This document shows, piece after piece, positions 1 through 64,000 of a stretch of 64,000 nucleotides of DNA. The notes under the pieces were generated by a model. The model was not told the origin of the DNA, did not search any database, and saw only the letters and a list, made by a program, of their open reading frames with translations. The first letter of the stretch is position 1; the number at the start of each line of letters is the position of its first letter. The translations under genes and the position numbers were made by a program. This DNA is from Blakeslea trispora (Eukaryota > Mucoromycota > Mucoromycetes > Mucorales > Choanephoraceae), in assembly GCA_025331445.1 (NCBI GenBank), contig JAIWNE010000029.1, positions 62,001 through 126,000 on the forward strand, in the 5' to 3' direction.

Positions 1-1400
1 TGATGGCCAGAGAATACAACAATTGAACAGCAATTGTAAGCTTGTTGGCGGGTGGAAAGTTGTAGATAACTGCAGATTGGACGGTATCACCATAGGCCAA
101 GTAAGATAAAGTACCAATCAAGATATAGACAACACAAACAATCATCATGCCCAAGGTAACGACAAAGGGGAATTTTTCGGGACGGTCCATGGACTCGACA
201 ATGGGTATAATCAAACCAATACCTTCGAATGAGAATGTTGCAGTACCAATCATAAGAGCAAAGTTGGAAGGGTTGACAGCAGCGACGTTGGGGCCGATAC
301 CAGATGTGCCAAGAGCATCAGCTGTAAAGTAGATGATACATACCAATCCAAAAAGAATAAGAACATCTGCAACAATGGCTGCAAAGGACAACTTGGCAAT
401 ATGTCTGATAAGAGCAAGAGGAATGAGAGCTACTAAGGGCATCCAGATATAATACTTTTGCTCAATGCCAGCAGTACAGTTGGTAAGTACATCGACAACA
501 CTGACCAGGTTACCAGAGATAAAAATGAAATAAGAACACACAAAACCAATTTGTGAAATAACAATAAAGAACAATACAGTATAACGAACGGCTTGGTTGT
601 AGAGTATGCCACCTATATCACCGTATGAGCCGCCTACTATCTGTTGCGTCTTTACCAGTCGTAAGAAAGAAAATAGACATATAGCTGCAATGACGATCAT
701 CAACACAATGGATAGTGCTAGACCACCATTTTGAAACCTAATGAAGTGACATACAAAAAAGGATAAGTTTGATTTCTTTTTTTAAAAAAAAACCAAAACC
801 TTACGCTTTAGGTAAAAACAAGACACCAGAACCAATAAAGGCCTTTAAAAACATAAACATGGCTTTTCCTACAGAAGCCTTAGGCACCTCTTTCTCAACT
901 GCCTCAATTGAATCCTCGCCTACTGTGGATTCCTTGTGTTTGTGAATAGAAGTCTTTCCAGATGCAATACTCTGGCGTTTTTCTGATTCGGCCAAAGAAC
1001 CCATCTGTCTTGAATTGCGCCGACTGTTGTCAAATCTTTCACCAGCAAAATTACTATAGACAGAAAATGACGAAACTGTTCGAGCAATTGATTTTCTTTT
1101 GGCTGAAATGGAGGCGAAAGAAGTGGTACGGCTATACATTCCTGGACGAGTAGTTTTGGGTGCCCAGCTTGCAAATGAATTGGCTCGACTGTTCTCATTG
1201 TAATCATATACTGACTTGCGGTTGGGCATCGGGCTTGCGTTGCCAGGAGCAAAATGAGCATGACCTGGTTGCTTTGGTGAATTGAGAATACCAGAGCTAT
1301 TGGTTATAGCACTAGATTTTGGGGCGTTGTATGACTTGCTTCGTATTTCGCTTAGATTGGCTGTGCCCCTTGTTTCATTGTTTAGATTATCAGAAGACAT
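1..1400 (-). CDS. vacuolar amino-acid transporter, AVT3/AVT4-like (partial, 3' end off window)
   Basis: Membrane transporter of the amino acid/auxin permease family, expected to move neutral amino acids across the vacuolar membrane with protons. Exon 1 (1400-805) encodes about 198 mostly hydrophilic, Ser/Asn-rich residues and ends in the family signature FLKAFIGSGVLFLPKA. A 67-nt intron (804-738, GTAAGG...AG) joins in frame to exon 2 (737-1), which begins FQNGGLALSI and runs open to the window edge with several hydrophobic helices and the motif ATFSFEGIGLIIPIVESM typical of AVT proteins. The frame is open upstream to 1475, but the Met at 1400 (MSSDNLNNETRG) is preferred because the longer leader is a hydrophobic stretch of poor composition. 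The long soluble N-terminus fits fungal AVT3/4. The C-terminal helices lie outside the window. Confidence 0.9.
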
Positions 1401-2386
1401 GTTTAGAAAAGAGAGCTTAATCTCTAGAGCGAACTGAAAGAAAGAAAGAAAGAAAACTATCTCATCTTTAAACATTGAAGTGAGGCCTATATATTTTCGT
1501 CCATCTTCGGAATCATAAAAATATTTGGAGAGCAGCTTTATTTTGTTTAAAGTGAAACTTTGGCCATTAAAATAAAATGAAAAGGAGCTTACTGCCGTAC
1601 GTCATGTTACACCAGACTTCATAAATCAAGATGTTTCTGTACAAAAACAGCAAAAAGAAGAAGCTGTGACAACAAAAAAAGAGAAAAAAGAAGCAGTCTT
1701 TAACCATCTCTCAACATTAAAGCCCTTAAATGAATTTTACTCTATTTGGATAGCCAGATTGCTCTATTTAATTGAAATACGATCGATCAAACCCAATCAG
1801 AAAACTATATTTATGCTATGCTCTGTGTAACACAGAGATGACGTCAGGTATAGTAGTGATATCATGCCTTGACCTGTCATTGGAAAAAAGGAGGGGTAAA
1901 AAAAAAATTGGCTCGGTTGACATGTCTGGGGGGACACAAAAGTCAGGTTTCCAAATATGGTAATTTATAAAATTATAGCTTAAGTTTGTGGCCTGGTTGA
2001 CATACCTTGGGGAAGGAGCAAGAAGCGGCAAAAAGAACCCGCAATATACATTGTCATGTTGCTAATGCCACAGTAACTAATACAAGGACGAAAAACACAC
2101 CTTCAGTTACGGCAAGAGCCATGTCTCCAAGCCTGCCCAATGTAAATGAAAACGAAAACAGAAAAGATATTCAGCTTCTGAATGAGCAAGTTCCTTTCCA
2201 TTCAAGCCCCAACATCCTTCATTTCCCAATGAGTGTGCAGAATATGCCATTTACATTCAGAAGGCATAGAACGAACATCTTAATAAAATGGAAATCTATC
2301 TTTTTTTTTTCTTTCCAGTGATTTTAGTATTCTTCTAAATGTTCTGGACACTTGTAAAATACTCTATCCCCATCTGAATACATATT
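1401..2386. other. intergenic: transporter promoter side
   Basis: Short overlapping ORFs on both strands have no recognisable domain, no splice logic and composition like the surrounding non-coding DNA. Apart from the CRE/palindrome at 1821-1846 I see nothing functional. Confidence 0.5.
1821..1846. promoter_or_regulatory. 7-bp inverted repeat abutting a palindromic CRE
   Basis: CTCTGTG-taa-CACAGAG (1821-1837) is followed after one base by the full palindrome TGACGTCA (1839-1846), the consensus bZIP/ATF-CREB site. It lies about 420 bp upstream of the transporter start at 1400 and is its most obvious candidate control site. Binding is inferred. Confidence 0.4.
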
Positions 2387-3215
2387 CTATTTAAGAGCGA
2401 AATGTTCAAAACTAGGCGTTGTAACAGAGGCAAAGCACTCGTTATGCAGACGTAAGAACAGAAATTTCTCTTTCAAGGTATGAACTGCGATTACAGCAAA
2501 CTTCGTTCTTTGCGATTTAGCAACATACACATATCTGCTGTTCTTTACTCGACTAGTAGAACTGACAGTTAGAAGTACAGTCTCCTGGATTTTTGGTATG
2601 GTCATGTCATCTTCCGCAGAAACAACTCGATCAAATATACTGTGATCTGCCTTTGTTATACCAAGCTTTGCCATCTCACTTTCAGGCAATGGACAGATGC
2701 CGAAAATTTCTTTTGAGCCACGATATCACAAGAGATATGGTTGCTTTTTCTTTCCAAGCCAAGCTGAGAACATAGTTGGTCAATGTGTTGTACTAGCCAT
2801 GGGTCATAATGCCCTCTATGTATGCGACTACATCTGTTCATTGTACCAACATCAATATTATGTCGAAGGCGTTACTCTGTTAGCATCGCATCTGCAAGCT
2901 TGGGGCCTGCACCAAACGAACCAAACTTGCGGATCAAATTCTGATGAACACCACCTTCCAAAGAATTGGTGCCTCTGATGCGTCTGTACAATTGAAGACC
3001 AAACTTGTTCATTTTACCTGTCTTGAATCACATTTTTACTCCTGGAGGATCAGAAGTATGTCCCAGCTCCACGGTCTTCAAAGCACTTAAGGCCTGCTTC
3101 CATGCTATCTTGCCGATTTGGAGCACTTCAACGGACCAAACGACAAGAAAAGGGATTCGAGAACCGGAAGTAAATCTTATTTCATGGAGAAATGACCCGA
3201 ATGAGGTGATGGACT
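2387..3215 (-). pseudogene. decayed transposon-type ORF
   Basis: On the minus strand the sequence reads as a protein interrupted by in-frame stops near 3032 and 2880 and a frame change near 2695. Conserved-looking pieces are LYRRIRGTNSLEGGVHQNLI, IRKFGSFGAGPKLADAMLTE, then RGHYDPWLVQHIDQLCSQLG, and a last piece to 2387. The RG(T/S)N-x-E-G order followed by R-H-N is reminiscent of ORFs carried by fungal DNA transposons; I cannot name the superfamily and no complete DDE triad is visible. No start codon, terminal inverted repeats or target duplication were found. Called broken because the same protein pattern continues across the stops. An unrecognised host gene with missed introns is less likely. 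Confidence 0.5.
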
Positions 3216-4540
3216 ATAAAAAAACACTCATTTTTTTCAGCTCTATGGATTTTCTCTGAAATGCTCAAAGCCGATAACTGAGCTGGGTGAGAAAAATTAC
3301 TAAATAAGGAAGTGGTGTAGGTGATGTCTAATGATTCTCTTTACATTTGTTACAGAGAAATGCATGCAATTAAATAAATACAGACAAGAAAAAGTTCAAT
3401 TTAAGAAAATTTATAAATTCAAAAGCATAACTATTACAATGTATCACTCTAATGCATAGAGTTAGGTTAGTCTTTTTTGTTTCTAAAGTGCTTGCTTTGA
3501 TATTTGTATTATCACTATTATGAATCTAATCAAATGCAAGTGTAGATCAATTTATGTTTGGTTGCATGTCAAACTTATCAAATAAAAGCTATAGCGATTC
3601 ATCAAGAAGACAATAGGTAAATCAGCAATTTTATGTTCCGGAACGTTTCCAAAGTTATGAGGATGAGGGAAAGACGATGATTGGCTTTGTGCTGTAAAAA
3701 TATAAAGCATGTTGAAATTATATTGTATTTCGACATTACCATCTTTGATTGCTAGGACAACAAATACTCTCACTATAATCCCCAATGAATTAAATGCATC
3801 ATACTGTTGTTATGCACATCACTTATAATGGTTTTCTTAATGTTCTACAATTATATGGTTGAAATAAACATTAGAGAGACAGCCTATTAAAGGTTGTATC
3901 ACTTCAAAAAAAAAAAGCTTCTTTCCAAAAATGTCTTAATTCAGGACAAGATGAATCTAAACAACGCAATAAAATCAAAATAAAGAAAGACTGATACGCC
4001 CCTTTTTTAACAAAATGTTTCCGGACCATCTAAAGTAAAGGTCTATCTTTTTTCATGACTACAGAAATGTTTGATGAGACGGAATGTTTGCAGAATCCAT
4101 AATAAGCAGCCGAAATAGGAGATAAACATCAAATATCTTGTATCACATCATTGTCCTATTCAGTTATTGTTTTTTGTTTGAATATGAACTACTTTGTATA
4201 ACTAGTATTTGCTCAATGTAAACTTGGTTAATCTCTCTTATAAATCCTAATGGACAAGAATCAAGTCAGACAAGTTAGACAGGGTTTATTACTGACCTAA
4301 GTTTCTTTTGGAAGAAGAGGCTCAAGTCCAAATTAGCTCAAGTTGCATTTAGCTCAGATTGTATTTAGCTTCAAACGTGATCTGAGCAGACAAATCAAAA
4401 TTCTATACTTTATGTTTGTTTTCTTGTTTCTAAGCTATTTGCTGCTTGTACTCGCATGATAGGCAATATTGAAAATCATTATGCTGTTTCCTTGTTATCA
4501 CTTTCTTTCTTTTGCTTAACCTATTTATATTTGACACATT
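3216..4540. other. intergenic: carboxypeptidase promoter region
   Basis: AT-rich DNA without a supportable ORF. A tandem-like stretch near 4323-4370 repeats a motif close to ttagctcaagttg. The last 40 bp contain TATTTATATTTG close to the carboxypeptidase start and may hold its TATA element. Confidence 0.4.
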
Positions 4541-6546
4541 ATGAAATCATTATGGAGCATAGCCGCATTCGTCATACTTTCACCCTTTTTAACTCGCCTA
4601 GTTACTGCTGCTGACAATAACACACTGTCATCGTCTATTCAATATAACTTTTTCAATAGTACTTCTTATAGAAAAGAAGGCTATGGTATCAGATACCTGA
4701 CTCCAAAGTTATGTGATACCAGTGTGACACAAGTTAGTTTAAAAGCTTCAAGCACCAAAAAAAAAAATCTATTCATATTAAAACTCTAATTTACTTTTTT
4801 TTTTTTTTTACTTGTACTTCCAATATACCTATTTAGTATTCAGGCTATGTGGATATGGGATCAGGCCATCAGTACTTCTTTTGGTTTTTCGAAAGTCAAA
4901 ATAATCCCGAAAAGAGTCCATTAACAGTATGGTTAAATGGAGGGCCTGGATGTTCTAGCATGATGTAAGGCATATTCAACACTAAATATAGACATATATG
5001 AAATCATACCCACTACTTTTCCTTTTACTAGAGGATTATGGCAGGAAAATGGTCCGTGTAAGAGCTTGAAAAATGGCGAAGCGATAGGCTATAATCCTCA
5101 TACTTGGAACCGATATTCCAATATGCTTTTCATCGATCAGGTATAGCTGACTATAAATGTAATATACAAAATGCGGAAATAACTCATCCGAATTTCAGCC
5201 GAATGATACTGGTTATTCTTATGGTGCTACTGTTGATCATCGTGTACAGGATACAGCCAAAGTATTTCACCGGGCCTTGCAGTTGTTTTATGAATCATTC
5301 CCTAAATATAGCCAACTTCCTCTGCACATTTTCGGAGAGTCATTTGCTGGACGCTATATACCCATCTTTGCAGATTACATTACAAAGCAAAATCGAGCCT
5401 CATCAACACAAAAGATTCCTTTAGTCTCTGTTGGAATTGGAAATGGTTGGACAAACCCATTGATACAAATGTAATATGCTTGATCCTAAGTTTGGTTCGT
5501 CTTCTAAAACGAGGTATATTTTCTTTATAGGGAAAAAAATGTAGTGATGGCTTGTAATTCTACTTGTAAGTACAAGATATGTTTGTTTGACAGCTTGTAA
5601 TCAACAATCAATTTAGATGGATCCTTTCTTTCGGATTCCCACTGCCAAACAATGAGCGAAAATGCAGTAGTATGCAAGAGAATGAGTAAGTTGACTAAGA
5701 AAAAAAAAAGAGTGTATCTTATGGATGATATGAGTAACCGATACATTGTGGTAGTCAGTAGATGCTATGAAACAAATTCATCGAACGATTGCTCTGCAGC
5801 TGATAACTATTGTTCACGTAACATTGATGGTGTATTTTCGGGAACAGGCCGAAACTTTTATGACGTACGAAAATCAAGCAGTGTTATTGAACCTCCTGAA
5901 GATTATCTCAAAATACTGGACAAGCCTGATATTCAACGTATGCTAGGTGTTGATTCAAGAAGATTTGTTGAATGTGGTGACAAATCGGTAGGTCATTATA
6001 CTGTTTATACTAAGCTCTTTTACTGATTTTTCTTGTGCTAAAACTCTCTAGTATGAGGCCATGATATATAGTGGTGAAGGGTAATTGCATTTATAGACAG
6101 CGTAGGAAACAAACTAATGCAATAACGAATATAGAATGAGAGACACATCTCCTTATACTGCATCACTTTTAAATCAAGGTATCCGAGTGCTACATTATGC
6201 AGGTGATTCAGACTACATCTGTAATTGGGTATGAGTATATTTCTATCTTATCCTTCTTAAAAAAAAAAAAAAGTCAATTGTTCTAATATTTTCGGGGAAA
6301 AAAAAGTATGGGGTATACGCGTTGACACAGGATCTTAAGTTCAACGGTAGCAAGGAATTCAATGCTAAAAATTTGGATCCTTGGATCATTCAAGGCAAAG
6401 AAGCAGGTCAAATCCAACGCTCTGACCTCTTGACATTTATCCGTGTTTATGAGGCAGGTCATGAAGTACCTTACTATCAACCACTTAATGCGTTAGGTAT
6501 GTTCTATGAATGGATCAATAATGACAAGTCTTTTACTGGTCAATAG
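4541..6546 (+). CDS. secreted/vacuolar serine carboxypeptidase (S10, CPY-like)
   Basis: Removes C-terminal residues from peptides, in the secretory route or vacuole. Ten exons: 4541-4732, 4837-4964, 5032-5140, 5199-5470, 5531-5565, 5617-5685, 5755-5987, 6052-6080, 6135-6228, 6307-6546; together 466 aa, typical of S10. Residues 1-24 form a signal peptide ([15 protein letters not shown]...). The substrate-binding motif [10 protein letters not shown], the nucleophile Ser191 in GESFAGRY, the Asp motif GDSDYICNW (380-388) and His439 in GHEVPYYQP are all present, so it should be active. There is no C-terminal membrane helix, which argues against a Kex1-type protein. Two splice choices are soft: exon 7 acceptor (5754) was chosen to keep frame, and exon 10 follows an A-rich acceptor. 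It converges on the SET gene with 95 bp between stops. Confidence 0.92.
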
Positions 6547-6641
6547 GCAAGGGACAGATACTCTAATTGCATTTTTTTTAATCATTATTATTACTGTAAA
6601 AAAAAAACTATTCTATATAATAAATATAATTGGCATCTTGT

Positions 6642-8700
6642 TTACAGTTTCATCTTCTTTGTCTTTTTAGAAACAGGCTTCTTTTTGTTCTTGCTAGAGC
6701 TAGTGTTGCTAACAACTGGGGTAGCTGAAGAGTATTCTTTAATAAGATCAGCATAATATTCAATAGCTTTTTCGATAATCTTCTTTTCACTGATACGGCA
6801 GGTCAGAGCATAATATTTGCGCTTGTTGTCAGCAACCTATTAAAAAGCAGACAAAAACATGTCAAGTAAATATAAACAATGTTATTCCTTATTGTCTTAC
6901 CTTGTTACGGTCTTCTAGCTCTTGTTCAACTGTCTTCCACTCACCATCCTTCAGATAGTCCGTTCGTCTAATCTCGACAAGAGCACGACAGACATGGTAG
7001 ATTTGAAGCTTGGTATCAATCATGGCCTTGGTTTTGTTTTCTCCTTGACTCTCGGCAAGCTCTTCAAAATAATTCAGTGCGTTCTCAACGTCCTCAGCAA
7101 ACTTGGCAAACTTGGCGTCGCTAACAAACATGACATGGAGTAAGCACATTAACTTGTCTTCAAACAAGCCTTCATAGTTAACAAAATAAGGCTTAGACTT
7201 TTCGGCCTTTCCATCTTCTCCACCACAACAACCGCCGTCTTCATCGTGCTCATGTTCTTCTTCATGTTCCTCTTCATGCTCTTCTTCATGATCATGGTCA
7301 TGATCATCACCACAACAACCATCTTGACAACCATCTTCATCTTCAAAATCGTCTTCTTGGTCTTCATCACCATCTCCAGAAGGACACAAGATGTGTTCAT
7401 TCTCTAAAAAGAATTCCCATCGAGGACCAGTCTTCTCTATAGCCAATTTCTCGAGCTCTTCTTCAGAGGCTTTGGGTTTTTTTGTCTTTAGGTTTTCAGC
7501 TGTAATAGCAATTACACAATCTACAATGGTGTTTTCGTCTACAGAAATATAATCGTTTGTGTTGTTGTCATAGCAGAAGCCATACTTGCTCAACAAGACG
7601 ATGTTGGGGTGTTCGCCATATGTGTTGTAGACTTCTTCGCCTGCCTTGATATCAGAGTCAACAACCATATCACAGGTATCTTTCTTTTCTTCCTCTTCAT
7701 CTTTGTTCTCATAAAAGTTGACGCCAGCGTTTTCTAGTTCTTCTAAATCGGGCAATTCAGTATCGACAGGCTCTTCATCCTCCATATCAGACATATCCTC
7801 TTCATCCTCCCATTCTTCGTTCTCTTCGCCTTCACTTCCTTCTTCTTGATCATCTCCTTCAGCATCAGAATTGTACATGTAATGGAAGTACTGGTGCTCA
7901 CAATAATCAAGAGCACCACATGCATCGCACACTTCGAACTCAGTCTCGAAATGGACATGTTCATTCTCTCCTCTATGGTTGAAAATGTCAGCAAAGGGAA
8001 CCAATGCATTTTCATGATAAGCATCAACTTCAAAAGCACGAGAAGAGATCAGAGTAGAGATCTTGAGGAATTTTTCGAATGAATAAGGGTCTTGTTCTGG
8101 GCTTTCGCCTCGTTGGAATATATAAGGGTGTTCTTCCAAAAGTGGCACAACTAATTCAGTGTAATCTTCTTGAAGATCGTTCTATATAAGAGGAAAAAAT
8201 GAGATCACTGTAAACTGAGCCTCTTCTCTTTTTCTTTTTACCAAATCATTGCGAACAGCACTCTCCATTTCAGTACCATTGAAAAGAGCCTTTTCGGATT
8301 CTTCCCAAAAGATAGGAAGATCCTCACCTTGATCGGGCAAAGCTTGAAGGTAACCATACCAAGGTGACTGTTCTTTTTGAGCAATTTCGTACAAGACAGC
8401 CAAGGCAAGAGGACAACCGCCTTCAAGACTAGCCTCATCCAAGATATTGGCAATACCACTTGTCTTTATAGAGAGAATACATTCCTTTGGGATTTTAACA
8501 ACTATAGTTTCAAGTAAGTATCAAAAGAAAACAGTGATTGCCAGATCTTATTTACCAGGCTTGTTGCTTTCAATATTCTTTTTAGCATAGACGCCAAAGG
8601 AACCGTTCACTTGCTTGATCTCTAAAGCCTCTTTGTCCCAAGTGATTGCGTTCTGATCAAACCATTGCAACAAGAGATCCAGCTTGCTTTCGGTAGTCAT
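6642..8700 (-). CDS. SET-domain protein-lysine methyltransferase (Rkm/SETD3/SETD6-like)
   Basis: Likely methylates lysines on ribosomal or other non-histone proteins. Exons on the minus strand: 8700-8556, 8501-8242, 8181-6901, 6836-6642; 626 aa. The N-terminus has the split-SET start (NGSFGVYAKKNIESNKP, then KIPKECILS), later FADIFNHRGE near residue 204 (the usual NHS/NHD motif) and GEEVYNTYGEHPN, which complete the SET core; a helical C-terminal substrate-binding domain follows. Two long inserts are unusual: an acidic one (about residues 230-290) and a His/Asp/Glu/Cys-rich one (about 417-457; 7214-7335) containing DHDHDHEEEHEEEHEEEH flanked by CC-G motifs, which looks metal-binding. The Lys-rich tail KNKKKPVSKKTKKMKL may be nuclear or nucleolar targeting. 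Specificity cannot be assigned from sequence. Confidence 0.85.
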
Positions 8701-9130
8701 TTTTTGTTTATTGCTATACAAAGAAGAAGAAAAAATATATGCAAGTGACTAGTTTTTCTTTTTTTATTTTAGAGTTGATTCTGTACGACGCAAGTGTCAA
8801 GTTCATATTGTTTAAAAGACCACCATGACTGCAATTCTTGTGTTGTAAATGCTTGCAGGATATATCATCATTGAAACTTAGTTCTAGCTCTCGTTGGCCT
8901 GTTTCAATATATACTTATAACAAGATGCTACTTTGCATTTTATAAATGTTTTTTTTTATTGTTAAATATTTGTATTTGTCTCATTTGGCCTATTCATTCA
9001 TGGGTGTGACATTTAAGAGTAAATGCCACAAATATTAATTGAAATTAGTTATAAGTATTCGATAGACTCAAGCATCAGATCTTGATAGCTTGTAGTTAGT
9101 AAAATATCATTTAAGCAGTAGTGGTTGAGA
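8701..9130. other. intergenic: SET gene promoter / SUR7-like gene 3' side
   Basis: Non-coding, T-rich; no supportable gene or RNA. Carries the upstream region of the SET gene and the downstream region of the SUR7-like gene. Confidence 0.5.
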
Positions 9131-10366
9131 TTAATGATGAGTGTTAGCAGGCTCAAGGATTGGAGTCTGGTAGCCTGTATTCATGTTGTTGGGTCCATAG
9201 TTTTGCTGACTTGTACCAACAGCTGTATCTCCCAAGCTACTAGTTGTATTGGGATCATAAGACATGCCTGTGTTAGCAGCTGCATCATAACCTTGGTTCT
9301 GTTGGTGAGAAAGGTGAGGAGTATAGCTCTGATCATTATAGCCATCATAACCTTGTGTCTGTCCAGTCATGTTTGTATTATAGTTGCTGTTAAGCCCAGC
9401 AGTACCTGCTTTTTGTTGATCCAAACCAGAGGAAGCCACATAAGGTTGTTGCAACATGCTGCTTTGAGGATTGCCTGTATTTTGGTACATAGGAGATTGA
9501 GCATACATAGGCTGAGTGGTACCAGGAATATAGGCATCAGTTTCTTTATAGTTAGGATCAACCTTAGCCTTGTTCTTCTTGCGACGGCGACCACCACAAC
9601 ATCCTCCACGTTTACGGCCGTCAGATTCATTACCACTGTTGTAATAGTAATCTTCTTCTTGCTTTCTTCGTCTTCTACTTGTTCTACCACCAGAACCGGC
9701 ACAACAGCTACCACCTCCGTAACAAAGGAAGGCCAAGAACAAAGCAACAGTAGCACCAATAGCAATCCAAAGTGCATTGCCTGCTTGAGCATTCCAAGGG
9801 CTGTTGCCTCCTGTAAAGCTCTTGATCCCACCCAATATCAGCACAAGAGATAAGATTAAGGCGGTCAGAGTCACAAGGAAGTTGATCAGTACAAATGTAG
9901 ACATGGAAATTCCCCATGCGCGATGTTTTAAACAGCAGATAGGTAAACTCATCAACCATAACAAGAAGCTAAGGCCCATACCAATGAAGAACAAGATAAA
10001 CATACCCAAAAAGAGTCCTTTCACAACGAGGCTGTTAGCTTGGCTAGTAGCTATGTCAGAGATGCCTGGTGTTCTCGCCCAGTTGTATGCGGGCACTGGT
10101 GAAGCACAGCTTTGAATGTTGCCGCCAGTTGTTCCAGTACAATAATTCCTACCGAATATGTTTAAGATAACAGAATGCTCTACAGAACCATTTCTTTCTT
10201 ACCATAAGGCTACATTATAGACTCGATTTTGATCCCATGCTGAGACAAAATAGATGATATTGATAAAAGCTCGATTAGAAAGTTGAGCTATAATGATAAA
10301 CAGCTGTAGTATAAAACTGAAGAGTAGTAGGAATGAACCAAACGTCGTAAGCGTAGGAAAACACAT
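9131..10366 (-). CDS. SUR7/PalI(Rim9)-like four-helix plasma-membrane protein
   Basis: Two exons, 10366-10203 and 10148-9131 (54-nt intron), give 393 aa. The architecture is helix (9-30), extracellular loop with paired cysteines (NYCTG...IQSCAS), then three more helices, as in SUR7/PalI proteins of eisosomes and ambient-pH sensing. Right after helix 4 comes a Cys cluster (CYGGGSCCAGSGG) and a second (RGGCCGGRRRKK) within a basic stretch, which may be palmitoylated membrane-proximal sites. The remaining 190 or so residues are a Gln/Asn/Tyr/Gly/Ser-rich disordered tail ending NTHH. The start at 10366 gives a helix immediately after MCFPTLTT, fitting the family. Whether it works in pH signalling or eisosomes cannot be decided here. 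Confidence 0.8.
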
Positions 10367-11229
10367 TGTTCTTTAACAAACAATAATAATAGTTAGAGAA
10401 GTAGACGTGAAAAAGAGAAAAGAGAAATGGAAAACAAAACTACAAATGCTTCAAAGTGTCGATCTTGAGTCTCGGATTTTGTTCAATTGAAACGTGCTTT
10501 AGTCCAATCAACCTGCTTATTGCAATTCCCTTAGAACAAGAAACCCTTGGCTAGCAATTGATGTCACGATCAGAAACAGCATGATCCTTTTACAATTGAC
10601 ATATTTTCTTGATACTGACGACATTTTTAGCACACAAGCAAACCAATACTGCAAATGTACTGAGGAGATAAAACATGTAGTCTCTAAAAATCGCACGCTT
10701 TTCTTTTTGCTTCATTATTGATGTCATATTCAGCTACTTTTAATCTTTCAGATCAGATTGTCAGACAAAATTTTGATATCCCGATAATTTTATGCGGTAA
10801 GGAAAAACAAAAAACCACAAGATTTCCCTCTGTAGCACTATTTTGGAATTTTGACTGATTTACTTTTTGATTTACGTACTCTTTCGTAAATGAATAATCT
10901 CTAATCAAATTGCAAAGTCATATGCCACAAATGTGTTGCAAATCTAGGCAAAGACTATAAGCTTCCAAATAGCCTTATCTAGTGAAGACTTAAGAAAATC
11001 AAATGAGCAACAACTGTAGTGAACAGTAATTGTTACAGATACCATTACTTAATCGCCTCTGGTAAAATCATTGCAAACACTTTTTTTTAATTTAAAAAAA
11101 ACAAAGTGAGATTTTGAAAGCATGTGTCACATTTTCAATCTTTGTTTTTTTGTTACAGTTAACTTCAATCAACGCTCTTCTTTATCATGAACGGCAAGAG
11201 TCTGTTCAAGTTGGTAAAGCGATGCAAAT
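10367..11229. other. intergenic
   Basis: AT-rich DNA upstream of the SUR7-like gene and downstream of the small secreted-protein gene. I see no ORF, RNA gene or repeat I can support. Confidence 0.5.
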
Positions 11230-11664
11230 TTATTTTTCAACATCTGATGATGAGTAAGAAGCGGGCTCGGAGGTAGGGGTTACTGTTTCGGTAAAGACTG
11301 CTACCTCAGTTGCATATTCATAATCGTATTCAGTAACCAATTCTGTTATAGGCTCTACTGTTGTGACTTGAATTACAATATCAAACAATGTCTTATAGAC
11401 AATGTTATCCTCTGATACTGTAACAACTTGCGTCTCAACTACTGTTTCAATTTGGGCACTGTATTCAGTTACGACCATTTCGATAGATGAGAACACAGTA
11501 TGCTCTTCAACTTCAGTTTCAATCCTCAGTAGCACGCCAGGTCGAATTTCTAGCAAGTCGAATTCAGCAGATTGTTCTTCATCTCGTTTTCCTATATAAA
11601 CTGAGTTCACAGCGAAGAGTAGAAAGCTTGTGATAAAAAGAAGAGCAAAAGAATTGAACTTCAT
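11230..11664 (-). CDS. small secreted Val/Thr/Glu-rich protein
   Basis: Intronless, 144 aa. Residues 1-21 are a clear signal peptide (MKFNSFALLFITSFLLF...), followed by IGKRDEE with a Lys-Arg pair that could be cut by a Kex2-type protease. The rest is strongly patterned beta-prone sequence made of TE(V/Y)/VETQVVTV-like runs, acidic and without cysteines, ending in a Ser-rich stretch (SEPASYSSSDVEK). There is no GPI signal or membrane helix at the C-terminus. I do not recognise the family. It is transcribed away from the reductase homologue, sharing a 492-bp intergenic region. Confidence 0.7.
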   Translation of the reverse strand: MKFNSFALLFITSFLLFAVNSVYIGKRDEEQSAEFDLLEIRPGVLLRIETEVEEHTVFSSIEMVVTEYSAQIETVVETQVVTVSEDNIVYKTLFDIVIQVTTVEPITELVTEYDYEYATEVAVFTETVTPTSEPASYSSSDVEK

Positions 11665-12156
11665 TCTATCTAAAAAAAATAGACAAAAAAAAAAGAAGAC
11701 GAGTTATGAAAAGATATGACAAGTATTTTATTTCTTGTTGTTAAGAGCATTCCTTTTCATTATTATGGTTTAAAAATGCCCAAGTACTTTCAAAATGTGA
11801 ATTTTTCTTTGCATTAATAGACATACTGAGCACATTTTGTATGTGACTGTACTATCTATCCTTTATCTTTCATCAAAATTTAAAGAAATGTGCATAAAAA
11901 CAAACGTGTAATGGTTAATGCCCAAAACAAACGCAACAATAGCATAGATACAAGCTCAAAGTCAATGACTTCTATAGTGTGGCTCTCATGTAAGATATAT
12001 GCGCAAATTTACTCTCCGCTGCATCGGAGCCATAAGTCGCGTCAAGATACGCGTTCTGAGTTTTGAGATAACTTACAATATTCCCCCTCCCCCTTTTTTT
12101 TTTTACTATTAACATCTTTTAATAAGCACAGACTTTAAGGAACAGAAAGAGACAAT
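11665..12156. other. divergent promoter region
   Basis: Shared by the small secreted protein (-) and the reductase homologue (+). Contains the MCB described separately and a C/T-rich tract (about 12083-12105) just before the reductase start. No gene. Confidence 0.6.
12049..12054. promoter_or_regulatory. MluI cell-cycle box (MCB, ACGCGT)
   Basis: ACGCGT sits 103 bp upstream of the reductase-homologue start at 12157, with a related CGCGTC at 12038-12043 and a 5-bp inverted repeat CTCCG/CGGAG at 12014-12029 beside it. In yeasts ACGCGT is bound by MBF and drives G1/S expression of dNTP and replication genes, including ribonucleotide reductase. Use here is inferred. Confidence 0.5.
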
Positions 12157-14645
12157 ATGTATGTCATTAAGAGAGGTAATATCATGAGTTTAAACAAGTC
12201 AAGTAAGAGTGATGACTAATGGTTTTGTAGACGGTACTCAAGAAAAAGTCTTTTTTGACAAGATCAGTTCCCGCATCAGTATTCTTTGTAACGGCCTCGA
12301 GGAGAACAATGTCGACCCTCCTATGATTGCTCAAAAGGTGTGGAAATAACTCATTTCTGTAGATAATGCATGGTTTTCAGGTTTATTCACATACTACTTG
12401 ATAGGTTGTTTCAGCTATGTATCCCGGTATTACGACTGTTCAGCTCGACAACTTGGCTGCGGAAATTGCTGCCAACATGATTGGTATTCATCCTGACTAT
12501 GCAATTCTGTCAGCCAGAATTTCTATCTCAAACCTTCAAAAGGAGACTCATGATAAGTTTTCTCAGGTTATGCAAGATCTCTATAATCATAAACATCCCA
12601 AATCAGGTGGTCCCAATCCTGTCATTGCCAAGGCTTTCCTTGATCTTGTTTTGAAATACGCTGATAAAATAGATGCGATGATTGACTATCAGCGTGATTT
12701 CTATTTATCTTATTTCGGATTCAAGACATTAGAGCAAAACTACTTGTTAAAGTTGGATGAGAAGGTTGTAGAGCGACCACAGCATTTATTCATGCGTGTT
12801 GCTTTAGCTATCCATGGAGAAGATTTGGAGGCCGCTTTTGCTACTTATGACTATACATCCCGCCTCTTGTTTAGTTTTGAGCCTACGACTTTGTTGAATG
12901 CAGGCACAAATAGCGGTCAGCTAGCTAGTGCATTTGAAGTACAGATGAAGGATGATAGCATTGAAGGCATTTATGACACAGTAGCCACTTGTGCTCGTGT
13001 GGCCAAGGGATCTGGCTCTGTTGGTATGAGCTGTCAAAAGATTCGTGCCTCAGGATCTTATATTGCTGGTACAAATGGCACATCTAATGGTATTATTCCT
13101 ATGCTGCGTGTATTTAACGATGCAGCTCGATTCATTACTCCTGGTGCTAGAAGAGTCAAGGGTGCTTACTCCATCTATCTTGAGCCTTGGCATCCTGATA
13201 TTTTTGAATATATTGATCTTTCAAAGCATAATGGTGAAGAGAACTTACGTGCTCGTCATTTATTACTTGGTCTTTGGATTCCTGATTTGTTTATGAAGCG
13301 TGTAGAAGAAAACGGTGAATGGTCCTTGTTGTGCCCCAACGAATGTCCTGGTCTTGATAATTCGATTGGTCAAGCATTTGAAGATCTTTACCTGTCTTAT
13401 GAAAAAGCTGGTAAAGCCAGAAAAACAGTCTCTGCTCAAAAGCTTTGGTTTTCTATCCTGGATTCTCAAATGGAAAGTGGTATGCCTTTCATGTGCTACA
13501 AAGATGCCATCAATCAGAAGAGCAACCAGAAAAATTTAGGTGTTATCACCGGATCCAGTCTTTATCCTGCCACCATACAATATGCTGATGACGAAGAAAT
13601 TGGCTCTGCTAATACAGCCTCTGTATCTCTTACAAGATGTGTCAATGAAGATGGCACATTCGATTTCAGTAAATTGCATGATATCGTCAAGATGGCTGTT
13701 AGGAATTTAGACAAAATGATTGACATCAACGCTTATCCATTAGAGGAAGCCAAGATGGCTGCTCTCAAGCATCGTGGAATTGCTTTGGGTGTCCAAGGTC
13801 TAGCTGATGTTTTCTTAAAGTTGGGTTATCCATTCGATTCTAATGAAGCGCGTCAATTGAACAAATCTTTGTTTGAATCCATTTATTTCGCTGCTCTTGA
13901 AGCTTCCAATGAACTCTCGCAGAAGTCTGGGCCTTATTCTAGCTACGGAGCATCCCCTGTAAGTCAAGGTATACTTCAACATGACATGTGGTCAGTGAGT
14001 GGCTCTGATCATCTTGATTGGGCCACCTTGCGCTCTAAAATTGAAACTCACGGCATTCGTAATTCCGTTTTACTTGCTGTGATGCCTACACCTACCACCA
14101 GTCGGATTTTGGGTAACAATGACAGCATTGAGCCTTATCAAAGCATGGTGTTTGTTCACCGCGGAGCAACCGGAGACATTTATTCTGTTAATCCTCACTT
14201 GATCATGAGTTTAGCTGAACGTGGGTTGTGGAATCCTGAAATGAGAAATGCATTGATTCAGGCCGAAAATGGCTCAATTCAAAAGATTCCAAATATCCCT
14301 GATGATATTAAGGTGCTTTACAAAACGGTATGGGAAATTTCTCAACGTGTAATCATCGATATGTCTGTAGATCGTGGCGCTTTCATTGATCAATCTCAAG
14401 CTCTTAATCTTTTCACGAGTGAACCAAACTATAGTCGTATGTCTTCCATGCACTTCTATTCTTGGAAGAAAGGTCTGAAGACTGGTATGCAATACCTGAA
14501 GTCGGATCCTCAAAGTGCCGCACGCTTAAGTGTCTCTCAAGAAGCTGTAGAACAGTCAGAAGAAGTTGATAACATAACAGATGGTATGGCTGCCATTGCT
14601 TGTTCGCTAGACAATCCAGACGCTTGTGTTAGCTGTAGTGGTTAA
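12157..14645 (+). CDS. ribonucleotide reductase large-subunit homologue, predicted catalytically dead
   Basis: Homologue of class Ia reductase R1. Three exons, 12157-12175, 12231-12337 and 12405-14645, give 788 aa (human R1 792). It aligns end to end, from MYVIKRDGTQEKVFFDKI through the ATP cone to a C-terminal CVSC. The numbering matches human R1 over the active site, and there the residues needed for chemistry are changed: Cys218 is Ala, Cys429 Tyr, Cys444 Ala, Asn427 Ser, Glu431 Ala, Ser202 Pro; the Tyr-Tyr radical-transfer pair near the C-terminus reads Gln738-Tyr739. Kept are Asp57 and Lys88 of the ATP cone and Asp226 of the specificity site, plus fold motifs GSYIAGTNG and LEPWHPDIFEYIDL. 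The frame is uninterrupted, so this is no ordinary pseudogene. A conventional R1 must be encoded elsewhere. Likely role: regulatory partner of R1 or R2, by inference. Confidence 0.93.
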
Positions 14646-14767
14646 TATACTCAGAATGTCTTATGCTTTAAAGTATGGTTTTGTTTTATGTATTAAAAAA
14701 AAATAAAATCGCGCTTTCTTTATTGATTAAGAGAATGAAAGCCGAGTTAGCTCGAGAGCAAAGTTTC

Positions 14768-15019
14768 TTATTGAAGCTTTGGGCATTGCTTTGCTTCCTT
14801 GCAACCAGTATCAATGTTTCCGTGTTCATCAATCTTCATAGAGTGACCTGTTGCTTGTTCATGGATATGGTTAGCTTGTTCGGCAACCTTCTTGCGCTCA
14901 AGGTCAGAAGAGGCCTATGTATCAATAATAAGAATTCTGTATTCCTGTAGTGATTCTTTTCTACTTGCCTGGTGTGTCTTTTCGACTAATTCTTCGAGCT
15001 TAGCACCTTGTGAGTTCAT
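14768..15019 (-). CDS. small hydrophilic protein, GC-AG intron
   Basis: Two exons, 15019-14969 and 14914-14768, give a 65-aa charged protein starting MNSQGAKLEELVEKTHQ and continuing ASSDLERKKVAEQANHIHEQ, ending CKEAKQCPKLQ. The frame only continues if the 54-nt intron starts with GCAAGT, the consensus 5' end of the rare GC-AG introns; the nearby GT two codons later would bring a stop. I do not recognise the family. It is helix-prone and has two cysteines near the C-terminus. It converges on the reductase homologue (122 bp between stops). The reading is supported by frame continuity, a good start and a stop, not by homology. Confidence 0.6.
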
Positions 15020-15364
15020 TTTGAATTGTTAATGTAAGAGATAAAATAATTAAATTTGAATAAAAAAAAAGAAGAGATTCACCCGAGTTTATAAGTTGCT
15101 TTTATGCATAATCTATCTGTTTCAATCGTAGATTTATGCGTAGCGTGGGAAGGGTGGCAATGACATCGATATTATCTAAACAAACAAACCTAAAAATGCA
15201 ACCAGCAATTTCTCGAAAATTATCGCAACATAAATAATGTCTTGAGCGATTTTATAAGATTTAAACGCGGCCAAACAGCTCAGATACAACCAATGAATCT
15301 TATGTATTTACTAGCTGACCCAGTTTTTTTTTTCTTTGCTTTGATTCAGCAAGAATTGAGATCA

Positions 15365-15437
15365 CAATAGAGTAGGACTTGAACCAACACATAATACAAA
15401 GATGTTTACCTAGCTAAATTATGCAGGTGATCTATTG
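15365..15437 (-). other. tRNA-like 73-nt segment (doubtful)
   Basis: Read on the minus strand, 7-nt ends CAATAGA and TCTATTG pair perfectly and enclose 73 nt. The 3' half contains GGTTCAAGTCC, an exact match to the tRNA T-arm/B-box consensus. The rest does not fold well: a TAGCTAGGT A-box-like string is too close to the B box, and no convincing anticodon stem appears. It may be a tRNA relic or chance. Confidence 0.25.
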
Positions 15438-16573
15438 GCTGAAAAGCTGCATAGCAATTAATGAATGGTTCTCTTTGACTTTACGGTTTTTGTCTTTTGG
15501 CCATGAGTTTAGAACGAAATGGACCTTATATTACAGATGTGTTGCGTTTGTTTGTTGATTTTCATTCTTTTTTTTATGATTTATTGAATTGCTTGGGCAA
15601 TCATAAAAGAATAGACCCATTGATAATTCTGGCTTACTATCAAAAGATACTTCTATCATATAAGCCTCGCCAATCCAATGCCTTCTATCTTTTTCTTTCT
15701 ACACAAGGGTGATACACTATTGCATTGCACTCAAACAGATGGGTGCTTTTTGAAAAATGATTTTTTTATCTCATGACAGAAGAGATAAGAAAAACAGGAG
15801 TAAGCAGTAATTGGTTGTGTCCTGCTGTTGTATGTGCAACTCCGCATCAAATGTCATTTGACAGGCGCGTTTGTCCTAGATACGTGAAAACCACCTTGTC
15901 CAATATTCCAAAGCAAGCATGCATGTGTCGCAAACTAAAAAGGAGGAGCCAAGTTATAAAAGGCGCCTTGAATTTGAAGTCTACCTCTCTATCTAAATCT
16001 ATCATAAAGTGTTTCTGCTTTTATTTTGTGTTCTTTTAGGGTTAATATTGACTTTTAAATACTTCAAGGAAAACTTTTTTTGCAGCAAAATTTTTTGATT
16101 TGACATTTGATGTGACAGCTTGGACTGTTCAGTCTGAGTTTGTTCCTCTTCTGCCATAGGGACAATGCTGAGCCAATAAAATTAGCTTATTTTCTAAAAC
16201 GGGAACAAAATAAATATACATTCATTGGTCCTTTTGTATCAAAGATACTACTATCTTTGCTTCCTTTTCATGGAATAAACGTACGATTTTGAGTCAACAC
16301 TCTTTGGAAAAAAGGTAGAATCATATACATCTTAAACTTTGCTGCTCCAAAAACATGCAAAACTATGAGCCAAATGCAAAATAGAGAAAAGTTTTTTTTC
16401 TGTACTGCTTTCGTGACTGCAAACGTTGCTTTTTGTCTGGGCTTGAACAAATTTTTTCTTGCCTTAGTTTAAATATTTTTGACAAGAGACGAAAGAAAAG
16501 TTTTTCACTGTATTTTTTACTTTATTTTCTCACCTTAATAGGGAGATCAACCAGCCGCTTTGTGTGTACTTTG

Positions 16574-16581
16574 TATATAAA
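16574..16581 (+). promoter_or_regulatory. TATA box candidate
   Basis: TATATAAA about 170 bp upstream of the NET-like gene start (16750), followed by C/T-rich leader sequence. A sensible distance for a fungal promoter with a 5' UTR. Confidence 0.45.
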
Positions 16582-16749
16582 CGAATTCTGAAGCCGTAAA
16601 ACAAAAAGAAATACCACTCTGCACTAGTGCTGCTTGAATCATACTTTTTTAAAAGCATTACCCATTCTTTTTCAGAACCTCTTTCCCTTCTCCTTTTTTT
16701 TTTTACCCTACCCTTCTTTTATACATATATATATATACTCTTATAGAAA

Positions 16750-18764
16750 ATGGCTGGGTAAGTTAATCTCCTTGGGCACAAATGGAGCGAAGGCATCAAG
16801 TGTGATAGTAGCTAACTCGAGTGAAAACTATAGCGTTACTATTGCTCACCAACCCACAAACAACAACACAACTGAAATTTCCTCAGAAGCTGTAAACGAG
16901 GAACAATTAAACCACTTGTTAGCTGGCTCCACTGAATGGCCTAGCAATATGCCAGTCGAAGATTTGACTAACGAAGTGCAAGAATTGATGATGAGGTACA
17001 GCAACTTAAACAATTGAACAATTGGATAAAAAAATTTTTTTTTTTGCATTTCAGTTATTAATTGATTTTTTTTGTCGATTATTGCCATACAGAGATTCTA
17101 TGAATTCTTGGCTTCAACCATGGATGGCCGAAAATGCTGGCTGTCTTGCTGGTCTTGATGCTCAAATGTATCCTCAGCCATTTCAACTTGAAGACTTGTT
17201 TGGTCAAGATCAATTAGACTTTACTCAAACTATTACACAATCAGGATTCTACGATGAAATCGCTTTTGGTAAACATTAGGAACTTAGAAGCAAGTGGAAA
17301 GAAACTTACCAATCTTTGTCTTTTTTAAAAAAAGCTTCTGATGATGCTTCTCTTCAATTGAGCGCATCTACTTCATCAGCTTCTTCTCCTTCTGATAGTT
17401 CTGCTCAAGTCAGTCCAGTTATTCAATCTGTTTCAGATAACCACCTCAATCAATTTAAAGAAGAAGACGCTATTGTTCAACAACTTGATTTGGACCTAAA
17501 AGATGACGTAGAAATTGAAGAAGACATCCAAGTAGACGAGCAACCTATTACCACTGCTACATTTGTACCAGCACCTGTAGCCATGCCAAACCCAATGAAA
17601 CGTAGAAGAGGGTCTTCAAGCTCTGAAAGTTCTAGCGACGATGATTCATCCTCTGGCTCTGATTCCGAATCCGATTCCGAAGATGAAGCCAATGTGATCC
17701 CTACTACTGTCGCTAATATGAATAGCCGTGGTAGAATGAACTATTCTTCCTCCTCGGATTCTGATTCTGATGCTGAAATGATGCCCGGTCATCGCTCTCG
17801 TGCCATGTCTCCTGCCTCCAACTCATACATGTACATGCACAAGCGTCAAATTGAAGAAACTCTTTTAGATAGAATCACAAATCAGCTTCATCCTGAAAAA
17901 TTGCCTGGCATCTTACCCATTTTATCTTCTGAAAAAGCCAACAGCCAACATGAAGATGAAGTAGAAATTGACTTGTCTTGTTTGGCTCGCGAGCAATTGG
18001 TTCAGGTGCTTTCTTATGTTGATGCTTGTATTCTGGAACAGCGCGGTGGTCCAGCTGTGCGTGTAGAAGACTATATCCAAAAGAAGTCTACGAAAAAGGG
18101 GCCCCGTACTCGTCCTGCATTGGTAGATGAAGACAGAGTTGTTGCTGAGCCTAAGAAGAGACGTCCTGCTAAGCAGCAAAGACGTCGTCCCGCCAAACCC
18201 AAATCTAGATCGCGCGCCGAACTAACAGAGGATATCGATGCTGGTTCATCATCATCCGATGACTCTTCTGGTGAAGAAGAAATGGTGCCAAAATCCAAAC
18301 GCTACGAAGGCCCAATGTCTATGGCTTCTCTTTCCAAGAAAGGCAATGCCCCCTCAAAACCATCACGCAGCAATATTGCCAACATTTGCAACAAGAAGTC
18401 AAGTAACAAGAAGAACAGAACTCGTCGTAGAGATGATGATGGCACTGTATCTTCATCTGTGACAGTTTTCCAAGATCCCGACAGTATTGCTTCATCCAGA
18501 CCCAAGAGAAGAGCAGCAGTTCACAAGCGAAGATTATTAGAAGAAATGCTTGCACCTTCCGACAATGAAGATAATGATGATGAAGACGACAACAGCCCAC
18601 TAATCGTATTTGGCGATGAAAAGATGGACTTTGGTGTTGTGGACAACCGCACAATTATCCATCAAGTTCCAGTGATATCCAATAAATCTGAAGTGGTTGT
18701 TGTGGCATCCGTAGATGAAGATGAAAACGAAGATACCGACGAAGAAATTGACATTATGTGTTAA
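16750..18764 (+). CDS. nuclear protein with NET-like (extra-terminal/FAM199X-like) domain
   Basis: Four exons, 16750-16757, 16801-16995, 17093-17268 and 17335-18764, give 602 aa. Exon 1 is only 8 nt (ATG GCT GG); its acceptor (…atcaag) is weak but is the only one keeping the frame open. At about residues 295-360 the sequence KRQIEETLLDRITNQLHPEK, then LPGILPIL and DEVEIDLSCLAREQLVQVLSYVDACI matches the helix-turn pattern of the BET extra-terminal (NET) domain, also resembling vertebrate FAM199X; no bromodomain is present. Around it are Ser/Asp/Glu-rich acidic tracts and several basic clusters (KKRRPAKQQRRRPAKPKSRSR) suggesting nuclear location. NET domains bind short Lys-rich peptides of chromatin factors, so a chromatin adaptor role is inferred. 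An N-terminal segment rich in Trp/acidic residues could be an activation region. Confidence 0.7.
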
Positions 18765-19592
18765 ATTTCTCAAGCCACACACATATATTTTTCATCACCA
18801 TATCATTCTCTTCTTGTACATTTTGTAATTCTTAAACCTCATCCCTATCTTCCTCTTCAAAAAGTTTGTTATATATACAAAAAAGTCATTTTCTTTTATC
18901 CTACTGTTAATTTCATGCCATCCATTTACTCATATTTATATACATTTAAAAATTATATTTAGTTTTTCATGCCAAATTTACCCATTCTAAATAAAAGAAA
19001 TCACGTATTTTCTTGTATCTAATCAATGATGTCTTTAGTTTGTCTTGTCAGATTGATAAATCTAAAGTCCTTCAAGCAAGCTAAAATCAACTTGCTTTGT
19101 TCTTATTCTCAACTTTTTAACGTACTGCTTAGTATTCTGTCGAATAAATATTTGTAAATTTGCAAAACTGCATTTACTGGACTCTATTCTTCTTTCAAAA
19201 GCAACACTCACAAGCTTCAAAAAAGTTGCGATAATGTACAGGTATTTGATAGATCTCGAGACTTATTGTCATAGACCAAACGAATTTGATAGGCAAACAC
19301 GATATTTATGTTTGAGTATATCTAAAAAATAAACTTGCGTCCATGAAAAACAAGAGTAACAATGAATTCACCCTGGTGATGCAGTTCAGTTTTGGAAGCC
19401 TCAGTTTAGAGTGGATAATGCTCTTAAATTGAACATCTTTCAAACAAGCAAATGTTGTAAATAGAATAATAGCATTTTTTTTTGGAGGCCCATGTACCAC
19501 CATCTTGTAACATTTTTCAAATTCAGACATAGACAGATATTTAAAGATTTAAAGTCGTGGTGTTTATGTTTTCCCTTTTTCAAGCGAAAAAT
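18765..19592. other. intergenic
   Basis: 3' side of the NET-like gene and promoter side of the gamma-glutamyltranspeptidase gene. AT-rich, without a gene or a repeat I can support. Confidence 0.5.
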
Positions 19593-22160
19593 ATGGCCAC
19601 AGGCAAATTACCTTTTATATCACGCCGATCAACTGTTTACGGCACAAACGCTATTGTATCAAGTTCGTATGTATTTCAGTCAAATCATTGTATGCTTTTT
19701 CTTCCATACCTTACCGAAAACAATTATTTTCTCCCTTATAGTCAGCCCCTAGCAACTCAAGCTGGTATAGAGATTCTTAAGAAAGGTGGTAATGCTGCTG
19801 TAAGTTGAAAAGTAAATACATGCAGAAAATACGTATTCAACCCTCCTTCAAAACATGCTTCTAGGATGCAGCAATTGCAGTTGGTAACGTCCAATATCTC
19901 CATATTTTAGTGTGCTCTTTACTGACTGAATAGGTACATTTTCTTCAAATGAGGTTAGCTGCTGCGTTGAATGTAACAGGTAAAAAAAAAAACCATGCAT
20001 TGTGGTTCGTAAGAAAATGTGCTATCCTATTAACACTCCATGTCCCTAGAACCTGGCTCTACTGGTATTGGTGGAGATGCATTTTGTCTTTTTTATGATG
20101 CAAAATCTCGTACTGTCAAAGGGTTAAACGGATCTGGACGGTAATGGGTTATATAGTGCTTGTTGTACATGTTATCAATCACTTAACTCGCATTACTATT
20201 TTAATTACTCTAGTACACCAGCTTCTTTGGACCTGAATTATATTCGAGAAAAAGCAAAGATTTCTGGAGAGTCTTTGCCTACCGACAGTATTCATGCTAT
20301 TACAGTGCCTGGTGCTGCTGCCGCATGGGTGGATACAATAGAGAATTTCGGCTCTGGAAATCTAGATCTGTCTACTATTCTTGCTCCTGCTATTGATTTG
20401 GCTGACAATGGGTAAATGAAATCAATGTTTGAATACACAAACAAAAGAGCAAGACACTCAATTTTTTTTTCTTTTTTTCTACTAGATTCCCAGTATCGCA
20501 CATTTCTGCTAATGGCGTAATGTATATAGACTCAACATGTAAAATAAAATCAATCTGACAATCAACTTGTCTAGTGGAAGGCAGAAGCAAAGAATCTTGC
20601 TGCAATGAACTCAAAGCAAGTGAAGAATGTTTGGTTAATCGACAACGTCCGTGCACCAGAAGAAGGTGAAATTATGACGATTCCAACTCTCGCTGAGTAA
20701 GCAATTAAGCAATCTACTCTTAGTCTCGTTTCTGTGAGAAAAAAAATTGACAACGAATTTGCTTTAAATTATAGAACATTTCGTGTTTTGGCAGCAGAGG
20801 GCAAGAAAGGCTTCTACGATGGTCGTATCGGAAATGCTATTGTGGAGGCTGTTCAATCAAGAGGAGGTCTGTTGACTCTAGAAGATTTGGCACAGCATAC
20901 AAGCGAGTTGCTTGAGCCCATTAGCCTTGATTATCATGACTGGACTGTATGGGAAATTCCACCTAATGGTCAAGGTATCACAGCCTTATTGGCCTTGGGT
21001 ATTATTGAAGCACTTGAGGAGACAGGAAGAATAGACTTTTCAACCATCGAACACAACTCTGCAGAGTATATCCATATCATCACAGAGGTAACAAGAATAG
21101 CCTTTGCAGATACCAGATACTATGTTGCCGATCCTCAGACTCAGCCTGTCCCTACCGAAGCGTTACTGAACAAGGTTAGGCAACATGCTATGCATTAGTG
21201 AATACAGCTAACAACAATACGTATTGGAACTATTAGGAGTATCTTCGAGAGCGATCCAAACTAGTAGATCTCAAAAAACGGAATGATGATATTCAGAAAG
21301 GCTATCCTGATGAAGTAGGCAACACTGTTTATTTCTCTGTGGTGGATCAAGAAGGCAATGCATGCAGTTTTATTGTAAGTCTATAATGTCAAGCAGATCT
21401 AGAAAAAACTAAACAAACCTCGCCCTTTACTGGACTTTGACAAAAGAATTCCACTTTTAGACACTTTGGAGTAAGCGACAGCTTATTGAGTTGAAAGAAC
21501 ACAAAGATTAATCTTTCTCAACTTAGTCTCATATCATTGCTGACAACACAGGTATCATCTTGCATAATCGAGGTTGCAATTTTGTTCTGATCGAGGACCA
21601 CCCTAACTGCATTGCGCCTAGCAAGCGACCTTACCATACAATTATTCCCTCAATGATCACACGCAAAACAGATGACGGTCATGATCTCGAGGCATGTTTT
21701 GGTGGTAAGCACTCATCTTTCAAAGACTGCTACCAGTTGGGCTTATGCTAACTGAAGTTCTTTTTTTATTCTTAATCTAGTTATGGGTGCATACATGCAA
21801 CCACAGGGTCAGGTTCAAGTAATTTTGAATATGAAGCACTACCTCTCCAATCCTCAACATGCACTAGATCTTCCTCGTCTTTGCGTTGCTCCTCCCAGAA
21901 AGGATCCCAATGTACCTGCCAATGCTTATGCATTTACTCGAGTTAACGATTCTGTTGTTTATCTTGAAGATGGCATTAGCCCAGATGTAGTTGAAAAACT
22001 TGAGAGTATGGGTCATGTCTGCCATTGGGTTCACAGCCATTCCCGTGCTTTGTTTGGTCGTGGACAGATCATCTGCTCCAAGAAGGACAAAAGAACCGAT
22101 CGTCGTGTTCTTTGTGCTGGTAGCGATCCCCGAGGTGACGGATGTGCTATTGGATGGTAA
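19593..22160 (+). CDS. gamma-glutamyltranspeptidase / glutathione hydrolase (YwrD-like)
   Basis: Hydrolyses or transfers the gamma-glutamyl group of glutathione; matures by self-cleavage before a Thr. Thirteen exons: 19593-19666, 19742-19799, 19865-19883, 19959-19979, 20050-20140, 20214-20411, 20486-20516, 20575-20696, 20775-21174, 21237-21374, 21447-21470, 21527-21704, 21781-22160; 577 aa. Several exons are tiny (19, 21, 24 and 31 nt). Visible motifs: [50 protein letters not shown], and the cleavage-site Thr368 in [21 protein letters not shown]-terminal [13 protein letters not shown] and GRGQII. There is no signal peptide or membrane anchor, and the cleavage-site motif resembles the bacterial YwrD group more than secreted GGT, so an intracellular enzyme is likely. 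The segment between exons 11 and 12 ([13 protein letters not shown]) is atypical of the family and depends on my splice choice. Confidence 0.87.
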
Positions 22161-22432
22161 GAGACAGTGTACTCCAAGGGCTTTCCCCCACTCTCCAGTC
22201 AACAAGTAAACAACCACTTGATTTTTTTTTATAAAGAAAAGACTGTTTATATTAAAAAATGATATAAAAAATACATGCATACAGATAGATACAACGCATC
22301 TTCAAAAAAATTTATTCTTTTTCTACAGGCTACGTTTAAGGAAATAAGGTGTAATGAGAGCTAAACAATTTATTTCTTCTACAAATTCGAAAAAAGTTTG
22401 CATGTCAGTCAAAGTGCATATAAGGCTATCAT

Positions 22433-23248
22433 CTACTTTCTTACCTTGTTGGCTTCTTCTTCAGCCTTGTCACGAGCACGCTTTTCACGAGCACCGAGAG
22501 TACGAGCAGCAGAGCGAGCGTAACGGAGCTTCATGTAGGCGTTAACGTTCTTTTCTTCGGCAGTGATAGCACGGGCTTCAGGGGCAGCAGCAACTTGTTC
22601 AACAGGGAAGAGAGGAGTACGGAGTTGAACAGCGGTGGCAACTTCAGTAGCTTCACTGTCACCCTTCTTGGGGCTGGTAGCCTTACGGGGGAAGACAATA
22701 AGCTTAGCCTTGTAAGCCTTCAAGCGTTGAACGTTGAGTTCGAGAGACTCGTTGGATCTGTTGCGACGACGGAAGTCAACAGCAATACCAATGGAACGAG
22801 CTTCCTTACGGCGGATACCAGCTTCCTATAAAAAATAACATAGCTTAGTTTAAGCTCTCACTTGTTGTCCAGGCGACATTCAATGTGCTTAAGGTGATAA
22901 AGGGAAAAAACAATCGACTCAATTGTTGTCTTCTTTTCATATCAACCATAAAAGAACTTTCTCTAAACATCGCCTTTCTTTTGCATTTCCCCAATTTCTT
23001 ACCTTGAGTTCTTCAAGAGTGAAACCACGACCAGCTCTCAACTTCATGTTGTAGCGGACAGTGGGACAACGGACAGCAGGACGGAGAAGACCGTCAAGAG
23101 GTCTGGGAGCAATACGACCGGCCTTTTGGGCACGAGCGATTCTTCTAGATTGCTTGCGACCAGCTTGATCGAACCAAGTCTTAACGCGACGGTCCCATTG
23201 CTTGCGGAAGTGCTGGTTGGGCAATTGGTTGTTGTGCTTCAAAACCAT
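22433..23248 (-). CDS. RPL13: 60S ribosomal protein eL13
   Basis: Structural protein of the large ribosomal subunit. Two exons, 23248-23003 and 22825-22433, with a 177-nt intron, give 212 aa; human eL13 is 211. Diagnostic sequence: [77 protein letters not shown] and the Lys/Arg/Ala-rich C-terminal helix. The final exon is read through GTAAGAAAG to give a VRK stop, matching family length, rather than using that GT as a donor. The high-frequency codon choice (GGT, CGT, AAG, GTC) contrasts with neighbouring genes and fits high expression. Confidence 0.96.
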
Positions 23249-24276
23249 GGTCTGTTTATGGTGTATTCATAATAAGCAGGTGAAAAGTTGATGGCCAAAT
23301 AATTATGAAAAAAGGACAAGCATTGATGATCAGATGATGTAAAGGCAAATTGAAAGTTTATGTAAGGTGCAGGTGAAAATGTCAGCGAAGAATGGCGAAA
23401 TGAAATGTGGTGTCAATGAGTAGAAATATAAAAAAAAAAAGAGTTTTTTAGTATGACTGACTCTATCTTATACACAAATACATCCAGAAAAGAACCAAGA
23501 CTTTTTAGTGTATCATCCAAAAAGTCATCTGTAGATCAATCTACTGTCTTTTGTGCAATGGATTCTAGGCTTCTGGATGTGTTATCATAGTATACGTACG
23601 TAAGGATTACCAGTGAGGAGGGAAAGAGGAAGTCTCTACAGAAGCATGGTCTTCAAAGCACCAAAACGTCGCTATTGAAACCCCGAACTAACATCGGAGA
23701 ATCAACTATCTGTTAAAGTTGAAGTCCGGACCGAGAATGGCAATTAATTCAACTTGTCAATTTTCCATTGCCTTTAACGAATTTAAACAATGCAAAGTAT
23801 GAAATGCGATCTTCTCAGTATCAAAACCTAACACAACTCTGAAGAGAGCTAGCTGTTTATTGGATAAAGCACAACTCAAATTTCGTTTCTTTTGTTAGTT
23901 TTTCAAGACAAACAGCTAATACGCTTATTATTTACTTATGGTAGATCGTAAAGGAATTCTTGGGCTACACCTCTCAAAGGCTAAGTGGTGGGACATAGGT
24001 GCAATTTGAAAGCATTGTCGAAACAGATTGAGCAGCCAGTCTAACTAGACAGAAGCAGATCTTTATAGGCAAGATCAACAGAAAAATTTCATGATGTATG
24101 TACGGTAACTCGCAGTAAATGGACAATATTCTAAACATTATAAACAGATCTTGAATAAGATGTAAAAGTATTTGCAAGAAGCATAAACATTGGCGAATTC
24201 AAAACTAGGTGCACACTTGCAAGTCCAAACATTATCTAGTCTAGGCTTGTTTGTGAACTTTTTTATTGTCATTATA

Positions 24277-24415
24277 CAATAGTCGCTTTATTTAAGAGTG
24301 TTCATATTCTGGAGAAATGCACTCTCATATTGAGCATACTCTTGAATAGAATGACACTTCAAGTCAAAGGGTTGTACTCTTATGTTGGGAATACTTTTAT
24401 ATCAAGTGACTACTG
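24277..24415. mobile_element. MITE copy A (pogo/Tc1-mariner-like ends)
   Basis: 139 bp with imperfect terminal inverted repeats, starting CAATAGTCGCTTTATTTAAG and ending in the complement of CAGTAGTCACTTGATATAAA, and flanked by TA on both sides. Its first 40 bp almost match one end of the element at 48583-48750. No coding capacity; non-autonomous. Confidence 0.65.
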
Positions 24416-24718
24416 TATACAAAAGATAAAACTCAAAGCTCTGACCGAATTCAATGACTCAAATACACAGACATTCTGGTTGCTGTAAGGATGCTGATAC
24501 TTTGCAATTGTGACTATGAAGTTCTAGGATCCAAGAAGGCAATGAGAAACATATAACAAGTATTTGATAAAAATTGACATATCATCAAGTCTAAAAAGCA
24601 TAGAATATTTGCTCTGAAAAATTATCATTGGTGATTGAGTCTTTTTCCTAATCTTGATATGCCTGCTCATTTGAGTTTAGATCAAGGTTTTGAAATAGTC
24701 CATACTCAGGATTTTTAA

Positions 24719-25500
24719 TTACACGCCTCTCCTTTCATTTTTGCGGATATTCGTCAATGGAGCGAGTAGCACCATCTTTTTGACAGATGAAACAACTGAT
24801 GCTTCCTGAAATAAGGTAAAAGTTTTGTTGGCATAATCTAGATATAGTTTATCTGGCCCATGGCATTGCTTGTAGCGAAATACATCACCCTGTAGTACTA
24901 CTAAGCTTGTGAACCCTAATCTACTATACATTTGTATTGATACTATCGATTCATAATCGGTAACTTGGTTTCAATTGGTGATAGGATCATATTATGTTCG
25001 TTATATTTAATAGCCCACAAAGGCTCAATATCAATTGCATATTCGCTACTGTCACGAAGCTTAATTTCAAATAACCCTATTGGCTGCTTCTACATGACGC
25101 ATTAAAAAAATCGATCTAAAGAAAAGTACAAGGCTCATATGATAGAGTAATGAGGTAGATGGGTTGCATAGCACAATGACCTGCGCCCCATAGTCGCTTT
25201 CTCTGATGTATTCTGGATGCAGCACATTAAACAGAGACTACGATGTTCGATTCAAGTGCCTCTAAAATAAAATAGAACAGAATGAAAAAGTATAAAGCTC
25301 ATGCTCCTTAGTCATTGTTGTATGATGGAGCTAGGAATGAAAACCTTCACAAACATCCAAGAGTACATGCGCTTATTTATTTCTTTAGGTGACCTTGTAA
25401 GTATAAGCCCAAATGCTGTAGTAACCTAAAAGTCGAATTGCTTGTCCATTAACCAGTTTTGCCTCAAAAGCTTTAAGGATCTGCGGAGTTTCTTCAGCAT
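24719..25500 (-). pseudogene. degraded ORF of repeat-type gene
   Basis: Minus-strand pieces in shifting frames give one protein-like run: LHPEYIRESDYGAQVIVLCN (about 25220-25160), FEIKLRDSSEYAIDIEPLWA and IKYNEHNMILSPIETKLP (about 25075-24955), then a 70-residue piece ending at 24719 with VVLQGDVFRYKQCHGPDKLY and KTFTLFQEASVVSS. A fragment near 25500-25380 may be its upstream part. At least one frameshift and one stop separate the pieces. The pattern resembles multicopy hypothetical proteins I associate with Mucorales genomes, but I cannot name a domain. No intact start or splice signals. Confidence 0.45.
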
Positions 25501-27777
25501 TGTCGAATGTTGATCTCCAAATACATAGAAGTGCGATTTTTGTTGACAAGAATAGTTTCTCAAGCTTAGTAATTAAAAGTTAAAGGAATCTCACAAAACT
25601 ATCTGCAGATATAATCCGCTTCAATTAGTGGATGTGACTTTAAAGATTATACAAGTCTTTCTTACGACTAAATTTACTTAGAGGCTACCAAAAGCTAGTT
25701 ACAACATACTAATATTAGAATAATAGCAGTAGCATTAATCAGATCTCCTCAATACTTGAATTTCTTGTGTTTTAATTTTACAAAACTATAGAGAATGAGA
25801 CATGTTGAGAGCTTGCCTACTACCTACGTTCCTTTTAAGAATCATAAAACGCTGCAATCAGAGCTGAAATTGTATATATGTGTATGTTTAACTACATGTT
25901 CTATCAATACAGCACTACAGACCTTGATGGTATTTGAGTCGAGCATTTGATGTCTTTGTTGTGTGTATAGACAGACAGGCTTTAAATTTCAAGACAAAAG
26001 AAGAAAAACAGCATGACATTTTTTTGGAGAAAATAAAGACAGTACGTGCGTGAAATTCTTGGACACACTCTTCATAAAGAGATCCAGATGGTCAAGCAAA
26101 ATAAGCGAGTACTCGGCTTTAGGACGATAGCAATACCTTGCTTTTGAAACACAGAATGAATAAAATGATGTAAGCCATGTTGGGCTTCACAAGCAGTTTG
26201 TGCTACTGGTTTTACAACCCATAAACAGAAGGCAAACTCTTTTACTAGGCTGACGTAAACAATGTCCAAGTTATGCATGACTGACGTTGATATAATCTAC
26301 CTGTTGATCATAGAGGATAAACCTTTAATATGACAAACGGTAACTAAAAGTGTCACATGCTTTGCAACTTCTTTATTCGCTGTTCCTTTTGTTTGTCACC
26401 CCACATTTAATAATTCAAACATCAGACAAAAAATATAAATATTTTTGCGCGGTAGTAGTATTGCAAAAGCGCACACAAGTATATCAATAGCAGTCTGTCA
26501 TGTTAAGACGTGTTAAAGGTGTCATCCTTTTGAGAAAAAACATCATTAATAAAAAAAAAAAAGTCGAGTCAAGTGAAAAGAAGCCAACTGCACAAGTATG
26601 TCAAGCAGCGATTTAAATGTAAAAGGTGAAAGAATATGGGGAAAGATGCAGAAAATGAGCTGATAATTTCCTTTGTTACATCAAGATATTTTGGACATTG
26701 CTTTTGGCTGTTCTTTTTTCAAAGGGAGAAAAAAAAAAGCTTCTCTATTTACTTGGAATAAGATAAGCAAAAAAATCTCTAATTCAGATTGTATATTGCT
26801 ATAGAAATCAAGTAGTCCGTTGGGAACAATCGCTTCTCCATGCTCATTAATAAAGTTGTACAAGACAAGATTTAGAAAAGCATTGATCTCTTTATTTAGG
26901 AGGAAATAAAAAAAAAAGAAACCTAAATCTTGTTTTATTTATGAGGCGGTAACCTTTATTGGCTTTTGTGAAAAGATGCAAAGTTTCTTCTCGGGTTTTT
27001 CTTAGTGTATCAATGGTTCTAAAAAAGACCCTGTTAGACCTTCCAGGGCAGTTGTACGTTGCAATTAGATTTTCTAATTTGACTAAGACGAATTGAGGTA
27101 AGCGCCGTCCTAAAATAAAAAAAGAAAAGAGCCATACAAGGTTCTATTTCCGAATGTTTTTTGTACGTTTCTTTAGGTTTAAAGAAGATGGGAAGTTCTG
27201 TTCATTTGATAGACTAAATCTTGCTTAAAAGAAACTTCAAACAAAAAAAATTGACTTGAATTTATGGACCCTGTTTTTTTTATTGCATAACACACTAGCT
27301 CTGAAAAGCAAGTCGATTTAAGGGCAGTAAAAGAGAGCCAGAGAACCTATTTTTCGCAGGCGGGTTAATACGGAAAAATCGAAACATCTATTTACTTTTT
27401 GAGGGAAGTCTCTCTTGTTTTTCAGAACGAATCAATATTTAGCGGTCTGTTAATTATTTTATTGCAGGATTAGGAAGAGGAGTGTGGGGCAAATGATACC
27501 ATTGGCCTGGTGTAACGCAACATCAATCTGAGATACAAACACAATGAGTGTTCTAAAAAATAAAATCCCGCGTGATCCCACATTTATTTGCAAGTCCTTT
27601 GAGAAAATTTAAAATAAAAAGAGCGGGAATCTGTTGAAAGCAAACTTTCTTTTTTTTGCCCTTTTCCTTTTGTTTTCTCGTACAGAAACAAAACAAGAAA
27701 ACCCTTTTTATTAGATAATACATACACGTACATACTTACTTAAAGGCAGCAAAAAAAAATATTAGCTTGGTGATAAA

Positions 27778-29106
27778 ATGAATGATATTAGCTGTCTCCC
27801 TCAACCAAAAACAAACGGAAGCCTATTCGCACCTGAAGTCTTTCCGTTTAATCGCAAATCAGATTCGTTTCAAATGCCCCAAGACTGTGATCAATTGAAA
27901 ACCAATACATACACTGCAGACTTGATGTCTTCCATCGACATATCCAACAGCGGCTTGGCAACTAACCCAGTTTCTTGTGACCTTCAAGAAGTCATCACTT
28001 ATTATCAATCACAGCCTGAACTCCTGAGATTGATTTTGTTGAGCAAGGTGGAAGAAGACAAACGTCGTTCAGAAGAAGCAAAACTTAGAGCTAAAGAACT
28101 AGATATGATGCTACTTCAACAACAACAGCAACTGGCCTCTCTCGGCTCTTCTCCTACTCTCGACATTTCTTCGTCTTCCTCATCTTCCTCTTTCGTGTCT
28201 CTGCCTTCCTCCTCGTCTTGTACTATTGGTAACTCTAATTATGCGTCTATAAATCACAATAACGATAGCAGCAGCTTTTTGGGTACACACCAGTTCATCA
28301 ATCCCACACACAGAAGACCCAGCGCGCTTGATATTTTGATGGACGACGTGCATTGCTCTGACCATCGCCGAGACTCTGCCCTAGGTTCATCCTTTGATGG
28401 AAGCGCTAATTCTGAAGAATTGGAAGATAGCGGCCATTTTTCTCCTCAATCAAGTACATCTATGCTTTCTATGAGGTATGTTTCACTTCTTTTGGAGGGA
28501 ATGATCTTCAAGGGTCACCCAATTGAATTATAACCCGATACTTATTGGTCATTTTTTTTTCTTAAAAAAATGTTTTAGTTTCCCACCTCAACCAATGATG
28601 TCCATGCCCAATTCACGAAATTCGTTACAACCACTGTCTCCTGCCTACTCTCTATTACAGACAACACCTACAGACAGCAGCACATTCTCCCCACAACTAT
28701 TACAATCACCCGATCAATTGTCACAGTCTGAACAGACACAGGATAGACGTTATGACAATCCTTATTTTCCTCAGCGCCCTCGTCGTAGACGTGAGATGCA
28801 GGCCATCTCGAAGATTGTAGAAACAAGAGAATACCCATATATAGATGGCTTCTTCTGGAAGAATAATGGCAACACCATCCAAAAGAAGACAGGAAACAAA
28901 AGCGTTTACTATAAATGCTCCAACAGCACAAAGGTAAGACAGTCATATAAACTATCTAGAAAAAAAAACCTTACTGACTTGTATCATTTTAGGGATGTCC
29001 TGTAAACAAGACGGTTACATGGAAAGACAATGGTGAATACCTGATCAAGTATAGAGGAGAACATCTTGGTGATTGCGGCAAAGTTCAACGTATTGTTGAT
29101 ATGTAA
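27778..29106 (+). CDS. WRKY/GCM1-like zinc-finger protein (putative transcription factor)
   Basis: Three exons, 27778-28475, 28579-28933 and 28993-29106, give 388 aa. The first 300 residues are low-complexity (Ser, Gln, Pro rich) with a short coiled segment (EEDKRRSEEAKLRAKELDMM). A basic patch PQRPRRRREMQA precedes the C-terminal domain: YPYIDGFFWKNNGNTIQKKT, then NKSVYYKCSNSTKGCPVNKT and a terminal LIKYRGEHLGDC. This has the WRKY layout: D-G-x-x-W-(K/R)-x-x-G at the DNA-contact strand, YY(K/R)C, GCPV-x-K, then Y-x-GEH. Zinc ligands read C346-x6-C353-x21-H375-x3-C379. The WRKYGQK heptapeptide itself is replaced by FWKNNGN. Probably a sequence-specific DNA-binding protein; the target is unknown. 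Plant WRKY proteins end HxH or HxC, so the H-x3-C end is a variation. Confidence 0.75.
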
Positions 29107-32100
29107 ATTATTTTCGTTTTCTTTTGTCTTTTGACCTTTTATGCCCTTGTCTATTCTCTTCCCTCTCATGCTATCTATTCCCCCTTTTACCTCGCTGTTT
29201 CCTTGTACTTTACACTCATGTATATATACGTTTATCTCTAATTTTATTCTTTGCTCTTACTTCTTTATTATGGCATGTAATCTTAATGGTTTCTTTATGA
29301 CTTTTTCGTAATCAATATACATTTTTTTTTTATTTTGCTTGTACTTTTATTCAAGTCTTTTGCTTCTGCTTTAATAAATCTAATTTCGTAAAACAAAAGA
29401 TCTGTTTTTTTTCAGGTACACACATAGCTATGTAACACTCGAGGCGTATGTGTCTTTTTTTTTTTCATGAATTGATTTTAGGCGCTCACATAGTCAGTCC
29501 AGTGTCTCAATATCTTTCATCTATTCAGTTTTCATAAAAAAAAACATAGCCGACCTGTATTGGAGCATTGGTTTGAAATATGATCTTCAAGATATTTATT
29601 CCAGATTCGTGCAACATGCAAACTCATATCTTGAGAATTCTTCAGCTTCGAACGACTTAATCTCACTTTTTGGGCTGGGTAGTAAACAACGCTTTCATCA
29701 CACAAAAATCATAAACCTTATAAATCTCACTAACCTAAGACTCTCTCTCTTCTCCTCTTTTACTCTCTCTCTTTTTCTCTTCCTTCTGACAAGAAGGTAA
29801 AACAACTATTTGTACATTCAGTTAAATTGACTTTGAACCTGTGTCTGATATGAGATTTAATCGACCAATAAAATAGAGAGTTACCATGTTTCTCTTCTAA
29901 AAAAGAATAAACCCAGATATCTGTTACCTTATTTTAAGAAGAAAAATATACACACGCACTAATCGTAAGTTATCTACGCACTAAATTTCCTTTTTATTCT
30001 TCTTTTTTGGACAATTATATTTTAAACTTTCCGGCTTATCAGTACTTACATCCAATCTTAATTCATACAGATTTCAGGACTGTATTTCAGAGATAAGCTT
30101 AAAACATATGCATATCATCTGAAACAAATTCAGGACAATGAGCAAGGTGAGCACAAGGCATCACTTTCACGATGAAAAAAGTAGAGGTCTTTGAGCTTTC
30201 TAAAGGAAAAGCAATTGAACAAGGGTTTAAACACAATATCTTTATCGGATAATTGTGAAGCAGAAGGTTGCGCAGAACAGGCAAAGCCCAGTCATATTTA
30301 ACGTCTTGGACTACACAGCTCATTTTCTTTGTTCTTATTCTGCTTTAGCAAGCATAAGCTTATTCTTTAGGAATATCCCTATACATTTGCCAAAATAAAA
30401 AAGTACAGTACAGAGTACAGCTTTCTAGCGTCAACAATGAGAGTGTAATGGAGTTCAGGAGCTAAACTATAGGACCTTAAAAAACAAGTCTTACTCAAGA
30501 AAAATATTTACTTGTCTAATCTTTTTACTGCAACGTAATCATACTAAACACTAGTATACACTAGAATATCTCTGACCACTTCTGGACTCATGCACTCCAT
30601 CGTACGAATAGAGAGAAAGAGAGAAAATCAGTGCACTGTGCAACGCGAGTTTGCAAGAGTCAATCAGATGTGCTGAGAATAAAATCGCTCTTTAAATCAG
30701 CTTACTTAATCAATGACCCCAAACAAGCACCTGCAGGAACTAGCCTTTTTGGTATTTTTTTTTGTTTGTTAATAGCCTTTGATATTCACTTTTCAGCATG
30801 CTAGTTTTGTCCTGATTTGATTGCGGCCGATTCTTCAGATACTACTATTATCTTTGTATTAAACCAGCACATATCTTTACATGATCAAAGGGTACTTGAG
30901 CTTATTCTTTAGTCTCATATTTAAATATGTAGCATCTACAAAGATGAGCTACCAAATGTGACAAGCACCGTGTAGGCTAATATATATATATATGGTGCTT
31001 ATTTTGTAAACTAAATTTTCAGTGAGCAAACTTGAGAATGGTAAACTTTTCTTTTGGCAAATAAAGCACTTTGCTTATTGAGAAAGTCCTGAATACAGTT
31101 GGCAAAACTGCCTTATGATATGCAATTGAAACAAGCTCTCTTAAAAACGGCTTTGTATGAGATGGTATTCATTTATTGAAAATAATTACAACTGAAGCTT
31201 TATTGAGAGTAACACACGTCTATTTTAAGAAATAAAAATGAGAGTGTATAGGTGCAGTTAAGGTGATACATATTACTAAGTTTATTGAGGTTTCTGTAAT
31301 CCACAAAACGAGCTGTTTTCGCTCCACTCTTGAAATGAAACCAGCTAAATGAACAAACGTGTATGCACAAAAAAAAAATAGATTCGGAAATACTACCGCA
31401 TTAACGTAATCTTCTTTTTTTTTCTCTTATTTATCGAAAAGTAAATCAATATCGCGATATGCATGTACACATTGGGACATGCATATTTTATCCTACAGTT
31501 AATATTTTATATGGCTCTTTTTCTTAACTTTTGCAGGTTTTGTTTTGAGAAGAGAGAATACATACCCGGTTAACAGGATGTCTATGAAAGCTGTACTACA
31601 TAATATGACAGATTCGGCTTATAACGCATAATGAATCTTTTCTTTCTCCACACTCCTATGTCTTATACAGTTACAATGCATCTGAATCTAAATTTCAAGT
31701 AACTCCATCATGATTTGATAATGACAGGCGGGACAAAGGGAGCTATAAACCAAGTAAATAATACGTCAAGCGCATGAATTTTTGCTTTTAGACACTATTT
31801 TAGTTTTCAAAAATATCAACTACAGAAAGGCGGTACTAAAAAAAACAATACTTTTTGTATTGTATCTGTACTTGATCCCCTTTTTCTTTCTCAAAAGACA
31901 AACTGACATGATACTCTTTAAAGTTATAATACGGATACACGCACAGACAGATGCAATATCGAGGTACACATGCCAAGAACAGTGTTATCAATAGAAGAGA
32001 AAGAAATAAAAGGGTTTCTTCTACTGAGAAAACACTTCAGCTATCTCAAAGGAAGAACAGCTAAGGCTTCGTCAAAGCCTTAGTTATTCCTTTTCTCAAT

Positions 32101-32671
32101 ACTCGCTTGGTTCTAGGGGAAGAAGCATCGGGATTTAAAAGAGACTCACCAACAATTGGTCTTTGCAATGTTGGGTTTTTGACTTGTGTAAGTTTTAACC
32201 CCCCCTTTCCATCCCTTCTCCTCCTTCTTCTTTCACTCTCTTCACCTGATTTTTGACTGCCTTCCGAGCCTGTACTTGTTTGCTTATTTCTAAGCAGTGT
32301 GGGACTTTTTTCTCTTTTTTTTTTGTTGCTTAGTTAACCACAGCTGACGAAAATGACTCTTTTCAATGCTCATCCAATTAATTTTTGAGTGGGGTAAAAT
32401 AAAATAAAAACCAGCCAAACAGAAACAAGGTGTGTGACCTTATCCACAGCAACAAAAAAAAAAAAGTATTATCAGTTCATGAATTAAGTGCTTTCGGCAC
32501 CCAGTTCTCCTTTTTTTGTTAGCTATCTCCTTCTTTTTTTTTTTTGTTCTCTAGGGCTCTTATTTGCCTTTTGTTCTATAGCTGATTTCTTTGTCTTCCT
32601 ATTTATAATACTATGTTTGCCACTCTTGAACTACCACTAAGGGGTAATTTCTATCTAATTTATTTTTTGAA
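29107..32671. other. 3.6-kb intergenic region
   Basis: 3' side of the WRKY-like gene, a C/T microsatellite-like tract (29741-29783), a TATATATATAT run near 30983 and the hairpin at 32049-32092. Short ORFs (for example minus strand 30099-30323) show no domain. The final 400 bp, with several T/C tracts, is promoter side of the Zn2Cys6 gene. Confidence 0.45.
32049..32092. repeat. hairpin-forming inverted repeat
   Basis: CTAAGGCTT (32061-32069) and AAGCCTTAG (32075-32083) form a perfect 9-bp stem with a 5-nt loop; AAGGAA (32049) and TTCCTT (32087) extend it beyond a small internal loop. About 580 bp upstream of the Zn2Cys6 factor; role unknown. Confidence 0.5.
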
Positions 32672-35205
32672 ATGATCGAGATGTTAAGAAACGTTGTAGA
32701 TGACAGTAGACACAAACGACTCAAAGTTGGAAGAGCTTGTCATCCTTGTCGAATGAAGAAGATCAAGGTAAAGTCTGTTTAATTTTTGCTTTGTCGACAA
32801 CATTCTGATGCGTTTGTAGTGCGACGGAAAACAGCCTTGTATGCAGGTAAGGACAATGAAAATTAAATAATTAAATGTATGTGCTGTTAACATGATGTTT
32901 TTTCTTTCCTCTTCTTGAATGTATAGTGTAAAGGTAAATAACCATTCTTTTTATCATCGATCGTATAGAAGCATATTCCATTGGGTTCGATTTAACAGTG
33001 TTTCTTATAGCAAGAAGACGCAAATGCATGTATTTGAAGAATCATGACGAGACATACATACGACTTGATCCTGTTGACGAGCCAACACCCAATGTCTCAG
33101 CTATTGCTGAGTCATACTTACAGGATATGAATAAGCAGATCAGTCAGAAGCATCACAATCACTTGGCAACATCCTCTTCCATAACAACAACAAATACAGT
33201 AACACCAGATCATGATAATCCAAAAATATATGCTGCCAACAGACCCGACAATCTATTTGCCTGTCATCAAGAACAAACTGAGTCTGTTGATCCCTCGCAT
33301 TCTTCTTCACTATCACAGCCTGCCACACGTCCAGACAAGATGATGGAGCAACTGACAGATGGCCTTGTTCGCTTGACATTGCATCAAGACGGCTCAAGGC
33401 TAGGAAATGAAAACGTAACACCTTGGCGAACCTATGGCGAATTTGTGCGCTGGACGCCTGAGCCACAACTACCTCATTATTACACATCGTCTATAGATAT
33501 GCCATCACGACCCTTTCAAGAGCAACTCATCAAAGTGTTTTTTGACGAATGTTATCACATCTTGCCTATTTTGTCAAGATCGATGTTTTACGATCAACTG
33601 AAAGTCAAGGGCTCACTTATCACACCTCTTTTACTGAACGCTATTTATGCCCATGCAGCCAAACACAATCAACAGCATCCAGTTTTTTGCTCGGATACAG
33701 GCTCACAACAAAACAGTGATCTGTTTTATAATCGCGCACGTCGATTGGTAGACGATTTCTTGGATGTGCCTCGTATATCCACTGTCATTGCTTTGCTCTA
33801 TATGGCTCTTTATGATTGCGAGAATACATCTCAGCATTCACATGGACAAGGAAGGCTAAAGGTACGCTCTAGCCGTACTTGGATGTACAGTGGTATGGCG
33901 ATCCGTATGTGTCTTGAATTGGGTTTACACACAGCCAACTACAGTAGTCAAATGTCTCAGTTCGATATTGAGCTACGAAAGCGTGTGCTTTGGACTTGTT
34001 TTGTGATGGATAAGCTAGAGAGCTGTACAATGGAGCGTCCATGGATGTTAAAATCAAAAGACATTGCACTCGACTTTCCGACACCTTTACCCGAAGACAC
34101 CGCTCACGAGCGTCTTGTGCTAGAAGGCTTCAATCAATTATGTCGTTTGATGGTATTGATGGAAAAAGTACTTCATTTTTTTACGTATGATATCAAGAAT
34201 TTAAGTTTATGGACTATGAGTGAGGAAAGTCAAATCATGCACTTTTTGGATGCTATTCATCAATGGCGCGAAACATTACCAGCTGAACTGAAATGGAAAA
34301 CACCAGCCACAAATCCTGGCGAACAGCAGTACCTGCCTCTTATACCATCTTCTGCTGTTATACTGAACCTACACTTGATCTGCTATGATTTGGAATTGTC
34401 TCTCATCATGTGCTGCCGTTACCAAGACGAGCATCTTCAGCGTGAACGCCGACGCACATTGGCCAATACTATCACACACATTGTATCTATTACTGTGCAA
34501 CATCCTCATCTGATGTACAATTTTGCTGTCTCAACTTTTTCTGGTGTCTTTGCTGCACTCACTCATGCAGCCGATTTCAGCAATCCTCGCCTAGACATCT
34601 CTGAGAGTGCCAAAATGCAGTTCAGAAAGAGCTTGGAAGATGTACGTGCCACTGTAGAGCAGATTCCTATGCGTGATCTTGGCAATTTTGCTCGTCTTGT
34701 AGACCTGACTCTTCAGCCAAACGGCATAGCAACATCCAACCACGTCAACATGAGCAGTATATCTTTACCCTCCTCTTATGTCTCTGCATTCTCTGCCATA
34801 AGTGATATGTGCCACAAAAAAGATGTGAATGTGAATGATGCTATTCAAAATACGATGGAGCATCATCTCTATGCAGGAACAGATGTATTGGACAATCGTT
34901 CTGGCTATGGCTCTGTGTCGCCCGAAAGACACGGTTCACCTTTCCACCCAAATAATGCCAATTTGATGATATCAGGACAGTTTGCATTTGATGCCTGTTA
35001 TCAGCCTCAATCTAGCTCACACTCATCGCCTTCCGGTTCTGTTTCGGCGGCAGCAGTGGCAGCAGCAGCAGCAGCAGTTGGAGCAGTGGGTACACCGAGT
35101 GCGTCTTCTTCTTCACATCATGGCACTAAAAGCATTGAACCTGCCGACTATACGTTCGAATTGATCTCTGTGGGAGATGAATGGGCTAGGTCGCTTATTT
35201 ATTAA
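32672..35205 (+). CDS. Zn(II)2Cys6 fungal-specific transcription factor
   Basis: Exons 32672-32767, 32820-32846, 32927-32933 and 33011-35205 give 774 aa. The binuclear zinc cluster is complete: Cys23, 26, 33, 39, 42 and 49 (C-x2-C-x6-C-x5-C-x2-C-x6-C) in ACHPCRMKKIKCDGKQPCMQ then CKARRRKC. It is assembled from four exons, one a 7-nt microexon (TGTAAAG) coding Cys42-Lys43 and the first base of Ala44. From about residue 190 the fungal transcription factor (MHR, PF04082-type) domain follows: FFDECYHILPILSRSMFYDQ, then WMYSGMAIRMCLELGLHTAN and RKRVLWTCFVMDKLESCTME. The C-terminus is low-complexity with a poly-Ala run near 34% of its last 100 residues. The regulated pathway cannot be told. Confidence 0.92.
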
Positions 35206-35652
35206 TGCTTTTTTTTTTCTTTTCCATGTACCTTATTCCTTCATTATTGTTAGATAGTTCCATCTGTATATTTTCCGTTCTCTCTTTAGATTTATTGACT
35301 GCATTTTACCTCATCTATTTCTATCTTCATTGCATATTAGAGTAATCTCATTGCCTCAACAAGCTTTGATCTATTTCTTTGCTGAAGTGTTTTTTCTTTT
35401 TCGCATCTTGAGCTTATTTACCCAATTCTGCTTATCAATAAACATTTTCGATTGATGAACAGCACTAATATTGACTTGCTTGCACTCAAATAGCTCTATC
35501 AAGAAGACAGGCTTGCGCAAGTCTCAAACATGTCCACATAACCGTTTTATGGTTTTATTGCAGGAAAGACGTAATCATACACAGTAGAATTGCTAGAGAA
35601 AATAGGCGAAACGTCTGCGCAATCTGCACATCGTACACTATAAGTTTATTTA
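35206..35652. other. intergenic between convergent genes
   Basis: T-rich 3' region of the Zn2Cys6 gene and of the dehydrogenase. A polyadenylation-like aataaa occurs on the plus strand near 35437. No gene. Confidence 0.5.
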
Positions 35653-36458
35653 CTACCAAGGAACAATATCTCCATTGTTTCCAAAGAATTTTCCACTATC
35701 CTTTAAAGTCACCTCTTCCATTTTAGCAATCTGGTTGGCGACTGATTCCTCAACTGTGAGAAGAGCATCTTCACCACCCATATCAGTCTTTACCCACCCA
35801 GGGCATGCAGCATACACAATGAAGTTCTCTTTAGCCAAATGAATAGCAGTAATTTTGGTCAACATATTCAAAGCAGTTTTGGATACACAATAGTCTACAA
35901 ATCCGCCTTTGCCAGGAAGTTGGTCAATAAGAGTAAGAGAGCTAAATGTCGAAGTTGTGTTGATGATCTTTTTAATCTTGTCTTTTCCGCGTTTGCAAAG
36001 CAAAGGAAGGAAAGCTTGATTTACGTCGGACACAGCACATACATTTGTTTCAAAAGTATTCAACATAGCTTCTCTGGTGACGTTCTCGGTAGTTGATTGA
36101 TACTGGCCATTGATTGCTGCATTGTTAAAAAGCACGTCAATACCTTCAGGTGCTTTCTTCTCTATCTCCTTGGCAGCAGACTATAGAAAAAAAAGTGAGA
36201 GAGAGATAAGCTCTATCCTAGCTCTCATAGACAAACAAAAATTTTAATTTTAGTGTTTACCTTGATTGATTCTCTGTCCATATTATCCATCTTGATTACA
36301 ATAACATTTTCATTCTCGGCAAGTTTTTGGAGCTTTTCTGAGGCATCTGGATTACGAGCACAGGCAAATACAAGGTGGCCTTTCGAAGCGAGTTGGCGCA
36401 CTAATTCGAGACCAATGCCACGAGATGTACCAGTAACAACAAAGATAGAGGAAGTCAT
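35653..36458 (-). CDS. short-chain dehydrogenase/reductase (C-factor/sniffer-like)
   Basis: NAD(P)-dependent oxidoreductase of the classical SDR type. Two exons, 36458-36261 and 36180-35653, give 241 aa. The cofactor motif TGTSRGIG (residues 9-16) follows a short beta strand, CARNP and a later acidic MDNMD mark the dinucleotide fold, NNAAING replaces the usual NNAG, and the catalytic site is a Ser in NTTSTFSSL followed by YCVSK (Tyr and Lys). PGWVKTDMGG closes the core. The C-terminus (SGKFFGNNGDIVPW) resembles the short C-factor-like group. The Arg after TGTS suggests NADP(H) preference. Substrate unknown. Confidence 0.9.
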
Positions 36459-38853
36459 TTTTTTTGAAAGTGAGTGGATAAAGAAATCTAGTTTTTTTTA
36501 GTCCTTTTATACATCTCACTTTTTCTTGTCATTCTTTCATTGCCGAAAGCAGCAAATGATGAACCTCCCTTCAATGCTCGTACAAAAAGACAAACAACGA
36601 AAGAAAAGACCATAGGCTAAATTAGCTTGTACCGGGCTTCCTGTCAGTATGCTATTTGCTTTTTGTTTCTTGTGCATCTTCATCTGAGCAAGTTTCCTTA
36701 ATTTTACCACAGAGCTGCTAGTTATGAGATTCTTCATTCTTCGACTTGGTTCTTTATGCCACATAAAAGAATGCTTATTAAGCTAGTGATTAATCAATAT
36801 TTCTTTACTTGAACATCCGAAGTTTTTCCGCAAATATTGGTTGCTCTTTTAAGAACAGCAACAAAGAAATCAAGCAGCAGAAACGATTATCCTATACTTT
36901 GACATGAAGTTTAGCTGAATTGACTTTATGCCATATTGTTTGTAAGCGAATAGGCGCGTGTACTAAATCCTCTTTCTCTGTCTTTTTTTGTTGAAATGCT
37001 TCAACAAAGAAAATCATGACAGCATATGCTCTTGAGAGAAATGAAACGCCGTTTCTTTTTTTGGTAAAGATTAGAACAAAGTGGTCATTGCTAAGAGTGC
37101 GTACACGGCTGATGAATAAAGTTATAGAATGCCGACAAAGGCGTACACGGCTGACGAATAAAGTTATAGAATACACAGATGATTGGCACGCTGATTCTAT
37201 CGCAAAGAGCAAGTATCGACAAACAGCATAGATGGTGACAAAAGTGCAATAGTGTATGTAGGTCTTGAGCGAATCAATAGCAATAAAAGGCAAAAAAGCA
37301 ACTTTTCTCAACGTGTTTTGTACAAGTCAAACATTACTTTGCTTTTGTTCATATCATCCTAGCATCATGCCAGTTTAATTCTATCGGTCAGTTAGCATAG
37401 AATAATATGGAGATTTCTTTCTGTCTTTGATAGTCACCAGATCAGACTGCTCAGCAAACAAGGCTATATATATCATGAAGGAGCCGAGTGTCATAAGAAT
37501 GCCTTGCTCATTTGTCTCGTTGGACCAAATACTCCCAATGATCACTTTAGTTAACCACATCAGTTTAAGCCTATCTAATGAAACACAAAACGATAATAGC
37601 TAAAACAAACCATAGGAAAAAAACCGTACAGAATGCTGAAGTGATATTTGGGCTTGGAGGAGCACAGTTTCATATATCCTGAGGTTTGCATTCTTATATT
37701 GAAATATTCTTGTCAATTTTAGATGAAATTGTAAGGCTTATAACGTGTTTGCTATCCACTCTTTTGATGATCATACTTAGCAAACCTCTTATAAATATCA
37801 CCCTATCAAGAGGGGATTTTCAGGCTATAAACACATGCCTTCTCTTGTCTTGGAAAAAATCACTAAGATGAGGGGGACTTCAAAAGTCCAACCACACTGT
37901 AGAATATTCATTTGAGATGGACACCTTCTTTGCGCTGTGCTCTCTGGCAAAGTACAACACAAAAATCAAGGACATCTCAAACTTTGATCCCCAGCGTTTT
38001 GAAGATGACCAGACATTGATCTTTTAGTTAAGAAAGGGTTATCTCAATATGCGCGTATTCGAGAAAGAAGTAAACTTATTGCTTCCAGCGCCTTTACTAT
38101 TCATAAGTTATTTTACTGCCAGCAAAATTTCATCCAAAAACGTTTTGTCATCTTGCCCTTTGATTTTTCGTAAAGAAGACTTATCATTTTTGGATATGAG
38201 TGTAGAAGGTCAGGCAGATGGTAACAAAGCTGTACCGACAATGGAAAAGTAGCTGGTGAGGAGAGACAGGACATAGAGCTGGTTCTTGTTCTGAACGAAT
38301 ATCAAGTTTTCCGGGACAGCAATAATGATGAGTCCGCTTCTTCTTTAAGTCGTAAAAGTTTGAATTAAGCAGAGCATCATGAATAAACTCACTTGATTTA
38401 AAGATCTTGGTGCGCAAATTCAGTTCAAGAAACTAATATCTGAAAGAATTCCCTAATTTGACCTGATCCAATCAAATCTATTACTTCCTATCTCCTTCTG
38501 TTTTCTTTTTTGACCCAGGAATTTTCCTTCTTTTTTTTTCTTTCCTTTTCTTTTATTTTGAAATAGCTTTTTTTTTTTCTAAACTACTGTAAGTATACTG
38601 TTTTGTCATTGGTTGGGCCGTGCAAGTATATAAAGTGCACAGTAAGCATGTTGCCTTCGAGATCCTGTCTTGGCGAGGTTAAAGTCGCGTTTTGTTATTG
38701 ACCACTTTGCACAGTCAAAGTGGTTGATAATCAAAATATCAACAACACACCTATGTGTATATATACTTGTACATACTTTTTTAGAGAAAGAAGGAGGGGA
38801 GGGACTCGGCTAATATTCAATGGCTAACACATTACTTTCTATAACATTTTTAG
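36459..38853. other. 2.4-kb intergenic region
   Basis: Promoter side of both the dehydrogenase and the FoP-like gene, so any regulation is divergent. Holds the tandem duplication at 37099 and, around 37690-38420, plus-strand fragments in different frames separated by stops that could be a relic ORF, too degraded to name. Confidence 0.45.
37099..37173. repeat. 42-bp period tandem duplication
   Basis: The block starting GCGTACACGGCTGATGAATA at 37099 recurs at 37141 with one mismatch over about 32 bp, ending ...TTATAGAAT in both. Two copies only. On the complementary strand it makes a short repeated peptide, which I do not consider coding. Confidence 0.7.
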
Positions 38854-39515
38854 ATGCCATACAATAACAATCGAAGAGTCAGTAACAATAGCAATAACAA
38901 CAGCAACAGTGGTCGCTCTGTCTCTTATGGTCAAGGCGGATTAAATGAGCGGTAATTTCTTGATGAGAACGTACATATCTTGTAAGCTACATTGTGCTAA
39001 CTTCTTTTTGTAATAATAGATTTAGCCAGTTAGCTCAACGTTCATCTCAATCCCAATATACCAACAACAGCAACAATAACAACACCAATAATACTACAAA
39101 CAAACCAAGTACAGCTAGTGTGTTTAGCCGTCTTCGTGGAGCAAAGCCAGCTGCAACCCGTGTCCGTGCAAAGAGCATCCAGAGCAGATTGGGCAAGACT
39201 GTGAGTGGGGGTGTCCAGAAGCGTGGTGTCAAGGCTACATCCAAAGGCGTCGCAGGAGGTCGTGTTGATAAGCGTACAAATGCTTCCTCCCTAAAGAAGG
39301 GTGTCAAGGCTCAACAAAAGGGCAAGAAGAACGGATCGCAAGACAAGAAAAACCAACAAAAGAAAAAGAAGCCATTGACACAAGAAGAATTAGACAAAGC
39401 CATGGATGCTTATATGATGAAGGACCCCAAGACTGCACAAGCTAAGCTTGATGCTGAAATCAGTAGTTATATGGATGAAGCCAATGACCTGCTTATGGAA
39501 GAAACACTGTCTTAG
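38854..39515 (+). CDS. FoP/Chtop-like RNA-binding protein (mRNA export)
   Basis: Two exons, 38854-38951 and 39020-39515, give 197 aa. The N-terminus is Asn/Ser/Gln-rich, then SVFSRLRGAKPAATRVRAKS and several G-(V/A)-K basic repeats, and a C-terminal segment LTQEELDKAMDAYM (about 147-160) followed by AKLDAEISSYMDEA. This paired L-D-x-x-(L/M)-D-x-YM pattern is the FoP duplication of Chtop/FOP and Aly/REF-related proteins, which work with the TREX complex on mRNA export and with PRMT1. Unlike metazoan Chtop there are few Arg-Gly dipeptides, so arginine methylation is less obvious. A splice acceptor (tttttag) directly before the ATG suggests an intron in the 5' UTR. Confidence 0.75.
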
Positions 39516-40355
39516 TTTTCTTTAACCTGCTTTTTCAGCCTATCGTCCGTGACAGCATTTTGAAGACTTTGAATCCTAATTACAAACAACAATTCCCCCC
39601 TCAAAAAAAAAGAAAGAAAAAAAGGTTAAAAAGAGGAAATACATGGATGGAGATAAGGTGCAAATACCTGTCTTTGGCTTTTTGTCCTATATATATATAT
39701 CTACTCTGCATCCTGTTACAAGAGCAAGCCATGTTAATAAATAGCCAGTTTTCCTCTCAAACGCACCTCAAGTATACAGACAGCTACGCAAACGCATGAT
39801 GCAGCCAAGTCCACAAATCATACATTGCTGTTACATTTACTACATTATTTCTTTTTGTTTTGCATTTGCCTGTTTGACTCTTTGGGCTAAACTTGATTCG
39901 ATCAAATGGGTTTTGACAGCAGTAAAAATAGCAACAATAGCAGCAGTAAGGTGATTTCTAGAAGCATCAGTGCAAGAAGGGATTTTTGGCGAGGATCGTT
40001 ATTTGAGATAGGTTATATATAAGAGAAAAGGAGTATGATGACAGACATTGAATAGAGAGAATGAGAAAGTGTATGAGAAGAGGGCTTAACGAAAGGCGAG
40101 ACATACAAATAGGAGATATGCTTGAAATGTATACATAAAAATCAACATTTCATTTTCTAGATGGGATGTTTTCTTGAATAAATCTTGAAGAAATAAAAAA
40201 AAAAAGACAGAAAAAGGCAAATATGATCAAAAAAAGAAACAATTGGCCCTTTCCGAACCAATCGTCTCTCTCCCTTTTTCTTATTAATAACGGAGTTTAG
40301 ACGCAAGACAGAACCTAATGTGTACAGATTTTCATGTTTGTGTCATTTATTTAAT
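39516..40355. other. intergenic between convergent genes
   Basis: 3' sides of the FoP-like and Rab genes. A-rich and with a TATATATATAT run near 39695. I see no gene. Confidence 0.5.
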
Positions 40356-41307
40356 TTAACAACATCCACCACCGCTCTGAGCCTTTTCTGGCTCCACACC
40401 TCGGGCTGAGCTACCAGCACCATCAGCAGAAGCATGGGTACTGTTGGTGCCGACAGGTGGCGCCAACTTGATAGTGTTTTGTCCACTGATATTTACATTA
40501 TTGCCAGATTCCTTCTGACCAACTGACTTGGGCATATTTTCATAGATTCGTTCAAAGACAGTTTTAAAAGCAGCATCAACATTGGTTGCATCGAGAGCAC
40601 TTGTCTCGAAAAACATCATTTCGGAATCAGCTGCATATTGTGTTGCTTCTTCAGTACTGACGGCACGGGAGGTATCTGCTAAATCGAACTTGTTACCGAC
40701 CAACATAAGAGAAATGCTTTCATCCGAGTGATCCCGGAGTTCTTTTAGCCAATGATCTATGTTTTGGAAAGATGATTGACGAGTAATATCGTATACCAAA
40801 AGAGCACCAACAGCACCACGATAATAACTAAGATAAAAAATAAAATAAGTACTCTAGACATTGTCCCTCTCTCTCTCTCTTTTACTTTACGCTCCTGTAA
40901 TGGCTCTGTAACGCTCTTGTCCACTTGTGTCCCAGATTTGTGCTTTAATTGTATGTTCGCCCTGAATCACAAAAAAAAACTTAGTCTTTGTGTATCGAGA
41001 AATATAATATCTCCACTTACAATTTGGATGTTCTTAGTAGCAAATTCAACACCTAAAAGACAGGAAAGAAAAAAAAAGAGAAGGTCAATATGAACCATTT
41101 TCTTTTTCTTTAGAATGATAGACCTTACCGATAGTACTTTTGGATTCGAGATTAAATTCGTCATTCTACTTTAAAGTTAGAAAATAGCTGACAAATAGCC
41201 TGAAACAAGACACTTACAGTAAAACGCGACAAAAGGTTAGATTTACCAACACTTGAATCACCAATAATGACAATCTTGAATAGGTAGTCGTAATCGTCTT
41301 CAGACAT
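40356..41307 (-). CDS. Rab11/Ypt3-type small GTPase
   Basis: Controls recycling-endosome and late-Golgi vesicle traffic in relatives. Five exons: 41307-41218, 41165-41129, 41052-41021, 40961-40891, 40827-40356; 233 aa. P-loop GDSSVGKS (16-23), switch I STIGVEFATK, the Rab11 signature [24 protein letters not shown] and ETSALD are present. The C-terminus GGGCC is a double-Cys geranylgeranylation site. One oddity: switch II reads DTSGQE rather than DTAGQE (Ser66 at the position of Ras Ala59). The hypervariable region (about 175-225) is long, Asn/Ser/Gly-rich. Spacing and order of the first four exons (90, 37, 32, 71 nt) give unbroken frame. Confidence 0.94.
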
Positions 41308-42128
41308 ATCGAAATAAAGATAAGAAAATAAATGTAAAGAAAAGAGAGAAAAAGAAAGATAAAATAGGGCTGAAAAAAAAATCTAATTTAAAATGAACTT
41401 TCCTTTTTCGCAGAAATATGAATTCCGCTTTTCGAATCAAATCTTTATGAATGGCTACTATTACTTGGAAAATTTTTCGATCCGCATACACTATACACTG
41501 TAGCAGTCATTTTAAATCATAGTGGCAATATCATATGAGGTTTTGGTACATTCAAGCCGGTTTCCGTAACAGCAAATAAGTCTTTTAATATATTACTCTA
41601 ATCAACGAAAAGAAAAAGGAAGAGAAAAAAGAGCCGGACTTCGTCTTGCAGAAAAACAAAACAAAAAAATCTAACAAAATACATGATGTATAGTGCCACT
41701 TTGCAACTGTATAAAAAAAAAGAGAAGCTATTGTACGCAAAGTATTTCATATCTTTTTGCAAAGGAACAGTGTAGACATTTTTGAGATTTTTTTTTTTTT
41801 ACTTTGAATATCAATTTGGCATAAAAGAAATCAACTAGATGAAATCTTCAAGCCATAGTTCGTTTGAGACAGCCAAAGTTCAACGTCCCCTTCTTTTCTT
41901 TTGTAGTTTGTTGCTGAAATGTCTATTTAGAGAGGGCATACCAATTGCTCTTTCCTTCTAAGAAATTAAAACCATTTTTTAACTTTGCTAGTAATTAGTC
42001 TGGATTTCAAGTTCACAGGCTTCTACTGGTGGCTTTGGACTGAGATAGAAATGAGAGAACAAAGGGAGAGCAAGCATTTTTTTTTCTTCTTAACCTTTCT
42101 CTTATTCTTTACTTTCTTTTCTTATATT
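41308..42128. other. divergent promoter region, Rab and CTU2
   Basis: Shared upstream region of the Rab gene (-) and CTU2 (+), with T-rich tracts near both starts. No gene supported. Confidence 0.5.
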
Positions 42129-43796
42129 ATGAAGGCTTCTGATAAAAAGTGCTGCAAGTGTAAGACTGCTGCTGCTACTGTACTTATAAGACAAGCTTGT
42201 TACTGTCAGTAAGTAGTATTTTTCTTTTTTTCAAGCTTTTGTTGCTGCGCTTTCTGATCAGCTGTCAAACTTTTTTTTTTTTCTTTGCAGGTCTTGTTTT
42301 ATTTTTGTTTTCATTGGCAAATACCGTTCCATCTTACTTCGCCTGAAAGACAACAACAGAAAGAATGGAAAGGTTTTGCTTGCATGTTCTGGTGGCCCCT
42401 CTTCAATGTAAGCTTATCTTATTTTGTTATTAACATGTATTCTGATACGAATTGAACCTAGTGCCATGTTAAATTTGACAAAGAATTTTATGCACATTGT
42501 TCCTACCGAAAAGAAGAAAATCCAGCTAATTCCCGAAGCTATTGTATGCCATATTGATGAGAGTAGCTTATTTGAATCTACCGTACGTATTGAAACAATA
42601 TCGAATGACGAAACAAATGACTGATGACTATGTTCATATAGACTGGCTTTTCCGAGAAACTTGAGCAGACAATCAAAGAGAACTACTCTGAATTCGAATA
42701 CTTTAGCTATCGTCTTGAGCAAGTGTTTGGCCCTGAGTTTACAAAGAGCAGTGAATTCAACAAGATCCTCAAATCTACTTCTGGTGGTACAGAGAATAAG
42801 GATTATGAGCATTATGTTCAATGCATCCAAAAGGCTTCAGACAAATCTCTAGCAGAACAGTTAAAGCAACTTTTTTCCAGCATCAAAAAGACATCTGCCA
42901 AGGAAGACTTGTTATGGAACATGAAGATGGCCATGTTGGTTCATGTGGCTAGACGTGAAGGGTAACAAAATAGATTTTGATGGTACCTTTTCTTATCATT
43001 ATTCTCATTTACTTTTTCTTGTAGTTGTATGTATGTATTTATGGCAGACTCTGCCACACGTCAAGCTATCAAGATGATTTCCATGACAAGTAAAGGTCGC
43101 GGTTACAGTTTGCCATTGGACATTGGTGTAGACAACCAACAGAGCTTTTCTGATCTGTGCATCATGAGACCTATGAAGGACATGCTATCAAAGGAGATTG
43201 GGCTATACAATCACTTTTTCAAAATCGATCATTTTGTATTACCACCTTTCAACTTTGGCACAATGATGCCTGCAAAGACTTCTATTGAGCGCTTGACAGA
43301 AGAATTCATTGTTGGCATTGAGCGTGAATTTCCCTCTACCGTCAGCACTATCTGTCGTACTGTTCTCAAGCTGTCTCCTTCAGCTGATATGGACTTTAAA
43401 CGAACATGTGCTATGTGTCTTATGCCTATTGAGGCAGGCAATGCTGAATGGAGAAGACACATCACTGTCACTGATGTCAACGAAACAACAGAGCAAGATA
43501 CGGCTAAGAAGGAGGATGCTTGTTGCAATACTCTAAATGATGGTGGTTGTTGTGGTGGTGGTGGTGATAGCAGTAGTAACTGTAATAGCGACAAAAGCGA
43601 AAAGTTACCCAAGACAGACTTGAATCAATTCTTATGTTACAGCTGTCAAGTAAACTTGAAGGATTACCAAGCTGAATCTATCGAATCCTTACCACCTTAT
43701 ATAAATGAATCTGTTTATGATCAAAGCAGAGATAATCGCTTATTAGATCAAATCAAGGATTTCTTGATAGATGATGATGAAGATGAACAGCAGTAA
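42129..43796 (+). CDS. CTU2: cytoplasmic tRNA 2-thiolation protein 2 (CTU2/Ncs2)
   Basis: Non-catalytic partner of CTU1/Ncs6 in the 2-thiolation of wobble U34 in Lys, Glu and Gln tRNAs, using sulfur from Urm1. Five exons, 42129-42208, 42291-42407, 42462-42582, 42642-42961, 43025-43796; 469 aa. The N-terminus CCKCKTAAATVLIRQACYCQ with a further Cys pair is the CTU2 zinc region; VLLACSGGPSS (about 55-65) is the degenerate PP-loop of this family. Near the C-terminus are CAMCLMPI and LCYSCQ, a second Cys-x2-Cys pair set. Between these lies an unusual insert, DACCNTLNDGGCCGGGGDSS, Cys/Gly-rich. A Lys-poor acidic tail closes the protein. Confidence 0.9.
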
Positions 43797-44056
43797 CAAT
43801 AGATTTGTTTTTGTAATATAGACTAATTAAAAACCTTTTTTTTTTTTTGCTTTCACGATTTTAAGCCTATTTTCTTTATTTTATTATTCTTTATTTATAT
43901 ATTTGTATACATTTAGCTGTGCAACAATGAATTTTAATAAAATAGAAAAGAAGAAAAAAAAAAAAGAGTAAGTAAATTTACCATGGTCTAGAAATGTAAA
44001 GAAGAGAAATGATATATGTGTCATAAGGAAAAAGGGGGGGGGGATACAAGTAAATT

Positions 44057-46841
44057 TTAGGGTGCAGAGTTAAATACCCAAAAGGAAGGTATACCTAATC
44101 TTCCTTTTGTTTCATCATCATGCATAACCTTTGCAATATCTTGCTGCAGATCAAAAAAGGCTGGTTCTTGGTTTAGTGCGTCCCATCGATCACCGAAATC
44201 AGCCAAATGTTTAGCCATCCAGATGCGATTGGCTTCTGTTCTATCCTGGACTGCCTCATCAATCTTTGTCTTGGCATGATGGCTGTGATTAAAAGCAGCT
44301 TGCGCTATATAAGCTAAGGGCTTGAGTCTGGATTTAACAAAAGCTGCATCTGTTGCGGTAAGTTGGGGCAATGCATCTAAATATTTTTTGAGATGAGCCA
44401 CAACCGAATGTGAAATCTGTCCCTGATTGGCTGCTGTGTAATGCCAGATATCTTTAGCGATACCTGCATTTTGAATGCCGCGCGTTAACAGGGTCCAATA
44501 TTGGAGATTTAAAGTTTCATAATGAAGCATGGCTCTCCATTCAGTCGGTTGATCGACCTTGGTGTTGCTGGCCAACAGTCTTCCACGCGTTGAGCTCTCT
44601 TCGTATGGCTGAGATCCATCCTCTCTAAATTGTTTACCGATACGCATACGACAACGATTCGCCACACGTAAGAAGAGCCTTACATCATCTGTAAACGCTG
44701 CCATGGCTGTGATCTGAAGGTCGTACAGAACGCCACGATGATCTGTCATCTGAGCCAAATGAATCCCTGTTGGTGAAGTTACCAGGTATTCCAAGAATTC
44801 TGCAGTGATCGCCTGTAAATCGATGTATTCCTTGTGTGTCAGAGCTTGCATATGTCTCAGCATACGAACACAATCCAACAAGGCTGAGACATCTGTCTTG
44901 GTAAGATCGGATGTGTTGAGAATACGGTTGTTGCTGTATTTAGGTACCACATGAGAGATACGACTGAGACTAGGGAAATAATAGCCTTGATCAGACAAGA
45001 AATCAAGTAGATGACTATCGTCTGGTATACGACGTGCTGAATTGTATTCATCTTCATCCTCGACAGCATATTCGTTCAGGAAATGAACACGAATCAGATT
45101 AGCGGCACCACGGCCGTATTTTTCATTGCCAGTGAAATAATTGGCCATCGTCAAGACAGTGACATTTTGTGATAAGGGTCCTAATTCGTCTTTTTCTGGA
45201 ACAGTATCGAATGGGAGACCATCTTCCTTATCTGTAGTAGAAGAGATGGGTGCTAGCCGCTTTTGGCTTTCTTCCAAAATGATGTTGGCCTTCTCTTCAA
45301 GCTGCTCAACAGCACTACGTACTTCTCCACGCTTCATCCAATAGTCGTATCGTACCTGATTCATGGACTTTTCGTTGAAAAGGAATAATCTGTCATGATG
45401 AAATTTGGTGCGAGCAATACTTTCGTCCAAACTGTCCAGAGAGGATTGAATGGCCATCAATCGATTAAAGGCACGGATGGAAGATGCTTCCTTTTTGTTT
45501 TCTTCTTGAGAGGGGTTACCAGAGAACAGACGAAATACCCAGCCAATGTTTTTAAAGTTGCCCTTGTCTTTACTGTAAGGGCGCTCAGTAGGCTCCCAAG
45601 GAACAGTAGGTCTATTGAGTCGACGATTCTCGAGTGCACCTAAACGCCATAGTAACTCAAGCTAATCAAAAAAAAGTCAACCATACAATATCTTTCTGTT
45701 TTCCTTCTTTCTATTTACCTTGCTTCTTCTACCATAACGCATATTGAGGTTGTATTCTTCAGTGGAATCATGACGAAAGATAATTTGAGGCTCTTCTGGT
45801 GTCTTGGGTCGTTCATCCAGATTGTTCAACAAGACTGAATTGTTCAAAAGACGTGTCATTGGCACTACAAAATATTTGACATCTTGGCCATATCTATTTA
45901 ATTGCGATCTAATCTCTTCGAAACCATTTCTACTGAGGTAACAATTGCCATCAAAAGGCATAATCCATTTCGCATTTGGTATACTTCGTCCATGTTCAAT
46001 TGCTGTGTTGCGACCACCATTCTATACAAAAGTAAATAAGTAAACAAGGTAAATCAAAAAAATAGGTGAGACTTACATTGTTCATAGCATAAAGGTTTTT
46101 GGTATGATAGGTATAATCAAGTGCTCGAAGCTTTGATACTTTAGAGAATCGACGATAATCATCAGAATGAAGGAAATCAGCATCAGGAAACTTTTCGAGT
46201 TGAAAATCGAGTTGTTCGTATTCCTGTTGAATGAAAGGCACACGAATGTATTCCATATTGTATGCGTCCAACAGTCGAATGATAGTAGCCTCATTGATGG
46301 GGTCAATGATACGGTTAAGCAAGAAGATTTTGCGAGTATTAGGGAAACTAGGTTCATGGTCTAAAATGAACTGCAAGTTTGACAGTGTCTGTCCTTCCTT
46401 GTGGCGTGGTGGAAGATCGTTACCGATGATACGATAGAGGATGATCTGATCTCGCTCAACAGATGGTGACATGAGAGGGTTCTCCTTGATGTTCCATTTG
46501 GGCTGTACTGAATCCTGTCTGACAAAGCGGAAGAAGGGGAGGTAGCCAAAGATGAACAAGAGACCTGCTAGAGCAAGAAACAGCTTGAACCATTTGTGAT
46601 AGAGCAACGACGAAGAAGAAAGAAAGAGGTTATGCCTGGTGGTATTGTTGGTAATAAACTTTTTGTCTTTACTGTTGTTATAGAAACCCTTGTCCCTCTT
46701 TGAGGAAGAGGAAGGACCCAAGTCTAGCGAAAGCATTTCTGGGGCAAGATAGGCTTGACTTGATTTTCTATGTTTGGTAATATGTTCTGAAGAAGAAGAA
46801 GCGTTGTTATTTACATCGTGTTTTAAAAAAGGTGGCAACAT
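44057..46841 (-). CDS. type II membrane protein: glycosyltransferase-like domain fused to alginate-lyase-like domain
   Basis: Three exons, 46841-46077, 46021-45719 and 45661-44057, give 890 aa. A cytosolic Ser/Asn-rich tail precedes one membrane helix (about 83-103, WFKLFLALAGLLFIFGYLPF), so the rest should face the Golgi lumen or cell exterior. Residues about 125-350 include ILYRIIGNDLPPRHKEGQTL, KLRALDY, NGGRNTAIEHGR and WIMPFDGNCYLS, a pattern like processive or stealth-type transferases; the catalytic base is not certain. From about 520 to 840 it matches alginate-lyase-type (PF05426) helices: NVTVLTMANYFTGNEKYGRG, then LEYLVTSPTGIHLAQMTDHR and GVLYDLQITAMAAFTDDVRL. A role with glucuronic-acid polymers of the Mucorales wall is inferred. 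Confidence 0.72.
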
Positions 46842-49247
46842 TTTGTTTTCTAAGCTAAACTAAGCTTGGTTGTGCGTAAATAAATATAGTTTTTTATAAA
46901 TAGATAATGCAAACTCTTTTCATATAAACAAAAACAAAACAAAAAAAAATAAAGAGAGAGAAAATATTGATTTTTTCTTTGTTTTAAGAAAAGGAGGGAG
47001 GGGGAACAACAAAAGAAAGAGAGAGAGAGAAATACAGAATACAGCTTTAAAAAAAAAAAATTAAAGAACAAGCTTGTGTACGATAAAAATAAATTCCCAA
47101 ATTAAATTATGCGCTCCTTTTTAAAATAAAGATGAACATCCGCTTTCACTCTTTTTTGTTATTTTACCTCTTTTTAAGGGAGAAATATTCTTATTCTGAA
47201 CTGTATGCAACCATAGAAACACACAACGGATACTTTTGAATCTTGGGCTTTTGTTGTCTAAATCAATAGGTTGTCATGGTAACTAATTTAGAAAGCTAAT
47301 ATTTAATCATCAGCACAGTTCTAGCTCATAAGTTTGGAGCATTAATAGCCCAAAAAATTTGCACTACTCTTCTTTTTTACCATGCATGTTGATGTACAGA
47401 CAATACAACTGTGTTACGTTACCTATCTCTTGGTTTAAGAGTAAATCAGCAACAACACAGAAAAAGAGAGAAAAGCTTTTCATATAATATGATTCCTCTA
47501 AAGATCAAACAGTATTTCTTCAGATGGGTTGTAGCTTCATAGTAAGATGATCAAATAAAAACGATACCCTAGAAAATGTATATACCATGTTGAGATCAAT
47601 TGAGGTAAAAAAAAAAGAGCTATTCTATCAGAGATGCAGGGAGTTGTTGTTTGTTCTCTAGATCATGATCTCGAATAATTTCCATTCATGGTAACTACTT
47701 TGAAAAGATACAATAGACAGGTTATCATAGCTAGTAAAATTCAACACTTATCTATTGTATCTTCAAGTTGACTATAGTGTGTCTGTATATCTAATTTGTA
47801 GTTACAATTTCTGGATATATCGATTCAAATACTATTTTTAGGTTTACAGCTCAGTCTTTTTTTTTTTCTTTTGTAACAGCCTCAGGATAATAAAAAACAT
47901 TTCAGGCACATAAGATCACCCTTTTCTGTCTAAGCCTTTGTGCGGAAGAATGGCAATGGCTATCATTGTTTATTCAACGGGAGGACAGGCTGTACGATAC
48001 CTTGAACATAAAGAAAATAAACAGAAAAAAATCCTTCTTTCAACTGAGCCCACCTAGTTTTGTATCGTAAAGTCTTATTGATAGAGTGATGCTTATTTGG
48101 AGAGATTTTGTCAATAAAAAAAAAAACCAAAACAAAAAGAGAGAGAGTTTTACAAGATGACAGTCTGATGATTCAAGCTTTACTTTGATTTCTTGGTGGA
48201 TAAGAAGCATTGTTGTAAACCATATCCTATCCTTGAAGGGGGGAGACCATCCTAATGAGCCTATTGACAGGATGATTGAGATAGTTTAACCTTCTGGCCT
48301 TTATGCTACAGTGACTTGTAACTGGCTCTGTCTTCCACGCTTTTTTTTTCTTTTGGCACGAGTACAATCAAGACAGGAATTAAACCTAGCTTTTCTCATG
48401 AATTTATGATGATGATGGCTGTTGAAATGTGAAGAGAGAAAGAGAGAGAAGATGTGTTTGTTAGCTTACTATCATTCATTTTGCAAGATATAGATGAAAG
48501 CTGTATAATTAAAAAGAAAAAATCATTCATTCATTTCTAACTTGGCATTGTTCGTTTTTAAAAAGCGAGGTCGAATTCGGTACAGTAATCGCTCGATTTA
48601 AGAGTTGTTTGATATAAGAATATATAGAAGCAACCATCCTTTAAGCTTATAGTCGCTTTAAGTGATATAATGGTATTTGATTTAAAGAGTGTATGATATA
48701 AGAATAGCATTTGGCAAGAATATGAACACTCCTAAATAAAGCGACTATTGTAACACCATACAATATTCTCTCTTTTAACAAGCATACGATAAGCAAATGC
48801 ATATTATTTATTGATGCTAGGTTGTTTTTTCGCTGTCAATGAAGCATTTGAAGCAAGGCAAAGGCTCTTAAAATATCAGTGCAGAAAACCAAAAAGTCAC
48901 TATTTATCAAATGTGCAGTGTATAAAATATCAGCATCACAACTCAGACAATGGATCGATTATGATTAGCAACATTTACAATTCTTGTGTATGTTTATGGC
49001 TTTCAAGAGCTATCGAATTCCTTCCCTCTCCATTCAGACAGCCTCAAGCACACACAGACATGATGGCTCAAGTCTTGTTAAAATCATTTTAGCCTTCATT
49101 ACTCCTAATAAACAACAAAATCTAAAGCCATAAAAAAAAATAGAAGAAATTCAACTCACGCTACTTTTTTCTCTTTCTTTCTTTTTGAAATAGTAAGAAA
49201 AGGACTGCCTCTTTTTTTACTCTGCTTCAAACTTATACATCTTTACT
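46842..49247. other. 2.4-kb intergenic region
   Basis: Divergent between the membrane fusion protein (-) and the CK1-like kinase (+). Contains a long purine-rich tract (46925-47050), several short A-tracts and MITE copy B. The plus-strand ORF at 48811-49092 has no domain and no support. Confidence 0.5.
48583..48750. mobile_element. MITE copy B (same family as 24277-24415)
   Basis: 168 bp flanked by TA on both sides. One end starts CAGTAATCGCTCGATTTAAG; the other, reversed, starts CAATAGTCGCTTTATTTAGG and matches the start of copy A for about 40 bp with very few differences. Inside are repeated motifs of the type gatataagaat. Inserted in inverse orientation to copy A. Non-coding. Confidence 0.65.
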
Positions 49248-50851
49248 ATGCGCTTGCCCAAGCAAATATGCGACCACAGATATGAAGTTGGAGAAAGATT
49301 AGGCAGTGGCTCGTTTGGTACCATTTATAAAGGTAAACCAACTCATGCAAAGCATTCTGTTTCTTTTTTTTTTCGTAGCACTTGTTCTGACTTGATCTAT
49401 AGTTATTGAAGTGGCCACAAAAAAAGAATATGCAGCCAAAATAGAAGATAAGAGCGAACATACGCGTCAAATAAAGGAAGAGCGTACTGTCTATCAGAAC
49501 TTACCTGCTGATGCAGTAGGCTATCTCAAACTCAAAGAATATTACTCTGTCTATACCTCTAGCTATCGCTGTCTCATCTTGACTCTTGTTGGCAAAAATT
49601 TAGATAGCTTGATGATGTCGCAGCCTAAACGTAAACTTTCTTTAAAGACAGTGCTCATGATAGGCATTCAATTGGTAAGTCAAGAAGAAAAAGAGAAAAT
49701 GTGTTTGTGACTACAATTGATGCTAATACTTGATTTTTTTTTAAAAAACAGATAGATCGTATCGAAACACTTCATAAAGCTGGTAAATCACACCTTGTTT
49801 TGTTTTCTTGTGTCCATGCATTGACAGTTCTTTATAGGCTTTGTACATCGTGATATTAAGCCAGACAATCTTGCCATGGGTTTGGGTGATGAGTCGCCTA
49901 TATTGTTTATGCTTGATCTTGGTCTCGGAAAGCGATATATTAGTGGCGGCAAACACATTTCTCTCCGTACCGATAAAAGTCTAACGGGTACAGCTCGATA
50001 TGCAAGTATTCGCTCACACAAAGGCTATGGTAAAACAGATTTTCTTATTATTTAAAGCAAGTCTTCTTATGATTTCACCATGTAGAACTTTCACGACGAG
50101 ATGATATGGAATCCATTGCTTATGTCCTAATCTATTTATTACGAGGAAGTCTTCCTTGGCAAGGATACCATTCAATCTATGGAAAATCAAAATACAATCA
50201 AATATTGGATGCTAAGCTCAAGACAAAAACCTCAACGCTCTGTGCTCTGTTGGAACCTCAATTTGGAGAATTTCTAGATTATACTCGAAAAATGGATTTT
50301 ACTGAAGAACCCGATTATGAAAAATGGCGAAAAGTGTTTAGGGAAATGATGGACAAAAAGAGTTACGAATTCGATTATATTTATTGTTGGACTGTAAAGT
50401 ATAGCCTTTTTTTTATTTTATTTTATTGAAAGCTAATGTATTTGCATCTTAGTTACCTACCGATAAGGCCTATTTAGACAAAGAAGCTGCTAAAGAAAAG
50501 GCAAGACAGGAGGCATTGAAGGCAAAGGAGGCGAGACTTAGAAAACTAGCAGCACAAAAGAAGCGAAAAGAAAAGTTGAAGAAAAGAAGAGTTTGGGCAC
50601 CCAACTTCAATGATGATCTGTTCCCTCCTTATATGCCACTATCACAGCGTCGTGCCATTGTTCTTCAACAGATGCAAAAAGGGCCTGTGTTCAGTAACAA
50701 TCCTGTAGTAGACATGCCTCTAAACACATATGATCCTTATTATACTTCATATGAGCCTACACCCTATGCCAATGCATTCGGATTACCACCTTCTGGGCCT
50801 ATGGATCTACCTCCAATGACTCATGATCCGAACTCAATGTACTTATTCTAA
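49248..50851 (+). CDS. casein kinase 1-like protein kinase
   Basis: Serine/threonine kinase of the CK1 group. Exons 49248-49332, 49403-49674, 49752-49782, 49838-50029, 50086-50393, 50453-50851; 428 aa. Starts RYEVGERLGSGSFGTIYK, a CK1-style glycine loop; EYAAKIED supplies the ATP Lys; HRDIKPDN (133-140) is intact; the DFG motif reads DLG (156-158, LDLGLGKRY); GTARYASIRSH and LSRRDDMESI are the CK1 SIN-like hallmark. LPWQGY follows. The tail is distinctive: a Lys/Arg/Ala-rich helix (KEKARQEALKAKEARLRKLA) and a Pro/Tyr-rich end. DLG for DFG is a change but the Asp is kept, so activity is likely. Microexon 3 (31 nt) and the second of two possible acceptors (49837) were used for exon 4. Confidence 0.9.
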
Positions 50852-51564
50852 TGGCTTGTGTGTTTCCATTAAAATAAATCATTCCCCCTCCTCCCTCCCC
50901 TCCCTTCTTTTTTTTTTCTTTGATGTACTCTCAAACCCATTTTTCTAACACTTTTTTTTTCTAAATAACACCTCTCTATTTGCTTAGTTCTTCTCATCCT
51001 CTAGACAAGTCCCATGTAAGTGGACGCTTGATTGCTTGATTCTTTCATGCTAATTGTTCGGATAGCCATCCTATTTATGGCTAAAAGCCTTCCGCCAAAG
51101 TCTAGCAAAGGCTCGAGTCAAAGAATAACTATTGTTATTTATTCCCAATAAGAATGAAGGTGATAACAGGCTAGCTATTTATAAATAGTATTTTGGATAT
51201 TCATTGTTGAAGGCTTATACAGTAGGGATTTGTGTTTGTAACTCTATTCTTGTACGAATACATCAAAACATTCATTGTCTACATCAGTAATACAAAATTT
51301 ACCATTGAAAACAAAAGGAGAAGAACACAAAATAAGTGTAATAAAACAGCGTTCAGGCAAACCAATTCCAGGCATTAAAATAGAATAAAAAAAAAACGTC
51401 AAATTTCTTTGCGATAGTTAAAATAAGGAAAACGAGCATTGACCTTGCACATCATTTAAACAATGAAAACCGAAATAGCGAAATTCAGAAAACCGGTCTA
51501 GTGTGTTGCTATAGAAGAATCTAGGCATTCACAAGATGTTTGAATGAAAAAGTGTAAAGAAATC

Positions 51565-51595
<31 letters not shown>

Positions 51596-51863
51596 GCTTG
51601 TTGTAGTTGGTGTGACAATCTAACTTAATATTTGATTCGCTGATCAAAAGATACTCACTGTTAGGCCGGTACAACATCAATTCATGTCTTGTACCATCTT
51701 TTGTCTCTTTTTCATTAAAAAAAAAAAATACAATAAATAGCTTACAGCTTTTTTTTTTTCCTCTTTTTTCCTCTTTTTTCTTATCCCTTTTTTCTCTTTT
51801 ATTTATCTCCCTCTCTCACTTCTCCAATCCTTTTCAACATTTCTACACTCCTTTCTTTAACCA
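50852..51863. other. intergenic
   Basis: 3' side of the kinase gene and promoter side of the small 51864 gene, which is strongly T/C-rich (51740-51860). Contains the T28 run. No gene. Confidence 0.5.
51565..51592. repeat. 28-T homopolymer
   Basis: Uninterrupted 28-nt T run, among the two longest in the window, about 270 bp upstream of the gene at 51864. May be a retrotransposed poly(A) relic or slippage product. Confidence 0.9.
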
Positions 51864-52307
51864 ATGAATCACGACTTAAACAACAATACCAAATCATTAA
51901 AACGTAAACTCACCACCAAGAGTGTTCAATTCGCCTCAGAGATTATTGTGCTGGAAACATATTCTGCTGACGAATACGATCGTTCAAACTTTCTCTCATC
52001 ATCTACATTGTATAAAATCAATCCCAAACTGAAGCCTCAATTGACCTTGGATATCCCTTGTTTAATTCAAGACAATGAAGATTCTGTTTCAAGCGCAGAA
52101 AACAGCCCTAGTTCGCCCAATCTATCTTCTTTAGCTGATCACTATTTTCATCCACAACAAAGAAAAAAGAAGAAGGTGCAATTATCTATAAACACAAGCA
52201 TTTGCTCAGATCCCTTATTTTTCTCTGGTTTGTCGACAAACTATAAAAATGATACCACAGAAACTGACGCGAATGACTTCTTGGTACCTGCTTCTGCTGT
52301 TCTTTAA
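51864..52307 (+). CDS. small protein with RVxF-type and EYDR motifs
   Basis: Intronless, 147 aa, no signal peptide or membrane segment. Near the N-terminus SLKRKLTTKSVQFASEIIVL contains K-S-V-Q-F, an RVxF-like docking sequence of protein phosphatase 1 partners, followed by ETYSADEYDRS, a motif seen in several fungal proteins whose function I do not know. The rest is Ser/Asn/Thr-rich with one basic stretch (PQQRKKKKVQLS). The promoter carries a long pyrimidine tract immediately upstream of the ATG, common for expressed fungal genes. PP1 binding is inferred from the motif alone. Confidence 0.6.
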   Translation: MNHDLNNNTKSLKRKLTTKSVQFASEIIVLETYSADEYDRSNFLSSSTLYKINPKLKPQLTLDIPCLIQDNEDSVSSAENSPSSPNLSSLADHYFHPQQRKKKKVQLSINTSICSDPLFFSGLSTNYKNDTTETDANDFLVPASAVL

Positions 52308-55070
52308 CACCTGAAGTTTGTGACACAATCACTATAAAAAGAGTTCTACAATGAGCCTAAACTTTTATGATTATTTATATCTATATTTAACACACAGAAG
52401 ACTTTCTCTTTTTGTTATATCTATACTATATATTATATAATAAAGAAAACAATTGCTATTTTTTGTTTTTTTTTTGGTCAATCATAGAGAAAATGGCATT
52501 CGACATAAGCATTTACTGTCTCTCTTTTTTTTTTTTTATTCTTGAAAAGAATAAGGTTTTATTAATACTATGACTGAGACATAAACACTGCTTAAAATAG
52601 ATATCTAGTCTGATGTTAATTGTGGAGCTTTTTTTTTTGGGAAAGAAAAAAGAAAAGACAGTTTGGTCAAGTATATCTTGAATAGTTTTATCTGTTGCAA
52701 CTATCTACAAGTGTAATTTGCACTGGAGGAGGGGGGGGGTCGCTACATTGATTTCATTGTTCTTGACAATTGCAGCACTTGAGAATTAAGTTTTGATTGG
52801 TTGCTTTGTATTCTATTTGATCCTATCTTGTCACTCTTCTTTTTGTCTAATGATTCCAATCTAAGCAATGAGTTTTCCCTTTAAGAAATTACACAAGCTA
52901 TAGTTTGTGTTTCACATATAAAACCATCGAGTTGACAGCAGCATATGACCATCAGAGAAATATTATGTAGCCTAGCATTCATTCAGCACTTTCAGTTACA
53001 TTCCGACATAAGCAATATCTTTTTTTTTGGGGGGGGGGGCTTGATGTCTATAGAGACATCATTATCCGGTATCTTGCTCCATTCATTTTGGTCAAAACTA
53101 ATTTATATTTTTGTTGATAGGTGACAAACTAATAGCCGAATGTAACTATAGATATAAAATGTGTTCTGTAATAACCTCTCTATCAAATGCATCCGAAATG
53201 ATTTCTTTTATCTTGTTTAGTATCCTTATGGTACCTCAAAACTAAGACGTCTTGATCACAAAAAAAATACATTCAAAATTCTCTTCTTTAAATATCAAGT
53301 AAGTTCAATGTCGTCAAGTAGGTTATACATGGTACACAACATGTTTATGTTGGCAGGAAGACAATTCAAGCATTACATGCCAATCATTATCTCGAGACTT
53401 TGTTTTTTTTCTAAAGAACAAGCATGTTTGTTGCTATCGTTTCTTACAACAGTGTCCGGCTAATAGTTTACCATAGTAACAAATATAGATGTTTAGTTTT
53501 TCAAGCTCCTTTTAAGAGGCAAAAATAAAATAAAACAAAGCTACTTTATAAATAACCAGCTAGTTTTTTTTTTAATTGAAGTTCGGAACACTCTATCATC
53601 TATTGGTTCATCCTGTCCGTCGCCCACGTTCCTTCCACAATATCCCTTGCACTATCCGTTAGCCCGCCATATGCATGATTCTCTACAGACTTGATTACTT
53701 TCAACGTTAAAAGATCCTGCCTTTTCCATCAAATCATCTAAAGCAAACCCCCTTGATTGGTTGCATTTCTCTGTCTCTCATCTTACCTGATATGACAACA
53801 TCTAGCTAGTCATTCCCTGTCACGTTTTTATATATAACTTTCAGCAGACAATCTCTCTCATCTCAATCTGTCTCAGGCAAGTTTGTGTGCCCAATTGGTA
53901 AATGCAATTTCATATATTTATAGACTGGAAAGAATGATACTATTCATATACAAAATAAACGTGGTCATATCAAATCTTGATATACAAACGTCATCTCCTT
54001 TATTTATTTTTTACTGAGATTTGCAAGACCTTTCTATTTGATCTTTATTTAGAAAAAAAATTACCTGCAAGATCAGTTTTTTTTTTTTGTGTATCTGTTT
54101 AGAAAGCAACAATGAATTGATCGGCGAACAGCCAAGTTTATATGCACCTTTATTATTGTTTACTGTTACTCAATACCCCCCAAATAAGAAATAGCTGTTA
54201 TACGATTTGATTGTCAAGAAGGCCAGAATATTTTCTATTGAGTCTTCCATCTATTTTCAAGTGCCCCCCTCGGTTAGACTTGTTAAAGAGCTGTTGGATT
54301 TCATATTCAGATGCCATCTGCGATATTGTGGGTAACACTAGAGCATTTCATAAAGACAGACATGCTTTGTAATCCTCTTTTTTTTGTTTGTCCAAATAAA
54401 TTGACTTGTTTGCGACACACTATCTATTTGAGAAAATAATAATAGCGATCATAATGAAAGAAAAAAAAAGAGAGAAAGAGTCTAGTCCTTATCATACTTA
54501 ACAGATGTGTTATTCGTAAATATATAGAAAAAAGCAATGATGAATGATGCAACAGAGCTAGTTGGAACATATTTTCAAATTAAACGCTTTTGTCAAAAAA
54601 AAAAAAGTCTACACAATACACATTTGTATAGAATACATTCAATCAATTAAAATAGCTATAAACAAAAAGAGAGAGAGAGAAAATCTATTGGTCAAAGAGG
54701 CAGCTTCATAATTGGATAAATCAAGCCCTGGCAGGTACCAAAGTTGACTGATTCAATGATCATACAATGACTCAACCACGGCTATTGAAGCAGTCATCAA
54801 ATGACGCCTATTGTCATACTATCGATTTTCTTTGAATAAAAAAAAAAGAGAGGCACTGCTCTATCAACAAAGAAGTAAGCTCTAGCAGAAGGTGAATAGT
54901 CTTGACGGAAAGAAGGAAAAATCCCAGACGTTTTTTTTGTATCATTAAAACCTGCAACTTTATGAGTGAATTGGCTTTTAAAAAAAAAAGGACACTAAAA
55001 TTTCATTTCTCTTTTCTCTCTTTTTCAAAAAGAAAAACCATTGGACTGATAGTCCTATCAAAGGCGAAAT
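52308..55070. other. 2.8-kb intergenic region
   Basis: AT-rich with a poly-G run (53030-53039) and A/T homopolymers. I see no gene, RNA gene or element. The end near 54960-55070 is NAD kinase promoter side. Confidence 0.5.
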
Positions 55071-57116
55071 ATGTCATTGACTGTAGATACTGCAAGCCTA
55101 AATCCTGAGGAAGCTGTGCAGGGCTTACGTACTTCTCGCCCAGACTGTTTATCAAATACAGCTGAAGCTGTACGTGAAGTATCAAAGAAAATTGGTAACT
55201 TTAGCATTCTCTCTCTTTTTTTCTTTCTTTCTTTGGTTATCCCCCCCTTTTTACTTTTGTTGTAACGCGTTTTTATGCTAGGAAAGGCCAAGGTCAAATG
55301 GGATAATCCAAAGACTGTCATGATAATTACAAAACCAGGAGATGCTTCCTTGATAGACTTTACTCGAGATCTAGTACTTTGGTTCATGAGATCTTCAAAG
55401 GCCTTTGACGGTGTGAAAGTGTAAAGCATACCAACTGGAATGCCATAAGAATATTGTTTTTGACATCGCCACCCATAGATTCATAGACGAAAAGCTAAAG
55501 AGTGCAAAAAAGTTCAAATACAACAAGGTACTAAAAGTTTATCCAGAAACTCAAGAGCGACTTCATTTTTGGACTCCAGAGTTATGTGCCACCCAACCAA
55601 AGATGTTTGATTTTGTTGTTACTGTAAGAAAAAAAAAGGGAGCGCAATTCATGATTGAAAACTCATTTCATTGATTTCAGCTTGGAGGTGATGGTACTGT
55701 ACTATTTGCTTCCTGGTTATTCCAAACATATGCACCACCAGTCATCTCTTTGCAGTTGGGCTCACTCGGTTTCTTGACACACTTTGACTTTGAAAAGTTT
55801 GATCTTTATCTCACTCAAATCATGGAGAGCGGTATGCGCGTTAACTTGAGAGGCAGACTGACGTGTACTGTTTACAGAAGAGTAGAAAATGAAGCTGATT
55901 GTCAAAACAAGTCAATACAGTTACGCAACGTCCAACGCAATCCAGCAACTGGCAAACTCAAAGTGGGCGATTGGTGTTCTGAAAACAAAAAGAAATTTGG
56001 AGAAGTAGATGGTGAAGACTTGGACAATCAAGACGAGATAGAAGACGGATTTGCTGAAACAAGACAGATGCCTTGTTTTACCACTGTACCTGTGGAGAAA
56101 TACCAAGTCATCAATGATTTGGTGGTTGATAGAGGACCAAGTCCCTATATGAGTCTGTTGGAATTGTTTGGTGATAATAAGCACTTGACAACAGTACAAG
56201 CAGATGGTTTGGCTATTTCTACACCTACTGGTAGTACAGCTTATTCGGTATGAGATAGAGACAAAACAAAATCCCCCCCTCCTCTTTCTAAACCTTATTG
56301 ATAGCTTTCTGCAGGCGGCTCATTAACACATCCTGATATACATGCTACTTTGATCACACCTATTTGTCCACACACGCTTTCTTTTAGACCTACCTTAGTA
56401 CCAGATTCGATGGAGCTGCGTATCTGTGTTCCTTATAATTCAAGAAATACAGCTTGGGTCAGTTTTGATGGACGTGGGCGAGTTGAATTAAAGCGTAAGT
56501 GTAGAGTCTCTTTCATAAATGCATCTCTATTTACACTACTGTCCTTTATTTATTTAATTGATTAGAGGGTGATCATGTCAAGATTACAGCGTCCAAATAT
56601 TCATTCCCTACTGTATGTAAAGATGATCAAACAACCGATTGGTTTAATTCACTCTGCAAATGCTTGCATTGGAACAAACGTCAACGTCAAAAGTCTTTTG
56701 CTATTGTGGAATCAAATCATGGTGTTACCAAAAGTAATTCCTCAACACCCAAAAGTAGTTACAGCAATCTATCTATGCCCCTTAATAACGATACCCATCA
56801 TCATCACCGAAAACCTTCCACCGTTCATTCAAGCCGCTCATCTTCCCCTCCTTCACAAAAGCGATCTCCTAATAATCATGAAGCACATGGGCCTTTTTCA
56901 GACAGAATTCCGGATGAAGTATTTGCCATGTTTATAGAAGACAATCGACAAGAGGATTTGGATGACATGGAGGATGATTACATAGCAGACAATGGGGCTA
57001 TGTTTGAGATATCATCTGACGAAGATGATGCATCTACATGCGAAGACTTTATTGGCTGGACAGATCGAGAAATCCTTAGTGCGCGCTCTGTTGAAAGTAT
57101 ATCGCAATTGAGGTAA
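55071..57116 (+). CDS. ATP-NAD kinase
   Basis: Phosphorylates NAD(H) to NADP(H). Exons 55071-55194, 55282-55420, 55479-55623, 55681-56247, 56305-56494, 56566-57116; 571 aa. Exon 2 carries the fold start (WDNPKTVMIITKPGD), then FVVTLGGDGTVLFA with the GGDGT catalytic/ATP loop (138-142), GSLGFLTHF, VVDRGPSPYM, DGLAISTPTGSTAYSLSAGG and PDSMELRICVPYNSR; all are in family order. Two features differ from compact enzymes: an acidic insert (GEVDGEDLDNQDEIEDG, about 250-270) and a roughly 170-residue C-terminal tail, Ser/His-rich then acidic (DDMEDDYIADNGAMFEISSD). No targeting peptide, so cytosolic. It converges on the KIN-like kinase. Confidence 0.94.
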
Positions 57117-57292
57117 TCATGAAATGAGTGTGTCTAGGGCATGATTTTTATTGTATAGATATCAAATAGTACATAAATAAAAAAAAAGAAAATATGCGGT
57201 ATATACGTGTATATGAATATAGATGTATGTATATGTATGTATGATAAAAAAAAATGAGGTTGTTTCTTGTGGATAATCAGGCTATGCATGCA

Positions 57293-59747
57293 TTAGCGTC
57301 CAATTTTTCCGTCTAAAGCCATGACTCCAGCTACCCAGCCGCCAGCCATTTTGAAGACCGTGTTTGAGCCTTGCGATTTAGAGAATCTCAAATTGATTCT
57401 ATCCGTCTTCTTTTTGTGCGACTCTATCTCGATAGTAAATTTAGCCATGCCTTCCTTGTGTTTCCGTTTGTTCATCTGTTGCTGTGGCTTTGTGATGGTT
57501 GTTGTTTCATCTAGAGAATGGCGAGGCTTGCTTCTGCCAAAAAAGGAGGTTGTCATGGAAGACGTTAGCTGAGACAAGAGTGGTAGCGAGAGACGCTTGT
57601 AATGACGTGTATGGGTCGTGCTTGATGATTCATCGGTTGTGGTACCAACACTACTTGTTTGACTTTGCTTTCGGCTTTGTCTGTTGGATGGTGGTGGTGG
57701 TACTGTGGCCATAGGGGTAGCTGAAGTTAAGGTGGTTGAGGAAGCTGTACTATTGGCTGATTTCTTGGGTTCACTTCTTAGTGTGAGCACACATTCGAGT
57801 GAAACAGGAGAGTGCTGAACATAAGTAATGCCCATCAGCTGACACGTCTGTTTTAAAAGTGCCATGATTTCTCGGCTGCATCTCTTCTCAAACAGGATGC
57901 TATCATTTTCAAAAGGTGCCTCATGACTGTCTTCAATAGCACTACTTAAAGAGCTTGAGCTAGATGTTGTCAATGAAGGGGGCCGAGAAGATGTATTGTT
58001 CTGATAGCTGCCAATCTGAAAATGGTACACTCGGTCTTTGGTGATTCGATGAACGATTTCTGTCAAAGATCGATTGGGTTTTTTTTGGTTTGAGGAAAAA
58101 ATGGATTTCAAATCAGCTGATTGCAGGTCCCAGCGCTCAACAGACTTGATCCTTAAGCGCCGAGCACGTGACCTTATGGACTGTAATAGTTCAGATCGCA
58201 ACAATTCCACGTTTTGTATGTGCTGACCGGCTGATATCATTGAATGTGTTGATCCTGCCTTTGTTGTGTAATAATTGGATGAATTGATCGGATGATAAAT
58301 TACTGTTCGCTTTACTTTGTTTGGATTTTGAGCATCAAACTCAAGATCTCTCATGAACTGTTTCCGATTCTTTTCTTCCCTCTGTTCCTTTTCCTCCTCA
58401 GCCATTGTTTCCTCATAGATTGTCTTGGGAGAGCTCGATAGAGGACATGGTATTTTTCCATTGTCTGTCAGCCAAGGATCGTCCTTCAATACCTGTCTTA
58501 ATGTCATTCGCTTTCTTCTGTCTACCTGAAGGCATTTCCGGATAGTCGCCTGCAGATCTGAACTTAACGTGTTTGGCATTGGGAAATTACATTTGCATAC
58601 ATCCCTTTTTAGTTCTCCTACAGCTATCAACGTGGCAAATGATAAAAATAGAAAGAAAAAAAAAAGGGAGAAGAATAAGTCCTGTCAGTGCATGCTGAAA
58701 TAAGAGATGAACACCACACTTACTATGTGCATGCGCAAATGGTTCAAACCCAGCAGTCATGCGAAACAAAGTAATGCCGAGACACCAACAGTCTACTTCA
58801 GGTCCATAATATTTTTGTCCTGTAATGATTTCTGGACTGTAGTAGAGCATAGAACCTTATTTGACAAATAACAAAAAGAAAAAAAAAGGTGAGAAAACTA
58901 CAAAAGAAAAAAAAAAGGGACTTTTCTGTGTGTCTACATTACCACATATCGTACGTAACCGTTGAAGACCGTACCGGTTTCCTAGACCAAAGTCGGCTAA
59001 TTTTGTCTTTCCATCCGGTGTTATAAGGATATTTGGTGTCTGTAAGCATGCAGGACACAAAATTGCTTGTTTAGAATCATATTTTATAATTTAAAACCTT
59101 ATTTTCTCTTTTTTTTTAATCTATACCTTTAAGTCACGATGCACAACCCATTTACGGTGACAAAAATCTACTGCAGTAACTAGTTGTCTAAATAGCTGAC
59201 GCGCTTCATCTTCATCCAATGCTCCTTTATTCTTCTTTTGTAGATATTCATCAAGATTGCATCCAGGCACATATTCCATAACCAAGAACAATGAATCACA
59301 GCTTTCATAGGTTTCGTTTAACTGGACAATTGATTCATGCTGTAAGATTTCCATCAAACTGATTTCTCTCACCAATCTTGACATCACTCTATAGTCGTGT
59401 GCTTGTTTGTCGATGATCTATACCATATAAGTTTTCCTGTCCAACAAAAAGGATATAATTCTTTTTACCTTAATAGCAACTTGTTGTTGAGTTTCTAAAT
59501 GTTGTGCGAGCATCACTCTACTGAACTTTCCACTTCCCAAAGGCTTGATAAATTCATAAGGGCCTATACCATTTAGACAGCTATCTTGATTGTTCGCAGT
59601 AATGGTTGATGCTGTATTGGTTGATGACTGTCTTTCAACTTGAGGCTTTTTGTTGTTTGCTTCTGTTGGATCGTTTTTTAGATCTTTTTTTGACTGCCTT
59701 TTCTGTTGTCTTCCAGATGTTGCATGTTTTTTGAGTGAAGCAATCAT
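57293..59747 (-). CDS. KIN1/MARK-like serine/threonine kinase with KA1-type C-terminus
   Basis: CAMKL-group kinase, related to yeast Kin1/Kin4 and animal MARK, usually acting on polarity or septation. Exons 59747-59469, 59417-59127, 59039-58943, 58855-58724, 58623-57293; 709 aa. Catalytic Lys93 (VAIK), HRDLK (186-190), DFG (206-208), then ICGSMLYYSPEII with SPE instead of APE, and DCWCLG. The region after the kinase (about 310-560) is Ser/Thr/Lys-rich. The last 110 residues (LECVLTLRSEPKKSANSTAS..., TIEIESHKKKTDRINLRFSK, GGWVAGVMALDGKIGR) look like a KA1 membrane-binding domain interrupted by an insert. The start at 59747 (MIASLKKHAT) is preferred over an upstream Met that would prepend a poly-Phe stretch. 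Confidence 0.88.
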
Positions 59748-60829
59748 ATCAAAAAACAAAAAAAAGAAAAAAAAAAAAAGAGTAAAAATCACACTTTGTT
59801 TATAAAGAAAGAAAGAAAAGTAGAAAAGAAGGAAGAAAATACGTTTACCGAATACATAAACAAGACATATTTTTATAGAGCTTTTTTATAAGCCTTCAAA
59901 GTGAGGATAGTTTTCAAGAAAAAAAAAAAGCAAGGAGAAAGCATAAACAAATCTAACGGGTAAACAAAACAAAAAAAAAAAAGATCTACTCAAAGGCGGT
60001 TCTTTGTTTATTTTAAGCGTAGTGCTTGAAATAAACAACTATTTATTTGTTTCTCTCTTACAGTTTTCTTCATCCTCTTCTTCTTTAGTCATAATGCCAT
60101 TGTTATTGAAAGGATTTGTTCATGAATTAACCTGATTCAAGAAAAAAAAAAAAAGAAATGACTGCTCCTGTTTTTCATTCTAAATTTGTAAAAATGATGA
60201 ACCAAACATTATTGTGAATCGTTTGATGTTTGTTTGAACATCTCAACCTGTATCACAAAGGAATGGCAATGCGTAAGGGGGGGGGGCACACTGAATACAG
60301 AAATCTAACTGTTTGCTTAAAATCAACAGGTTGAAACATGTAAACATCACTTTATTGAATAGAACAACAATAAAAAGAAAAAAATGGGAAATAATATACG
60401 CTTAGAAAAAATAACCCGTTTTGACATGTTAGTGGCAATTTTCTAACCAGTGCCCATCTTTTGATCTCCTGGCTTTTCTGGCTTGTGCCTTTCTTTCTTT
60501 TTCTGCTCCTCAAATACAAACTTTTCTGGCCTAAAAAATACGCTCCTTTTTTTTTTTCTGGTTTTACTCCTCTTTCAACTTGATAATCCTTGGCTTGAAA
60601 AAAAAAACACATGGTTGTTGTCTATAGTGAAAAAAAAACAAAATGAAAAAACAAGCGCACAATTGATATAATGAATTACATGAAACACACAAATGTTCTA
60701 TTAAAAAAAAAACGATTACAATCAAAATTCATTGATGCAGATCAAAAAAATAAAAAGTCTAACAAACATAAAATAGGAGATGTAATAAGTGTTTATAATA
60801 AATTTATATGTGGATATGAAACATGGTAA
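59748..60829. other. intergenic, with an unplaced exon-like stretch
   Basis: Homopolymer-rich. On the minus strand 60540-60446 reads PEKFVFEEQKKKERHKPEKP then GDQKMGTG and a stop after a good acceptor (TTTTTTAG), like a last exon, but no upstream exon or donor could be joined, so no gene is called. Otherwise nothing recognised. Confidence 0.35.
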
Positions 60830-61819
60830 TTAGAGAGACAAAGCAACGGCAGCAACAGCACCCATAGCAAGGGCGGCAGCGCTGACAGTGTTGGAGGAAG
60901 CACCGCTGGTATGGCTAGAAGCAGCGTGAGAGGCAGAAGCAGAAGCAGAAGCAGCAACAGACTTGGCACCAGAAGCAGAAGCAGCAGCAGCAGCAACAGA
61001 CTTGACAGCACCAGAAGTGGCAGCAGAAGCAGCAGCAGCAGCAGTACCGGTGGCAGCAGCACCAGAAGCAGCAGCACTACCAGAGGCAGCACCAGAAGCA
61101 GCAGCAGCTTGGCTTACAACAGCTATTATTTAAAAGATTAAAGTCAGCTTGATACAATAAAGAATATATAAATAAAATGTAATGACTTACAGATAGGCTT
61201 GGAGCTACCGTTACCGGTGAAAGAGAAGGCAGAAGAATAAGCCCAGGTACCAGTAGAAGCTTGACCGATACGGATAGAGTATTGACCACTAGCAAAGTCG
61301 TTCAAAGGATAGATCTATTAAAATATAATGTGTTATATTTCATTTATAGATATGTAGTACATTTTTTTTTGTCATACATCGTATTTGAGAGCGTTACAGG
61401 CAACAGGTGTAGCAGGATCAGTAATTTGGGCAACAATGCTAATTAAAGTCAATTGGGGTCAGCCAAACATCCTCCCAAAACTCGTTTTATTGAAATCACC
61501 ACTTACTTGGCATTCTTGGCATCACCGCTCAACAAGTAGATATCACACTTGAGGTTAGCTTCAGCATCAGTGATAGTCCAAGTAATGTTACCATGACCAC
61601 CAGCAGTCTACCATTTAAGAAAAGAAATGAGTCTATCTTGTTTAAGCAATCAACACAGTAAGACTTACCCAAGCAGAGGTGGACCAAGGAGTGACAATCT
61701 TTTTTTTTGGAAAATGATTAATTCTATTGTTCTATTATTTACATCTATCAAACACATACAGTAACAGCAGAAACTTGGGCAACAGCAGCAGCAGCGGCAG
61801 CAAGAAGAGAGAACTTCAT
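60830..61819 (-). CDS. Kre9/Knh1-type GPI-anchored cell-wall protein
   Basis: Six exons, 61819-61760, 61698-61669, 61607-61507, 61438-61378, 61314-61191, 61122-60830; 222 aa. Signal peptide MKFSLLAAAAAAVAQVSA is followed by a fold about 100 residues long with VTPWSTSAWTAGGHGNITWT, LKCDIYLLSGDAKNANIVAQ, two Cys and YPLNDFASGQYSIRIGQ, matching the Kre9/Knh1 N-terminal beta domain (PF10342-type) found in many fungal wall proteins. Then comes an about 80-residue Ser/Ala/Gly repeat and a hydrophobic C-terminus (VSAAALAMGAVAAVALSL), a GPI signal. Likely O-mannosylated and anchored in the wall. TATAAAA sits 116 bp upstream. Exact function (beta-1,6-glucan, adhesion or other) is not evident. Confidence 0.85.
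60928..61112. repeat. GCN/AGC codon repeat of the wall protein
   Basis: Irregular trinucleotide-type repeat (GCAGCA/GCTTCT variants) coding the Ala/Ser/Gly stalk. Its composition also makes an antisense Arg/Ser ORF, which is an artefact. Confidence 0.8.
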
Positions 61820-62254
61820 TTTATATAAGGAAAGTGTTGGGTATGGGGGTGATGAAAGAAAGGAAAAGGGGGGGTAGTTTGTACGGAAAAGAAGAAAAAA
61901 AAAAAAAGAGATTGCTCAAGAAACTTTGTGTTGGTTTTATATGCCTTTGAATTTTGTGACACATTGAAAGCACGTTGTGTATTATCAGAATAAGAATAAG
62001 ATTCTCTGTCCCCCAAATTGTTTACTTCTTCTCCATCATTTCTATCATGTCCCTACACTCCTGATGAGTAGGTTCTATAAAAGATACTTGACTTAGTCTA
62101 TAGGCAGATGTACCATTTCCCTAAGAAATAAGATGTGATGGTGTCAGAATCATAGTTGAGTGTTTTTTTTTTTTTGGTCGATTGATTTTAGTCTCCCCTC
62201 CCCTCCCCCCCTCTCTTTCTTTTTCTTTTAATTAGGTTGGCTTTTTGGTCAACA
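61820..62254. other. intergenic: wall-protein promoter
   Basis: Contains the TATA box at 61935-61941 and pyrimidine tracts near 62160-62230 that also form the 3' side of the OB-fold gene. No gene. Confidence 0.5.
61935..61941 (-). promoter_or_regulatory. TATA box of the wall-protein gene
   Basis: TATAAAA on the minus strand, 116 bp before the start codon at 61819, preceded by GGCA and followed by a purine-rich leader. A consensus match at typical spacing. Confidence 0.6.
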
Positions 62255-62669
62255 TCACACAGACATACCGAAATTGAGCATATTATAGGCATGCCTATTG
62301 CACTGTTCAAGAGACGAATTTGGGATTGGTGTGACATGAGTTTGAAATGGTGAGCAGTAATATTCAATAAAGTCTAAATACACAGTAATCTGAGCTCCCG
62401 AATACTTATTTTTTTGAAGAATAACAAGACCTGATATGATACTTTACCTCTTCACCTCCATAGAAGTTGCAATTACTTGTTCCGTCGTCTAACCGCCATT
62501 CTATCCAGCCTTCCGAACCACCTTCATCTGCCACACTTGGTTTTGGTCTAAAAATATGTGTAACCTCATTTCCAATTAAACATCCGCAAAACTTGCATTC
62601 TAATTCGTTCCTTGAACTCTTTGGTAATAAACAAGAACTGTCTAAATCGTTCAAGAAAAAAAAGGAAAT

Positions 62670-62702
<33 letters not shown>

Positions 62703-64000
62703 ATTGAATTCTTTACGTGCTAATGTGGTGATTCGATCTCCTAAAGTGTGATCGAGGAAATCGACTTTTGAAAGAGCACCAGTTGATAATTGAGTGTACT
62801 CATCGCTGAGAATCAATTGCTCTTTGTTATTGCATTTCTGATAGAGCTCCCAACCAACAATGATACCTTCGACTTGAAAGTGATCAATTTTAGTCTCTCT
62901 TGCATGCCAAAGAGGCGTAATGGATCGGAAGGATGCACTGGTCAGTAAGCAGGTAAGTGTAGAGACTAGTCAAGAATAAACAAATCAATGATACTTTTTT
63001 TTTTCGAGATATATTTATATATTTGTATATTTAGCACTTACTGTTGAAAATCCTTGTACCACAAACAGCGCTGCCATTGACATACCAGATCTGCTTGTTG
63101 CCCACCGTGTGTGGGTCCGAAGTGACAAGATTGTCCAACAGAATATATTGACCGATTCTTAATTTTCTTGAGCTACGTCCTGCATCTTCCCAAAGTGTAA
63201 TATCTATCATTCCTATAAAGATAGAGTTTGTAAAAATAGAATCCACGTGTACTTGATCAACTTTGTTACCTGTTGAATCGGCAATTCTCAAAGCGTATCT
63301 GTCCATTTTTTGCTGTTCTGCTTGACCTTTATCTTTATAAAAGGGGTTCTAAAGAGACATTGTCAAGTAGTCTTTTCTGAAAAACCAACGCATTCTTCCT
63401 CTCTTGTATAACAAACACACTTACATTATTTGCTAACCCTATAACCTTACCCAAAAGAGTCACATTTAACATACAATACGTTAGATTGTTGACATGTATT
63501 CTTGAAGAATATTTCGAGCAGTCCATGAATCCCTAAAGGCATACGATCATTACTTGGAACTTAAAGTAAAACAAGCTACACACAATTACCTCTTCGTCAC
63601 GTTCTATCAATTCCTTTTTCAGGTTATCTGGGTCTGAATGACTGGGCTCACTGACAATCATGCTTGTCAGATTTACTTTAGCCAATCCTGCTTCCTGAGC
63701 TTCCTTTTCGGGCATCAGAAAGATCACAGTCTCACTAGAGTATTCAAAGACAACTTCATCATCTCTTGTGTTTTTCCTGGCAAGAGCCGGACTGTGAAGC
63801 CCAACATAGTCATTTCGCTTCAACATGGATGCCAGCTGTGTTTGATGATCGTACAATGTCAAGACAACAGGTGTACAATCACTACTCATGTCAACCAAGA
63901 ACATCTCAGTCTTTTGAAGCTTGGTCTCATCTGCTAATGCATTGCCCGACATGGTTTGAGCAGTAGCCTCCACATGAATCACTTTAAGCCATAGACGAAT
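62255..64000 (-). CDS. OB-fold, zinc-binding protein, shieldin-2/RPA-like (partial, 5' end off window)
   Basis: Exons on the minus strand: 64000-63590 (continues off the window), 63532-63425, 63348-63270, 63212-63042, 62965-62717, 62641-62448, 62389-62255. The visible protein of about 449 residues has repeated OB-fold patterns: VVLTLYDHQTQLASMLKRND, CMLNVTLLGKVIGLANN, DRYALRIADSTG, IDITLWEDAGRSSRKLRIGQ, then YILLDNLVTSDPH. Near the C-terminus CKFCGCLIGN is a CxxC-type zinc motif in another OB-like segment ending YGGEEITVYLDFIE. The layout fits single-strand-DNA binders: RPA70, MEIOB or the shieldin subunit SHLD2, which I favour at low confidence. An intron (62716-62642) holds a 29-nt poly(A/T) run; its donor GTAAAG keeps the frame. 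The final exon join at 62447 is plausible, but a stop at 62406 is an alternative end. Confidence 0.6.

Follow-up and report, generated by a model that had tools for sequence, protein, structure and literature searches.

The DNA analysed here, referred to as the window, is a stretch of 64,000 nucleotides from Blakeslea trispora, and at 12157-14645 on its forward strand it encodes a homologue of the ribonucleotide reductase (RNR) large subunit (R1) that by sequence is catalytically dead and is named alpha-prime in this report. When its three exons are joined and translated, 788 codons are obtained with a single terminal stop at 14645 (Table 1), so that the 788 codons of the initial annotation are indeed free of internal stops, but are divided among three exons instead of forming one open frame. 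The Pfam domains ATP-cone, Ribonuc_red_lgN and Ribonuc_red_lgC follow one another in order and at full length, with 45.1, 61.0 and 569.6 bits, respectively, all above the curated cut-offs, and alpha-prime belongs by sequence to the class Ia ribonucleotide reductase large-subunit family. The human R1 numbering that had been assumed throughout is valid up to about residue 661, where a one-residue insertion, found among the dead proteins described below only in the window protein and that of Choanephora, shifts the remainder; Gln738-Tyr739 of alpha-prime therefore correspond to human Tyr737-Tyr738.

By eye, the first intron interrupts the same codon in the same phase in alpha-prime and in the canonical R1 gene on contig C238, and five further introns of the canonical gene are absent from alpha-prime, with which the pieces found by tblastn are consistent. 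With the first canonical intron kept and the five later ones missing, the absence of introns is biased towards the 3' end, as loss by way of cDNA would be expected to leave it. Elsewhere in the window lie a fungal-specific transcription factor (PF04082, 32998-35205, +), a CTU2-like tRNA thiolation protein (43029-43796, +) and an open frame with an alginate lyase domain (44057-45460, -; 70.4 bits); no RNR-related neighbour was found among the ten window frames scanned with Pfam, and five frames had no Pfam match.

Table 1. Features of the alpha-prime gene (window coordinates; dead rows are the 17 aligned R1 proteins without a working catalytic set, alpha-prime included).
Feature	Position	Strand	Remark
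Promoter pair, GTCGCGTCAA (12036) and ACGCGT (12049)	12036-12054	+	Motif picked after looking; suggestive only
Exon 1	12157-12175	+	MYVIKR and first base of codon 7
Intron 1, GT...AG	12176-12230	+	Same position as intron 1 of canonical R1
Exon 2	12231-12337	+	ATP-cone; holds Glu11, Asp16, Lys17
Intron 2, GT...AG	12338-12404	+	Absent from canonical R1 gene
Exon 3	12405-14645	+	Residues 43-788 and stop: remaining ATP cone, all-alpha domain, barrel, C-terminal tail
Asp57 codon (activity site)	12447-12449	+	Asp in 17/17 dead rows
Codon 218, Ala for redox Cys218	12930-12932	+	No Cys in 17/17 dead rows
Asp226 codon (specificity site)	12954-12956	+	Asp in 17/17 dead rows
Codon 288, Pro for loop-2 Gln	13140-13142	+	Pro in 17/17 dead rows
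Codon 429, Tyr for thiyl-radical Cys429	13563-13565	+	
Codon 444, Ala for redox Cys444	13608-13610	+	
Codon 738, Gln for radical-relay Tyr737	14490-14492	+	
C-terminal CxxC, Cys783 and Cys786	14625-14636	+	Both in 17/17 dead rows

In the spliced protein the catalytic losses listed in the initial annotation are all present (C218A, C429Y, C444A, N427S, E431A, S202P and Gln738-Tyr739), as are the residues reported there as retained, namely Asp57, Lys88, Asp226 and the C-terminal CxxC. To these are added the loop-2 changes Q288P and R293V, together with G247S, P203T and A605P. Judged by its sequence, alpha-prime would not be a catalytically competent R1, as it has neither the active-site cysteines, nor Asn427 and Glu431, nor the Tyr737-Tyr738 relay. 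Sixteen database sequences, in addition to that of the window, are changed at these catalytic positions, and the losses are thus due neither to chance nor to sequencing error, although in a few of the 16 one cysteine persists.

The second, canonical R1 for which a genome search had been proposed was found in three pieces on contig C238. Profile searches of the Blakeslea genome with PF02867 gave two loci only, alpha-prime and this canonical R1, and those with PF00317 likewise gave two, whereas PF00268 located one R2 gene, on contig C101. Every catalytic residue is present in the canonical Blakeslea R1 (P0031), and several of the motifs were also read directly on C238. No class II enzyme was found in the genome by a PF17975 profile search; a passage in PMC7928374, in contrast, attributes a class II ribonucleotide reductase (nrdJ) to Mucorales.

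Homologues were collected in two database searches, each giving the best 120 of 8000 scored candidates that shared most words. Among the matches listed there are 156 distinct proteins, which together with the window protein form 17 dead and 140 catalytically complete rows, a row being a cluster at 90% identity and not a species. Twelve of the dead rows among these matches come from eight named genera of Mucorales and five, all of them among the 16 database rows, are without an organism name; no dead R1 has a name from outside Mucorales among the matches listed. The 11 named species among the matches, Blakeslea included, are, besides B. trispora, Choanephora cucurbitarum, Gilbertella persicaria, Mycotypha africana, Mucor lusitanicus, Mucor mucedo, Rhizopus microsporus, R. 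arrhizus, R. stolonifer, Benjaminiella poitrasii and Cokeromyces recurvatus. For six of them (Blakeslea, Choanephora, M. mucedo, R. stolonifer, R. arrhizus and Benjaminiella) a canonical partner from the same species is also among the matches listed, and the lack of a named partner for the other five in that set may be an effect of clustering. Where source names are visible, the dead proteins are labelled as ribonucleotide reductase or a subunit of it (one also as a hypothetical protein), and metabolic models of these fungi may therefore count a dead subunit as an enzyme.

The catalytic positions separate the two sets of rows. Cys218, Gln288, Glu431, Cys444, Tyr737, Tyr738 and Asp57 are present in 140/140 of the other rows, Asn427 and Cys429 in 139 with one gap row, and the tail cysteines in 138, the other two being gap rows. 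All 17 dead rows are devoid of both Cys218 and the relay tyrosine Tyr737, position 218 being Phe in 13, Ala in three and Asp in one, and position 737 Gln in 16 and His in one; Tyr738 is replaced by Phe in ten and kept in seven. Gln288, invariant in the other rows, is Pro throughout. Position 429 is His in nine, Asn in three, Tyr in two, Ser in one, Cys in one (Rhizopus stolonifer, P0016) and a gap in one, and position 444 is Ala in nine, Thr in four, Cys in three and Val in one. Glu431 has given way to Asp (seven), Asn (six) or Ala (three), with one gap and no Glu among the 16 readable rows, whereas Asn427 is retained in seven of 16 readable rows. Isolated catalytic residues thus persist in a few dead rows, yet to judge from these residues a working set is present in none of the 17. 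Two cysteines, Cys406 and Cys454, are newly fixed in 16/16 dead rows and could possibly form a structural disulphide or a metal site, and cysteines 411, 544 and 616 are lost besides the catalytic ones. Counts over 16 dead rows leave out P0033, which has a gap over 427-431 and, like P0005, is from Mucor lusitanicus, possibly from the same gene. Of the 17 dead gene models, ten start near residue 47, with the first 46 residues missing entirely or almost so; missed exons are the likely cause, because M. lusitanicus is represented by a short model (P0005) as well as by one that includes the first residues (P0033), although the ATP cone may be truncated in some species.

Orthologues of alpha-prime, which the initial annotation had proposed to collect, are thus spread across Mucorales, and they form one clade both in a quick 62-row tree (14 dead; SH-aLRT 100) and in a more careful 33-row tree (10 dead; 100/100), these trees being built from 14 and 10 of the 17 dead rows with a chosen part of the 140 others and no viral rows. 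On this phylogenetic evidence the dead genes share a single origin. Their clade branches within Mucoromycotina R1, its stem being about 0.5-0.7 changes per site long. A topology holding the dead rows together with the local canonical rows, with a duplication in the Mucor-Rhizopus-Choanephora ancestor, was not rejected (p-AU 0.302); this placement was nevertheless not adopted, as the trees do not position the long dead branch. Catalytically intact R1 proteins from a much deeper branch occur in Dichotomocladium, Umbelopsis, Lichtheimia, Halteromyces and Phascolomyces (P0078, P0110, P0111, P0120 and P0154); none bears the name of a dead-R1 species among the matches listed, and the two copies may therefore be mutually exclusive.

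In four matched species pairs the amount of change in the dead copy is 2.41, 2.78, 2.91 and 2.47 times that in its canonical counterpart, a canonical row named R. azygosporus substituting for R. microsporus in one pair. Constraint was gauged at the protein level: 344 of 741 readable columns are invariant in ten dead rows, where about 107 would be expected under a uniform rate on the same tree length, and this is a strong argument against a decaying pseudogene. Moreover, 22 residues, including Pro288, Lys294, Asn322 and Met623, are fixed in 16 dead rows and never occur in 32 canonical Mucorales rows, loop 2 having been fixed in a new form (P288, V/I293, K294). Of 223 sites that are invariant in the 140 other rows, 83 differ in one or more of the dead rows, with many of these sites falling at 203-220, 247, 282-298, 427-431, 443-446, 601-611, 621-634 and 738-739, a pattern that fits a protein in which substrate chemistry is lost and the remainder is still under selection. 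Neutral evolution of the frame, which the initial annotation had said would speak against its reading, is not what these comparisons suggest, as site-specific constraint is strong; evolution is nevertheless relaxed in part, at 2.4-2.9 times the rate of the canonical copy.

Retention was calculated for classes of functional sites as the share of the canonical letter in 16 dead rows, with P values relative to sites at least 90% conserved in the 140 others. Eight further residues of the catalytic site, distinct from the published ones given below, are retained at 0.43 (P = 0.005), and the Tyr pair at 0.19 (P = 0.03). The residues that we take to constitute the specificity site (S-site) are retained at 1.00, every position being identical in 16/16 rows (P = 0.009 for so high a value), and those that we take to constitute the activity site (A-site) in the ATP cone at 0.98 (P = 0.06), where the first four positions are readable in six rows only and one dead row has Asn for Lys5. 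For eight residues of the substrate site and loop 2 that a review of R1 (PMC3483043) names, the value is 0.13 (P = 5e-5). For the site that binds the R2 tail, listed in section 20 of PMC3483043 and mapped through the alignment, retention is 0.82 (P = 0.36): 14 of the 17 positions show no change in 15 or more of the 16 rows, and 719 (Ser, 15/16), 720 (Arg) and 722 (Ser) carry fixed or nearly fixed replacements. In the C-terminal tail it is 0.86 (P = 0.33), six of seven positions, among them both cysteines and the final Ser-Gly, being kept in 16/16 and Leu777 being fixed anew. The tail, the R2-tail site and the ATP cone are not clearly above equally conserved sites, which indicates retention and not special protection; only the S-site exceeds them. 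Since loop 2 has been rewritten, the canonical coupling of effector to substrate is probably inoperable in alpha-prime.

An AlphaFold2 model of residues 43-788 (pLDDT 80.8, pTM 0.84) has human R1 (PDB entry 3hnc) as its best PDB match, with a TM score of 0.90 and 56% identity, and its low-confidence stretches include model residues 243-251 (285-293 of the window protein, loop 2) and the tail. Because the alignment used for the model held canonical R1 rows, the prediction supports a retained R1 fold and not a new conformation.

Upstream of the alpha-prime ATG, TCGCGT lies at -120 and ACGCGT at -108. Counting either strand, seven of nine S-phase genes (canonical R1, R2, PCNA and four of six MCM) have TCGCGT no more than 300 bp from the chosen ATG, against none of nine control CCT/Cpn60 loci (600 bp) and a background of 2.4% of the 300-bp stretches of the window; the motif was chosen post hoc, start codons were placed by eye, and the controls were measured from the first Pfam match and not from the ATG. 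These controls are nine of 12 matching CCT/Cpn60 loci, from which C277 (contig edge) and C190 and C230 (partial matches, long frames) were omitted. The 10-mer GTCGCGTCAA is not enriched genome-wide, with 16 occurrences against 25 for the backward control; three of the 16 lie upstream of alpha-prime, PCNA and an MCM gene, and the neighbours of the other 13 seemed by eye to be mixed, some lying in repeats. TCGCGT is taken as a hint, suggestive only, that alpha-prime is co-expressed with replication genes, and alpha-prime would be made in S phase.

ACGCGT was rejected as a candidate cell-cycle (MBF) box, as it occurs at seven of nine control loci (600 bp) versus three of nine S-phase genes (300 bp). 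The seven CCT/Cpn60 loci concerned (L028, L036, L038 and L043-L046) carry ACGCGT in the 600 bp that precede the first Pfam match, whereas TCGCGT is present at none of the nine controls; the genome rate of ACGCGT is one per 15.7 kb, and the two motifs may mark different regulons in Blakeslea. The locus at the edge of C277 (6-1406, -) matches the Cpn60 type over a frame of 557 amino acids that has no interruption, and is perhaps a bacterial contaminant or a mitochondrial-type Hsp60.

With moderate confidence, we consider alpha-prime to be a duplicated class I R1 that has been retained as a non-catalytic regulatory subunit assembling with active R1 and R2. The initial annotation had proposed a protein kept for allosteric sensing or assembly with the genuine R1 and R2, and this is supported in part by the death of the site as read from sequence, the presence of a canonical R1, orthologues in one clade, constraint, and the retention of allosteric, R2-docking and C-terminal positions, although evolution is also partly relaxed. 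Alpha-prime would probably join canonical R1 through the preserved dimer face at the specificity site and through the ATP cone, and would still dock the R2 tail, so that in a mixed alpha/alpha-prime complex the chemistry would be performed by the canonical subunit alone while alpha-prime set the oligomeric and allosteric state according to ATP/dATP and the effector dNTPs. As described in the review PMC3483043, loop 2 connects the specificity site of one subunit to the catalytic site of its neighbour, dimerization requires effector binding, and inhibition by dATP requires prior hexamerization. Acting in trans, the conserved CxxC tail of alpha-prime could also bring the disulphide in the active site of an adjacent active subunit back to its reduced state, and a passage in PMC3618301 describes the tail of an adjacent R1 subunit as reducing the active site of its partner. 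As the dead proteins have no disulphide of their own yet keep the CxxC in 17/17 rows, the tail is best explained as serving another R1, that is, by a mixed complex. A more specific proposal, put forward tentatively, is that the Mucor-Rhizopus-Choanephora group has an asymmetric RNR in which alpha-prime accompanies active R1 and contributes allosteric sites, R2 docking and a trans-acting CxxC tail, dNTP supply then depending on the ratio of the large subunits.

Among the alternatives, a repurposed scaffold or signalling protein that no longer works with RNR, as in the inactive R1 of betaherpesviruses, appears unlikely. The long stem (0.68) and the 22 newly fixed residues would suit such a change, and dead betaherpesvirus R1 proteins have non-RNR roles according to a passage in PMC11772975; however, the R2-tail site, specificity site, ATP cone and CxxC tail have been retained, and a pure scaffold needs neither a CxxC nor effector contacts. 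There is a smaller chance that alpha-prime is a self-contained homodimeric dNTP sensor, signalling through its A- and S-sites to another pathway without R1: S-site positions identical in 16/16 rows and a loop 2 fixed anew (P288, V/I293, K294) are in keeping with this, but it offers no obvious use for the retained R2 docking and redox tail. A dominant-negative titrator, whose binding to R2 or R1 would serve only to reduce RNR activity, for example outside S phase, is improbable, as the tail cysteines would be superfluous and the replication-like promoter, with its post hoc TCGCGT motif, hints at co-expression with R1, even though the R2-tail site is retained and the radical relay is interrupted at Tyr737 (Gln in 16 and His in one of 17). 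A relaxed duplicate on its way to a pseudogene, to which the 2.4-2.9-fold faster change in four matched species pairs could point, is hardly credible given a long open frame in eight named genera (10 of 17 models starting near residue 47), 344 of 741 columns invariant against 107 expected and 22 residues fixed anew in 16 dead rows. Equally hard to credit is a cryptic or altered catalysis with another residue replacing Cys429, which the new Cys406 and Cys454 in 16/16 rows, Cys429 in one row and Cys444 in three might recommend, because position 429 varies (Tyr, Ser, His, Asn and one Cys), Glu431 is found in none of 16 readable rows, and all 17 rows have lost both Cys218 and the first Tyr of the relay.

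If the regulatory-subunit reading is correct, alpha-prime would be a conserved cellular pseudo-R1 and the large-subunit counterpart of yeast Rnr4. It would represent a natural split of catalysis from allostery in R1, from which it might be learned which functions a subunit free of chemistry can supply, those in question being the dATP hexamer, effector sensing, the tail in trans and R2 docking. In the titles and abstract openings of the best-matching open-access papers listed, no dead R1 of a fungus or other cellular organism is described.

In comparison with known systems, alpha-prime shares with human RRM1 and yeast Rnr1 the ATP cone, lgN and lgC domains, the predicted fold, the allosteric and docking residues and the CxxC tail, whereas it lacks their thiyl-radical Cys, redox pair and Glu431, and its loop 2 is rewritten and its Tyr relay broken. 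Yeast Rnr3, whose active site is intact, is like alpha-prime a second R1 next to the main R1. Rnr1 and Rnr3 are referred to as a cross-talking complex, in which Rnr3 has very low catalytic activity, in a title in the reference list of PMC5673236; by this title Rnr3 is not dead, unlike alpha-prime. The betaherpesvirus R1 homologues resemble alpha-prime in being R1 without enzymatic activity (PMC11772975), but they are viral, with host-signalling roles and no R2 in those viruses, whereas the Blakeslea genome has an R2. Alpha-prime is accordingly not of the betaherpesvirus type, that is, a viral gene with no R2 beside it, and since the dead rows lie inside fungal R1, in trees without viral rows, its origin would be independent of that of betaherpesvirus R1. 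Neurospora UN-24, in the account given in PMC3618301, is likewise a fungal R1 with a C-terminal tail that acts on another R1, although it is a single active R1 and the effect is heterokaryon incompatibility. Yeast Rnr4 is, like alpha-prime, a fast-evolving duplicate of an RNR subunit that has lost its catalytic centre: according to passages in PMC2704937 it has lost three iron ligands, is the heterodimer partner of Rnr2 and has a dN/dS of 0.497 versus 0.119 for Rnr2. Rnr4, however, belongs to the small-subunit (R2) family, whereas alpha-prime is a large subunit with a putative partner role.
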